Source: Linnemannia hyalina (taxonomy: Eukaryota > Mortierellomycota > Mortierellomycetes > Mortierellales > Mortierellaceae). From it: a DNA stretch of 64,000 nucleotides. Below the pieces are notes generated by a model. That model worked only from the letters and a program-made list of their open reading frames with translations. It was not told the origin of the DNA and did no database searches. The stretch is from positions 620,001 to 684,000 of the forward strand of contig JAHRHY010000013.1 of the NCBI GenBank assembly GCA_019671135.1. Reading direction: 5' to 3'. Shown here piece after piece: positions 1 through 64,000 of this stretch. Position numbers and translations under genes: made by a program. The first letter of the stretch is position 1. Each line of letters starts with the position of its first letter.

Positions 1-3000
1 CCAGCCCGCTGCCGTTGTAAGCTCCATTGGGACTGGTGACCATCATAGACTCCGGATCGATGGACTGGTGCTGCTCATGCTCGCCATAACTAGGAATCAA
101 TGGTCCTGAACCATGGCCATCCCCATATGGACGAATGGGCTCATCTCCACCTCCGTCACGGACCACAGGTCCAACACCCACATACTCATCCATGCTCACC
201 ACGCGAGGTCTTGCCGATGGCATCGAAAACGGCGGTGGCGCATCATTCGTGTTGCTGGCACCAACTGGTCTAAAAGCCGACGTCGACACTGATGACGGCA
301 ACTGGATAAGAGACGCATTGTCCAACAGGGTTCTCCTGAGCGGGTGCTGTGATAGACCATCCTCGTTATCCTCGTTTGAGATGGAAATCGAAGGTACATT
401 CCTGTGGTGTCCTGCTCCCTGGCTGTGTATACGACCCTGGGTATTGTTGGAGACATCGACACTGCTGCGGTGATTATGACCAGAGAGCTGGAAAATGGGT
501 GTTGCCAAAGGGACCACCGCATCACCACCGGCATCGGGCGCTCGACTGCTGCTGCCGCCCCTCTTTCCTCTCGCGAATGAGAAGAGACCTCGAGACTTTT
601 TGCGACCTTCACGTTCTCCGTCTCCAGACCCATTGCTGATCAAGTTGTTGTTGCTGCTACTGCTGTTTGTGCTGTTTCCACCTAAAGCCGAGAAGCCGTT
701 AGATCCCGGACGTTGATGATGGTCTGATGAGCCCGAGTCGGACGACAAACTAGGCTCAGGTTCACGGCCCGATCGTGATCTAGAGCGAGTTCGGACGCTT
801 TCCCTGTCCTTAATCTCCTTGGCCTGTCTCTGACGATCGACCTGCATCAGAACCTTAGACCCCAGTATGTTTCCTGGAGCAATCGTCGACAGAGGAGCAC
901 AACCAACACTGAGGACCACACGATTGTCATGGGTCATGGGCCGGTTAAAATCAGACGATGAACCCTGCTCGTCCACATCCGGAACCCCGCGTCCGCTTCC
1001 TCGGCGCTCGCCTCTCGAATGTACCGTGTTCATCGCCTCCTCCAACGAATCGGAGCTGTTGTTAGTCGGGACAGACTGCGAAGAAGATGTCGATAGTGGT
1101 GGACGGGCCTGCGATTCCAATGGCGATCCATCAGAGTTGGTTCCAACGTTATGGATACCTCCACGGACCAAGATATCAGCTTCGGTGCCCAAGAGAGACC
1201 GGCCCATCGCATCCTCCCATCCTTCAATATGGTAGCCGCCGAGACCAGAGTTCTGGAAGACGTGTCTCCTGATCTGTGCCAGACGAGGAATAATCGACTC
1301 TCTGTATTTTTGCATGGCGTTCAAACGCTCCGTCTCCTGAGCCAACATCCTTTCGGCCGTTTTGTGTGCTGTCCGGAGGCGCGCAATGTAGTCCCGCAAC
1401 GGTGCCTCAGAATCAAACGGGACAATTTTGTACTTGCCCTTTGCATTCTTCGTAACCGGTTCTACAACGAGGGAACATCAAAATTAGCTCTCAGAACAAA
1501 CGACGCAGTGATTCAAATAGAAGGAACGATAGCGCTATTTTGTGGAGTTCTTACCAAAGTAACTCTGGGCTGCAGAAGCCTTGACGGGAGGCGCTTGCAG
1601 GGAGACGATGCTAGGGCAAGCATCCCTGGCACTCTCTGCGTTCGAGTAAGCGCTCGACAATGACAACTCCACTCGAAGATCTAAGAAGGCAACGGAGATA
1701 GGCACCAAGAGAAAACATACAATTGAGACGTTAGAGCCCTGCGAAACGCCATGTCTGAACTTGAACAACACCAGCCACAAAAGAGTTCAAAACAACCTGA
1801 CAATAGAAAAAAAATGAACTTACAAAGTCTCATCTTTTGACTGGCCTTGAGTGCATACTCGACTCGCCAGACCTTGTAGGCAGCATCGGGATATCCCAGA
1901 AAAGCCATCAGGGCGGCCTCGGTGAGGTTAGCAGCTCGAGCCAGGCTTGTGAGGGCAGTGTTAAATTTGGACACTGAATTCCTAACCTCTGTGATCTTAA
2001 TGTCGTATTCCCTGAGCTCCAGCTGCCAGTACAGCTCCTCAGGGAAATCTGTGTTCGCGACCTCGTCTTTGGATCGGTCAAATACAGATTCGGTTATTTT
2101 CTTGAGCTGACGAGTTTCCTCAAGCAAGATGGCGCGTTCCTTTTGAAGTCTGTATCTCTGTTAGAAGTCAAAAGGTGGGAAGAGAATTAAGTTAGGATTG
2201 CAATTAATGCAAGGAATTCAGGCACAATGAAGAACCCCATCGGGGTCAAAGCGGAGGAAGAAGAGGGACACAAGGACTTACCACGGTCACGACGTCGTCT
2301 CGCTGGCGCAGACATATGCGGCGCTCATCCTCGTAGGTCTTGATATCATTGATTTCCTGACGATATGCCTTTTCTACTTCGCCCTTATTAATCGTGAACA
2401 CGGAGTCGAGTTGCTTCCTTGTCTTTTCACTATTTGTGGGGAAAGGGGAACAAAAGTACGAGTATTGTCAGAGGGAGAAACCCACTTGCGAGGTATGTGG
2501 GGGTACGATTGGTTGTAGTGGACCAAGAGAGAATAGTAGTGGACAACACCAGAGAAGATCTGGGAGTGCAAAATGGAATGGAATGGAATGGAATATCAAG
2601 GACATGACAAAGAGTGAGAACAGTAATAAGAAAAAAGGAGTTTCGCGGAATCGGTGGAAGGTTCCAAAGTAAGGGATCTACCGGGGGACAAAGAAAAGTG
2701 TCTCGACCTTTGTTTTAATAAAGAAACGAAAGCGTGCACACTGTACTGATTACTGAGCAGAGGAAAGAGGTGTGGATGCTGGCGACAGTATGCATGCGTA
2801 CGAAAAGAGAAGAAATCTGACATGGCAGCATTTTCGAATCTCGTAACTCCAATGAGCAAAGAAGGGGGTGCCAGAGCTCTTTTTTTTTTCCCCACACGAA
2901 GCAATCCACAACCCACACACACACCCTCATGCACAAACAAAGAACGAATAAAATCAAAGGACGGCATGACCATCTCGAGCTAGAAAGATGGAAAGAAAAG

Positions 3001-4024
3001 GGCCAAAAACAACCTTGTGTTTACCCACCCATCGATCGAAAGATACACACAGTATTGTACTCCCTTGTCCAACAACCTAGACCGATTGCTTCGTTAGCAA
3101 CACAAACGCGTAAAACAAAGAAAAGGATGACCCGGCACGCCTCAACCCCAGCACAAAAAAAGGGAGAGAAGGGGAAGAGTTGGGGGTCATATTTGGTGAA
3201 GGTTGAGGGAATGTGGATGGTCAAGGCGCGAATGAAAAAAGAAAGAAAGGGAGTGGAGCGAAAGTGAGTGAGTGAGGGGGGAGGGGCGAAAGAGAAAGAA
3301 AAATTGTGTGCGAGGAAAAGCAGTAGGGATGAGGCACCAACCGATATTTTAGGCGCGCCTCGCCTCTCCGTACTTTTCTTCGCCTCTGTCCTGTTATTGC
3401 TCACTTCGTCGGATTGGTGTTTTTGGGGATGCATGTTTTCGTTCGAGTTTCCCCGGTATTCGATGGATTTCGTACAGTAATGGATCATTAATTGAATGAG
3501 AACAAAGAGAAAAGAGCAGGCATGAAGGGGTGGAAAGAGAAGGCGAAGTGGAGTGGGAGGATGGAAAATCAGGAGGTGAAGAGGACGAGGGCCAAGGCGA
3601 AAGGGGAGGCAACGAACGAGAAATGAAAATAAAAGGAAGGAGGGCGCGGATCTAACCGATGTCTGCACTTGTGCTTGTGCTGCACAAAGAACAGCCTAAA
3701 TGCTGCCTCGACTACTGAATGCTGGGATCGCACTATAAACATCCTCGGCACTCACACACAGCTATCACGATATGGCTACCAGCATTACTCGGCGGTCAGT
3801 GTGTTATTTGGCTCTTATTCACAAAGAAACGAAAAGGATACTCACGCGCGTACTTGGCCAGAGGTGATGATTTCTTGAAGGTTGCGGAGACGGTTGTTGA
3901 GGGCGACGAATTCGGTCTGGTTGGATTTGATGGATTCGAGACAAGGGGTCAGGACGGGAATGGAAGTATACAGTTTCAAGAGCTGCTCGTGGGCCTCTCC
4001 GAGTCTCTCGGCGACAGTCGTCAT
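1..4024 (-). CDS. Coiled-coil protein with disordered tail, C-terminus beyond window
   Basis: I do not recognise the family. Five exons can be joined in phase: 4024-3846, 2429-2282, 2157-1824, 1680-1555 and 1461 to the window edge, with donors GTGAGT, GTAAGT, GTAAGT and GTAAGA. This gives about 749 visible codons with no stop. The start is the ATG at 4024, beginning MTTVAERLGEAHEQ; an in-frame ATG at 4147 is possible but adds a low-complexity stretch. The first 330 or so residues are helical and charged, with heptad-like runs (EKTRKQLDSVF, YRLQKERAILLEETRQ), as in BAR or other dimeric coiled-coil folds. The rest is Ser/Asn/Gly-rich and probably disordered. A membrane-curving or scaffold role would be a guess. 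The first intron, about 1.4 kb, is unusually long, so a small missed exon is possible. Confidence 0.7.
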
Positions 4025-6776
4025 GTATCGATGGGCGATAAGGGGTGGTGGGAGTGTAAAGGTAATGAACGAGTGGAGGAGTGGAGGAGTGGAGGAAGAG
4101 TCAAGAGTATGAATGAGGTTGTTGAGAGAGGGTGGAATGCAATTCAAGAATGAATGGAATGGAGGAAAGGGGAAAGGAAGAAAGGAAAGGAATGGGTGAA
4201 GAGTAAAGAGAACAGAAGAGAGAGAAAGAAAGAGAGGGGCTTAAAAGGGAAAAACGGAAGAATTGAAAGGGAAGAAAGAAAGGAAGGAGACTTGTGCGCA
4301 TGGGCTTAACTTGACCCTGTTGAAGACGAGACGTGAGTGGGCGGGCTGTTGGTGCACATCGAAGCGTCCTTCCTCACTGTCGCTCTGCTTCGTTGACACG
4401 GTTTGCCTTCCTTATTTAGTACATTTGTGTGCATGACAGACAGCCATTACATGGCGGGCATTGCCACTTGACTTCTTTTTCTTCCTGTTCTTTTCATTGT
4501 GGTTTTCTGGTCTGGATTAGGCTGGTCTGATGGCTGATGGCTGACGGCTGTGTGCTGCATTGCAGTTAAGGCCACTGACGAGAACTCCTCCTGTTCTTTT
4601 TTCCTGGTGTTCTTCCATAAAACCCTCTTTCTCCCTCATTTCCCGACTAAATATTGATGTCAAAAGTCGACAGAAGTAAGGTTTCAATTCAGTCCCAACT
4701 CGAATATCCCTCCACCCGTGTGCTACTTTTTCTCGGCGTTGCTTTTCATCACCCTTTGAGAGCACAATCCTCCCCCTTCTTTTACCCTGTGCGCTGCACC
4801 CTATCTGCTGTCAACCTTGCCTCTCCTGCTCAGCCTGACCCTTTCTGCCGTCTGATTTGCGCCATGATGTCACATGATACACCAATCTTTTTTGATTCTC
4901 CTGCTCATGTGCAATTAGGAATAACGTGGTCAAATACAGAAACAGGGTTCTCGAGAAAGAGAGAATACCAAGTTACCAACAGACAAAAGAGCCGGACCCT
5001 TACCATCCTAGCTACCTTTTCATATACTCTACACATACATATCGATGATGCAAGAAGTAAAAGGCGAAGCGAAGGGATGGGGTACCGTACAGGCCCAGAG
5101 TATTCTTCCCGTTTACTTGGCAATTCGTAATCTGTTCTTCCATTTCTTCTTCACAAACGTCATTTGCGAATTAGTAAAGCAATTATTCGCGCAAGCAGGA
5201 CCTCCTCCCATTGACGATCAAGTCGCTTTCAAGTGGACCCAGATTGCACTTTTTCTGCTTTATTTACCCCTCCTCCCTTTGTTATCTATCGATTCATTTG
5301 TCAACGATCTACAGGGGCGTCAGGGCCGTTTCATGTGCCTGGATAATAATTATCCTGATCTGCTAGCAGTGGGTGGGAAAAAAGGACAAGGAACCCCTCA
5401 ATGGCTTGCTTATCGATCAAAACGGCAATAGGATGTGTAATACAGTCGTATCTTCACTGGTGTATTGTACTATACCTGCCTCTCTTCTCTCTTTCCGTCC
5501 GGAACATCTATTCTTACCCCAATGCATGGGGCATTTGAACGAACACCACAGAAACTAGAGATATAAATCAAGACAAATTCCCTTCCTTGTCTAAACTATT
5601 TTCTTGCTATGTTTGCCCGAGCAAAACCAGTTCCTTGTCCCTGTTCGATGATTGTTGTCCTTCATCCTTTGTTTGTTCGATCGTCACTCCCCTTCCTTTG
5701 TTCGATTGGGATGTGAAAACTGTACACCAAAAAAGAAAAGAACAATTCGATGCAACTCATATCTCGCTTCAAATTACGCTAATTTTTGTGCACAGGGTCC
5801 TTTTCATGTGTAACGGAACGAAAAAGCCCGAATCAATTGAGAACGGTTATTTACTTTCTTCCATCTTTTTTTACTCCTTAACCGACAAACACGCCCAATT
5901 GACCCTTATGAAGTGCAGACGACCATACATCGCATTGCATATACATCCTCACCTTTTCTCCGCCTCTATCACTCTTACTCTACTTGGGTACTATTCATTT
6001 TTTGCCGGGAGGGTGGGGGGGAGAGGGGAAAAACAAGTGAGACAATTTTTTCCCAATAATTGCTCTTTGTTCTACAAAACAAAAATGTCATCATCAAATC
6101 ACTCAATTAATCGTCGATATGAAAGGATGAGAGGGATGAAGGAAGAACCGGACAAACATACCCCTCACATCCTTCTAATCGCTCATCTCTCCCCCACAGT
6201 GCACACATCCACTCCCCCTCCCTTCTCCCCCCTCCCCCCCTGCACGTGGGAGATGATCTCCTTTTGCAGCCTCCCTACACCCCGCCCATCCCATCCACTC
6301 ATACAGGCTCGACTTATCTCTTGCCTTGCACAATCCCCCTTGTTTTTTTGGAGTTGCGGGAAAATCCCTCCGAATGTTTTCCCATCCTCAACATACCAAA
6401 CACCAACGACCGATGATGATGGATGAATGGGATATGGGGAGGAGAGAGAGAGCGAGAGAGAGCTTTATCGATATTTGCGTGTCCGTTTTACTTCTTTTTT
6501 TTTAATGTGAGGTTTCAAGAAAAACAACAACGAACACTCCCACTGCGGTCAGATGAAGATGATCTATATGATCAAGGAAAAAGGATCATGAGAAGAAAAT
6601 TGCATCGCGAGTGGGCTCACCATAGAAACAAAACAAAAATCACCCGCACACACGACCACAAAGTAGACGAAAGAGGCAATACCATTGACCACCCATCAAT
6701 TACACGAATAAAGGTCCATTTACTATACAAATACAAATACAAAAAAATAATAAAAGGGATGTACCACACGATGGAA
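4025..6776. other. Intergenic, no gene seen
   Basis: This stretch is the upstream region of the coiled-coil gene and the downstream region of the ADAM gene. It contains A/G-rich and C/T-rich tracts, including a strong pyrimidine run near 6,180-6,300 and a GA repeat near 6,440. Open frames here, including one of 279 codons, are low in complexity and show no family resemblance, so I do not call them. Confidence 0.6.
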
Positions 6777-9754
6777 CTAATGATGCCCCTTGTGCGGGTG
6801 TCGCTGTGGGTGACTTCTGCTCTCGCTCTCTTCTGGATCCTCATGACTACCACTACTACTACTACTACTTTCACCATGCCCATGATAGTTGTGGTTAAAT
6901 GGGTCTTGATGGTACCGCTGTTGTTGCTGTTGATGCTGGAGGTTCAAATGATGACTCCGGTGATGGGCCTGCTGAAGGTGCTGTGGTGATAATGGTCGCC
7001 CTTGTTGTTGTTGTTGTTGTTGTTGTTGTTGCTGGTGCACCAATGGCGAAAGATGTCCCTGTCCTTGCATCAGCGGGGACTGGCTATGCGATAGCGGCGA
7101 ACTGGAACTGGACAAATACTGCTCATGCTCAGAGTCCTGTCTGTGGGGCGAGGTCGAAGAATAGTGCTCACACTCAGGAGAGTACTCTGGAGCTGGCGAC
7201 ATGAACCCCGTGGGTGATTGGTACCCAAACATCTGTTGAAGGCGCAGTTGCTGTCTGAGTTGTTGTTGGTAGAGTTCTTCGTGGCTCTGGTACATGTCCT
7301 GGTAGGGGTCGTTATTTGGGTAATGGTCGTCGTATTCATACCCGTTGCCATGTGGTTGCTGTTGCTGAGGCTCCTGTTGTCGATGCTGGAGTTGATGTAG
7401 TTGTTGATGTTGAGGATGCTGTTGCATATAGATCGCAGCGAGTTCGGGGGCAGTCGACATGGGGACAACATCGCCGTCGGCGTTACGGAGGACGTTCTGG
7501 GACGAGAGGGATGCACGCCGAGAGATCACGACTTGGGAGGTGCGGCGATCGCCAGTCAACATCCATTTGGGAATATCTACATCCTTACTCTTGGACAATG
7601 GCACACCGTCAGAACCAACAGCAGCGGCACCGCCATACTCTCCAAAACCATCGGCCTGTGGGGGCAGAGCAGGGAGTTCATTGGCGCTGCGACGGGCCTT
7701 GCGACGGGACAAAAAGACCCAGGTTCCGATACCGGCGCCAATCAACACAATAACCAGACAGATGACAGGAATAAAAATCGAAAGATTGTTCTTAATCCAT
7801 CCACCGGGAAGCTCACACTTGCCCGACATACAGATTCCATCGCCCGAGGATCCACAGGGCGAACCGTCGACAAAGTACATTCCAGGAATCTTCATACATG
7901 AATCCTTGTTGCCATTGGGGTCGTTGCAGAGGAGCACACACTGGTTCGTGGCGGCGGCGCATTGCTTGTCGATTCCGAGTCGTTGTTGTTGAGCACATTG
8001 CAGATCGCGGGAAGTGCACAGTCCGTTGGCGCATTGACCACCGCCCTCCGTCAGGTTGCCGGCTCCAAGAATATCGCAGGGCGTCAGGTTAGGCAGCTGG
8101 ACATCGGGAGGACACATCGCAGAGCTACCCGAGCAGGTCTCGGCAATGTCACAGTTCGAAATGGCGGATCGACAGACTAGACCCTTGGCTGCCAGCTGGC
8201 AGTTGTGGCAGCAGTCATCGTTCATGTCATCGCAGACAGCAGAGCCCTTGAACTTGCAGGTGGTTCCATCGCAGCAAGGGTCCAAGGCACACTCGTCTGG
8301 CGTACCACAGTCGCACTGCTCTCCTTCCTCTCTGACACCGTTGCCGCAGACATTGGCCTCGAATGACTGTATAGGCTTGGTAGAGGCAGCGGCGACAGGC
8401 TGGAGACAGCTCCCGGACTTGGCAACAGTCGAGCAGATGGAGTGGATACTGCAGGGCGAGAAGGTCGACTTGACAGATTGCTCAGAGGGGTTCATGATGA
8501 ACCGGTTGTCAGCATCACAGTCCGAAGTCGAGTAAGGGCAGCAGGCTGCAGCAGCGATGGCACTGGCGGAGACACAAGAAGTCGCCGTACAATCATGATT
8601 AGCACCGAAGCCATGTCCAATCTCATGAGCAACCACCATCCATTCGTTCGGAGAGACGGACGAGACACCCGTACCGGCAGTGTACTGTGTAGGAGTTGCG
8701 GCTACTCCTATACCAGACGAAGTGCTTCCCCCTTGTGACTGTGATGCCATCTGACAGACAGCTCCCGTCCAAGCGATACCAACAATGGCTCCCGAGCTAC
8801 ACTGAGTCATCAAATGCCACAACCCAGCTCCATCCTTGGCCCTCTTCCCTCTCCAGTACGAGAAGTCGCTCAGCCGATCGTTCATCGTATAGTTTTTTGA
8901 GCACTCTTGGTTCCACACCTTGCCCTTGACAGGTGTCTTGGGGCAATTCATCGACTCGATCTCGACAGCAATGATCCCCAGTGCGATGTTGAAAGTTGAC
9001 TCGTAGATCCCGGAGGCAGTGTTGAAGTCGGCAAGGATCTGCTTGCGAGCATTAGCGAGTCCTCCGTATGACCGGACATAGGTACAGTCAGCAGCGACGC
9101 CCATGTAGTTGACCATCCTGGTGGTGGGACATCCTGTAGGGACGGGACTTGGACCAGCTACCTTGACCATGATATTGCTCTCTGGGCTGCTGCGCTTCCT
9201 GAATGTTGTTGCTGCCATGTTGAAGAAACTTGATGCTCCTGCTGCTCCTGCTCCTCCTCCCATAGGGATAGGTGCCGTCAAATCGGGAGGGTAATAGTAC
9301 CCATGCTCTTCTCCACTCCCTGCTGTTGCCGCTGACCTGCTTCCATTGTTGTAGTAGTTGCTATGATCAACCCTACTGGCGACGAAACCTGCACCACAAG
9401 TGGTCGTCTGCCGCTCTTCCCACGCAGCCTCTTCCTCGTCCGATTCAAAATCCCTGCGGGCATGGAGTTTCTTGGTGGGCTTACGAAGATCTGAGTCCCT
9501 GTAGATGATCAATTGAGACGAGAGTGAATTCGAAGAAGGTGGCGAGGAGTGGTCATCGGATCGTTTCTGGACGTGGTAATGTTGGCGAGAGGTGATGTGG
9601 TAGGTGTCGTCCTTTGTCGTGAATGCGCCCCGCAGGATGATTGATTCACTACTCATAAAAAGTTGATTGGATGAACGAAGAGAAAAAAATTTAGCGAGAG
9701 TTGTAGAAAATGCATGTACAACTGCATCCATGGGAATAAAAGAAAGAGCACCAG

Positions 9755-9788
<34 letters not shown>

Positions 9789-10355
9789 ACAACAACAATC
9801 AACAGCAACTTACTCGTCTTCATCGTGTTCAATCATCATCCTCGCCCAGCCAAGAACACCCTCCTCAAACAACATCTGCTCAACTGTCGACCGTTGCTCC
9901 TCCGCCTGGTTCGTACTCATGGCTCGCTCCCATTTCTGGTTCGAGTGATAGTCATCCTCGACCACCACACCCTTGAACGGCTTGATGTCATCATACACTG
10001 ACGACGACGAAGTCGTACGAGAAGATGATGCAGAAAAAGAAGATGCGAGGAGGTCTGGATGGATGAGATCATGGTTTGGTTCGAGGTGCAAAAAGAATGT
10101 CTTGTTGAAGGCCTGGAACCGTAGCCGGATCCTGTCATCCTTTTCGATGAGTGCTGGTGCTGAAGTGTCTCCTCGTTTGGCAAAGGGTGAGTTGGAAGAA
10201 GGATTATTGTGGAGATGACGAGGGAGGATTTCGTGGTGAAGAGGACCGAGAGTCTCTGTGTATGCGATAGTTGGCCATGCGGGGGAGTGTGCAGATGTGA
10301 GGGTGGCCAGGAAGAGTACAGCCAACAGTACTGTGATACTTGTTCTCAGCACCAT
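6777..10355 (-). CDS. ADAM-family transmembrane metalloprotease
   Basis: Two exons, 10355-9814 and about 9651-6777, joined in phase over a 162-nt intron (donor GTAAGT), give about 1,138 aa. An N-terminal signal peptide (residues 1-22, ending LTSAHS) is followed by a prodomain. The reprolysin zinc site HEIGHGFGANHD lies near residue 523, with a Met-turn (IMNPS) about 45 residues on. A Cys-rich disintegrin domain starts near 615 (CGNGVREEGEQCDCG), then a Cys-rich segment. One membrane helix spans about 805-827 and is followed by the RRKARR stop-transfer. The cytoplasmic tail of about 300 residues is Gln/His/Pro-rich and carries poly-Gln. The protein should sit at the cell surface and shed or process proteins. 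The exact acceptor could shift by one codon. All zinc ligands and the catalytic Glu are present, so it is probably active. Confidence 0.93.
9759..9789. repeat. (CA)n microsatellite in the ADAM intron
   Basis: About 15 CA units are followed by a short CAA run, all inside the single intron of the ADAM gene. The dinucleotide number is expected to vary between strains. Confidence 0.95.
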
Positions 10356-12100
10356 TGTAGGAAGTGGGCGTTATTATGAAAGAAGTGAAGGGAAACGGGG
10401 GAGAAGAGCGGAGAAGAGTGGAGAGGGGGTATTGAAGAAGAGATGTAAACAGCTGCGTTTTGGACGGGAGGAAGGTAGAAGATAAAAAGATGTGAAAATG
10501 TTAAAAAAAAAAAGGCGGGAGTTGATTTCAGAGGGAAGTGAAGAGGAAAGAAGAAGTGGGACAGGCACCTCAGTGGATAACAAGAGCCTAAAAACCTCGT
10601 TTTCGGGCTAATGGTCAAAAAGACGATGGGTGAAGCGAGAAAGAAAGACAGCCGCCTGCAATCATTCGCCCGCCGATGACGGTCAGCAGAAACTTGGTAA
10701 CCTAGCCAGCGATCATCAGCAGCCAATCAAATCGTCCTGGTTAATTTCTTGATATTGAAAATTTGATTTGATTAGAAAAGGGGGCCAAGTGTGTTTGAGG
10801 AAAGGCAAGTGAGCGCATGGCTTGAACAGCTCCAAGCAATCTAGACAAAGTCAACCAGGGGGGTCAAGGAAGCCAAGCATATTTCTACACTTTGACAACG
10901 GTAATGAAGCCAACAACAACATCAACAACTAGCCAATTTTGGTCATGAAATCCCCATATGGACTTAGTGTTCGTCACTCTAACCAACTCAGAACGACCGT
11001 TCATTGGGAGAGAGAAGGCAGACGGACGGATGAATAAGCAAAGAGGGAATGTGGAAAAGTGATGTTACCGGAGGAAGAAGACAAGAGGGACCTAGACTCT
11101 TGAAGTATACCTGGCACCTTGAATACAACGAAGACCACTTTAAAAGGCCAAACTCCACGGCCACCGAGCCTTAGCTAGATTTTGTATTCCTGAAAGATGA
11201 TCGTCTTGCCGTTAGAGAAAGGACCCTTGATCCTGTCAATGTAATGGCGATTCTCGGTTTTGCATTGACCCTGAGATTGATTGTCAAGAGGTGGATATGG
11301 GTTGGACCCCACTAGAGCATGTGTCTTCCTTTGATCGGAGAGGGAAATAAACTAGATGCCCATTGCGCCCATCAATTTAAGCCCCTTTCCTCTTTCCTCT
11401 TTTTGTGTTTCCCACACCCCACACACGTTGTGCTGTATACTCAAGCAACCTAAAGCGAGCCAGTTCTCTTTAGGGTATAAATCCCTGACAGAGACTCATC
11501 GCGACAATGATGAGGCGGCGACTGCACCCCAGGTTGACGAAGACAACAGTGAAGCGGCTCAGAGTGCTCAGGTCAGCGAGGAGAATGAAAGACAGGCTCA
11601 AGTTGATGTAAGTGGAACAAGAGTCGGATTTTGAGATCGACCATAGTCATTTCGCGTCTTCGTCGAAGCAGACCCGGCTTACTGTCGAAGGTGTCCGAGC
11701 CCTAATAGCCAATCATTTGGCCACTTCTGCCAAGAGCAAGGATCGCTTCTTGCTAGAAGTAGCGGAGAGAGAGGGTCGTCCATTGTTGCTGATGTTGTTG
11801 CTGTTGTGAATGAGGCGTGAGTGCGAGAGTGAAAGTAAGTCCATCATGTCTTGCTTGTCTTCTCTCCTCCCGTGCCATGCGCCACCGCCAGGGGTTGATA
11901 TGACGAGAGAGTCAGGCACGCCTATGTCCATCTCTCTAATTGACGCAGGATGTCATCACTTGAAGAAGAGCCCAAACGATTAGCTGATAGGACTCGGACC
12001 ACTTAATGTCTCCAACATATCCTCCTTACACTCGACAACGACGACACCCCTTTTGCTCTCGCCAATGAAACAAGTGATCGCCTGGAGTAATATATACCAT
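10356..12100. other. Intergenic, mostly without recognisable content
   Basis: This is the upstream region of the ADAM gene. Around 11,360-11,600 a short plus-strand frame contains an acidic repeat-like stretch (QVDEDNSEAAQSAQVSEENE) that ends at a consensus donor (GATGTAAGT near 11,610). It could be an exon of an unrecognised or decayed gene linked to the pseudogene that follows, but I cannot build a full model. Confidence 0.4.
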
Positions 12101-13640
12101 GTCTTCACTCGAACTGCTCCATCGCATGCTCCTCAGTGACCCCCCTATCGCCCATCGTCAACCCGCCCAACCACGATAAAGAAAAAAACATCTTTCCAAC
12201 AACAACCAGCTCGCCACTCCATTGCCTTGCCCATATCCGTCACCTCAGCATTGTCGTAGAAGACCCTCTCACGCTTCCCGACTGGACAGCTCTGAGCTGC
12301 GTGATGTGCTTTTTCCTCAACTAATGGAGTACCTTGGCAGCTATAAGTTTGACCAGATCTCTCAATTGAACCCTTTCCAGCCAGAGATGGTCGCCTCATT
12401 CTTCGTGTCCAATCCCAAGGAGATGGCCCTTTATCACTATTATCGCTTCAAGGTCGACCAAGAGGTACTCCGGTGCTTATCATACACAATCCTCGAGCAG
12501 CTCCAGTCTTTCACCATCGAACACATGTTGACTATCATGGATCATATAAAAGTCGCTGGTCGCTTCAGGGGCCTGCAGTAAATCCGCTTTGTGATGACCG
12601 ATTGGTTCGAGTCTGGCCTCTCCAGCGGCAATGACAAGGACTACGGTATCGACGACAACGGCAGCGACACCATGGGCACACCCAACGACGAGGTCATCCG
12701 AGACATGTTTCGGTTCATCCAGGAGCACACACGGCTTTTTCCCCGGCCGCTTCAAGACCGCCATCTGCTTCGAGAAGACTTTTTGGAACAATGATGACTG
12801 GAGAACAGCCGTCTATATTTGATACAACTTTTGGCCCGCCCTCATTCTATCGATCTATCGCATGTTCAGGAGCTGAACGACAAAGGCTTCCCAGAGTTTT
12901 GGTACGAAGAGGGCACCAACCACGACAACTGACCCTTCCTCCAGCGGTGTCGGAATATGAAGTACTTGAAGCTCAAGGCGCTTCACAGTGGCGTGTTTGA
13001 GTGGGCCGTTCAAGAGAAGAAAGACATGGAGAGACTTGGTAGGAACATCACAGCCAGCAGCAGCAACAGATTTCATGGTGGACAGAGATGACCATTGGCA
13101 CAGGAGGATACACCTGGAACTCATGCCTTGGTCTCGATCGAGAGCGTCGAGGTCACCCAACCCTATACTGCAGGCACCCGGGGGATCGTCAACACTGACT
13201 TTGCCTTCAGTCAGACTCTGACATACCTCTGTGCCAGGGGTCTGTTCGACACGGACCCTATTCTCCCTGGGACATGGATAGGTTACCTTTGGACTCTGAC
13301 ATTCTGAGGTGAGTTTGGGTACGCGTCGATTAGAGCTTGTTTGCCTGCTGCCCCGACTTCAAGTTCCTGCGACTAGGTGACGGTACACTGCAGTATCACT
13401 GTCATGTGATCGTGCCCAATCCTCATACAGCTCTTTTCAAGAGAGATTGATGGCAGTCGTATGTTTCCAGGCGTCAGGAAGATTCGCATGTTTTCGCTGG
13501 TCTCTGTCCACACTCGACTATCTGCTCAAGTATTTCATGATCGCCACTAATGCCGCCAGCAACGCATATACCAGGTCAGCGGGTGGGGTAGATATATATT
13601 TTGAGATCTCATTTCCGATACCTGAGCAATAGTACAGACT
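12100..13640 (+). pseudogene. Decayed F-box/LRR-type protein gene
   Basis: LRR-like coding text continues through several frames. Segments such as LAHIRHLSIVVEDPL, FQPEMVASFFVSNPKEMA, RNMKYLKLKALHSGVF and HALVSIESVEVTQPY follow in the expected order, but they are separated by in-frame stops (for example at 12,579-12,581) and frame changes. No exon structure joins them cleanly. The resemblance is to a large, fungal-lineage F-box/LRR family distinct from the subtype clustered at 44-64 kb. The N-terminal F-box itself is not recognisable. Alternatives are a heavily mis-assembled gene or an expressed truncated copy. Confidence 0.6.
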
Positions 13641-13958
13641 CGGGATCTTTGAGCGCCAGCATGAAAGCGGCACCAATGACGGCGATGGTGATGGCGATGG
13701 TGGCGGTGGGGTTGTGACAAGTGTGCGCATTACGTCGTCGTATCATTCCACCTTTTCATTTCTTTCTGAATCCCATCGCCAAAGTGTTAAAGTGAGCGTG
13801 CATGTTATCCTCTCCCTCCTTGTTTTTTGCATTGCATTAACAAAAGCAAAATTAATAAACAAACAATGTTGTATTTAATTAGGGCGATAGAAAGAAAAAA
13901 AAAAAGGCGATTGTGTGTAGATGTGAAAAGAAATGTTTAAAAAAAACAAAAAAAAACG

Positions 13959-16752
13959 TTACTTGCGCGAAAAGATCTTGCTCAAGACGTGGCGCAACTT
14001 CTTGCAACTACCAGTTGTACTACTGGCACCACAATTCAACTCGGACACTTCACCATCACCACCCACCAAACCACCTTCTTGCCTGACACCGGTAGCGGAA
14101 GCACCAAGGGTCAAGGCAGGCAAACTGCGGAACAGATCCACTCGTCGGCTGTGGCAGCTATTGCTCATGCTTCGACTCAATCCCTCTGCTCCTCCTTCTC
14201 CTTCAAGTTGTTGAATCTCTTGACCGCCATGACTTTGATGACGGGGTGTGTGACTGAAGCTATGGATGTCGAATGTGTGAGGTACACTGTTCACGCCGGC
14301 AGAGTACAACCCGCCACCTCCACTTCGTTCTATTCTGCCATGGAGTGGTGATGACGGTGTTGTTGTTGAGTCTTCGTTGTCGAAAGAAGTAGTGTTATTA
14401 TTGGGGGCGGAGGTAGAGTCGGAATGGTGGTGGTGGAGCTCTGTTGTTGGATGACTGGATGGTGAGATATCCTGAGGGCGAGGGACAATCAAAGGTGGGT
14501 GGCTGGTGGCACCTTGGTTCTGGTTGTGAGCTGCAGAATATTGAGCCGCAACGGCTGCTGCTGCGGTGGTGGGTGTTGGTAACGACGACGGCACTTGCTG
14601 TTCTGGGTGCTGAAATGGCACTGGTTCCGAGGCTTGTGAAGGCAACGACGACGGCGGCAAAGGAAAAGGTTGGTGGTGACCTTGACCAGCAAGAGGCTGT
14701 AAGACCTGCTCACCGCCCTGGTTCGAATACTCCCTCAGTGCATTATTACTGATTGTAAACAGAATCGCATCCCAAGTCTCGAGTGCATTGACTCTGAACG
14801 TCTGACGGACCGTGGAACGTAACAAGAAATCGTCGTCTGAGGCTAGGTACCGGAACTTGTAGACCACGTTGTCGTCACCACTGCCCTTGCTGTTGGACTC
14901 CTTGTCTTTGTCCTGGGTATTGTCGAGGTTGGAGTTGTTGATGGGTGAACTCAAGACGGAGGAAGAGTAGCATTCGTTGCTACTGGAAGTGGCGCTGCTG
15001 TTGCTGTCGTTGGTGGTGGCGCTACATTTGGACGCGTGGCTTCGAGCGCTCATGGTCGAGGTGAAACTCTCGTCGCTGGAGACGCTGGAGATGGTGCTGG
15101 ATCGACTGCGGACTCTGCCACCCATCAGGCTCTGGAAGAGGGGGCTCTGTCCTGTTGCGGATGATGGGCTTGCCTGGGAAGAAGAAGGGTGCGCATGATG
15201 GGCGGGGGGTGTCATGGGACTGAAGGCATCCTCTGCAAACGAACCAGCACCAGCAGTGGGCATCATGGTGACAGGGCTATCACAAAGTTCCTCCGTCTCA
15301 ATTGCTTGACGGAGACGAGAGGGTCGACCGGGTTGGCGGTGGGAGGTGGCGGCACCCTGGGGAAAAGTTGGAGTCAAGGTGGTTGAGGAAGTCGAACCCT
15401 GAGACCCACGACGATGACGTTTGTGTGGCTGTATCACATCATGTTCCGCCGTTGCTGATGCAGGTGTCGTACTCGAACTATAACCTCCATCGCTGCCACC
15501 GTGGTGAATAAGATCCTCCTGGTCAGCATTAAGGATCGAGAGCGCCATAAGCGGAGAGATGATCGACACGGGGGATTCGAGGTCAGAGGACCGAGAAAAG
15601 AGTGACTTGTCACTTCCGAGGATCGGGGATGATCTGGCCGAGGCCGATTGACTGGCGATCGCCTGCGCCGCCAGTTTGCTGCACCGACTCATTCGTGAGG
15701 AGTGAGAAGATATTGATGCGCTTGAGCTGCGGACGACGGTGGGCAGTGGTCGGACTGTTTTGACATCTGCGGCTGATATTATATAATAGTGGACGTCTCC
15801 CACGACCAACATGTTGTTCAAAGGCTACGATGTGTTGTAGAACGTAACGGATAAGTTTGAGCTGTTAGAATTGGATCTTTGATGTATTAGAGCCTCAACC
15901 ACAACATAACAGTATAAGGAGAGAAAGGAAGAAAGTACTTACATTACGCGCCTTCATACGATGCAAGAGCCCCTCATCAGGCTGCGTCCGAAACAAGACC
16001 TTATTAATCTGATGCGCGCCGTAATACGAATGATAATGCTTCTCCCCGTCATTCGGATCCTGCGTCGTAACCCTTGCAATAATAAAATCCTTCCCCTTAC
16101 TCGCGTGCATTCTCATTAGGTTCTCAAAACTGTCCAACGTAAACGGATCCTCATCCATCGCGTCCAGCTCATCAACCACCGCCGTCATGTGATGCGTGTC
16201 CTCCAATATGATCTCTTTTAGGACTTCGAAATCATCAGTCTGCTGTTCAAAGTCGCGACGGACCCGAGAGAGATAGGCCTGCATGTGGGAGCTAGTTTCG
16301 GCGGTTCCGGATTGAAGTTGGTAGTTCTTGAGGTCGGCCGGGAAGACGGGCCGAGGTGGGAGGGGCGGCGCTGGGCGACCTGAGAGAATCATAGCCCTCT
16401 TTGGAGTAGGCTTCTTGTTGCCGGTGGTGTCGGTTGTTGTGTTGATGTTGGTGACGATGGAAGTGTTGTTGGTGATGCCAGTCTGGTTGAGGATGCTGTT
16501 GTCTAGTGCGTCTGCCTCATTTGGCTTGGTCGAGTAGGTGTTGACGCTGCTGGGCTGTGCTGTAACAGGAGACGATGACTCGACAAGCTGATCGCTCACC
16601 TGACTCCTATGTTCCACCCCCTTCCCCGCGTTGATCAACAACTGGGTGTTGGAGTGATCATTTTTGATTACCCAGGTGATGAGGTTGTTGCTGTTGGTGG
16701 TGGTGTTCAGGTTGCTCTCACTGAGGGGAGTGTCGCCAGTGGGTGAGTCCAT
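13959..16752 (-). CDS. Uncharacterised two-exon protein with conserved core
   Basis: Exons 16752-15943 and 15824-13959 join in phase (donor GTAAGT, acceptor TCGTAG), giving 891 aa. The start is the ATG of MDSPTGD; the frame further upstream has no ATG. The likely conserved core spans the splice junction, about residues 190-285: KDFIIARVTTQDP, a YHSYYGAHQINKVLFR stretch, then LLHRMKARN joined to PLNNMLVVGDVHYYII. A second ordered block near residues 600-660 includes VVYKFRYLASDDDFLLR. Between and after these the chain is Ser/Thr/Gln/Pro-rich, with a PPLPPRP SH3-type ligand near residue 140. I do not recognise a named domain. A signalling scaffold or adaptor is a guess. It is divergent from the MFS carrier, with about 1.5 kb between. 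Confidence 0.8.
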
Positions 16753-18239
16753 ATCTCTCGTCTCGGCTCTTTGCTGAAACACTTAGGCTCGCTTGCTGTT
16801 GTTGTTGGTGTGATGGAAGAAGAAAATTGGAGGGAAAGAGATGAGTGGGGGTTATTATGAAGGAAAGGAGGACTAGGGGTTAAAGAGCAAAAATGAGAAA
16901 GAAGAAAGAACACCAACCGCCAAAAAAAAATTGCAAAGTGCTTGTGATAAACAAGGGCAAGGACAAATCGAAATTTGGGGTTACGCCATGGTGAATGTCA
17001 AGGCAAAAAAATTCAAGTAGACTGTTGGAAAAGGAGAACAAAAGACAAGATCGGGGTTGATGATTCCACATTCCCATGTTTCTTTGGCAAGACAAAGAAC
17101 AGACGCAAACTTAAGCTATTAAATTGCAACACTCAAACTGGCAGACAATGGAAGTCAAGCAAGGCGGAAAGATCAATTTATGGGTGTGAGATGGTTAGCA
17201 GATGTATGGAAGAGGGTGATGTTGACTCACCCTCAATTGCAAGAAGGTTCATCTCACTTTGAGAAAGACAGACATGAACACGTTTTTCTGCCGTACCCCT
17301 GCTTAATGTAGATCTGCCTAGCTCTATCGTCATTTCAAACCTTTGGGCAATGCGCGTCATGCTATCGAAGAGAGAGAGAAGGAGCACGGGCCAGTTGCAG
17401 ATAAACAACTGATCAACCGATCTGTTGATCAGAAACGTGTGATGGGAAAAGTAAGAGTGAGACAGACGCCACTAATTCTCCAGCCCACAATAACCGGTCG
17501 GCACATAGGTAGGAAGGGCGCCTTTTGAGTGAGAGCGATGGAACGTGTGCCCTTGTTCGAAAGGGGGAGAATAGGAGATGAGTGAGATAAGTGAGATGGC
17601 TACTACTCCTGGTGCCATGAACCTTCTTTCCTTCTCACTATTGTCGCCATCGTGGCCTGATTCCACTCTACCCTCGAATAACAAAATCATCTATTCACAC
17701 TACTCCCCAATATTCTGTAACATCATCCAGGACAGACTCATTAGGACACGATACTTCTTCATATTCATCCCCCTTTACATCATCCGTTTGCTGAACCCTT
17801 TTTTCATCTCCCCTCCTTCCTAGTTATTTATTTGGACACGCAGGGACCACTCACTCACAGAGAGGTCCAAATACAATCAGTAGCGAAGGCCGAAGGGGAA
17901 GAAAAATGAAGTGAAGAAGGGGGAGGGTGAGGTAGGATAAGGGACATGTATCCTGTCAAAGGATGAACTCCAAAGCCATGCTTGCATCATCTTGTACTTT
18001 TCTTTTTCTCTTCCTTTTGCTAATTACTTTCCAACCGTTGGCCATTTTCACACCTCATTCATCACAAGTAGGTCCTGGCTTTTTCTTTCCTCTCTTCGTC
18101 TTCTTCTTTGTACCCCCCACTCCCTCGTCGTCTCAATTTTTTTTTTCCTTTTGACGTTATACCACTCTCTTTCTTCTCTCCTTTTGGTTCTTTCCGATCT
18201 TTTCGTCTCTCTGGCTCTTCAGCCCTTATAAAACAAGAA
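16753..18239. other. Divergent intergenic region
   Basis: This region separates the uncharacterised minus-strand gene from the plus-strand MFS carrier and should hold both promoters. The last 230 bp before the carrier are strongly pyrimidine-rich (long T and CT runs), typical of fungal 5' leaders. No coding text is supported. Confidence 0.55.
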
Positions 18240-20383
18240 ATGCACCCAGAGGATAACGATACTTGTAGTCAAGGAGACAGGCATACCGTTCTGTCACTAG
18301 AAACCCCATCCACACATCAACCCATTCACTCTATCACCAGCGGCAAAAGCGACAACGCTAACAGCAGCAACATAAAACATGATAATGAATGGCGAGGGAC
18401 AGGGGACAAGGAGTTGTATGAGAATGGACTGAATGCTTTGGCTGAGCCGCCTGCACCTCTGTCCAACAACAGCAATAATCTTGTAGTCTCTGCCGCTGCT
18501 ATCCCTTCGTCTTCTGTTGCTGATGAAGCAAGTGGACAGGGGGGACAGTTCTACCCTGAGGGTGGATATGGGTGGATTGTCCTTGCGGCGACATTCGTTT
18601 GTACCTTCTGGTAATTCTTCTTCGTAGCTCTCTCCTCTCTTATCTCGCCATCGAAGTCCAAACAAGCAAGAACGTCACATTGTAACACAGTCTCTTCTCA
18701 CTCCCTCTCCATAACAACAACAGGTGCATAGGAATAGTATTCTGCTGGGGAGTATTCCAAGAATATCTACTCCGAATGGAGACCTTTGGTCCCCCCACGG
18801 GTGCCAAGGAGCTATCGTGGGTGGGCAGTCTGAGCTGTGCCTGCATTTTTGTCGCCGCCCCAGCAATCGTGGTGCTCATCACCAACTTTGGAACGAGCAC
18901 TGTCCTTGCTTCGGGCGTCCTCTGTGTCACCACGGGCTTTGTCGCCGCCAGTTTCGCTACCACCTACTGGCACCTCTACATCACCGTCGTACGTTTCTTT
19001 TTTGCCTGCTTTCTTTTTTGTGTTCTTTATTCGGCTATTCACCTCAACTTGTTTAGGTTCCCTCTGCCCTCTCTCTTTTTCTTCTTTCTCTCTCACAAAC
19101 ACATCATCCTTTTGGGTTCTTTGCCCCAGGTGGTAGTGATGGCAGTAGTAGTAGTGAGGATGATACTAAGATTAGCAATTGCCCATTTTATTTCAGCTTC
19201 ATCATCTACCGTTTCCTCCTCTCTTGTCCCCCCCCCCAAAGAATCAATCCAGCTGCAAAAACGACACACTAACACCGACCCTCCCTCTCTATCTCTGTTA
19301 TGCGCGCACTAGGGCTTCCTATATGGGTTCGGCGGCTGCCTGCTATACTTCACATGCATCAACGTCCTAGCACGATACTTCAACAAACGCCGAGGGGTCG
19401 TCGTGGGTGTTGCAATCTCCGGGTCAGGGATTGGATCGAGTGTGATGGCTCCGTTACTGCATCTGATGTTGTATAGGCTGGGGTTTCCGTGGACTATGCG
19501 CATTATGGGTGGATGTATGTTTGTTTCCCTATCGGCGGCTGCTTGTTTTGTGCGACCTTATCGGCCTTCGGGGTTGGGAGTGGATTTATTCGTTGGTCGG
19601 TCGAGGAGTAGTGCGCGGATCGCGAGCACGACGGAAGGTGAAGAGGCGGTTGCGGGAACTGAGCGTGTAGATGTGGATACGGATCGTCGACTTGTATTGG
19701 CGTCAGAGCTGTCATCACCACAATCACCACCGCCAACCCCAACCCCAACACTCACAACGGCATCACCAGCAGGACCATCACTAGACTTTTCACTGTTCAA
19801 AAACCTCCATTACACACTCATCTTCATCTCTACAAACCTCTTCGCCCTCGTCTACCTCGTCCCAATCCTCTTAACACCCACCTACGCAACCTCCGTCGTC
19901 GGCCTCCCACCCTCCAAGGGTGCCCTCATGATTACCATCGTCAGCTCTGTGGGGATCGTCTCCCGGATCGTGATTGGACACCTCGCCGACCGCTACGGAA
20001 CCCTCAACGCCACGATCCTGTGTCTTCTCCTTTCTGGTCTATCTTCCCTCCTAATCTGGTTGCATGCGTTGCATTCTTTTGCGGTGCTCGGGACGTTTAT
20101 GTTCTTCTATGGGTGTTTTGGTGGTGCGACGATCATGTTACTCCCCGTCGCGGCTTCCAAAGCAGTTGATGGGCGGCAGGTCCCGTCGGCGTTGGGGTTT
20201 GTGTTCTTTGCACATACGGTTGGGTACTTGCTGGGAACGCCGTTGGTGCAGTTTATTATTGTAGAGTCGAGAGGGAGTTTTGAGGGCGCGATTGTGTTTG
20301 TGGGGGTTGTGAATCTGGTCTGTGCGGGTGTTGTGCTTGTCGCGAGGGTGCATGTCAGTCGTGCCCTCTTTGCTGCTTATTGA
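18240..20383 (+). CDS. Monocarboxylate-transporter-like MFS carrier
   Basis: Three exons, 18240-18610, 18724-18988 and 19313-20383, join in phase across introns of 113 and 324 nt, giving 568 aa. The hydrophilic N-terminal tail of about 105 residues is followed by the MCT signature in TM1 (EGGYGWIVLAATF) and CIGIVFCWGVFQEYLL. Alternating membrane helices follow, with a loop motif typical of MFS between TM4 and TM5 (ARYFNKRRGVVVG) and a long central cytoplasmic loop. The second half carries RIVIGHLADRYG. This is the fungal Mch/MCT class (12 TM). The substrate cannot be read from sequence; monocarboxylates, riboflavin or others are known in the family. AATAAA-like signals follow the stop within 25 nt. 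Confidence 0.92.
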
Positions 20384-20804
20384 TACTTCTTTCTTTGTTC
20401 CAATAAAAAATAAAACGAGATGCCAAAGAGAATATGAAAGGATACAATGTGGTAACATTACAAAGAAAGTGGTGTTCATCTATTTGGCAACCTGGGTTGT
20501 TCGTTATATTTGACAACCCCCTTATGCTTCTTGTGCTAGGTTCATGTAACCTATTTTTTTTCCCTTCATCCGTAACGCATTGATGGCCAATTTTTTCATT
20601 TTCGTCAGAACATTTAGCGTGCCACAACAATAAAGGCAGAATTTCCTCCTTTCTGAGGATTTAATAAAGCAATACATTGCATGGACTTGGCACAGGACTG
20701 TCAAAAAAAACCCCCCCCCCAAGGTTGTCTAGTACATTAGCCCAAGAAAGTAGGATCCCACTTTCAAAAACAAAGAAAAGATCCCACTAGAAAAAAAAAA
20801 GAAC

Positions 20805-20878
20805 CGCTCCTGGGTGGGCTTGAACCACCAACCTCCTGATTAACAGTCAGACGCGCTAGCCAATTGCGCCACAGAAGC
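20805..20878 (-). tRNA. tRNA-Asn (anticodon GTT)
   Basis: The minus strand folds into a canonical 74-nt cloverleaf. A seven-pair acceptor stem (GCTTCTG with CAGGAGC, one G-T pair) is followed by D-arm GGCGCAATTGGCTAGCGC and anticodon loop CTGTTAA with GTT. The T-loop is TTCAAGC and the discriminator base is G. There is no intron. The nearest genes are unrelated. Confidence 0.96.
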
Positions 20879-21415
20879 CAGTTGGACATGTTTCATGCGT
20901 TTGTCGTGAATTGCCACCCCTATATTCACCACTTTCCCTTTTTTCTTCTTTCCCACTACTTTCCTTCCTTTCCCTTCTTTTTTGCTCTCTTTGTTTGCGT
21001 TTTCCCTTTTACCCGCAAACGCGACTCCTACCTCTTTTACACTTTCGTTTACACCTTTCCCCTTTGTTGATGACAACTATCGTCGCCCCGCTCGCTCTCA
21101 ACACCCAGTGACACAAGGAGCCATCGCCCCGAGTCACTTTTATTATTTCCTCTTCTTGTCTTTTATGTTGTTCATCCCTTTGACAAAGACCCTCTTTGTC
21201 AAAGGCCCTTTCTTTGTTGTTGATGGCCCCTTCCTACTTCCTTTCGTTGTTCATCAAGTTGTTAACTCTTACACCAGTTAGTAGTAGCTCCCCCGGGCCA
21301 TCTCTTTTTTTACGTCTTCATCTTATTCTCTTTCATTCAGTGACCCCACAAGTAGTAGTTTAGCGACCTTAGTCAGATAGTATAAAAGGACACCTGGAAT
21401 GGATGATTGAACAGT

Positions 21416-21548
21416 ATCTTCCCCCCACTGTTAATCATACCATTCTAGGTAAGTTCCTCTCCCCCTCCCCTGTCAACGGCTGTTCTCGTTGTCCGAACAG
21501 CCACTAAATAAAGATCTTCCCCCCACTGTTAATCATACCATTCTAGGT
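21416..21548 (+). repeat. 35-bp direct repeat, two copies
   Basis: Two identical 35-bp copies start at 21,416 and 21,514, each beginning ATCTTCCCCCCACTGTTAAT and ending TTCTAGGT. A TATAAAAGG box lies 35 bp upstream of the first copy. The first copy runs directly into a splice-donor-like GGTAAGT. The layout suggests part of a retroelement leader or a duplicated 5' end of a transcript, but no coding region follows. Confidence 0.85.
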
Positions 21549-21825
21549 TGAGAACCTCGAACCCGTTGTCCCCTTTTTGCGCCGAAGATCCGCATTCATT
21601 CCCCTGTCGTCCCTGAGCGTGATCTAGTTGAGATCACTTCCTCTTCCTCTTCCTCTTCCCCCACTTCTTTGCCAGTCTAGTTGAGACTGCGTGGTATCTC
21701 CTGCAGACGTTGCTCGAGGCCCCCACACGTTTCTTGATTTCCTTTCAGATTAAGTAGGGTTAGGCTCCTATCACGGGAATTAAGGATTAGATCACGTGAT
21801 ATTAGAAATAATAAGTCATGACACG

Positions 21826-21857
<32 letters not shown>
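21826..21857 (+). repeat. 32-nt poly(A) tract
   Basis: An uninterrupted run of 32 A residues follows about 450 bp of non-coding sequence that includes the 35-bp repeats. A pure tract of this length suggests a recent poly(A)-tailed retrotransposition event. I could not identify a target-site duplication by eye. Confidence 0.9.
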
Positions 21858-21859
<2 letters not shown>

Positions 21860-21880
21860 TCCGCGGTCTTCCGGACCCCA

Positions 21881-22246
21881 ATGTCCATCGCCAAGACAGT
21901 CCTTCACAAGTTTGTTGGCTACCTGGAGGCGCAGGCCTCGGAGCTGATCTGGAAACCTCGGTGCTCCGCGACGATCGCGTGGGAGCAGACCCAGGGCATC
22001 TCTGCCAAGAACAAGACATCCAAACACACAGGCCCCCGAGGTGACTGGAGTCAAGGATACGGTTACATCACGCACGATGGTTTCTGTCCGTGTGGCGCTT
22101 CGCTAGCCACACATTGTGAAGGAAGGTGCCCTGGAGCGACCAAGGACACACGCGCTGCTGACGAGCGGTTGTTGGAGAGTTTGTTAGGAAGGAGGAGGTT
22201 GTTAATGATGGAGAGGATGGGAAGAATCCCCTTCATTCGTATCTAG
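21881..22246 (+). pseudogene. Possible non-LTR retrotransposon C-terminal fragment
   Basis: A 122-codon open frame starts MSIAKTVLHKFVGYLE and continues through IWKPRCSATIAWEQTQGI, a Cys/His-containing stretch (DGFCPCGASLATHCEGRCPG) and ESLLGRRRL, ending ERMGRIPFIRI. From memory this resembles the extreme C-terminus of LINE-type reverse transcriptases in moulds (post-RT helical region plus Cys-rich motif). No RT core (FADD-like box) is present upstream, so it is a truncated 3' end at best. The identification is tentative; a small unrelated gene is the alternative. Confidence 0.5.
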
Positions 22247-22699
22247 TTTTATTTTCTTCCGTTTAAGCTGTGAAGAGCAGCGACAATTGTTGTGCAGAGC
22301 CAGGTTCTGGACCGGACTGCAACTGATGGATGGTGCACTGAGGGGTTTGGTCTGTAGTTCCCTTTTACTTCTAAATGACTTCTCTGTGCTGTTTGTCAGA
22401 GAAATAATTGTGTAAGTTTTTTTTTGTTTTTTTTTTAAAATAAGAGCATCTTGCAGGGAGAGAGTGGAAAGATGCGACACGGTTGACACTTTCCTTCCTT
22501 TACACACCATTCTATGCCCGTATCAAAGAGCTATAACATTCATTCATATGTCATATAATTTATTGGTTTTATTTCAAAAGGTTAACAATAAGTTGTATAT
22601 ATACACTTCCATCCTCAAGATATTCTCTTTGTGAACAAAACGTGAAAGGCACAAACGCGAAAAAAATGTTGAACGCGAAAAAGAGAGGCGCAGAGATGC
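22247..22699. other. Intergenic, no gene seen
   Basis: This is the gap between the retroelement-like fragment and the convergent P450 stop. It contains T-rich runs (near 22,418-22,437) and AT-rich sequence around 22,540-22,610 that would serve as P450 3' sequence. Nothing else is visible. Confidence 0.5.
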
Positions 22700-25600
22700 T
22701 CACTCCTCACGACTGAAGGGGTCATCGCGACGGCGGGTGATACGGACAGGGAGACCGTCGGCCATGGGCAGTGTCAGGGAAGTTCCATAGACAGGCTCGT
22801 TGTGAGGGTCTACTAGCTCGAATTCAAATTTTTGGAGCAGCATCGATGTTACCGTGATAGCTTGGATGTATGCGAACTGCTGGCCCAAACTAATAACAAA
22901 GAAAAATGAAATCAAGACCCATCGAGTTAGTTATTGTGCATGTGCAAAAGAAGGGAGTAAAAAAGAGCACACATCAACAGAATAAAAACATGAACAAAAG
23001 AACTTACCAAGTGCGAGGACCGAGGTGGAAGGAGACAAACTTGGTAGAAGGAAACTTATCCCCCTGCAACCATCTCTCCGGTCGGAACTCTTCCGCGTCC
23101 GGCCCCCAGATATCCGTATCTCGACCCATCCCCCAAATCCCCCACGTAACCTTTTCACCCTTGTAAACTTTGATCCCTCCAGGGAGGGTGTCGTCCTCAA
23201 GGACACAACGAATGTTCTGGGGTACACTTGGGTAGAGACGTAGGGTTTCAAAGAAACAGGCCTTGGTGTACTTTTGAGCCTGGACGGCCTCGTAGGTCGG
23301 GGACCCGCCTTGAAGGACGGTATCGATTTCTTCGCGGAGTTTTATGAGGACTTCTTTGCTCGTTTGGGAGCGGTGGATTAGGTAAAACATCCATGACAGC
23401 GCCTGTGCTGTCGTATCTCTTCCAGCCTAAGTGAGAAGGAGTTAAAGAAAATGAAAACGATGGAGAAAAGGAAAGGATTCGCAAGTCAGTAACTACCTCA
23501 TTTGAACATTCAAGCCCGATCCATAGCCATCATTTCGTTGTAAATAGCCGTAATCAGCTCTTGACACAATGAGGCAAAAACAAAGGGGAGAAGTAACAAG
23601 CATAAATAAAGAAAAAACGGCAAAAGGAGAGAAACCTTACCAGGAGAAAGTTGACGAGCGTGTCCTTGAGACTCTCATCCGTCAACCGCTCACCCTTCTC
23701 ATCAGTAGCCTCCATAAACAGCTGCATCAAATCCTTGCCGCTATTACTCAAAACCCCCGGCCTCTTTGCACCTGCCTCACCAAATCCACCTTCATTCATA
23801 TCATGCACAACTCCACCCCCCTCAACACCCGTCTTCTCTTCAAGAGCGCGTCGCCGATGGATGATATTGTAAGCGAAATCATAGATGATCTTGGTATCCG
23901 CGGCGACCTTCTTGTCATTACCCGTCCACCAGTCGGTTAATCTCCAAAAAGGCCAATTAAAACGAAGGGAAAGGTTGGCGGTGAGACGGTCAAAAGCTCC
24001 GGCAAAGGGGACCTCCTTCTCGGGGTCGATCAGGCAGCCAAAGGATTCTCCGAATCCAATTCGACCAAACGAGTCTAGATTTGTACAGTGGGGTAGCAGT
24101 GATGGGTATAAGGTAGGTTGAGATGGGGGAAAGGGGAGTTTAGGGGACGGTGAAAAAGGAGGAAGTCGAAAGGCGAGATAAAGAAGGCGTTTTGTTAGTA
24201 TGTGCATTTGTTTGGTATTATGCCATCGTGTGACAGAAGGATAGTAGTTAGTCAAGTAAACAAAAACAAGTGCCCACATTTGGTCCGAATGTAAAGATAG
24301 GGTATGAGAACGGAAAAAAAAAGGGTGGTTGTGTACGAGTGTGTGGGAAGGGAGCAAGCAAGCGAGAGAGAGAAGGGGCGAGACGAGTGAAAGGGAGAAC
24401 AAATTTACATGTGCACATGTCAGGTTTGCATTTTCTTTCTCTCCTTGTTTGTGCATGTGGGTTGTGGAGTGTGGAGTCCATGTAAGGATAGGAGGTTCGT
24501 GCGGGACATGTGTCCACTCCTCGCCTGTGTTGCCCGTCGCACTTTGTGTGGAAAAGGGGGCAGTTGACGACAGGAAGATCGAAAAGAAAGGGAAAAGAAA
24601 GAGCTACAAGAGGAGCTACAAAGGGGTGGCAGTTCAGTGCAGTGCACGAGCCATCCAACTCAATTCAATTGAATAGTGAATGAGTACTTTTTTTTACGAG
24701 GAAAAAAGAAAAGACAACAATAGGACAAAGGGCTACATCAGCGCCAACTCTCGAGACCCAGCACAATAAACACTAACCAGCCAACTACAGTATTTTTGTT
24801 CCTGCCCCAAAGAAAACAAAAGGCAACAAACTTACCAAGGGTAAACAGATAGAATATGCTCTGGAGATCGATGACCTTGCTGGCAGGGTCGAGTAGAGCG
24901 CGATCTTCTCGGAGGGGAGTCACTGGCGAGATTGGAACAGAGATATCGACATGAGGGCCTGTTGGTGTTGACGACTCGTGAGCAGCAGCAGACGACTTGG
25001 CCATTGAGGTCAAGGACGTGTCGGTGATCTTGTTGAAGTAGTTGATGACCAGCTGGGACTCTTGGCGGAAGACGGTGCTGGTGTAGGTTCGATACCAGTT
25101 TACGTTGAAGATCTTGCTCGCAGCCTTGCGTTGCCAGCGCCAATGCTGTTCACATCCAGGAAGAGTAGCATGCAAAGGCAGTAATAACGAACGAAAAAAG
25201 AAAAAAAGGAATACACGGAAAGAATTTAAAGAGAGAAAGGAGTCAACTAGTGGCATTTTTTTTGACCGTCAGTTGCAAACGCGACAACACATGTCCAAAC
25301 TACATCATTGCCCCAACTGAGTAACCCTATTTTTGGTATGTCGGCTTGTTCTTTTCTTTTTTCACTTCATCCCGCAACTATCCTATTCCTTTGCATTCAA
25401 GCATCCATTAAAAAATTAAAGAACAATCGGTTGCATTTCCACTTTGTGAGAATAAACCCTCCATGTATGTACATCCTTTCTTTTTTTTCTACTCTTTTAC
25501 CCCACACCAATTACCTCACATTCTACTCTCGTTCTTCTTCTTTCTCCCATTCCATTGTCTATCATTCACTTCCATCCAAAAAACCGTATAGCGTATTGCA

Positions 25601-26197
25601 GCGTACCTGACCATCGGCGCTAAAGATGCCATCGCCAAAGATGGGGCGGAGTGTCTCACGAAAAAAACCACCTTTCTCGTACGCCCAAAAGTTAACCCTC
25701 AAGATATGGTCAACCACCTGGGGTTCGCGGACATGGATGACTCGACCGAGTCCCAAGACAGTCAGCGAAAAAACTTTGCCGTACTGTTTATGGAAACCCA
25801 TCTGGCGCTGATGGGTGGAACCCGGTGGGCGTTGAGCCATCTCGATCGTGTTTCCGATCAAGGGGTGGCCCTTGGGACCTGGGAGATCGGATCGAGGTGT
25901 GGCCGAGATGGACGTGTGACGGTACTTGATCAAGATAAAGACCGAGTAGATCAGTATGTAGGCCAAGAGGATCCTGGGGAGGATGTGGCCGTGGAGGAGG
26001 ATTAAGAGGTGGCCGACTTGGGAGAGGAGATCGTCCGCTGGGGGTTTCATGGTCGCGGTGGAGGAGGACGATGACAAAACGCTGGTGGCGATGACGGCTT
26101 CTTCAGAGTACAGGTCGGGTGAAAAGTGGGATACCATTGACGTTTGGTTGTGGAGTTGTAGGTGAGGTAGGAATGCGAGAACGATCGAAAAGATCAT
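22700..26197 (-). CDS. Cytochrome P450 monooxygenase (CYP52/63/86-like clan)
   Basis: Five exons, 26197-25607, 25145-24836, 24074-23641, 23426-23008 and 22890/22889-22700, join in phase to 647 aa. A long N-terminus with a membrane anchor (about residues 72-92) is followed by the Pro-rich hinge LPGPKGHPLIGN. The helix-C region contains HWRWQRKAASKIF. The I-helix AGRDTT is at 446-451 and the K-helix ETLR at 505-508. The heme loop FHLGPRTCLG, with Cys585 as the thiolate ligand, is split by the last intron. The I-helix and heme motifs match P450s that hydroxylate fatty acids or alkanes at the omega end, so an ER-bound fatty-acid hydroxylase is the likeliest role; the substrate is inferred. The N-terminus is about 100 residues longer than usual, and an in-frame Met at residue 50 may be the true start. 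Introns 1 (461 nt) and 2 (761 nt) are long. Confidence 0.93.
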
Positions 26198-28197
26198 GGC
26201 GAAAATAAGAAAACAAAAAGAAAAGAAAACAGTGAAAAATACAGTGCAATATATAGGATAAAAGTCTACACAAAGAACAACGAATAATGAAAGAAGTTGG
26301 CGTTGAGAGTCTAGAAGGGTCTATGAATCAACAGGTACAGTTGCAGCGGTGCTCAAAATGTCAATGAGTTACTGGTTGGGGAAGAGGTTTGATGAGTAGA
26401 ATGACAGACTGAACGACAAGTGTGAAGAGAAAAAGCGCGTGTCACTCGTTCGTGGAGGAAGGCGAAGGTGAAGTGAAAGCGGATATGTGTCAAAGGAGTG
26501 AGATGGCAGAGATACACAAGGGGTACTGCGTTCGGAAATAGGGATGTTGGTCGGTCGGTAGATGAGTTTGGGGTAATTGTGGGTTGCGGTTGGAGGCGCG
26601 TGTGTGTTATGAAGACCAGGGGTGGATATTTGTGTCAGGCAGCGCAAACAGAGGATAAATAGGAAAGGAGAAAGGGAATGGAGGGAGAGGAGAGAGTGAG
26701 GAAGGGCAACGTTAGTCAAGAAACAAAGGGGAGAGAGCGAGACGAGAGACAGAGAGGAAAGAGGGTGTCAGTGCAAAAGGATGACAGGGTGTTGTGTATT
26801 AGCGAGATATGCAAGAAGAAGAACGGTGTGAAAATAGGAAGGTGTTAAAAAAAGGACATTAGGTAATTTGAGTATGGGATGGGTGTGTTAAAAAGTACCC
26901 GTTGTGAGTAAATAGGAGAAGGGAAGGTGGAGTGTATCGAGCAGTGAAGGGAAAAAGATCTCTTTGAAAGGAGGATGATGAAAGAGAAAGAGAAAGAGAA
27001 AGAAGAAAAGAAGGAAACGAGAATGGTAATATCCATGGAGGAAGCTGTCTCTTTATATACATTTCGTCCAATGGTCAATGGGGAATCCATCCGCCAATCA
27101 ACAGTAATTAGGAAGAGTATCGTCTGCGTTACGGTTTGAGCATCATTCTCCCGGAGTGTTATGTGTGTGATAAACTGTCATTGCGCCTAGTCCATCTATA
27201 TCCTCAATGCACTCCATGTCACTGTCTGCAGTTAAAGAGCATGAACAGGCTTGACCTTCTAAGAGTCTTAAAACACAGTTCAGCCTCTGCACCGTATTAT
27301 TTTGCTCAGCCCCTGCCTACCCTCTCTCGCCCAGTGCTTCATGCAAGGGTTGCCTAATTAAGTCGGTGCCTACATTTAGCAACTTTTCATCATCTCATCC
27401 TTGCATCTCTCAATCCACCCGTCCTCCTCTGTCTAGACCTCCTTTTCCACTTCGTCCTCTACCTTCTCTTCGCTATGCGACATGCTTATAATCCAAGGCC
27501 AATTGTTTCCTTATAAAAAGTAGCAGAAATTTGAGCCCATCCACCTCGAAGCAATAGAAGACGAACCAATTTGCCTATTGGCTCTCGGGCCCTTCCTCCC
27601 CCCATCTCCAGTTAATCGCTCCTTTTCCATCCACACCCATTGCACCCTTTCATCCATCTCGGAACAGTATCCTTCGCCCCACTTCGCGCAACTGCAAAAG
27701 AAATCAAAGGAAAAAGTGAGAGAAATAACATTAGTCAGCCGACCATTGGATTTGCAACACCATGTAAACATATACGCCATATAACAAGAGCCTCCTTTCG
27801 GAGAATATTGACTTGTTCTTTTTTTTTCTGCATGTCAATGGTCAAAGAGGATGCATAAGAGGGACGAGGATCCTAAAAGGGGATGCAAAGGGGGAGGTGA
27901 ATGGGTGCATGTTTAGGCAGAGATCATCTCGCTTGACGCTTCTATTTTTCGTCTCCTGTCCCCTCCTTCCTCTCTCGGACTCAACGTATTTTTCCCTTAG
28001 TTCCGCGTGTTTGCTTGGCGCTGCAGGGTGGAACTGTGTGGTTGCAAATTTCAGATTAATGATAATGATATCCGACTTGCTGAATGATGAACTGCAAACA
28101 GAAAAACTACTAACATGTAAATTCATGGTTTCGTTTTCACGACCTTTTATTTTCTAGCTTCAATTGTAGTCCCAGGGTGGCACTCACTGTAGTGCGC
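26198..28197. other. Intergenic, no gene seen
   Basis: Two kilobases separate the P450 start from the dienelactone hydrolase stop. There are purine-rich tracts (GAAAGA repeats near 26,980-27,010) and no frame with a believable domain. The left part must hold the P450 promoter. Confidence 0.55.
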
Positions 28198-30103
28198 CTA
28201 GCAAATGAGAGGGAGGTCCTTGGTGTCGCGCTTAGGGCCCTTGCGAGGACCCAAGTCCAGGTGAAGGTTGCGGTGGAAAAGTTCCAGAAGCAGCTCGAAG
28301 CACACCTTAGAGATTGCGGCGTCATATCTAGCAAGGAAAAAGAGAAGGAGCAAAGGAGAGCGAAACAATTGAGTGATCGAAGCCGAATGATGCTTTGGGC
28401 ACTGGAACTGCGCTCTAATTGCTCCACCCCTCTCTCTTTTGTCTCCTCACGCCTATTGTTTTCACTTATGACCAGTCGGATGGATTATTTCCTTGAACAG
28501 ATGGTTGTCTGTCATGAAACTATTGATGCCTCTTTGTTTACATATCCTCGGTTGCTGTTAGCTGCTGCTGCTGCTGCTGTTGTGATTGTTGTTGTTGTTC
28601 TCATCATCGAAAAAGTGATATGGACAGCAGTATAAATTATGCGTTGGAAAAGTATTTTGTGATATGTGGCCAAGTTTGGAAAGGAGAAAGCCCTATTTTC
28701 TAGGATCTCGTCCTTGCCTTGCTCACTCATAGCACTGCGTCAATTTGGTCCACAACGCGTCTTATTTACCCCCCTCTTCTCACGTTACCCTCTCCCTCTC
28801 TCTCCCCATCTTTCCTCAAGACATGGCAATCCCGTTGATCAAGCAAAAGAAAGCAATAAAACAAAGGGCTAACCTTCCTTTGCTCAGTTCATCACGGATG
28901 AAAGCGTGTTGAGCCTGCACCTCCAAGAAGGTAGTCGTGACATCTGCATCTTCTAGAGTCTTTCTGATCAAATCCCGTCCAGCCCGAGGTACATGGTTAT
29001 CCTGCTTGCCAAAGATCATCACGACCTCGCCCTGGATCTCAGGGATCCTCTTCAACGAGTTTGAGTTCTTTCCCTTTCCAAGTGTCTCAGAGTGGATATC
29101 TGTGGCGAAATAGCATACAGTCGCCAACACGCGTGGGTCAAACGCCGCCTATAATATCATGTTGAAAATAAAAGCCATTATATACGCGCTCTTGTGGCAG
29201 CCATTTTCAAGAAAGCGCGAGGACATTAACTAAGAGCAATTGAGACACGACTTACGCGGAAGGCCAAGTGTCCACCGAGACACATGCCAGTGGCGCCGAT
29301 CTTGCCAGTGCAGTCAGGACGGCCGACCAAGTGGTCAATCACCAGTGTCGCATCCTCATCATATGCAGCCAGCTCCTTCTCAATCTTGTACAAGTTGCCC
29401 TTATCTAACGTTCGACCAATAACGTAAACATGTAAGTTAGGGTTAGGTCGAGGCAGGAACGAAGCATAATTGATTGTCCTAATTAATATACAACTTGAGA
29501 GAACAAAGTAAAGGGCCAGTGACGACTGGGAGCAGTAGTCTGCGCAGTGCATTTTCATGTTGATGGGTGGTACCTGTTCCAGGGACATCATAGGCAAGTG
29601 GCGATCCTAGGGGCTCAAATTCGTGGAAGGACTCGTTACAAGCAACCACATATCCCTGACTGGCGATCTGTCTTACAAGTTGAGTGAGAATAGACAGGAG
29701 GTGAAAGTGTCAGTTGAAAGAAGTTCAATCGCTTCCGTGATTTGATCTCCTTGTCCTCAAACGTGGCGTGGGAACGAAAAAAAAAACGATAAAAAAACTC
29801 GTTCTATTACAATCCAGCTCCTGTCTTACCTGCAGAAGCGGTCCAAGGGTCCCGTCACCTGGTAGATCTCTACTCTCATACAGGGCAAAAAAAACCCCCC
29901 GATTAGCACACAAAGCTCATTCCTGTCATAGGCCATGCTATGTCCAGCCAGACAAACACGAATGGCGCGAGAGTATTACCAGTGAAGACGGCGACACCAG
30001 GGAATTTTGCATCAGGGTAATCAGGGACGTTGGGCTGGTAGATAAACACCCTCATGGGTCCTGAGGAAGTCTGAAGGTCGACGTGAGATTCCTTGACAAG
30101 CAT
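28198..30103 (-). CDS. Dienelactone hydrolase family protein
   Basis: Six exons, 30103-29980, 29869-29830, 29671-29574, 29404-29256, 29148-28874 and 28327-28198, join in phase to 271 aa, the usual size. This is a cytosolic alpha/beta-hydrolase. The nucleophile elbow GMCLGGH gives Cys129, with acid Asp187 in GKQDNHVP and His218 in QAQHAF, so the Cys-Asp-His triad is complete. Family landmarks EIYQVTGP and a YDEDATL stretch are also present. The family hydrolyses dienelactones in the 3-oxoadipate/chlorocatechol route, but fungal members often have unknown esterase substrates. The 40-nt second exon is easy to miss in automated models. The final intron is 546 nt. It lies next to and on the same strand as the P450, but there is no evidence of joint function. 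Confidence 0.93.
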
Positions 30104-30339
30104 GTTGCTGTTGTTGTTGGTTGTGGTGGTGTGTGTTTTTGGGTAAGAGGAGAGAAAAAGAGACAGAGGAGGCTGGCGAACACAGATCGACCTTATCAGC
30201 AGCATTTACGATCCCTGGTAGAAATTGAATGGGGCATGAGTTTCGGTTGCAAGTTGAAACGCTTCTTTCATCCTGCAAGAAATGTATAGGCATGCGCATT
30301 TTCGCCAGATGGAAAGTCATTCGCTACGTGTCTTGTCAA

Positions 30340-30725
30340 GGGCCACATTGACATCCACATTTACAACACTACAACCTGGAGGAGAACAACTACATTTCGA
30401 GCTCAGAGGATGTGCGTCACAGGACTCGCCTTCTCGCCACTGGTCATCAACTTCTCTAGGGCAGCGAGGACATAGCCGTGCGATTATGGAACTGCGAAAC
30501 AGGATCTGTTGACATGTGCTGGATGGCTGGTGTGATAGGGTGATGGATTTGGCGTAACCCTCGTCTGGCAAGCAGTTTGCGTTGGCAGCTCAGTATGGGA
30601 CGCCCGCACCGGGTAGTGGTCTTTGACTTGAAGGAGCACATGGGGTGGTCGCCCAATGTCGAATTTTCGCCCGCTGGGAACCAAGTCGCATTCAGCAGCA
30701 TAAAGGCAGGATCCAAGTATATGAC
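30340..30725 (+). pseudogene. WD40-repeat relic
   Basis: WD40 blades appear in shifting frames: a segment like SEDIAVRLWNCETGSVDMCW, preceded by a stop, then HRVVVFDLKEHMGWSPNVEFSPAGNQVAFSS in another frame. The text matches the NACHT/WD40-type repeats abundant in moulds. It is broken by stops and runs straight into the NDUFAF6-like relic with no gap, so the two appear to have been joined by rearrangement. Confidence 0.5.
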
Positions 30726-31695
30726 ACTTGCAGTGGATCTCCAGAGCAAAGCAGATTATGAGGGCTTCCCTTGTTCACAGCTTTTCCTAGCACACCAAAA
30801 GCCTACACAACTGGCCCTCCGAGCATTCATCATCGAGTTGGCCTCGATACGAGAGTCGGTTAGCAGCACGGACATTGGACAGACGCGAATGCAGTTCTGG
30901 AGAGAGTCACTGGACAAGATCATTGCAAGCATGCTACCACAACAGCCCGTCGCCCTGGCACTTGCTCATACAATTCAGGAACAGAAGCTCCACCACCAGC
31001 AACAAGGAGGGAGCGGCGACTCTGTGATGTCGTTGATCTGGTTCAAAAGAATGGTTACGGAGCGGGAACAGAATTTATCTGATCCACAGCTCATGACTTT
31101 GGCACAAATGGAGACATACTGCGAGAGCGCGTTTGGGTCGTTGTTGTACTTGCAGTTGGAGTCTGTGGGCGACAAGTCATTGGAGGCAGATCATACGGCT
31201 AGTCATATGGCCAAAGTTATGGGCATTGCTACCATGTTGCATACCTTCCGTTCCATATGCACCAGAATCGCATGGTTATCCCCTCCGAGATCCCCGCCAA
31301 AGTAACTGTCACATACATGGATCTGGAACCCAGCATTGCGATATGAACATGACTAAAGTGACAAAGGTTAACATGTATTTTGATCCGCATCCTGCAAATC
31401 TAAAACTAGTTAGCACAACTTGTCGCAGGAGGCGCTGTTCGGGAGCCCAACAATCACCCCAGCTCTTCAGGACGCAACATTGGAATAGCAACAGCGACTC
31501 GTGTCCGCTTGGCAGCCGCACAGTCAGGAAGTACTGCCTGTTTTGATGGCAGAGATTCCAACAGAGTTGTACCTGGCCCGGTTAGAGAAGGCGGATTTCA
31601 ATCCTTTAACACCCAACATCCAGCAGCGTGAGTGGTTCCTTCCCGACAAGCTCTGGTACCGGTTCCGTCAGGGAAAGCTTCTGCACATCGAATAG
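30726..31695 (+). pseudogene. NDUFAF6-like (squalene/phytoene synthase fold) pseudogene
   Basis: The long frame to about 31,245 contains ADYEGFPCSQLFLAHQK, RMQFWRESLDKI, a TYCESAFGSLLYLQLES stretch and ADHTASHMAKVMGIATML. These are hallmark blocks of the complex I assembly factor NDUFAF6. Near 31,247 the frame shifts by one base and the family text resumes as FHMHQNRMVIPSEIPAK. The C-terminal block (EIPTELYLARLEKADFNP to LLHIE) lies in yet another register at 31,550-31,695, with a stop at about 31,475. The mitochondrial leader and N-terminus are replaced by WD40 text. A sequencing error could explain one break but not the missing start and the later stop. A functional copy is expected elsewhere. 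Confidence 0.72.
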
Positions 31696-32400
31696 ACGTT
31701 CCTAGCAGGAGTAATAAAACGAAATAAACAATATCACCCCATATTGCGCTCTTTTTTGATTGCCCTGCTGTTGATGGGGATTGAGCTTCTGCTCTGCTTC
31801 AGAAGCCGCCTTTCCTATTGCACGATGGATGCCTATAACAAAACTTAGATAGGAGACGTTTGTAGCATAGGTGCATGTGTGCTCAAACATTGTTAGCATG
31901 ATCAACTTGCCTACCTTGACTAGCGCGTTGCTTGTCTCTCTGTCCTTGCTCTTTTGGTACCTTTTCTCTAACCTTCAAGCCCAGGTTCACGTTTGTCTGT
32001 CACTTGGCGAGCATAAGCGTGTTCTTTTAACAGTTTTGAATTGTTATTTGAGAATAAAAGTGTTGGTGGAAGCAATGCAACGACGTGGAGGGGAACAGTA
32101 GCTATCGATTGGGTCTTGCTTGACGGTCAACCTCCGTGTGTGTGAGTGTCAGTGCACTCTATCCCCACGCGAAGTGACTGGGTGACTGCCTTTCCACTCA
32201 CTTGAATTTTCGAATTTTGAATTTGAAAACTTGACCCCCATGAGGTTAAAAGTAAATTTCAGACCCAGCTGCCACTTTTTTTTCAAATCCAGCCAGTACA
32301 AAACGAAAGGGCCTTTTCCCCCTCTCCTTTTTTTCTTTCCCTCTTTCCTCAACCTACTGATCCGTTTTCCAGGACGCAAAAGGGGCCAGGAAATTTAAGG
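31696..32400. other. Intergenic, no gene seen
   Basis: The sequence after the NDUFAF6-like relic is AT-rich and then pyrimidine-rich. I see no supported coding region, RNA or repeat before the tandem repeats that start near 32,404. Confidence 0.5.
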
Positions 32401-32403
32401 GCC

Positions 32404-32625
32404 AGGACCTGCCTTGAGCAGGACCTTTAAAGGCCTAAGGAACAGAACCTTGACCAGGACCTTTAAGGGCCTAAAGGGTCGGGATCTTGACTAGGCTCAA
32501 TAAGGGCCTGCTAATGGTCAGGATCTCTTGACCAGGACCTTTAGGATCTAAGGGACAGGATCTTGACTAGGACCTACAAGGGCCAGCTAATGGTCAAGAT
32601 CTTGACCAGGACAAGGATAGGGCCA
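32404..32625. repeat. Degenerate 35-41-bp tandem repeat (AGGACC...CTTGACC)
   Basis: Units begin with AGGACC or a close variant at 32,420, 32,456, 32,493, 32,534, 32,569 and 32,608. They typically contain an AAGGGCC core and end CTTGACC or CTTGACT. Spacing is 36, 37, 41, 35 and 39 bp. The units are diverged, so the array is old. No coding frame is kept across the units. Confidence 0.8.
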
Positions 32626-32635
32626 GACCACCTTC

Positions 32636-32750
32636 CATTCCTCACTCTTCCCTCTCTCTTTCTTCCCTCTCTCTTTCCCTCTCTCTTTCCCTCTCTTTCC
32701 CTTTCTCTTCCCTCTCTCTTCCCTCTCTCTCTCTCTCTTCCCTCTCCATT
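32636..32750 (+). repeat. Polypyrimidine (CCCTCTCTTT) tract
   Basis: About 110 bp of almost pure C/T consists of repeated CCCTCTCTTT/CTTCCCTCTC units. It directly follows the degenerate tandem array. It has triplex/H-DNA potential, but no function can be assigned from sequence. Confidence 0.9.
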
Positions 32751-32943
32751 CTCCAGCCACTGCATCCGCAATCAACAGCCATCAACAGCCATCAACAAGG
32801 AGACAGCCATCAGCCCCATCTTCCTTCTTTCCCCCCTCCCTCTTTTGCAATCAACCTTTCCCATGCTAAGATCGCCTCCCTCCTCTCGTAACTGGATGCC
32901 ACCAAGACCAGCAGCCTGCTAGGCGAAGTCATCAATGACAACA

Positions 32944-33048
32944 GCACTTTCGGGATCAGCACTTTCGGGATCAGCACTTTCGGGATCAGCACCTTCGGGA
33001 TCAGCACCTTCGGGATCAGCACCTTCGGGATCAGCACCTTCGGGATCA
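32944..33048. repeat. Seven tandem copies of a 15-bp unit
   Basis: The unit GCACTTTCGGGATCA occurs three times, then GCACCTTCGGGATCA four times, without interruption. The single T-to-C change divides the array into two homogeneous halves, pointing to recent stepwise expansion. Because 15 is a multiple of 3, all frames stay open, but no gene is supported. Confidence 0.95.
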
Positions 33049-33064
33049 GCACCTGGGCATCTGT

Positions 33065-34330
33065 GAAGGCAAGTATCTGGAAAGGAGTGCCGGTCGACTG
33101 CTCAAGCGATGGGAGGCATGGACAATGTGGCGACGCGACAACAGTGGTATCGGGGCTCTAGCAGCGACTCGGCTGGTCGGTCTCATCTGGCTGGGGATCC
33201 CTGTTGCTTTTTTGTCCCGGGGTACCCTCAGCGGAAAGGTGGGAAGTTGGCCACTGGGAGGGCTAGAGGTGGCTGCTGTCTAGCGGCGTTTCATTGTTCA
33301 TGACTCTTGGACATCCCGTGGTGGCCGGTGCCTACTTGGATGACTTGCTTGACGGTGCACAGCGGTGAGGTGCAAAGTTCGAAGACTAACCGTTATTTTG
33401 TTTTTGTTTTTTTTCCATTCTTCTATATATACCACGCCTACACCAAAACTTTCTCGATGAGCTACGTGTGACCAAGAGCTGAGCCAGTATGAAGGCAAGT
33501 ATCTGGAAAGGAGTGTCGGCTGGCTACCTTTAGGGAGAGGCATGGACTCTGAGACAACGCGACAGCAGCGGTCGCGGGACTCGTTTCAGCGGTTTGGCTG
33601 GTCGGCTTCTCATCTGGCTGGGGATACCCCGGGACAAAAACACGACAGGAATTCCCATCCAAATGAGAAGCCAGCAACCAGCCAAGCCACTGCAAGAGCT
33701 CCGTGGCCGCTGTTTAGCTGAGTCTCATTATTCATGCCTCTTGGACGTCCTGTCGGAGCCGGCGCCTGTACAGGTGCTTGCTTAGCCAGTGCACAGCTAA
33801 CCGGTTTTTTTTCTCATTTCGTTTTCCATTCATCTATATACACTACGCCTACACCGAAGACCTCTCCATGAGCTACGAGTGATCAAGAGCCAAGCCAGTA
33901 TGAAGGCAAGTATCTGGAAGGGAGTGTCGGCCGGCTACCTTTAGGGAGATGCATGGACTCTGAGACGACGCGACAGCAGCGATCGCGGGACTCTTTTCAG
34001 CGGTTTGACTGGTCGGCTTCTCATCTGGTTCTGGATGGGGGTTCCTGTTGAGTTTTTGTCCCGGGGTATCCCCAGCCAGATGAAAAGCCAACCAGCCAAG
34101 TCGCTGCAAGAGCTCCGAGGTCGCTGTTTAGCTGAGTCTCATTATTCATGGCTCTTGGACGTCCTGTCGGGGCCGGCGCCTGTACAGGTGCTTGCTTAGC
34201 CAGTGCACAGCTAACCGGTGTTCTCTCTCATTTTGTTTTCCATTCATCTATATACACCACGCCTACACCGAAAATTTCTGGATGAGCTACGTGTGATCGA
34301 GAGCCGGGCCTGTATGAAGGTAAGTGTCTG
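33065..34330 (+). repeat. Tandem repeats of about 415 bp, three full units plus a partial
   Basis: Unit starts are marked by GAAGGCAAGTATCTGGAA at 33,065, 33,491 and 33,902, with a truncated copy (GAAGGTAAGTGTCTGG) at 34,316, giving periods of 426, 411 and 414 bp. Each unit contains a GTCTCAT or TCTCATCTGG segment, a CAAGAGCTCCG segment (units two and three), a GTGCACAGC stretch and, near its end, TCTATATA followed by CACGCCTACACC. Units two and three are the most alike. No unit encodes a convincing protein; a 14-codon ATG frame (MKASIWKGVSAGYL) opens in units two and three. The TATA-like box at a constant place suggests each may carry a promoter. Confidence 0.85.
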
Positions 34331-35311
34331 GAAAGGATGTATGTAAGGTATAGTAGAGTAAGTGGAATAGAATGATCAAATAAAGACGTTGTTTCTATTA
34401 TTTTCAATGAAGTGAGGGTCCATATATATATTGCCACCAACCCACACTCATTTCCGCACCTGCATTCTTCCTTTTGTTAAAAAAAAAAAATAATCTTTTT
34501 GTCAACGAAAATAACAACCCACCCGTCTCCCCCCACCCTTTTTGTCAAGGCAGAGGGTACTTCCAACGTGATAGTTTCAGTAAAATAAAAAGACACCAGC
34601 CCATAACCTGCCCGGCGCCTGACTATAGCCAGGTCAGCTACATTCTCCTGCTCTTTTCTTCATGAGAATGAGATGAAATGACAATGACGAGGGAAAACGT
34701 GAGGGCAAGACGATGAAAAAGCGATGAAAAATAAACACATCATTACGTCCCCCAACGATTCCAGCCAACCTCTTCAAGGACCCCCACTCATTCATTTCTT
34801 GACACGAAAACCCGTCCTACGGCATCACAGTTCCAAAACCTACACGCAAAATAGCCTACCCCCATTCAGACGACTACTTTTATTGTACTTTGTGGCCCAC
34901 GCATGTAGTACGGCTCCTGTGCTCCTGTGGTTACGCTCAATTCCAAACAAAGAGACAACACAAAAAATTGCACGCGGTAGGCGCGTGAAAGAGGCATGGG
35001 CACTGGGACGATACTGGCAGTTGTTAATGATATTCATTCAAGTTCGCGAGGTTACATTTCCAAACCTATCGCCATTGAGCATCATGACAGGCAACATGCA
35101 AGTTGCCCTCAAAAACGCGTCACCTGGAATCACCAGCAGCGGGAGCTTAGTCAAGAAAAGGTACAAAGATAAGGCAAAGGTTGTCTCCATAGTATTTACA
35201 AGTAGATTTTTAATATTTCAGAAAAGATACAAGAACAGCGAAAAGCTAGATGGATGGGGTAATATGTATGCGAGAGGGGGAAGGGAAGGCAAGGACGAGG
35301 CCAACGGTCGT
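34331..35311. other. Intergenic, no gene seen
   Basis: This is the sequence between the 415-bp repeats and the stop of the DUF4203-like gene. Its right part is probably that gene's 3' untranslated region. No independent coding text is supported. Confidence 0.5.
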
Positions 35312-36846
35312 TTACACGTGCTGATACTGGGGCTGGGCCTGGTAGTGGGGGCGGTGAGTCTTGGGGACCCAGGAGCCACGGTGCTTGTAGTACTGGAAGC
35401 AGGCTCCGACGACCATCATGGCAAGGGTACCGGCCAACATGCCGTAGACCTTGCCAGTGACCTCATAGCCGTTACCGCCAAAGGCGTTCTTGTTTCCAGA
35501 AAGGAAGGCGGTGAAAGCGTCGGCGAAACCAGTGTGGACAAAGTTGTCGAGTCCGATGAAGAACGATCCCGAGCCGACAATAGCGGTACCCAAGATGACG
35601 ACATGGCGTTCCACGAAGAACGTGAGTACGATACCGACAATGACAAAGGCGATAATGAAGATGGTGCGGCCAGTTCCGTTGGAGATGACTCCGTTAGAGC
35701 TCCAGGAGAGGATGAACATGGCGAGGTAGAATCCAGCAATGGCACCAATGGCAGCAAAACCGAGGCGCCAGAAGCAGAGGAAGAGTCCACCTCCAAGAAG
35801 TCCCGCCACTGCTGTCACTCCAAGGTAGACCCACTGAGTGTTGGCGCCATATCCGTCTGCGCCAGGTTTAATATTTGCGAGAGCAATCCAAGCGAGTGTG
35901 CCTATTTGAGAGAAAAAGGGGTAGTTAGTGTCAAATCGCCGAGACTTTGTTTTATGCAAATGCGCTTTGCTTCGTATTGGCTAACGGGAGGAAATAACAG
36001 GGACAAAGTGTTTCCCGATGTAAACAAATGAGAGGGAGAGAGAAAAAAAATGCATATCGAAAAACTTACTGCAGACGTAGAAACCGGCGAGGAAGAGAGT
36101 GATTTTGAAGAAGCGGTGACCAAAGAAAGCAAAGATGAAGCCGGCGACAAGCAAGACAATGGCAACAACGGTTCCAGAGACAGTGATCTTTTTGACAGCT
36201 ATTGTTATTGCAAAAGGACAAGGAGAGGGAGATACATTGTTAGTTTCAATGGTTTGTGCATTGTCAACATGATACTCTGGAGAAGATGTTGATAAGTGAG
36301 AGAGGGAAGGAAGTGATGGATGAAGAACTACTCTATCAGTCTCTCTTCTTGCTCTTTCTCCTTGCTCTCTGTTGTTTGTTTGACGCATTCCTCGTTTCCT
36401 TGCTCCTGTTACCATTGATTGTCTGTTGTTGTCGCCTTTGCTTGTTTCCCAAGCATGGGCTGTTATGTGTTGTACTTGTTGCTGTTGCTGTTACTGCTGT
36501 TGTTGTTCTTCAACTGGGAGAAAAAAAGGCGCACCCATCCAGATAAGTAGGCAGGCTGTTGTCCTGGATTTTTTTTTGAACTGCGCTCTGCCGAACGTTA
36601 GTCCCTTCTCCCGTCTCTTTGCTCCTCTCTCTTGACTGATCCGCTGTCGACTCCAGGCAAAGCTCCAGAGGTGTCCTGTAAATGAAAGAGTGTTATTGTG
36701 AAAAGTGTGTACGGGTTAAAATACTTACCGCCATTTTCACCGCCGACATCGGGGACGGTTATTTCTGGTGGTGCGGCGAGGACGGATGTGAAGAGACAGA
36801 GGAGGATGGCCAAGAAGGCCATGGATCGTGCCTTTAAAGAGGACAT
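35312..36846 (-). CDS. Seven-TM DUF4203/TMEM198-like membrane protein
   Basis: Exons 36846-36729, 36198-36070 and 35901-35312 join in phase to 278 aa. A signal peptide (MAFLAILLCLFTSVLA, ending near residue 25) is followed by a short lumenal segment and seven hydrophobic helices. The first is SGTVVAIVLLVAGFIFAFFG; later ones include IFIIAFVIVGIVLTFF and a Gly-rich helix (AIVGSGSFFIGLD). The C-terminal tail is short, His/Gln-rich and basic. Length and topology fit fungal DUF4203 (TM7S3/TM198) proteins of the secretory pathway or plasma membrane. Their molecular function is unknown, although animal TMEM198 is linked to Wnt signalling. Intron 1 is 530 nt; an alternative acceptor near 36,650 could add a small cassette, but I see no matching donor. 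Confidence 0.85.
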
Positions 36847-39263
36847 TCTGTGGTTGTAAAGTGTTGTTGTTGTTGTAGGAATGAGTGAGGGAGAGTAAGA
36901 GGCGAAGGTGTTGTTGTTGTTGTGGTTTTTGTTATGGGAATAAGAAAGGAAATATGAGAGAGGGGAGAGAAGAGTGAACAAGATAAGCAAATGGCTAAGG
37001 AAGAGGAAAAAAAGGGGGGAGAGGGCGCTCCTTATATACCCAGGGGAGAAGTGCTTGTGGGAGTGGGCTGTCGGGCGCAAAAAAGGCTATTTTTACGCTG
37101 TTCCAACTCACACCCAGTCTTGGCCACAGGAACATCACACACACGTACGGTTTCTTGTACCCTTATTCATCCACATATCTCCATCGATACCCTTCGGGGC
37201 ATCTTTGTTCATGAGCTTCATTGTACGACGAATACACCCTTCCATCTCCCTTCATACTCTTTTTCAAAGACCTTTTCAATGTCCACATCCTCTCAATCTT
37301 GGGGTTATTTGTATGTTTGGAGTGAGTGAGAGTTTTTGTGAGTTGTATGTTTTGAATGCATCTGAGCACATCATCAAGCAACAGCAACAGTAGCGACAGC
37401 AGAAAACAATTGTTTCTCTGAACATCCTCGACTCCTCGTTCATGAGCACTTTTTTTTATTTTCGGGTGGGCGTGAAAGAAGGAAAAACAAAAGGGCGCAA
37501 AATGAGCATCACTAATCAGCGCCAGCGAAAAGGGGCGGTGTGAGTGCTCAGGCATACACAACGACAACTTTGCTAACAATTTATGTTTTGAATGCAATTT
37601 GTTTTTTAGTGTTGTCCCACTAAGACAGGGACCCTGGACATCATAAACCGAGGTACCCACACACCTCCACAGGGTTCCTCCTCCCTCTAAGCTTCTGTAA
37701 TTGATCTTTCACAAGGGTGGCAATTGAACAAAAAGAACAAATAGAACAGACGGAAGATATCAACAACGACAACCTCAACAGCAACATATGAATAATGACA
37801 AAGACAAAAAACAAATCATTTAAACATCAAAATATGCTACACCTTCCTCGCCTGGTTTGCATGGACGAGGAGAACTAGGGGTGGCGGTAAAGTGTAAACA
37901 ATTGAATAAGAAAGATGCACGCATGCACATCCCCTCTCCCACTTCCTCCCACTCCCTCCCAACGAAGCATAATTATGGATGACTGGACACACAGACTACA
38001 GAAATAAGGCTTAAAGGTGCACATATAAACAACAGCCGGTGTCCCCTGCCATTGACTATCGGAGAGAAAACGCATCCTTCCTAGTCGTTTGTCGTACTGT
38101 CGACCAAGGACCTTCCATAACCCGCCAATCATCATCAAATGCCAAGACTTTCGTCAACCCACTAAGAGTAAGGATATACATCCGCATACCCCTGCTGACC
38201 TTCTTTCGTGTTGAATGGAAGTGGCTGTCTCACTGCCCCTTGGGCATATCATCGCCTTTTCTCCTACTAGCGAGAGTGAACCCTTACTTGCTTTTAAATC
38301 CCAGAATGGATTCTATATCCTACAGCCTTCTCTTCGTTGGCTTTGTTTGTGCCATGTGGAGGATGAACGGTACATGGTGAACAAAAAAAGGCTCCTTCTC
38401 GTGGTTGTACTATTTCTTGAACACCGCCCCCCCTTCTCCCTTTCTTACAAACCTCACAGCTTTCAAATTCGAAGCTTCTCTTCCTTCCATCCACGTTAGC
38501 AAGGAATACTAAAAAAAAAAGGAGGGAAACTTTGTCTCCTTCAATTCTGGACATTCGCCCCTCCTCTACTTCTGTTTGTTCGCGCTAGGGCTGTGCTCCA
38601 GTTTCGAGTTACTATTTTTAGGTATGCATTGAGCGATGACGACGATTGCTCATGGTACGCTTAGGTTCTTCCCTTTTACCAATCCTTCTGATGGGAGAGG
38701 TACAGGAAACTTTGACCCGCGCAATATCTCAAAGCACTTGTGACAGAGACAAAAAAAAACAAAACGCAACGGCCATTTGACTCTGCCTCACTATCTCACT
38801 CACTCACCTTCTCATCCACCCTTCCCCTCTTCACTTTTTACTGTTGTTATCTAGAAAACACAATTCATGGTATCCTTTTCTTTATCTCGTGCCCGCTTTT
38901 GCATTTTTCTCGGTAACAAAAACAAAAGCCTGTGTGTGTGTCTCTCTCTCTTTCCTTCACAGGGTCACCGCCCTTTTTACCGCTTGAAAATCCTTTTTCC
39001 AAGCATCGCCTTTTTCTCGACAACTTGTTAATCCAAAGAGGAATGTGGCTGTTGTTCTCAAAATTCTTTCCTCTCTTGTGTTGTTTTGATAGTTTGTTTA
39101 TTCAGCATTGGCAGCAAAGAAATGCAAAGCGTGTTTAAACAGTAGAAAGTGTATGAAAAGAAAAGGAGAAAGCAATACTTCATAGCCACAGGATGAACAG
39201 GATGAACAGGTAGAAACAAAAAAAAAAAGGATAGCAATGATGCAAGGAAAGACGGTGAGGCCC
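36847..39263. other. Intergenic, no gene seen
   Basis: About 2.4 kb lies between the start of the DUF4203-like gene and the stop of the large F-box gene. It includes AC- and CT-rich stretches and scattered homopolymers. The left end should hold the DUF4203-like promoter; a CAA/GTT-type repeat lies in its 5' leader near 36,860-36,930. No coding region is supported. Confidence 0.55.
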
Positions 39264-42200
39264 TTAGTCCAAATGAACGCGTCCCCAGCCAAGGCAACGC
39301 TCGCCGCAACAGGAGTTCTCCCAGTATCGAAGCGACGTCTTTGCTGCTCCTCTTCCGCCTCCTCGAACATTTCCTCCGATACCGGTCACAGACGTAGTCA
39401 CCGCCAAAGTCCGTAATTGACCATCAAGATCACGATCGCCATCATCATAGCCTCTCTTGACGCCCTTGCCCTTGTCCTGTCGTCCCGTTTCCAACACCCC
39501 ATCAAGTCCTCCAATTCCAACCCAAGACGCTTTTGGGTGCTGGGATGAAAAGTCTGCCTTTCTTCCCTTCCCCTTGGGATCATCGTGGGCTCGCCCTTTG
39601 CCCTTTTGGTCTACAGGCGATCCAGCAGGAGTAGATCCGCCCGATGCAGTACCAGTTGGTCGTTTCAAGATTGACTTTAGCTTCTTTCGTGGGTGGGCCT
39701 CACCCTGGCCGACATGATCACCATCTCCCTCCTCCTCGTTGTTGACGTTGGGTGTCGGTAAGGCAATGACGGGTGGTGGTTCAGACAAACCCAAGTTGCC
39801 CTTCCAATTGGCACGACAGAGTCGATAATGTTGATAGTTTACATACACCTCCAACGAGTCCAATACCTTCATATTCTTGACTGCCTGCCGAAGCATCACA
39901 GGTGTTACATCATACTTTTCTGCCGCCGACAATGATCCCATCGCTGCCTGAACTCCCTGGCTTCCCTGATGGCTCGTCGTCTGGCCCAATGGACGGGTTT
40001 GTCCCATTGTCGGTCGAGCTTGTCGCTGTGCTCGCTGGCGCCGGCGGCGCAGTCGATCAGCCGCAATTTCTCCTCGCCGAAGGAACGACTCCATGTAGTC
40101 CATAGATGAATCAGAGTCCGTGTCGTCTCCACTTGACAGGACAGCAATATCCTCCTCAACCTCTTCTTCCTCGTCCTCGCCAGATTCGTCATCCACGTAG
40201 ATATACGGAGCATAAAGTTGCAGCATCGAATACCCCGTCTGACGAGGTCGCTGGGGGCAAAGCAATCGGACCTTCCATGTCTTGAGGTTGTTCTGAACAC
40301 GCTCTTTCATCGCAGTCATCGAATCCGCCTCAGGGACCTGGAAGCTGCTGGTCGTCAAATGCTCCAGCTGCCGTGGCACCATCTTCAGCATCCTGTTAAT
40401 ATATGCCTATTAGCGACAAGGTAAAGCAAACTTTGTGTCAGCAAGCAAACCAAGTAATAAGAAATATAGAGATATTGACCCAACAGAAAAGACGCGACTT
40501 ACCATCCAGCCTTTGATTTTGGTATCAGATTCATCGTGAATGACACATGGAACATGGTATGGTACTCCTCGAATATCCAATGTCGAGAGCGACTCTGGGT
40601 ACCATTGCTTCTCCTCGATAGACAATCCAGATCCGTCGCCTTCGGTCGCCGTCATTTCGTTGGGCTCCAAAGGATACGCAATCACTAGTTCCTGCAGCTG
40701 TGGGGGCACATCAAACGTCGATCCTGTGACAATGGACTTTGACAGGTCGAGTCGCGTCAAGTTGGCTGGCCACCACGACCGAACCTCGTCTTGCGCCAAA
40801 TCAAATCCACACCAAAGAGTTGTCGGTGACTGTACGGCTGTTGGATCATCTGCCTTCCACAAGGTGACCGCGTACCGGATATCCTTCCTGTCCAACCCAT
40901 GTCGGTTCTGCTCAAAGGTCTCAATTCGCAACTCCTGGAACCTCGGCTCATCCATCTCAAACGTAAAGTCTTGAATCTGGCCGGGGAGCTCAGGCATTAT
41001 CAGTGTCCTGCTGTAGGTCTTGGTCGTAACTCGACGGTGGTAGAGCTCACACGACGAACAGTAACGGAACAAGTCTCTCCATACTGGCTGCACAGCGTCG
41101 CATGGGTACACATAGACAAAGCGCGTCAGTTGACTCAGGGACTTTAGCGCAATCAAGAAAGTCTCGTCCGTGAAGAGTAGTTCCGAACACAAGGTTAGCG
41201 AAGTCAGATTCGACAAATGATGAAATCCATGATGCAAAACCCCACCGCTGACTATTTTCACAAAGCGGATGAAATTAAGGAATGAGTAAATATTCACATA
41301 TTGCGAGGACAGTCATACTCAATGCATCTTCAAAAAGCGCCATAACATGACATACTTCGAGGACATCGACTGATCTTGAGTGTCGTCAATGTGCGTGGAA
41401 GAGAGAGCAGTCTAGTCCAAGTTGAAATAACGGCGTGAGCATTGATTAATATCCGGAGGGTTGATATAGGACTTTTTGTCCGTGAAACAATTACGCAGCT
41501 TCTTACCCATTCAATCCAAAGTCCGCTGAGCTTGAAACGGAAAACTTGACGAGACCCTCGGGGGCGGCAGCGCGGAGCCAGTGATCAAGCATTGTCCCAA
41601 ATTGAGCGTTGCTCATTCGATATTGCGGCGATCTCGACGTGACATCAAACGATCCACCCCCCGGTCGTGGATTGGTTCCTGCATAGCTTGATGAAAGCGT
41701 AACATCTTCCTTTGGATCTGATGACCGGATTAGGTCTCCTTCAACAGAGAGCGAGCTGACAGAAGGAGGGAACGACCATGGGTTGACTCTTCTAGAGACC
41801 TCGCCTCCTGCACACGTCGAGCTTGATGCCTTTGATGTGGATCCAGTAGTAGTTTCTGTAGCATGGATAGGCAAAGAAAGTCGGTAGAACCCTTGAATTG
41901 GCACCGCGGTCTGCTTGACCAGTCGTCGACGTTCATTTTGTTCCTATACAAATGGAGGGAGTGGCGACTAAATAGTTAGAATGAATATTAATAAACAACA
42001 CTGTGCAGTACTGTTAGAACTTTGACTTACCCTTGTGGTCCTTGTGTGAATATAAGTGAACGATGGCTCCCAATCAACTGAGGTCGCCTGTGAAGGAGGG
42101 GTGGTTCTGGTAGGGGTTGAGAGCGACGATGAGGATGGTGTCATTGATGACGTAGCGTGTTGTGTAACATGCGAGAGTCGAGCCGACCGTCTCAAAGGAG

Positions 42201-43491
42201 GTCGCTGTTGCAGCTGCTGTTCGAGTAGACTTGGTTGCTGTCGCCGCAGTGGTGATTGAGGTCGAGGTATATTACTCCGACTGAGCGAGTTACTGTAGGC
42301 GTTTCGGATCGCCAAGGAAAGATGCGGGAGACGAGCGCCGCCAATTCTACCTTGAACCACTGTAGTCCTTGTCAATGTGACTGGTCTAGTTCGACGCCGC
42401 TCCTCGGTCTCCAAGAGCTTCACCATGGATTCATCTGAGCCAAGCTTGACATGGATTTCTCGGGCCATGAAAACGATAGTCTGGTTCCAGGAACGGCAAA
42501 CGAGGCGAAGTAAAGTCCGGTCCGGGTTCAAGTGCCAGTACAGAAGAGGATTGCCGATCCGGAGTCCATCGCCGTCGTCGGTCGCAGACATTTTTTTTCC
42601 AATCGGTTCCACAACCCATCCGAGAATCACGCACAAGACCTCTGTTGGGACCGTTTCAAATAGGTTCACGCGTGCACGAGCTCGCTCGCTGTTGTGAAAG
42701 GCAATCGAGCAGGCGATAGTCTCATCCGAGGCCTTTTTTCTCATCGAGCCTCTGCTGCCAGCCATGTTGGTGTCGGTGTTGGTGCTGGAACCTTGGGGAG
42801 TTGCTGAGAACGGCGTGGCCCGTGACGATGATGATGAAGATAAGGCAGAGCTTGTCGAGCGAGATCCTGAGCGCAAATTAGCCTCTTGGGCATACAGCTG
42901 ACGAATCGTCTCGTCGGTGTCCCTTGACTCTGATTCCCAGGACGCCAGCATCGCCTCGACATTGCCTATGCTTGCCAGCAGGTCGGTGAGAGGAGGGATG
43001 GCTAGCTGAGTTGAAAAAGACTGCTGGTCAGTGATTTCGGGAGCGCTCTGATGGCTCGTTCCCGAGCCTGTTTGTCCATGGGTCAGTCGGCGGGGAGATA
43101 AGGTTATGTTGTTCGAAGAGCTCGGAGTATTGACCACTGACGCCACCTCTGGCCTAATCCTGGCGTTAATGTTTCGAGGTCCTTGTGTTGCAGTAGGTGA
43201 CTGACGTTGGTTGTTTCCCCCTGTGGACCGTCCCTGAGAGGAGGAAGAAGAGGACTGCTGGTTGCGAGGAGAGCGGGTTGTTAGGCCTGAGAGTCTTTCG
43301 CGGTGCGGTGGATAAGGGGAGCTTGGTGGTCTGGGTGTTTGTGCTTGTCGCTGTGGACGTTGTTGTGGTGTTGTGGTGATGATGGGGATGTTGACTGAGA
43401 AGGGTGCTTGTGGGTGTGGTGTTGTTTGCTGTGAATGCGGAGTGGTTGGAGTGCGAGCAGACGCAGGAGATGGCCTTGCGCCTTTTGCCAT
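39264..43491 (-). CDS. Large F-box/LRR protein, putative SCF substrate receptor
   Basis: Five exons, 43491-42031, 41943-41507, 41411-41356, 41251-40503 and 40406-39264, join in phase to 1,281 aa. The first 270 residues are Ser/Pro/Gln-rich and disordered. An F-box-like helix set follows at about 276-345 (VNLFETVPTEVLCVILGWVV ... LLRLVCRSWNQTIV). Leucine-rich repeats come next (LPRTLTTLKISRC on the 56-nt third exon, HLSNLTSLTLCSE, NLTRLDLSKS, SLSTLDIRG). The C-terminal 300 residues are acidic, then Arg-rich, then Gly/Lys-rich. Such proteins bind Skp1 and present substrates to a Cullin-1 ubiquitin ligase. The last exon uses the AG at 40,407, not the nearer CAG at 40,391, which would stop early. 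It differs in architecture from the single-exon F-box genes that follow. Confidence 0.85.
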
Positions 43492-43759
43492 GGTTAAAAG
43501 CTGTCTGTCTGTTTGTGTGCAAATGGGGTTATGTCGACGGTAGTGGTTGCTGAGTAGCTGTTTCCGAGACGAAGAGTGTGGACACTTTTCAGTTGGACGG
43601 TTGCTGTGGAAATGTGCAGGGGTGGAATTGGGAGGTGTAAGAGAGAAGGAAGAAGAGACAGAAGAAAGCGAAATTGGCTAGGGCTAACAAGGTTTTGGTA
43701 CAAAAAGCGAATGATAAACCAGTCACTTTTTTTTTGTTCGTGCACGAAGAAGTGCGAAC

Positions 43760-43990
43760 AAGGTCGACTTGCACCGTCAAGCCAACCCCTTCAGTCTCCG
43801 GAGTCTCTGCCAAGCCTCACCAACCTCGACCAGAGCCTTGTACATCCACGACTCTCACGACATTGTCTTGTCGGACAACACAATCGCCAAGATGGACAAC
43901 CTGGATGCCCTCCATCTCAAGGCGTATGTATCCAACAGTCATGACGATCCTCTCGTTCTACTATCATTGCTATTGCCCAAACCATCCTAG
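43760..43990 (+). pseudogene. LRR-protein relic
   Basis: Leucine-rich text is readable only by changing frame: SLPSLTNLDQSL in one frame, then YIHDSHDIVLSDNTIAKMDNLDALHLKAY in the next, ending at a stop near 43,990. There is no start and no F-box. It lies between two divergent F-box genes and is probably the remains of another family member. The remaining sequence to 44,636 has no recognisable content apart from a GGAGGTGGAGGC repeat near 44,090-44,150. Confidence 0.4.
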
Positions 43991-44636
43991 ATTAGCAACT
44001 CGTATCATTCGACCTCGGAGTTTTGGAGAGAGAGAGCAGGGGCAGCAATAACAGCAGTAACAAGACGAGGAACTGTGGGAAGATGACGTGGTAGTGGAGG
44101 CGGAGGTGGAGGTGGAGGTGGCGGAACAAGCACAAGCAGAGGCAGAGGTGGAGGAGCAAGGATTCTCTCTTGTTCTGTCGCTGCTGCGACACTCCGAGAC
44201 CCTAGTCAAGATCTCCCCTTTCAACTGTTGTTCACTTGCAGGAGGGTATAGTGTGGTTGTCACGACTTGAGAGCCTGTAACGCCAAATCGCCTTGGTGGA
44301 CGACACTCCAGGGCTGCTTTGGCAAGTGGACCAAATGTCAGTTCCGGACGATCGGACGGTTGGAGCTGCCCTGTATGACCGAGTATTGGTCGAGGCTGTC
44401 GAACACCGACTTTTCTATCTCCAAGCGGAACTGTTTATTCGTCAGATGTTTGCCACCAAAGCGGACTTGTTCTTTCATCTTTTTGCCACTAGGACGTGTC
44501 AAAAAGTGCGGCGTGCCTTTTGCACCCATAAAGTACAACTTGGTACGCTCCTCAACTATCCTTTCCAATTATCTCTTTCAGTCTTCCTCTTTACCTCCCA
44601 CTTCTATTTCTCTTCCAAGCTTAACATCCCTCCGCC

Positions 44637-46448
44637 ATGATCTCCCCAGCATCCCAGTTCTTCTCGATTCCAGAACTTTTTCAAGCACTCGAACCCTTGC
44701 TGTCAACACCATCTGTCGTTGCACTTGCACAAGTCAATCACAAACTGAACGAGATCTACACCCCTCTCATCTACCAAACAATCTCCATTCGTTCAAAACC
44801 AGCGAAGAACGTCTTCGACTCTCTCGACTCCCTCGACATGAGCTTTCGATATGCACGCAAGATGACACTCAACGGGATCCTCTGTGGCCCATACTCTAGG
44901 AGCCTCAAGTCCTTCGAAGATCAGTACCACCACACCAGCCAACCCTGCAGTCCACCCATCGATACCCACCAGCAGCTTCCTCCCTCGCCGCCGCGGATGA
45001 GCAACTTGACACAACTCCAGAGCTACGGATCATATTTACGACAAGCCGACGCGACTTACACCCACGACTATTACAGCGGCGACTACCTGGCTCACCTCTG
45101 CCACATCCTACGATTTTGCCCACAGCTCGTCGATTTATCCATGCGCGACGTCCCGGTTCACAACGAGCAGGACATCCTTCTCATCACCAGGACTCTATCC
45201 GGGCTGGACTCGCTGAGAGACGTGAAATTGGACCTTCGTTTGTGCAGCAGGAGCACCCTTAGGAGCAAAGTCTTTTCGCCCATCTTTTTCGCGCTTCCCA
45301 GGGGATTAGAGACTTTGGACCTCACGCTGCAGAGCCAAATAAGTTCCGATGTACGGCCGGCGGCGAGTAATGAAGCTTCTAAAGTGACGGCAGAACAATC
45401 GAGACGACGCCAGGAACCACTTTGCAGGCTAAGGAGCTGGCTTGGGTTGGAAACAGCAAAACACGACTTGGAGTCAATTACCGCCTTTCTGAGCCACTGT
45501 CCGGAGCTCGAGCGACTACGTGTGCCCGAATACCTCTCGGAGGAGGATATACCGGAAATCGCCACCGTCATCACGACTTCCTGTCCAAAGTTGAAACACA
45601 TCCATCACTGGTACAGCGGACAGGACCCTCTAGCGGTCATGTTGACCACCCTTATAACCACCATGGCTCAGGACACGCTTGTGTCACTAGAGTACGGCGG
45701 AGCAGAGGACGAGAACCATAGACTCGGGACTTCCCTCCAACGACACTTTGGTTCTCTGAAGAGCATTATTATGCGGGTGTGTTATCACATGGAGAGCGCG
45801 ACCATTCAGACCATTCTTGCTGGTTGTCGGGAACTGGAGGAGCTGACGATTGAAGGCGGGTATGACCCGCACGAGATACGGTTGGCAGACGCTGTTGCTC
45901 AGCAGTGGGCCTCTACGAAGATTCGACGATTGGTCATCGAGATCAACATTGGAGACATTGAGGATCTCAGGAAGGAGACCTTCTATTCGCGACCACTCCC
46001 AATTGTTTTCAATGATACCACGGTGGACCGAATGCGACAGCTGAAGCGATTGTACCAGCAAATTGGATCGCTGCATGAGCTGGAGAATTTGGACCTGAGG
46101 ATCACGGTCCCTGCTGGTGCTATGGACGGGCAGGACAATTTCCTGTGCTATCGCAATGTTTCGTTTCCTGGTTTGATGGCGCTGGCTGATGAGGAGGCGG
46201 GGCGTCCAGGATATTTGCATCTGTTGGCTGGGCTAAAGAACTTGAGGACGCTTCAGGGTTCGTTTAGTGCGAACACCGAGGAGACCAAGTTGACGATCGA
46301 CCAGGATGTGTGCACCTGGATCCACCAGCATTGGCCTCGTATTGAAAAGATTGCGTTCTTCAGCCGGGGCACCACCCTGACAGCGCCCTTTCAATGGCTC
46401 GTGGACCAGCGCGCCAACATCCAAACACCCCTGGATTTATTTGAATAA
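44637..46448 (+). CDS. F-box/LRR protein, cluster member 1
   Basis: A single exon of 603 codons starts at ATG 44637 after a pyrimidine-rich leader. The F-box-like N-terminus (FFSIPELFQALEPLLSTPSVVALAQVNHKL, residues about 8-40) is followed by LRR-type repeats (HCPELERLRVPE, SCPKLKHIHHW, GCRELEELTIEG). It ends in the cluster's shared C-terminal block (FPGLMAL, RPGYLHLLAGLKNLRTLQGS, then HWPRIEKIAFF at about 570). It is predicted to act as an SCF ubiquitin-ligase adaptor; the target is unknown. The stop codon overlaps an AATAAA polyadenylation signal. It shares order and strand with the members at 46.8, 58.7 and 61.5 kb, implying tandem duplication. Confidence 0.85.
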   Translation: MISPASQFFSIPELFQALEPLLSTPSVVALAQVNHKLNEIYTPLIYQTISIRSKPAKNVFDSLDSLDMSFRYARKMTLNGILCGPYSRSLKSFEDQYHHTSQPCSPPIDTHQQLPPSPPRMSNLTQLQSYGSYLRQADATYTHDYYSGDYLAHLCHILRFCPQLVDLSMRDVPVHNEQDILLITRTLSGLDSLRDVKLDLRLCSRSTLRSKVFSPIFFALPRGLETLDLTLQSQISSDVRPAASNEASKVTAEQSRRRQEPLCRLRSWLGLETAKHDLESITAFLSHCPELERLRVPEYLSEEDIPEIATVITTSCPKLKHIHHWYSGQDPLAVMLTTLITTMAQDTLVSLEYGGAEDENHRLGTSLQRHFGSLKSIIMRVCYHMESATIQTILAGCRELEELTIEGGYDPHEIRLADAVAQQWASTKIRRLVIEINIGDIEDLRKETFYSRPLPIVFNDTTVDRMRQLKRLYQQIGSLHELENLDLRITVPAGAMDGQDNFLCYRNVSFPGLMALADEEAGRPGYLHLLAGLKNLRTLQGSFSANTEETKLTIDQDVCTWIHQHWPRIEKIAFFSRGTTLTAPFQWLVDQRANIQTPLDLFE

Positions 46449-46577
46449 ATAGATATGCATTTATGGCTGAATCCTTTCTGGCGCGTTGTACGCCACCAAA
46501 TCCATCTCTCTTGACACTTGGAACCCACAAAAAGAAAAAGACGACAGACACATTTGCACTCTCTCCCCTTTTGAAGA

Positions 46578-46601
46578 CACACACACACACACACACACAC
46601 A
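46578..46601. repeat. (CA)12 microsatellite
   Basis: About twelve ACAC dinucleotides lie between F-box genes 1 and 2, in the 3' flank of the first. No function is visible. Confidence 0.95.
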
Positions 46602-46827
46602 CTATTTTCTCCTCCCTCTAATCCCTCGTCTCTGTCCTCACCATCACCACCGGTTCACTGAAAGCCACGCCAAACTCCAACGGCAATCAATAGGAATAAG
46701 CGCAAAATAAAAAAAAAAACTTTCTTTCTCCTTCTCATTCTTAGCTCCTCCTCCTAACCTCTTCTCCCATTCAATCTTTTCATTCCATCTTTTCATTTCA
46801 CTCATCAAACACATCACCACCACCAAC

Positions 46828-48453
46828 ATGGTGTCTGCTGTCGCCCGATTCTGGGATCTACCCGAGCTCGTCGAGATGGTCCTCTCCTTCTCTACAAGTC
46901 AATCCATCGCCAGGCTCATGAGGACCAACAGGTCACTTTACAGGAGCGGCCCCACAGTCCTCTACCACACTCTCAATAGCTTCCACACTTGGCGAATGTT
47001 CTCTGGCTCGGCGGGTATCAGGGGCCTCATTAAGCACGCCGAACTCGTCCGTTCCATTTCCTTGGCTAGAGAGTTCTGTCTCCGCTTTATCGTCGGTACC
47101 TCTTCTAACTCTTCTGAAGCGTCATCGTCTCCTCGAGTTGCCACTGTCTTTCCGCACTTACCGAACCTGACGTCCTTCACCTGCGAATTGGAGCGTTCGT
47201 ATGGTTTCTCGCACTCCCAGTCCGAGGCTGCCATCGAGAAGGACGCTTTCCCGAAGTCGATTGCTCGCGCCCTTCAAGGATGCCCCCGGCTTGTTAGCCT
47301 GCAGCTGGGCCAGTTATTCATCGACGACGAGGAGTTCATTGACTCTCTCTGTAAGAGCTTTAGTGGACTTAAGATGCTGGACGCGATTGACTTGAACCTT
47401 CTGATTCCCAAAGTTGGTCTAAGTGACGAGGTTGTGGCCAAGTTGTTCTTCAGCCTCCCACAATCAATTAAGAAGGCGAGCATTGTTGTTACCTCTCGAT
47501 ACGGCACGAGCGATAGGGCCACGAATGATGACAAGTCCCCACCCACTTCCCCTAGGCGAAAGGAGCCTCTCAGCAAGTTGACGAGTTTACGTGCTCAGTT
47601 TCCAGGTGGTTTCGACGCCGATACGGTTCTTGCCATGATGGACCATTGCCCCGAGATCGTTACCCTAGAGGTCCCTGTTCTCGAACGCGGCCAGGATGAG
47701 GACTATGTCTCCCAGCACATTGTCGATTGCTGCCCCAAGTTGGCGGATCTCTCCATCCACTTTGACGACAACTGCGATGTCTCCACGTCGCTGATGACCG
47801 ATATTATCAAGAACATGCCGGAAAATACGCTCCAGTCGATTTATGTTGAGGGGTACCATGACCACAACACAGATTTGGCAGACTCGCTCCACAGACACTT
47901 TGACTCGCTGATCAGGATCGAGTTTGAGGAGACCCGTCATTTTGACGGATACTTTCTTGAGACCATTCTCCACGGATGCCAGGTGTTGGAGGTACTCAAC
48001 GTCGACGGCAGGAGGGTGGAGTGTTTCGAGGTGCCGTTGAAGGATATCTTGCGCTACAAGTGGGTCTCACAGTCACTCCGGTACCTCCAGTTTGCGGTCA
48101 AGTTTCCCAACATGCGCGAGCTCGATGCGATGGAAGTTCCCAGCGGGTCCAAGGCCATGTCAAAATCGGGGGTCATCACGGAGGCACAAAAGAAAGGCAA
48201 TACTTCCTTGGGAAAGCTGTACCGCAAGATCCGATTCCTGAAGAGCCTCGAGAATCTTCAATTGCAGCTATCGCTCGAGGATTGGGAGGAGAGCTTGATG
48301 TTTACGTCGTCGGGGCCTGGGTTCTTATATGGAGGCGAGGTCAAGTCGGGCCGGCCGCTCTCCTATCATCGGTTCGAGACGCTGAAGGAGCTCAAGACGA
48401 ATACTATGTATGGTTGGGGATCGGATAGCGATGACTATGCTTCTTCTCATTGA
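46828..48453 (+). CDS. F-box/LRR protein, cluster member 2
   Basis: A single exon of 541 codons has its start in context CACCAACATGG. The N-terminal F-box reads FWDLPELVEMVLSFSTSQSIARLMRTNRSL. LRR-like segments follow (GCPRLVSLQLGQL, HCPEIVTLEVPVL, CCPKLADLSIHF, GCQVLEVLNVDG). The C-terminal block is divergent and lacks the WP-x-LE ending of the other members, so it may be shortened. A close relative of its C-terminal region (EWASQVL...SLTGTLYRRL) survives in the relic at 57.3-58.4 kb. It is convergent with the XPG-Fanzor gene, with only 236 bp between the stops. Confidence 0.85.
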   Translation: MVSAVARFWDLPELVEMVLSFSTSQSIARLMRTNRSLYRSGPTVLYHTLNSFHTWRMFSGSAGIRGLIKHAELVRSISLAREFCLRFIVGTSSNSSEASSSPRVATVFPHLPNLTSFTCELERSYGFSHSQSEAAIEKDAFPKSIARALQGCPRLVSLQLGQLFIDDEEFIDSLCKSFSGLKMLDAIDLNLLIPKVGLSDEVVAKLFFSLPQSIKKASIVVTSRYGTSDRATNDDKSPPTSPRRKEPLSKLTSLRAQFPGGFDADTVLAMMDHCPEIVTLEVPVLERGQDEDYVSQHIVDCCPKLADLSIHFDDNCDVSTSLMTDIIKNMPENTLQSIYVEGYHDHNTDLADSLHRHFDSLIRIEFEETRHFDGYFLETILHGCQVLEVLNVDGRRVECFEVPLKDILRYKWVSQSLRYLQFAVKFPNMRELDAMEVPSGSKAMSKSGVITEAQKKGNTSLGKLYRKIRFLKSLENLQLQLSLEDWEESLMFTSSGPGFLYGGEVKSGRPLSYHRFETLKELKTNTMYGWGSDSDDYASSH

Positions 48454-48634
48454 ACTTTTATTTATGTTGTAAATAAAGCAAACTCTGAAATTTTTCGTAT
48501 GCGTGAGTGGATTTTAACAAACGCCATTTATTTTCATTCCTCCTCTACTCCCTCCTCACTCCATCTTCTCCTCCATCTCCTCCACTCCTCCTCCCCCTTT
48601 TTCCCCCCCTTCCAATAAAACAAGTTTCTTTGCC

Positions 48635-48660
48635 TATCCCTTAATCCGTAGAAGGGGATA
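48635..48660 (-). other. Hairpin just 3' of the Fanzor stop (candidate guide-RNA end)
   Basis: The sequence reads TATCCCTT, a 9-nt loop, then AAGGGGATA: an eight-pair stem with one bulged G. In the Fanzor sense it starts 30 nt after the stop codon. A second short symmetric motif (CTATAG, 7 nt, CTATAG) lies between it and the stop. In TnpB and Fanzor systems the guide RNA is encoded at or just beyond the 3' end of the nuclease gene, so this is a positional candidate only. A transcription-end hairpin is the simpler alternative. Confidence 0.4.
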
Positions 48661-48689
48661 ATGTAAACTATAGTTTCTATCTATAGAGG

Positions 48690-51600
48690 TTAGGTTTGTT
48701 TGGGGGGTCTTGCAAGGGGCTCGGGCCGTCCTAGAGACTTGAGGTACTGTTCTCCGATCAAAGCGATGTTGTGCGCCCCCACTCCATCTCGGTGAATCCA
48801 CCGAGTGCACTCAACACAGGCGCATGTCCTCATCGACGGCTTGGCGAGGCGGGTGGCTCGGTTCTCAACCACACATGTTGGACACATGGTGGAAGTAAGA
48901 TACTCGTCGACCAGGGCAGCCTTGTATCCGAGCGCAGCACTCTATCGGTGCAGGAATAATAAAATTGTGTTCCATAGATTTGCCATGGCATCATGAGTGC
49001 ACACAATCAAGACAAAAAGATACAACCATGCCTTTCACAATTTTTTTTTGCCTTTCGTACCTGCTGTAAAAGACGTCTGAGAAACGTGATGTGCACCGAA
49101 GAGAGATTAAAGCCAGACCGGAAGGTTCCATTCCCCAGGGCAAAAAAAACTTTTCTTTGGTGGACGGGTACGCCCTCACATGCCTCATCCACCATCCGCA
49201 AAACGCCAGCGACGGCCAGATCCAACTCCGACATTTTCGCCATTCTGTGCTCGTGAACCGCTACCTTCCATTCTCTTGACGCGTAAATCCCGTGGATCAG
49301 CGGTTCCTGCTCGTAGTACTTCTTGTGAGCTGCCGTCAAAGCATCCAACGAGGTGTCGTAGTTCGTTGAGGGGAGAGAATTCTCTAGGTCGTGGACAGAC
49401 GGGAGAGTGGTGAGCTTGTCCAGGTCGGTAATCCGTGTCCAAAGGGATGAGTCGACAACATCGCCTGGACCAGCTGTTGGGTGTCGCCTTTTCCAATGCT
49501 GTTCCCAATCTCGGAAGGCCAGAGTAGGCTGGTATAGGGAGGCCCTCTTGATCAGCAGATTGATGACTTTTCCACCGGGAAGTGTCAAACAAAATGCACC
49601 ACTCACTACCTCTCCGGGATCAATACCGACGACAATGACTGAATCCAGGTCGTCGCCAAACGCGTCGATAAGATGCTGCCGCGTTGGATAAAGCTTCTCG
49701 ATCCTAGAAAGAAACTCACTGTAATTTGGGGATTGGCGGGGTTTTGTAAGGTCATACGCGAGAATCTGCAGCTGGTGGCCATCCGTCCTGATATAGTTGT
49801 TGAGGGCGTAGCGGTAAGAACGCGGCTGCTGACGTGGGGTGGGAAGAGGCGGTGGGGTGGAGGTCGTCGATGACGATGACGTTGATGATGGCAACGGTGG
49901 TGTCGGGGCCGTGAAGGAGGCGTTGTGCCGTTCTCGGAAAAAATTGACCTTATTCGTCAAATACCGTGCGAGCTCTAACTGTCCGTAGATGTGTGGATGG
50001 GCCTCCTCACGCTCAGCCATGGTTGTTGTCCTCTTCCCGTATGTCGTCTGCTGCTTATTCCTGGCTTCCTTGATGACATCTCGGTCACCGATGAATAGTT
50101 CTTTGATCACCTCTCCGTACGAAGAACGCTGTTTTGCCGCTGCCCAGTTGTGAGTGTAGCGGGTGTCCTCCCATACGTTGTCCAACTGAGCTGCCTTCTC
50201 TCCCCAGAGAAGCGCAACCAACGCTTCCTCGTTGATGTCGATGAAGGAATCGCTCATTTTGGCCTGGGTGCAGAACCGGGGCCGCTTGGATGATGATAAG
50301 AGGAGGAAATATCGCCAGCAGAGTTGAATATGACCCGGCTTGAAAATGATCTTCTTGGATCGCTTGAGGGCGTCGTCGTCGTCCACACCCTCGTTAACGT
50401 CAGCAGCCCCGGCATCACCACCAGCGTCGGTGTCATCTTGATCTATTTCAGGAAGACCATCGCAATCAATGGACAGCTTGGAGAGCTGGCATTGCATAAA
50501 CAAAAGGAGTGTTAAAATATGTTTTACACCCCATTGAAAATATTTGACAAACTGAATGGATATGGATAGATGGTACCTTTGTTCTAAGAGTCTCCGGTAT
50601 TCTCCTGTAATGCAGTTTTTGATCTAGGCAGATCTTGGGTGCAAGTTCCGCGATGATATTACTCAAAGCCAGATCCGTTGAGTTGAGGGCTTTGAACCCT
50701 GGGCACAGCGTCTTCTTGAACTCGTTAAACGTCGAGATTGCTTCAGCGACAGCATCCTTGCTCTTGTCCGACGCGGGTGGACGTCCTTGGGGGACAATGG
50801 AATTCCTCAAGACGAAGGACAGTAGGTTTTGGACAAACCTTTCCGCCCAATCGGAATCCAGGATCTTCTCCAGGAAGCTCTCGTCCGGTCCATCCTCTGC
50901 CTGGTTCAGTCCAGTCTCGATCAGCGGCTGTAGAATGCGCATCTCGATAAGCTTGTACACAATGTGTTTGGCGCTATTGACGGTAGAGACTGCCGAACTC
51001 ACGTGTTGGGTTAGCTGCGCAACCTCTGCTTTCGACAGATTGGTTGATCTTCCTAGGCAGCCTTGCAGGGATCCAGTCGTGAGCGTGACCGTTGCGAAAA
51101 CAGACTGGAACGCTCTCTTCAAGGCCTTGGGTCCAGCTATTCCTTTAGGTTCGCCAAGGAGTTTTTTCTTTTTCTTCTTGGCAGCGGGGGCAGGCACTTG
51201 GTTGATACGGGGGGATTGCTCCTTGGGCTTTGAAGGACGGGGGGTCGACGGCTTCAATCCTGAAAGTTCCACGACATCAACAGGGCTGGCCTTTTCTAGG
51301 AAAACAGTGTTCGGCACATAGCGATCTTGCACGTCTGTGCGCGAGCGGAATCTAGATGCGATTTTGCAATGAGTTGTGTTAAGGTGGAAATATATGTATA
51401 TAGCTGGACAAGGCGGAGAAAAATACCAGGAGAAAAGACATACCTGGAACGACGCCACTTCTGTCGTCGCCGCTGGAGGGCACGTGAACCATGTCGGCGT
51501 TGTTTTTTAATCTTTTGCTTGTGCGATGGTGGATGTTCGGCTGGGCCATGCGTCTGCCTGATGGAAGGTGATCCCGCTGATGTAGCTTGCGGATATGGTG

Positions 51601-53321
51601 CTGATCCTGCCTTGGGTGCCGTTGGGAGTGGTGGTGGCGTTGCCTCTGCGTCTGTCGCCGCCCCCTGAGAAGCTGGATCTACTAGCAGCCCAGGCGGCAA
51701 CGATCCCGTCCGACTCGCGGAAAAGCGACGCCAATCATTGTAGGCTTTGTTGAATTCTGTTTCCTTAATTATGGCCATCAGTCGTGTGTGTGTATCGGCC
51801 GCCGGGCTGATCCTGTTGTTGTCCAGAGTGGTTTCCTCGCAAAGCACGAATGTCTTGAGAGCATGGCCGAATTCTGTCACATCTACACGCAGCTGTCGAT
51901 CGGCCGTTTCGATCCTCCTCAGATCCTTGTCGTGTGCCTTCACCGTTGGGTTAGGATTGCATCGCAGTCGACGACGTGCGCTTTGGGTGGCTGAGTCCTT
52001 GATTGTACGGGCCTTTTGGTGTATTATGTCAAGGTAGCGCCTAACATAGATCCGAACCACCTCCACTCGATCTTGGCCAACCGTTCCATCAAGACCTGTC
52101 ATCTTGAACTGACGGATCGTATCGACATTGGATGTCAAGCCATAGGAAAAAACTCCGTTGGTGTAGTCGTTGTTCGATACCAGAGCGGCAAGCGTTAGAT
52201 GTACAGGGGTCGGAAGGCCATGCTCGTTCAGAAGCTCATCTTTGTGGAAAGTAGTCCAAGTGTTCTTGACTGGCATGGTGACGGACATGATTGACTCGAA
52301 TGCCATGAGATCGGAGTCCTTGGTGATAACTCGGATATCTCCGGGTACGGCAGCGTTGTTGACTGTCCGCGCAATGCACGTGTCGCTTTGGTTGAGACAT
52401 TGGCAAATCGTCCATCCACTCTGACGCAGTACTTCCGAAACGGCGCGCAATGCCTCCGGTGGTGCTCGGTACGACGCCTTCAGGCGTTTGTATAGCTGTC
52501 TTTTGTTGTGCAGCTTGCCCTCCGTGTAATCTCGTTCAAGTGTTTCCAACTGCTTGGACAGCGCCTGATCTCGTTTGCCGTGCGCCCATTCCTTCTCCAT
52601 TGATCGTAGACCATCCATATGGAGCATTGTGATGTCCTTAGACAATCGTGAGGAGAGAATCTTCTCAATTGCGGCTCCGACAGATCGAAAATCCTATTGG
52701 AAACAGCGAATTATTATTTTGGTCACAGCAATTTAGCTTTTCTCCAGATAGCATGAATCATTTAACTTTTTTCCAGATCAGTACAATCCATTTAGCTTTT
52801 CTCCAGATGGTATGATTTATGGTACTTACAATGACCTTTTCCTGGGCGCAGATTGTGGTCAGAGCGCCGCTCTCGTCGAACCGAATCTGGGATGGCTGTG
52901 TTGCCAGCAATCGCTGCATGTCTTCAACGAGAGTCGACGACCCGGAGCTGATTTGGAGGGGTCGGAGGCGTTTGTTAGAGGAAGCAGTGTCGGCGGTGTC
53001 CGCATCGTCGACGTCGGCTGCTCGTTTTGGGCTGGATGAAGCCTGCCGTGTAGATGTTGTTGTGTGAGTAGACATGCCCGCGCCATCGACGTCGGCTGCT
53101 CGCTCTGGGCCGGATGAAGCCTGCTGTGTCGATGTTGTTGTGTGAGTAGATAATTGACATCGGGCGGACTTTGCAGCGAACTGCACTGTTTTATGGAAAC
53201 TCAGCGAGTTCACCAACGCAAAAAACATCGACGCAAAATCTACTTCACATCTCTTCTTGGTTAGATCTTCCTCCACTCCGTCTGTCGCCTTGATCCACCC
53301 GGTGAGATTTGTGATGCCCAT
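48690..53321 (-). CDS. XPG/FEN1-like nuclease fused to Fanzor (TnpB-like) nuclease
   Basis: Five exons, 53321-52830, 52693-51444, 51351-50577, 50485-49061 and 48941-48690, have phases that all agree and give 1,397 aa. Residues 1-420 resemble XPG/FEN1: MGITNLTGWI start, VDFASMFF (Asp28), a 26-aa repeat insert, CLNQSDTCIA (266-268) where FEN1 has its Glu-rich loop, ITKDSDLMAF (Asp290, Asp292) and SNNDYT (Asp340). Residues 440-840 are a Pro/Lys-rich linker and helical region. Residues 840-1397 are Fanzor: RuvC-I VVGIDPGE (Asp1128), LGNGTFRSGFNLSSVH, VDEYLTS (Glu1327), zinc ribbon CPTC...CVEC (1334-1359) and RuvC-III HRDGVGAHNI (Asp1366). Fanzors are RNA-guided DNA endonucleases. The FEN1 first Glu is Gln here, so flap cleavage may be weakened. 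Two separate overlapping genes are unlikely, because no stop or new start separates the halves. Confidence 0.88.
52995..53150 (-). repeat. Two 78-bp tandem units encoding a 26-aa repeat
   Basis: Two adjacent 78-bp units encode STHTTTSTQQASSGPERAAD... and STHTTTSTRQASSSPKRAAD.... They fall inside exon 1 of the XPG-Fanzor gene, between the N-region Asp and the catalytic I-region. The period is a multiple of three, so the frame is kept. It is probably a flexible insert in the spacer that XPG proteins have at this place. Confidence 0.9.
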
Positions 53322-53929
53322 TGCTGTAATTCTAAGTAATTCACAATTGAAGGTTGATGGTTAGCGCGAGTCTGATTTCATAGATTCTCTCAATAGCACG
53401 GGTCGCAATCACTTTCAACATCGGCCTTACATAGGTCTGTTGAAGCTCAATTGAGAAGGGGGGCAGTTTAGGAGAAGGGGGAGAAGGGGGCAGTTTAAAA
53501 GAAAGGGACACGAGGCGATGCAGAACGGTGAAAAAGAAGCTGGTGGTCTTCATTCACTCAGCCTCAGCCGCTCACTCAGTCACCGTGAACGTCAGAGCTA
53601 TGAGCTAGGGGTGAGCGAATTAAGGGGTAGGATGGTTCTTTCTCACCAATCCCATGCATTTCAGCCTCAGTGGACAGACACTGAGATGCAACGCTATCGG
53701 CGCGGGCACAGGACCCTTTCTAAAACTCAGGGCGCGTATGATACTCCTAAATCATTCTTGGTGCAAAGAAGACCTTGCAGAGAGAGCAGATTCGCTGGGT
53801 GGGTTGAGGATATGCTTGTGTTATGCCTTCTCGTTTATTTTATCTGCACAGGATGCAGCCAGTCATGAGTAGTTCAGTAATTCATCGTTTGGTCCCTTGA
53901 ATTTTCTCGAGACATAAGGGGATACTTAG
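53322..53929. other. Upstream region of the XPG-Fanzor gene, no gene seen
   Basis: About 600 bp lie between the Fanzor-fusion start and the piggyBac relic. Direct GGGGGCAGTTTA repeats lie near 53,459 and 53,488, and TTAAGGGG (TTAA is the piggyBac target) at about 53,620. The promoter of the fusion gene must lie here. No protein is supported. Confidence 0.5.
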
Positions 53930-55023
53930 GTAGGGGTGTCGCGACATTTGGCGGACACTATCAGATCCTTAGCCAGGAACTATCGGAACTCCCTTTGATG
54001 CATGGAAGAGCCGAAGAGTTTGTTGATAAGGTACGCATTGATGATTGTTGTATCCAGTAATCAGAAGAAGATCGGAGCCCATGCGCGATAAGTCCTGAGC
54101 TGAGTCGAATAGTAGCTGCATAACTGGTCGGCAATGTCGACTCCGTTCATGTGGTGGTTGTTGTCATCGATGATTTTGGGATGGGAAGTAACGCCATGGA
54201 ACGTCCTTTATGAGCAGCCCGCACTGACTTTGCGCTGGCGCTTGTCTCTCGAGGGCGTCTGCGATCTTGGACAACGGATCAGTCGTTGTCGCCGAGGCTG
54301 AGGGCATGGACGGTGAAGAGTATGGAGACAGGTCTATTGTCCATCCAGAACACGGTAAGAACCTGAAGTGGGTCTGGCGATTGTCGCGGTTAGCTTTTAT
54401 AGCCTAGCAGAGGGCAAGAGTGGTAACTCTCTTCGTTAAATAAAAGAAAAGGAAGCGAAGCACCTATCTATCACAGGCTCTACTTTTGAGAACCAATGTT
54501 GCTCAGGCTCGTTGGGGTTGGAGACATGAAAAAAACGCTTCAGTTGTTCGAAGCGGACGAGGGACATGAAGGTAGTGATGTTGTGTTGAGGACATTCAGG
54601 GAAGGTTGACCAATACTCAGAGACAGAGTTCTGCCTGAACACGCCCATGTAGACAATGATGCCGAGGAATGTGCGCAGTTCGTCAGGTGTGGTCTTTACC
54701 CATTGGCGCGATCCCTCTCCTGTGCCGGCTCCTTTTGATGCTGCATATGCGTTAGTGTTGTCTGCCAAATCCGTCAATACTGGGTCGGAGAAGATTTTCT
54801 TTGTCGGTGGAGCTGAAGCATCTATCACCCCTTCATCTCCTGCCTTCTCCTCCTCCTCGTCCCCAGAGCTATCTGTACCAGGCGTTGGTCGAGTACGACA
54901 ACGGACCGAAAACAACAACTCCTCCTCCTCCTGTGCCTCGTCAACCTCCTCCGCAGATGCTACTACGGTGCCTTGAGAGTCAGAAACGTCAAAGGAACCG
55001 AGGAACTCGAGACTGGAGTCCAT
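53930..55023 (-). pseudogene. piggyBac-type transposase relic (DDE_Tnp_1_7)
   Basis: A 5' part opens at the ATG of MDSSLEFLG (55023). After an acidic stretch it contains family text: TTPDELRTFLGIIVYMGV, YWSTFPECPQHNITTFM and RFFHVSNP, then WFSKVEPVIDR to about 54,465. Later pieces in other frames are VFWMDNRPVSILFTVHAL (about 54,300-54,360) and HHMNGVDIADQL (about 54,120-54,160), the latter matching the region of the last catalytic Asp pair. The roughly 200 residues that should lie between, including the first two catalytic Asp residues, are missing, and stops interrupt the rest. It cannot be active. It sits directly upstream of the XPG-Fanzor gene on the same strand. Confidence 0.75.
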
Positions 55024-55202
55024 GAGTGAGTAGGGTGAAGTCGATGTGTGAGAAAAAAAAGGTAATGGGTTGCGGGATGATGATGAGAAAAAAAGAGCTG
55101 AATTCGAGAGTGATGAATGTAATGTGACGAAGACGACAAGGACACTCCCACGACGTAGTCTTCTAACCCGTTTTATTGGAAACCTGGATAAATCGAAAAA
55201 AA

Positions 55203-55224
55203 TGTGGTGCAAATTTGCACCACA
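55203..55224. repeat. 22-bp perfect palindrome
   Basis: TGTGGTGCAAA is followed immediately by its exact reverse complement. It lies 180 bp 5' of the transposase relic start and 20 bp before the next F-box pseudogene. Subterminal palindromes of this kind occur in some piggyBac-like elements, so it may mark the element's right end; it could also be an operator-like site. Confidence 0.95.
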
Positions 55225-55242
55225 AACAAACTAGGGGATAAT

Positions 55243-57130
55243 GGACTCTGCTCGTGATCGCTTCTTCGGTGTTGGGGAACTCATGCTCATGCTCGGGGAG
55301 TTCATGCCAAAGTCGTCCGTCTCTCGGCTCATGCAGACCAACAAACACTCAAACACTTCTACGACCTTTTCACTCCTGTGCTCTTTCACACTTTGGATAG
55401 TGACTACCTAACAAGCCTGCCCACCACACCGGACTCCTTGATGGTTCTCGGAAAGAACGTCCGTCATGTCCGGTCCCTGAATATATCCCGCAACTTTTGT
55501 TCGCTCTACTTTGCTGGGCTCATGGCCTTTCAGGACCTGCTGGACGCTGCCCTTACAGTCGACCCAGATGGGTTCCATCGACATATCCTCGCACGGGTTT
55601 TGTGATGCCATTATCGCCGCTGGTTCACCTCACTAACCTCGAATGCAGAACTGATCACCCCACCCTTGAAGAGTTTTGCCGGACTGGAGCATCTCTTGCT
55701 CAGCTCTGCTACTTCATCCAACAAGCCCCCTTCTCCTGGAGTTGACCCTGTATGAAGTCCCCGTCCACGATGACGACGATGTCCGCCTCCTTGCCAAGAC
55801 TGTCGCCACATTGACCCACTTGGAGACGCTGTTTCTGACTGTATCGCCTTCTCCGCAACAAAGGATCACCAACATTACCCCACGCATCTTCTTCAGCTGC
55901 TCGCCATCACTCAACTCGTTCACCGTCAATATCGTTCACTGTGCTATACGTAGAATACTTGTGGTCCCGCCAGCTCACTCCAACAGCTCCGTCGAACCCT
56001 TCACACCCCGGCGGGACCCTCTCCCTCGATTGACAGCATGGCAAGGCTCCAAGGCGGATTTCGTGAACGCGGATTCGATCTGCTCCATCCTCGAACACTG
56101 CGGATCAATCACTCGTCTTGAAGTCCCTTCGTACAAGAACCCCAAGACTACAGCCGTATCGCCAAGTGTATCGTCGACAACTGCCCAGACTTGAAGCACC
56201 TTGGAGACGACACACAAAAATATCACGACCGGTCTGGAGAGTTTGTCGGCAAGGTTCTTGCGGCTGTTGCCGAGAATAGTCTCGAGTCGTTCTACATCAA
56301 CGGCTTTCAGAACGAACGACCTCAACTAGGACAGGCCATCCAGCGACATTCGGGAAGCTTGACCGTTATCGAGTTCTACAACTGCCATAATATTTCCAGC
56401 GCCACCATCCTTTCGATTCTTGTCTCCTGCGTCGCCTTGAAAACCTTTATCGTCAACGAGGGCGTGGGTGGTGGTGACGATATCAGCCTTCATCTCGCGG
56501 ACGCTGTCTCACAGTCATGGGTGTTTTCAGAATCTCCAACTTGAGATCAGCATCGGCGATCTAAACACGCTCAGAAACCCGTTGTATTCTCAACCAGCCC
56601 CCGTTGTTTTAACGGAAGAGGAGACCGAATGGATGTCGCAGCTGGGGAGGTTCTATCATCAGATCGGGGTGTTGAAGGAGCTGGAGGGACTGGAGTTGAA
56701 GGTGGCGATAGACGACTCCTCAAAGATCGTGAGCGCCGATTTAGAAGACGACGATGAAGATGTGGTAGAGTATGAGGCCTCTGCTGACGACGGCAGTGAC
56801 GAAGACGAACTCTTTAGCGACCACGATAGCGACACGGATTATTTTAGTTATCAAGACGTGTCGTTCCCTGGTTGGCTCTCGCTCGATAATGTAGGAAAAG
56901 GTTGGCCCGGTTACCTTGAGACGTTGACGGGTCTCACTAAATTGAAAGTTCTCAGGGGTTCGTTTGGAGCGATGACGGAGGAGGCACGACGTACGATGGG
57001 CGCTAGGGAGTTGGCTTGGTTTGCGGATCATTTGCCTGCGTTGGAGGAGGTTGAATTCTTTCGGAGTAGCGTCAGCCGACATAGCTTTCGCTGGCTCAAG
57101 AAGGAGAGGCCCGATCTGAAGATGGTTTAG
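55243..57130 (+). pseudogene. F-box/LRR pseudogene of the cluster
   Basis: The full architecture of the cluster family is readable, but in at least five frames. The F-box start is FFGVGELMLMLGEFMPKSSVSRLMQTNK. Then come FHTLDSDYLTSLP with NVRHVRSLNISRNFCSLYF, LTLYEVPVHDDDDVRLLAKT, SGSLTVIEFYNCHNIS and ISIGDLNTLRNPLYS. The C-terminal signature WPGYLETLTGLTKLKVLRGS plus LPALEEVEFF ends at 57,130. Single-base shifts lie near 55,340, 55,590, 55,730, 56,190 and 56,530. The last 220 codons are intact and include a long acidic insert. The number of breaks rules out splicing. The clean collinearity suggests fairly recent decay. Confidence 0.85.
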
Positions 57131-57269
57131 TACTTTTTTTTTATTCTACGTTTACATACAAGGAAGAAAAAACATTCCTTATTGTTCTTGAACGCGAGAG
57201 ACTGAGACAGGTCGTGTCTATGGCGGCTGATGTGCCTGAGATTTTTCACCGTTATTGCCTTGACCGAAA

Positions 57270-58415
57270 TGAATTCCGATGATCCACCACGCAACGCCAA
57301 ATATGACACCCCAGTCGGCTATAAGAGCGGAATGTATTTTGGTTCTGGACGACTTTCCCACCAACGACAACACCGATTTCAAGGTCTTTTGCGATGCCCT
57401 GTTGAATCTGGACCAGCTTGAGTCATAAGGGTTAGGTCTCATGATCCCTGTGGACGCCTGGGACGACCACGTTGTCTGGGAGATCTTTTCGAGGTATTCT
57501 GGAACCAATTGCGAGTTCCAGTTTCGTCCTATTCGCCGGTGTCGTCATGGCGCGGATGATTTTTTGAGCGACTCGCCCGTGAAGCCCAGTCGATAGGCCC
57601 GCCAAGAGACGTAGGAGATAGGAGCCGTTCGAGCATCTGCAGGACTGGGACTTTTCGTCAAAGCGAGGCTTCAGCGCCGAGTTTATCTGTGCGTTGATCA
57701 AGCGGTGCAAGCTTTAGTCCGGATGGAGGTGCCGACGATGGAGATTAAGTGGCGGGATATTGAGCATGGTTGGTCGGTCTATCGGGAAACAATGTCCTAG
57801 GCTGGAGCATCTGACGACCAACATCCTGACCTACACGGACGTCAATGAATCGCTGATGGGTGCCATTCTTGAGTCCCTGCCAAAGAGCACTGTCAAGTCG
57901 ACCGTCTTTGAAGGCTTCTGAGTTTTGCCGATGTTCTGACGGCGATGATGTCCGGGTCATTCTCGAGGGATGCCGAATACTAGAGGAGTTTACGATCTAA
58001 GCCAAGTATGTGGAGGCGACAGCGATACCCTTGAGGGAACCGGTGTCGTTCGAGTGGGCCTCACAGGTACTTCATGAGCTGATCTTGTCAATCCAAGTGC
58101 AATCGATGAGAGAGTTCAGCAAGTTGGCGCCAGGAGAGTCCAAGAGCGAGAGTGTCATCAGTGAAGCGCAAAAGACGGTAGCCTCGTTGACGGGAACGTT
58201 GTACCGACGGCTGCAGTCAATGACGAACTTGGAGTATTTCCAAAGGAGTCTCTTGGTTGGAGAAAAAGAAGGAGCAGCTTCGATGGGACCTGGGTGGCTA
58301 TCTGACGGGGAGGGCTAGTCGGAGCATGGTCAGACATTGACACTTGTTAGGCACAAGATGATGGAGAAGCTAGAGGCGTACGAGGGTGATGGGTGGGTTA
58401 CGGATTGTTATTGAG
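57270..58415 (+). pseudogene. Second F-box/LRR relic, related to cluster member 2
   Basis: Fragments with frame changes and stops end in a clear 100-codon block at 58,010-58,318 (FEWASQVLHELILSIQVQSMREF ... SLTGTLYRRLQSMTNLEYFQ). This matches the C-terminal part of the gene at 46.8 kb (WVSQSLRYLQFAVKFPNMREL ... LGKLYRKIRFLKSLENLQ). The N-terminal F-box is not recognisable. This duplicate decayed further than its neighbour. Confidence 0.65.
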
Positions 58416-58694
58416 AACTAGGTATGGCTACTTCCTACAGCGATAGCTTTTAATTGTTCTTATTGAAGAAAAGAAATAGTATTGCGGACGAAATTAGTTA
58501 TCTTTGATATGTTGTGCATGGTGTGGAGGTGATCATGCCAGCGTCCCTGTGTATGATTCGCATCGCCAGGGTCAAGTTTACCATGTGGCTTTGCGGTGAT
58601 ATTCGTATCGGATGGCCCGTTTCGCATCTTCTCCTGCAAAGACCGTTTCTTAACTTTCACTCACCCTGCCCTGTCTGCCAGCACTTTCCCTGGT

Positions 58695-60530
58695 ATGGAC
58701 TCAGCTTGCGCTCGATTCTTCAAGGCGACTGAGCTCGTGGCCATGGTTGCCATGCTCCTGCCCAAAAAAAGCATTGTGCATCTCATGTTGACCAGCAAGA
58801 GATTGAACAAGATCTCCTCGCCATACCTCTACCACACCCTCGACCTCGAATACCTCCACAAGGCGCTTTGCACCTCTCCGGACGCCCTCTTGGCTCTTTC
58901 TGCGTGCTCGCGTTCGGTACGAGACATCACCATGCCTGATGACTTTTTCTTCCAGTACTATCGCGGGATTATCACCCTTCAGGACTTGCAGCACACGGTG
59001 TCCGGTACTTCTCCGTCGCTACCACCATGGCTCCCTCCTATCGACTTTCGTACTACCCTAGTGGTTCCGTTTCCACCCATGAGCGACCTACAAGCACTCT
59101 CCTGCAGCACCTCTCGGTGCTTCACCAGCGACACCTCTGCCTTCACTTCACTCTATCACAACGGCGGATATCTTGCGCTAGTGTGCTACGTCGTCCAATT
59201 GAGCCCGCGTTTGACGCGGCTGACTTTGCACGACCTACCCACGTTCTGCATGGACGACATCAACCTTCTTGCACGAACACTCAACGGTCTGACTCAGTTA
59301 CAAGAGCTCCACACCAGTCTTCTTTCCACTGCCGACGTCCTGGACCACACCATTTCCACCATTTTTTTCAGCCTCCCCCAATCGATAAGAATATTCAACC
59401 TCAATCTTTGTCAACAGTACAAGGATCCCGCAACATTCGACAGAGGTGTCAGGACGACTCAGGGCCCGGTGTCAAGGCGACAGGAGCCATTGCTGAATTT
59501 GACGCATTGGCAGGTCCAAACCTTCCCGGGGTTCATGGACGACACTTTCCGATCCATGATCCAGCAGTGCCCGGCGCTCGTCCAGATGGAGATGCCAAAT
59601 ATCAGGGTGATCCCGAAGATCATCAGACCAGGGTTGGCACAGTTTATTGTCAATCACTGTCCGAGCCTTCACACCCTCAGTTGGGGCAACGATACGTACG
59701 GCCAGGAGGAGCAGGAAGCAATGGCTATCATGAATGCTATGCCACGGGACACGCTGAGGGCATTAGAGTTCAAGGAGTTCACCGACAGATCGGGAGAGCT
59801 AGGGGAAGCTATCGAACGACATGCCGCTTCCCTGACCGCCATCGTCATTGAATATGCAGAGTTGACCGAAGACACCATCCAGACAATCCTGATCGATTGT
59901 GAGGCACTGGAGGTATTCGACATCGAAACCGAAAGTTGTTACTACTCAGTTGGCGAGATACATCTGGCGGATCTCGTTGCTATCCCTTGGGCGTCGACAA
60001 GGCTCCGGACGCTCAAGCTCATCGTCAACATTGGCGACACAGGAATCCTCAGGTCATCCCTATACTTACGAGATGCACCAGTTTTGTTGTCGGACGAGGA
60101 GCAGGACCAATTGTCGTTCCTGAATATCCTATATAGGCAAATCGGCATGTTGACGGAGCTGGAGCATTTGTCGCTGATTATCAGTGTTCCGGATGAGGAC
60201 GAGGAAGAGGAGGACGAAAATCTGACCGGTTGGAACCGGTACGTCTTTCCAGGGATGCTGACATTGGACGGCGACAAGACCAAGGGTCTCCCCGGGTTCC
60301 TTGGGCTGCTGTCTGGGCTCAAGAAGTTGAAAATCCTCGAGGGGTTCGTGAATGTGTCGACGAAGGAGACGAAGGCGACTATGGGGTGGAAGGAAGTGGA
60401 GTGGATCAGGGAGAATTGGCCTCGGTTGAAGAGGGCAGAGTTTTTTGACGCACGGTCAGAGATTAGGCCTTGCTTTGCTTGGTTGGAGGAACAAATGCCT
60501 GGCCTTAACATGCGGTCTTTGCAGCGTTAA
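58695..60530 (+). CDS. F-box/LRR protein, cluster member 3
   Basis: A single exon of 611 codons. The start chosen is the ATG of MDSACARFFKATELVAMVAM; the frame extends further upstream but only from a GTG. The F-box reads RFFKATELVAMVAMLLPKKSIVHLMLTSKRL (about residues 6-36), then YHTLDLEYL as in the other members. LRR-like segments follow (LSPRLTRLTLHDL, QCPALVQMEMPNI, HCPSLHTLSWG, DCEALEVFDIE). An acidic DEDEEEEDE loop and the shared C-terminal block (FPGMLTLDG, LPGFLGLLSGLKKLKILEG, NWPRLKRAEFF) close the protein. It is predicted to be an SCF adaptor. An AATAAAA signal lies about 17 nt after the stop. Confidence 0.88.
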   Translation: MDSACARFFKATELVAMVAMLLPKKSIVHLMLTSKRLNKISSPYLYHTLDLEYLHKALCTSPDALLALSACSRSVRDITMPDDFFFQYYRGIITLQDLQHTVSGTSPSLPPWLPPIDFRTTLVVPFPPMSDLQALSCSTSRCFTSDTSAFTSLYHNGGYLALVCYVVQLSPRLTRLTLHDLPTFCMDDINLLARTLNGLTQLQELHTSLLSTADVLDHTISTIFFSLPQSIRIFNLNLCQQYKDPATFDRGVRTTQGPVSRRQEPLLNLTHWQVQTFPGFMDDTFRSMIQQCPALVQMEMPNIRVIPKIIRPGLAQFIVNHCPSLHTLSWGNDTYGQEEQEAMAIMNAMPRDTLRALEFKEFTDRSGELGEAIERHAASLTAIVIEYAELTEDTIQTILIDCEALEVFDIETESCYYSVGEIHLADLVAIPWASTRLRTLKLIVNIGDTGILRSSLYLRDAPVLLSDEEQDQLSFLNILYRQIGMLTELEHLSLIISVPDEDEEEEDENLTGWNRYVFPGMLTLDGDKTKGLPGFLGLLSGLKKLKILEGFVNVSTKETKATMGWKEVEWIRENWPRLKRAEFFDARSEIRPCFAWLEEQMPGLNMRSLQR

Positions 60531-60639
60531 TGGGTTGCAGGGCATTGAAATAAAAAAAAATATGCTTGGACTGAATGTGACTTTTGAACCTGTACCTTTT
60601 CCTCCTTTTGCGTGCCAACAGAAATAAATTGAAGAATAA

Positions 60640-61147
60640 GCTCCTCTACCAAGGTCATTATCTCCAGCGGAACGTGCACCTTGTCATCTTTAACGAGATA
60701 CGGTCAGGATGTGCGGGCACTTAGCACCGATCTCACCTTTATCCGGCTCTACTCGGATCTCTGTCTCTTCTGGAGACACTGGAGATTTTTGTTGCCACCA
60801 CACCCGATCGCGGAGTTGATTATTGTTGCTGCTCGTTTCCTGGGATGTTGGCGTTAGAAGACAAGGACAAGGGTCGACCGGGGTTTCTGGGACTTTTTAG
60901 TGGACTCAAAAACTTGAAAGAGTTGGTGGGATCGGTTTCGGCCTACACAAGAGAGACCCGTCTGGCGCTGGGGCAGGCCGAGATGGAGTGGATGGTCGAG
61001 CAGTGGCCGAAACTGGAGAGGATCGAGTTGGAGCCGCCTAGACATCCAAAGCTTGAAGAACACGGGGATTGTGGTAGTAGGTCTGATGATGGTTGCTTGC
61101 ACTGGCTGCAGTCGAAACGACCCAAGCTAAAGGTTCAATGTCGTTAA
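60640..61147 (+). pseudogene. C-terminal F-box/LRR fragment
   Basis: The intact piece at 60,845-61,147 carries RPGFLGLFSGLKNLKELVGS and EMEWMVEQWPKLERIELEPP, the shared C-terminal block. Upstream, to about 60,640, only broken text remains. There is no F-box and no LRR. It is the third relic of the cluster and the shortest. Confidence 0.7.
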
Positions 61148-61477
61148 ATTAAGAACATCTTTGTTACACGTTAAAGTCTTTTCCAACTTTACCATCTATA
61201 CTTGGAACCATTCCAAGTGAAATATTTTGATCCGCGTACCTGTCTGTAAGCAAGGGCTGGCTGTAGTGAGATGGCTTTGTGTCCAAGGTGGCGGGGCTGA
61301 TGAGTAAAGTCGCGAGAGCCTACGAGTTTGCATGGTCAATCGTGACTGTCCACAGCTCCTTTTTTTTTTACAAGAGGCAAAAAACAATCCATTCCCATCA
61401 TTCTCTTTTCCCTACCCTTCATCATTCCTCTTTTCCCTACCCTTCTCTTCTTCACTCACCCATCCAGCCTTCAAGTC

Positions 61478-63445
61478 ATGGTTTCAGCCTGCGACGAAGT
61501 CTTTGCCATCCCAGAACTGGTTCATAAACTGATCATATACCTAACCCAGGCAGAACTCTCCAACCTCATGCAGACCTCCCATCGCCTCCACGCGTTCTGT
61601 CTCCCGTATTTCTACCAATACATGGTCTGCCACACAGGATATCTACTCGACAGCCCCGACGCTCTCCAGGCCCTTGCCAGGAACGTTCAACACGTCCGCT
61701 CTCTCGATACAGGAAGGACTTTCTCTGTCTACTACTTTAACGCCGTTCTTGCGTTCCACGAAATGGCCTCGAGGTTGCTACTCAGTCGAGGCGGCGACGC
61801 AGCGTGTGCATTTTCGTGTCCTCAGTGGGTTCCCCTGCCAGATCCACGACCTTGCCTCTTGATCCCGTTCCCGCCCATGACGCGTCTTACGCGTCTATCG
61901 GTCCAGATTGGGCTGGATTATGTGCAGGATGAGTTTGAGGGCGAGTGCTTCCTGGACAAGTATGAGACCACCAACCATGTCACACAGGTCTGCTGGATCT
62001 TGCATTTGAACCCGAACCTGGTCCAGGTCAGCATTTTCGGGATACCGGCAAACAACACCGGGGCGCTGTATGTCTTGGCGAAGACTATCTCCAAACTGAA
62101 CAGACTGGAGAAATTGGTTCTGGGTCTCATAGGGAACAGGTTTTTGTGGACTCTGCTGACTTACTCATTCTTCCTTGCCTGCCCGCGCTCGATTCAGGCA
62201 CTGGCGGTTGAGGTTGAGGTTGAGGGATCGAATGGCGACGATTACGGCGAGGATGATTCGGAGTGCCCCAGCACCGCCTTACAAAAGATTATCTCTTGGG
62301 GTGTCGACCACAAAAGAGGACGGAAACTGGACAACTTGACGTCTCTGGCGCTCCAAGAATTGGCGTACCTGACGACGGAGGAAGTCTGCGAGGTCTTTAG
62401 AGACTGCCCGAATCTGCAACATCTTATGCTGCCGTTTATGGGCACGAAGTTCGACCCTCTGAAGTCGACGGTCGACATTGTCTCGGTCGGACGCACAATT
62501 GGCAAGGGTTGTCCTAAGCTCACGGAGATGAACTGCAAAGGCTTCGTGGATGATCGCCAGGAGATGCTGGTGCTCGAGATCATGGAGTCGATGGTGGCGG
62601 CGCCTGCGTTGGAGAAGTTTGTGGCAGTAGGGTATTTTAAGATCTCGAGCAGATTATCGGCGGCGTTCAGGAGACATACGGCGGCGTTGTCTTGGGTGCA
62701 GTTTGATTCCAACAAGGAGATGGACACCCCGTTTATTCAGCTCGTGTTGTTTGAGTGCCCCAACCTAGAAAGGTTTATTCTTGGAGGCGGCGGTGCTTGG
62801 AGGACGGATGGGCCCGTGTTGACGGTTTCAGAGGTCGTTGAGAGAAAGTGGGCGAGCTCGCGGATCAAGGAACTCAACCTCCGGATTTCGCTCGGCGACC
62901 TTGTTCGCTCTGTTCCTGCATTGTCGTCTACTGATGCTCATGCTACTGCTGAGGCTGCCTATTCTGCTGCTGGTTTCAGGGAGGATGACAAATCTCCAGA
63001 GCCCTATTACCTTCGTCCTACACCTATTCTTTTTACGGATCAAGAACAAAGACAGATGGCAGTCCTCGAAAAGTTCTACAAACAACTGGGCGTACAGACA
63101 GAGCTGGAAGTCTTGGAACTGTGGAGGATCGAGCATAACTCATTGGGATATCTGACGTTCCCTGCACTGCAGTCCCTGGGCGACCCCGTTGCTGGTCGAC
63201 CGGGGTTCTTGGACTTGTGGGGCGGGTTGAAGAATTTGAGGTCGTTGCGTGGGTCTTTTAGTTCCTACTCGGATGAGAATAGGGTTGTTGTTGGGATGAG
63301 GGAGGTTCAGTGGATTGCGGACGCTTGGCCAAAGTTGGAGGAGGCGGATTTCTGCCCTGAGGACCCCTTTGTTGAAGGGGAGTTCTTGCCGCACATGAAG
63401 TGGTTGAAGGAGATCAGGCCTGAGATTGATCTTTCTCCTTTTTAG
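61478..63445 (+). CDS. F-box/LRR protein, cluster member 4
   Basis: A single exon of 655 codons begins at the ATG of MVSACDEVFAIPELVHKLII. The F-box is at about residues 8-40 (VFAIPELVHKLIIYLTQAELSNLMQTSHRL). Leu-rich repeats follow (LNPNLVQVSIFG, DCPNLQHLMLPF, GCPKLTEMNCKG, ECPNLERFILGG). An Ala/Ser-rich insert lies near 480-510. The shared C-terminal block reads FPALQSLGD, RPGFLDLWGGLKNLRSLRGS, AWPKLEEADF. It is probably an SCF-type receptor like its neighbours. It has the longest body of the cluster set, and the ligand-binding LRR face is the part that differs most. Confidence 0.88.
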   Translation: MVSACDEVFAIPELVHKLIIYLTQAELSNLMQTSHRLHAFCLPYFYQYMVCHTGYLLDSPDALQALARNVQHVRSLDTGRTFSVYYFNAVLAFHEMASRLLLSRGGDAACAFSCPQWVPLPDPRPCLLIPFPPMTRLTRLSVQIGLDYVQDEFEGECFLDKYETTNHVTQVCWILHLNPNLVQVSIFGIPANNTGALYVLAKTISKLNRLEKLVLGLIGNRFLWTLLTYSFFLACPRSIQALAVEVEVEGSNGDDYGEDDSECPSTALQKIISWGVDHKRGRKLDNLTSLALQELAYLTTEEVCEVFRDCPNLQHLMLPFMGTKFDPLKSTVDIVSVGRTIGKGCPKLTEMNCKGFVDDRQEMLVLEIMESMVAAPALEKFVAVGYFKISSRLSAAFRRHTAALSWVQFDSNKEMDTPFIQLVLFECPNLERFILGGGGAWRTDGPVLTVSEVVERKWASSRIKELNLRISLGDLVRSVPALSSTDAHATAEAAYSAAGFREDDKSPEPYYLRPTPILFTDQEQRQMAVLEKFYKQLGVQTELEVLELWRIEHNSLGYLTFPALQSLGDPVAGRPGFLDLWGGLKNLRSLRGSFSSYSDENRVVVGMREVQWIADAWPKLEEADFCPEDPFVEGEFLPHMKWLKEIRPEIDLSPF

Positions 63446-63555
63446 GCGACTGTGTGTCTTTGTTTGCTACTTTTTTTTTTAGTTTGCATTTTGCGGATCA
63501 TATTAAAAAAGATGTCTATTATTAATTAGCTTCATATCAAAAAGAATGAAATAAC

Positions 63556-64000
63556 CTAGAGCATAGGATCGGGGAACCGCGCGGGCCATTCTTGGTGAAG
63601 ACACATCCGGAAGGCAAGCCAGCCCACCACCTGCTCCTCGCTCACAGGCTTATCGTCGTCGTCCTCCTCCTGTCGCTGTTGCTGAGGTGCTTGTGATCGC
63701 GACGGCCTCGAAAAAGCACCGTCGTTCTTTGTCCGGATCGCCCTCAACTCTGGCCACCACTGCCGGAACCACTGAGCCTCCTTCCTCGTCATCTTGTTCT
63801 CCCACCCAGAAACCGTCAACTCCTTCATTCTCCTCAGCCCTTGCAATGCCTCCAATCCGGCCTCCAGCGTCCACGGTAACCCACGCGGCACCTCATGCAA
63901 GAAATGTTCGATCTCGTATCCACCCGACAAATCCAAAACCTCCAACTCTGTGAGCTTGCCTAGCTGAAGGAACAAAGCCTCTTGAACCTGAAGGAAGCGG
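63556..64000 (-). CDS. F-box/LRR protein, C-terminus only (5' part beyond window)
   Basis: The open frame enters from the right edge and ends at a stop at 63,556. It reads LGKLTELEVLDLSGGYEI, then GLEALQGLRRMKELTVSGWE and AQWFRQWWPELRAIRT, the same layout as the shared C-terminal block. The tail of about 60 residues with QQQRQEEDDDD is unlike the others. It lies tail to tail with cluster member 4, showing that the array includes inverted copies. The F-box is not in the window, so the assignment rests on the C-terminal match. Confidence 0.7.
   Translation of the reverse strand, partial: RFLQVQEALFLQLGKLTELEVLDLSGGYEIEHFLHEVPRGLPWTLEAGLEALQGLRRMKELTVSGWENKMTRKEAQWFRQWWPELRAIRTKNDGAFSRPSRSQAPQQQRQEEDDDDKPVSEEQVVGWLAFRMCLHQEWPARFPDPML

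Follow-up and report, generated by a model that had tools for sequence, protein, structure and literature searches.

Does a single gene of the soil fungus Linnemannia hyalina encode two nucleases in one polypeptide, and if so, what would such a protein do? What benefit Fanzors, which are RNA-guided cutters, bring to their host transposons is still debated, and the 2023 work of Jiang is said to be a wide survey of them. The original prediction for this locus, in a window of 64,000 nucleotides (the whole stretch of DNA that was analysed), was a frame of 1,397 codons in five exons with an XPG-like nuclease first and a Fanzor last. Upon re-splicing at the GT-AG borders, both the predicted exon coordinates and the frame proved exact to the base: the spliced sequence reads 1,397 codons plus a stop from five minus-strand exons, and all junctions are GT-AG (Table 1). 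The exact exon borders rest on conservation, because other nearby GT/AG pairs keep the frame open too. Both halves are presumably carried on a single mRNA.

Table 1. Positions in the window of the fusion gene, the transposon that contains it and the associated end features
Feature	Position	Strand	Remarks
Exon 1	52830..53321	-	XPG N-terminal part, MGI.., first catalytic Asp = residue 28; then low-complexity stretch
Exon 2	51444..52693	-	Remainder of XPG-like nuclease: D191, Q266/D268, D290/D292, D340; then basic linker
Exon 3	50577..51351	-	Fanzor half begins; REC-like helical part from ~residue 660 (low-confidence model)
Exon 4	49061..50485	-	WED with TDG (1073-1075); RuvC-I with DPG (1128-1130)
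Exon 5	48690..48941	-	Candidate alternative Glu E1327, C4 zinc ribbon, RuvC-III Asp D1366, stop; PF07282 above cut-off
Hairpin 1, candidate guide RNA	48668..48686	-	CTATAG-7-CTATAG; same hairpin in family B
Hairpin 2, candidate guide RNA	48635..48660	-	Terminates at transposon end; flank beyond = candidate guide
Family A transposon copy	48635..55240	-	6,606 bp; left end TATCCCC.., right end ..GGGATA
Left target motif CNT-TA (here CATTA), candidate TAM	55239..55243	-	12 copies compared
Perfect 22-bp palindrome TGTGGTGCAAATTTGCACCACA	55203..55224		Just inside left end
piggyBac-type transposase N-terminal third, open frame	54436..55230	-	PF13843 positions 8-115, E 2.5e-20
C-terminal remnant, same transposase	54031..54195	-	PF13843 positions 294-349; one internal TGA

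The Fanzor half can be recognized by its motifs. The Fanzor1 motif given in the available text of PMC3627910, D-X(125-275)-[TS][TS]xx-C4-RD, is present as D1128, 201 residues, TSTM, C4 and RD. The accessible portions of PMC10711439 name as Fanzor1 marks the DPG of RuvC-I, an alternative Glu and a TDG in the WED domain; the window protein has GIDPG at 1126-1130, VDEYL at 1325-1329 and RTDGH at 1072-1076, and E1327 is the probable alternative Glu, as judged by eye and from a weak alignment with GtFz1. The original prediction had staked itself on the C-terminal half matching Fanzor, and it does: in addition to the motifs, the Pfam search placed PF07282 over its cut-off, and a PDB sequence search returned GtFz1, though at no better than E 0.047. 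In a low-confidence model of a relative (P0011), residues 339-645, corresponding to window residues ~666-972, align with SpuFz 22-307. Foldseek with the Fanzor-half model, a poor AlphaFold model, gave no match at E < 0.001.

The other point on which the prediction was to stand or fall was whether the first half has an XPG fold, and one is present by fold match in the predicted structure of a relative. This model has the XPG N and I regions folded with an H2TH, and the fold matches EXO1, FEN1 and XPG/RAD2, with EXO1 as the best structural match. This top ranking does not fix the substrate of the XPG half. No Pfam XPG domain is over cut-off in the window protein or in six family representatives, and XPG_I is over its curated cut-off at three homologous sister loci. 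Six of the seven catalytic carboxylates, labelled here by FEN1 numbering, are invariant in the six rows of alignment A3 (rows 28-48% identical to the window protein). The seventh, the equivalent of FEN1 E158, is Q in these six rows and in all eight of those annotated relatives, out of 12, in which that column is present; at the same site, the sister locus L091 reads E-A-D. The Q may lower nuclease activity in the window branch, and Q in one branch versus E in the sister locus constitutes a built-in comparison. The last Asp is replaced by N in 2/12 annotated relatives. Half of the ten full-length family A matches to exon 2 contain an internal stop, and those five copies are thus unable to make the fusion; the window copy has none.

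Besides the L. hyalina protein models P0001, P0002 and P0010, annotated proteins containing parts of both halves come from Entomortierella parvispora (P0004, P0007, P0009), Dissophora ornata (P0003), Podila humilis (P0005), Modicella reniformis (P0006), Linnemannia gamsii (P0008, P0012) and L. zychae (P0011); the genera of all of them belong to the Mortierellaceae. P0004, an independent model from another genus, covers 100% of the query at 49% identity, and three more cover 52-83%. Four models begin within the XPG part (P0005, P0010, P0011, P0012), and three end short of the zinc ribbon (P0003, P0006, P0010). In families A, B, C and E alike, the intron between the halves lies at one position and in phase 2. 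Moreover, distances in the XPG and Fanzor halves correlate: Mantel r is 0.84 (0/2,000) for 10 of the 12 proteins, without the garbled or truncated P0005 and P0011, and 0.79 with all 66 pairs. Nonsynonymous distances are 0.54-0.73 for the XPG half and 0.31-0.54 for the Fanzor half, synonymous sites being saturated or nearly so. The predicted order, XPG-like nuclease first and Fanzor last in a single frame, is supported by the sequence, by the fold and by its conservation in several families and genera. Among the pattern matches in IMG/VR contigs (82 for A4, 21 for A3), no viral relative was confirmed, and a search with alignment A1, in which 8,000 candidates were scored, returned its own first row only, probably swamped by low-complexity words.

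The L. hyalina genome has 91 matches to PF07282, 90 of them over cut-off. An XPG-like stretch lies upstream on the same strand of 61 of the 91 zinc ribbons, at a median of 2.9 kb (1.3-3.9); 30 have none within 6 kb, and five of the 91 also have such a stretch wrongly placed within 6 kb. By locus count (61/91), copies included, no other Fanzor arrangement in L. hyalina is as common as XPG followed by Fanzor; the 61 pairs count near-identical copies separately, and the shared frame was read in families A, B, C and E alone. Merging the matches of two queries, the window XPG exon (68 rows) and L091 (73 rows), gave 80 XPG-like loci, of which 19 have no zinc ribbon downstream within 6 kb. A view of some 25 XPG-like matches as solo was wrong, many having a zinc ribbon downstream. 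At 28 of the 80 loci a piggyBac-type transposase or remnant lies at most 9.5 kb upstream on the same strand; the other 52, including all 11 family B copies, have no such transposase within 9.5 kb. An ordinary host repair gene was ruled out: the gene is in a multi-copy element, and the six curated XPG_N matches are elsewhere (C2, C48, C50).

This element has defined ends. The left end at 55240 is common to 12 family A copies, as is the right end at 48635, where one copy is broken by an insertion. Beyond the left end the flanks are unrelated, by BLAST for five of the 11 other copies and over the 25 bases read for the remaining six. In the 3' part that was compared, the family A copies, some of them split or truncated, are 99.1-99.9% identical at the DNA level; in RuvC-exon protein they are, excluding the window itself, 94-99% identical. 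The left 200 bases of the window copy recur at more places, some 5' of family E copies. At the left end, TA is present in 12/12 copies, preceded by T in 12/12 and, two bases earlier, by C in 10/12; at TA sites within the window, the background for those T and C is 0.23 and 0.24. This CNT-TA motif may mirror the transposase's own preference. The terminal stretch TATCC...GGGATA is followed by unrelated flanks in families A, B, C and D (11, 11, 2 and 6 copies), while in family E one copy read without flank (L078) reaches GGGATA and another (L076) diverges earlier. In two family B copies the shared left boundary has a sequence other than TATCCC. The inverted repeat is better in family D, with TATCCCTTCAACCG on the left (two copies) versus TATCCCTTCGACCG on the right (six copies).

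The DDE_Tnp_1_7 transposase is decayed in the window copy to a shortened frame and a C-terminal remnant. In five family D copies its frame is open (563-616 aa, same strand, 1.7-1.9 kb 5' of the XPG exon), and in the two family C copies it is interrupted, by one stop in one and by three in the other. A TTAA target site duplication is usual for piggyBac. Here, no TTAA duplication is present at the 12 left ends (NTTA/TCCCC, the slash marking the boundary) and 11 right ends (GGGATA/N); at most TA is common to both, and TA would be the target site duplication. Since TTAA was not seen, we call the elements carriers of a piggyBac-type transposase, not canonical piggyBac. We take the XPG-Fanzor gene to be the cargo of a Mortierellaceae transposon, one that in several families has a piggyBac-type DDE transposase, and to encode one predicted two-nuclease protein, an EXO1/FEN1-like XPG plus a Fanzor1.

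The right end of the element might also provide a guide RNA. In the Fanzor RNAs described in the available text of PMC10432273 and PMC10711439, the scaffold includes the TIR and TSD, and the flank supplies the guide; the right-end layout here, seen as predicted folds of the DNA sequence, resembles this. The terminal stretch folds as a hairpin in all five families (A-E). Families A, B, D and E have a further hairpin 5' of this terminal one, and E has two; in family C the extra hairpin belongs to the minimum-energy fold only and extends into the coding end. Inner stems vary among families. The shuffles that folded as well, out of 200, numbered 0 for B, 8 for D, 10 for C, 44 for A and 36 for E, so that right-end folding clearly beats shuffles in B only, less in D and C, and not in A and E. 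The last hairpin is not independent evidence for an RNA, because its outer stem doubles as the inverted terminal repeat. Rfam gave nothing over cut-off within 48400-55600.

How might two fused nucleases serve such an element? The original prediction put forward, as possibilities, the processing of DNA ends or R-loop flaps made by the guided cut, or maturation of the guide RNA; it included neither the transposon context nor the right-end hairpins. The reading we favor, with a probability of about 0.45, is that the fusion is a transposon-retention device that combines a guided Fanzor cut with XPG end processing. The right-end RNA, whose hairpins lie 3' of the stop, would associate with the Fanzor half, with the adjoining host flank as its guide. 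This guide would match the empty site after excision, or an allelic empty site, and CNTTA there would serve as the TAM. The Fanzor half would cut the empty site, the XPG half would process its 5' ends or flaps in an EXO1- or FEN1-like manner, and repair would then copy the transposon back in, with a sister or homologous copy as template, as opposed to plain rejoining. In the bacterial TnpB model repair proceeds toward copying back, and the copy-back step proposed here is borrowed from that model by analogy. The guide RNA, TAM, cleavage, resection and retention are what we infer; the evidence for the parts is good, and that for the process is indirect. More tentatively, one self-contained polypeptide could accomplish RNA-guided finding of the empty site, the Fanzor cut and EXO1-like processing, with recombination restoring the transposon.

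Other roles for the XPG half have to be weighed against retention. It could aid the guided cut itself, nicking the R-loop at a single/double-strand junction so that two active sites are used, or it could trim the guide RNA. XPG-family folds recognize single/double-strand junctions and XPG cuts bubbles, and the XPG-half fold does match XPG/RAD2 besides EXO1 and FEN1. However, EXO1 and not XPG tops the structural matches, though the ranking leaves the substrate undefined, and solved Fanzors, in the accessible text of PMC11423790, make double-strand cuts with one RuvC core; we regard this role as unlikely. Somewhat less likely still is that the XPG half serves piggyBac-type transposition by trimming hairpins, flaps or gaps at the ends, the Fanzor being a separate retention function, incidentally fused. 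The transposase at 28 of the 80 loci would fit, as would the DEDDh nuclease in piggyBac elements (Kapitonov and others, as cited in the available part of PMC3627910), whereas the 52 loci without a transposase would not; indeed, in family B, XPG and Fanzor are still joined in its absence. We give equally little credence to a non-cutting XPG half that only binds branched DNA or tethers the Fanzor. The Q at one of seven carboxylates and the lower conservation relative to the Fanzor half would be expected of such a protein, but the invariance of the remaining six carboxylates in A3 and the E-A-D of L091 argue for catalysis.

A more basic objection is that the fusion is a gene-model artefact, in which separate XPG-like and Fanzor genes lie head to tail. 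Public models of the same loci disagree at the 5' end, P0001 and P0002 beginning in the transposase remnant, and the models of several relatives are truncated. In contrast, P0004 covers the query from end to end, three more models cover 52-83% of it, and the splice between the halves is conserved in position and phase within a joined frame free of stops. Given the end-to-end relative and the conserved splice, two separate genes are very improbable.

That a Fanzor joined to an EXO1/FEN1-like nuclease occurs in nature and is conserved suggests selection on the fate of DNA ends after a guided cut, and it makes the retention hypothesis directly testable by mutation of either half alone. The fusion also offers a natural case of a programmable cutter linked to an end-processing enzyme; genome-editing groups build such links by hand to favor recombination.

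An XPG-Fanzor fusion was not found described in the available portions of the literature searched, which does not establish its absence from print. For two viral contigs, the accessible text of one preprint (PMC11071296) mentions "candidate Fanzor flap endonuclease homologs" but gives no details and does not state whether they are fusions. Published Fanzor1-bearing DNA transposons, in the portions available, likewise have Fanzor1 as cargo, some with extra nucleases, but these are separate proteins. The corresponding abstract does not name piggyBac among the Fanzor1 hosts, but its "IS4-like" may be near, Pfam calling DDE_Tnp_1_7 "Transposase IS4". The elements described here share with the piggyBac superfamily the DDE_Tnp_1_7 transposase or its remnant, upstream at 28 of the 80 XPG-like loci, and short terminal inverted repeats; unlike piggyBac, they have TA and not TTAA at their ends and an XPG-Fanzor cargo, and the window transposase is decayed. 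Unlike EXO1, FEN1 and XPG (Rad2), the XPG half is transposon-borne and Fanzor-fused, has Q for one carboxylate in the window branch and, in the window protein, falls below the Pfam cut-off. With the Fanzor1 proteins SpuFz1, GtFz1 and PpFz1 the window protein shares TDG, DPG, the putative alternative Glu, the C4 zinc ribbon and RD, as well as carriage by a DNA transposon, right-end hairpins and, by a low-confidence model, a REC-like part. Unlike them, it has an EXO1/FEN1-like nuclease of ~450 residues fused in front.

The left end of the transposon copy that carries the fusion gene is directly adjoined by an ATG. The frame that opens at this codon (see table below) begins MDSARDRFFGVGELMLMLGEF.. 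and is then interrupted by stops. This frame may be the decayed remnant of a gene related to those on the other side of the transposon, to which an F-box/LRR label was assigned by eye; within that group, the stretch at 44625-46445 has a Pfam match below the cut-off only. Inside the fusion gene itself, the low-complexity part of exon 1 includes a 76-base unit present as a pair, the two members being 88% identical.

Features of the window by position
Feature	Window position	Strand
tRNA-Asn gene	20805-20878	-
Genes labeled F-box/LRR by eye	44625-48453	
Region with Pfam match below cut-off	44625-46445	
Paired 76-base unit, exon 1	52997-53150	
ATG and broken frame at left transposon end	55241-56200	+

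Two public L. hyalina protein models, P0001 and P0002, join a transposase remnant to the XPG-Fanzor frame and carry names taken from piggyBac; the first XPG exon is skipped, as read in P0001.

Among the loci with related sequences is a large sister group of XPG-like stretches elsewhere in the L. hyalina genome (including contig C48 at 174890, C44 at 133852, C13 at 858138 and C4 at 1735674), many of which have a zinc ribbon 3-4 kb downstream. The one such locus that was read, L091, has E-A-D at the place of the Q-S-D in the branch of the window.

Individual transposon copies differ in their ends and neighbors. One family A copy (L011) has an insertion of ~400 bases in its right end, at about 684-1099, flanked on both sides by 5 repeated bases. 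In family B, the left boundary common to two copies (L087 and L088) lacks the TATCCC of families A and D. Beside the L088 copy ends a stretch of ~420 bases with TATCCCTTCC..GGAAGGGATA (about 695-1117 in gene orientation), perhaps a non-autonomous element sharing the same terminal repeats. A further family B copy, L061, diverges from the other copies from about 2625 onward, and the frames beyond that point, named by eye, resemble a Tc1/IS630-type transposase.
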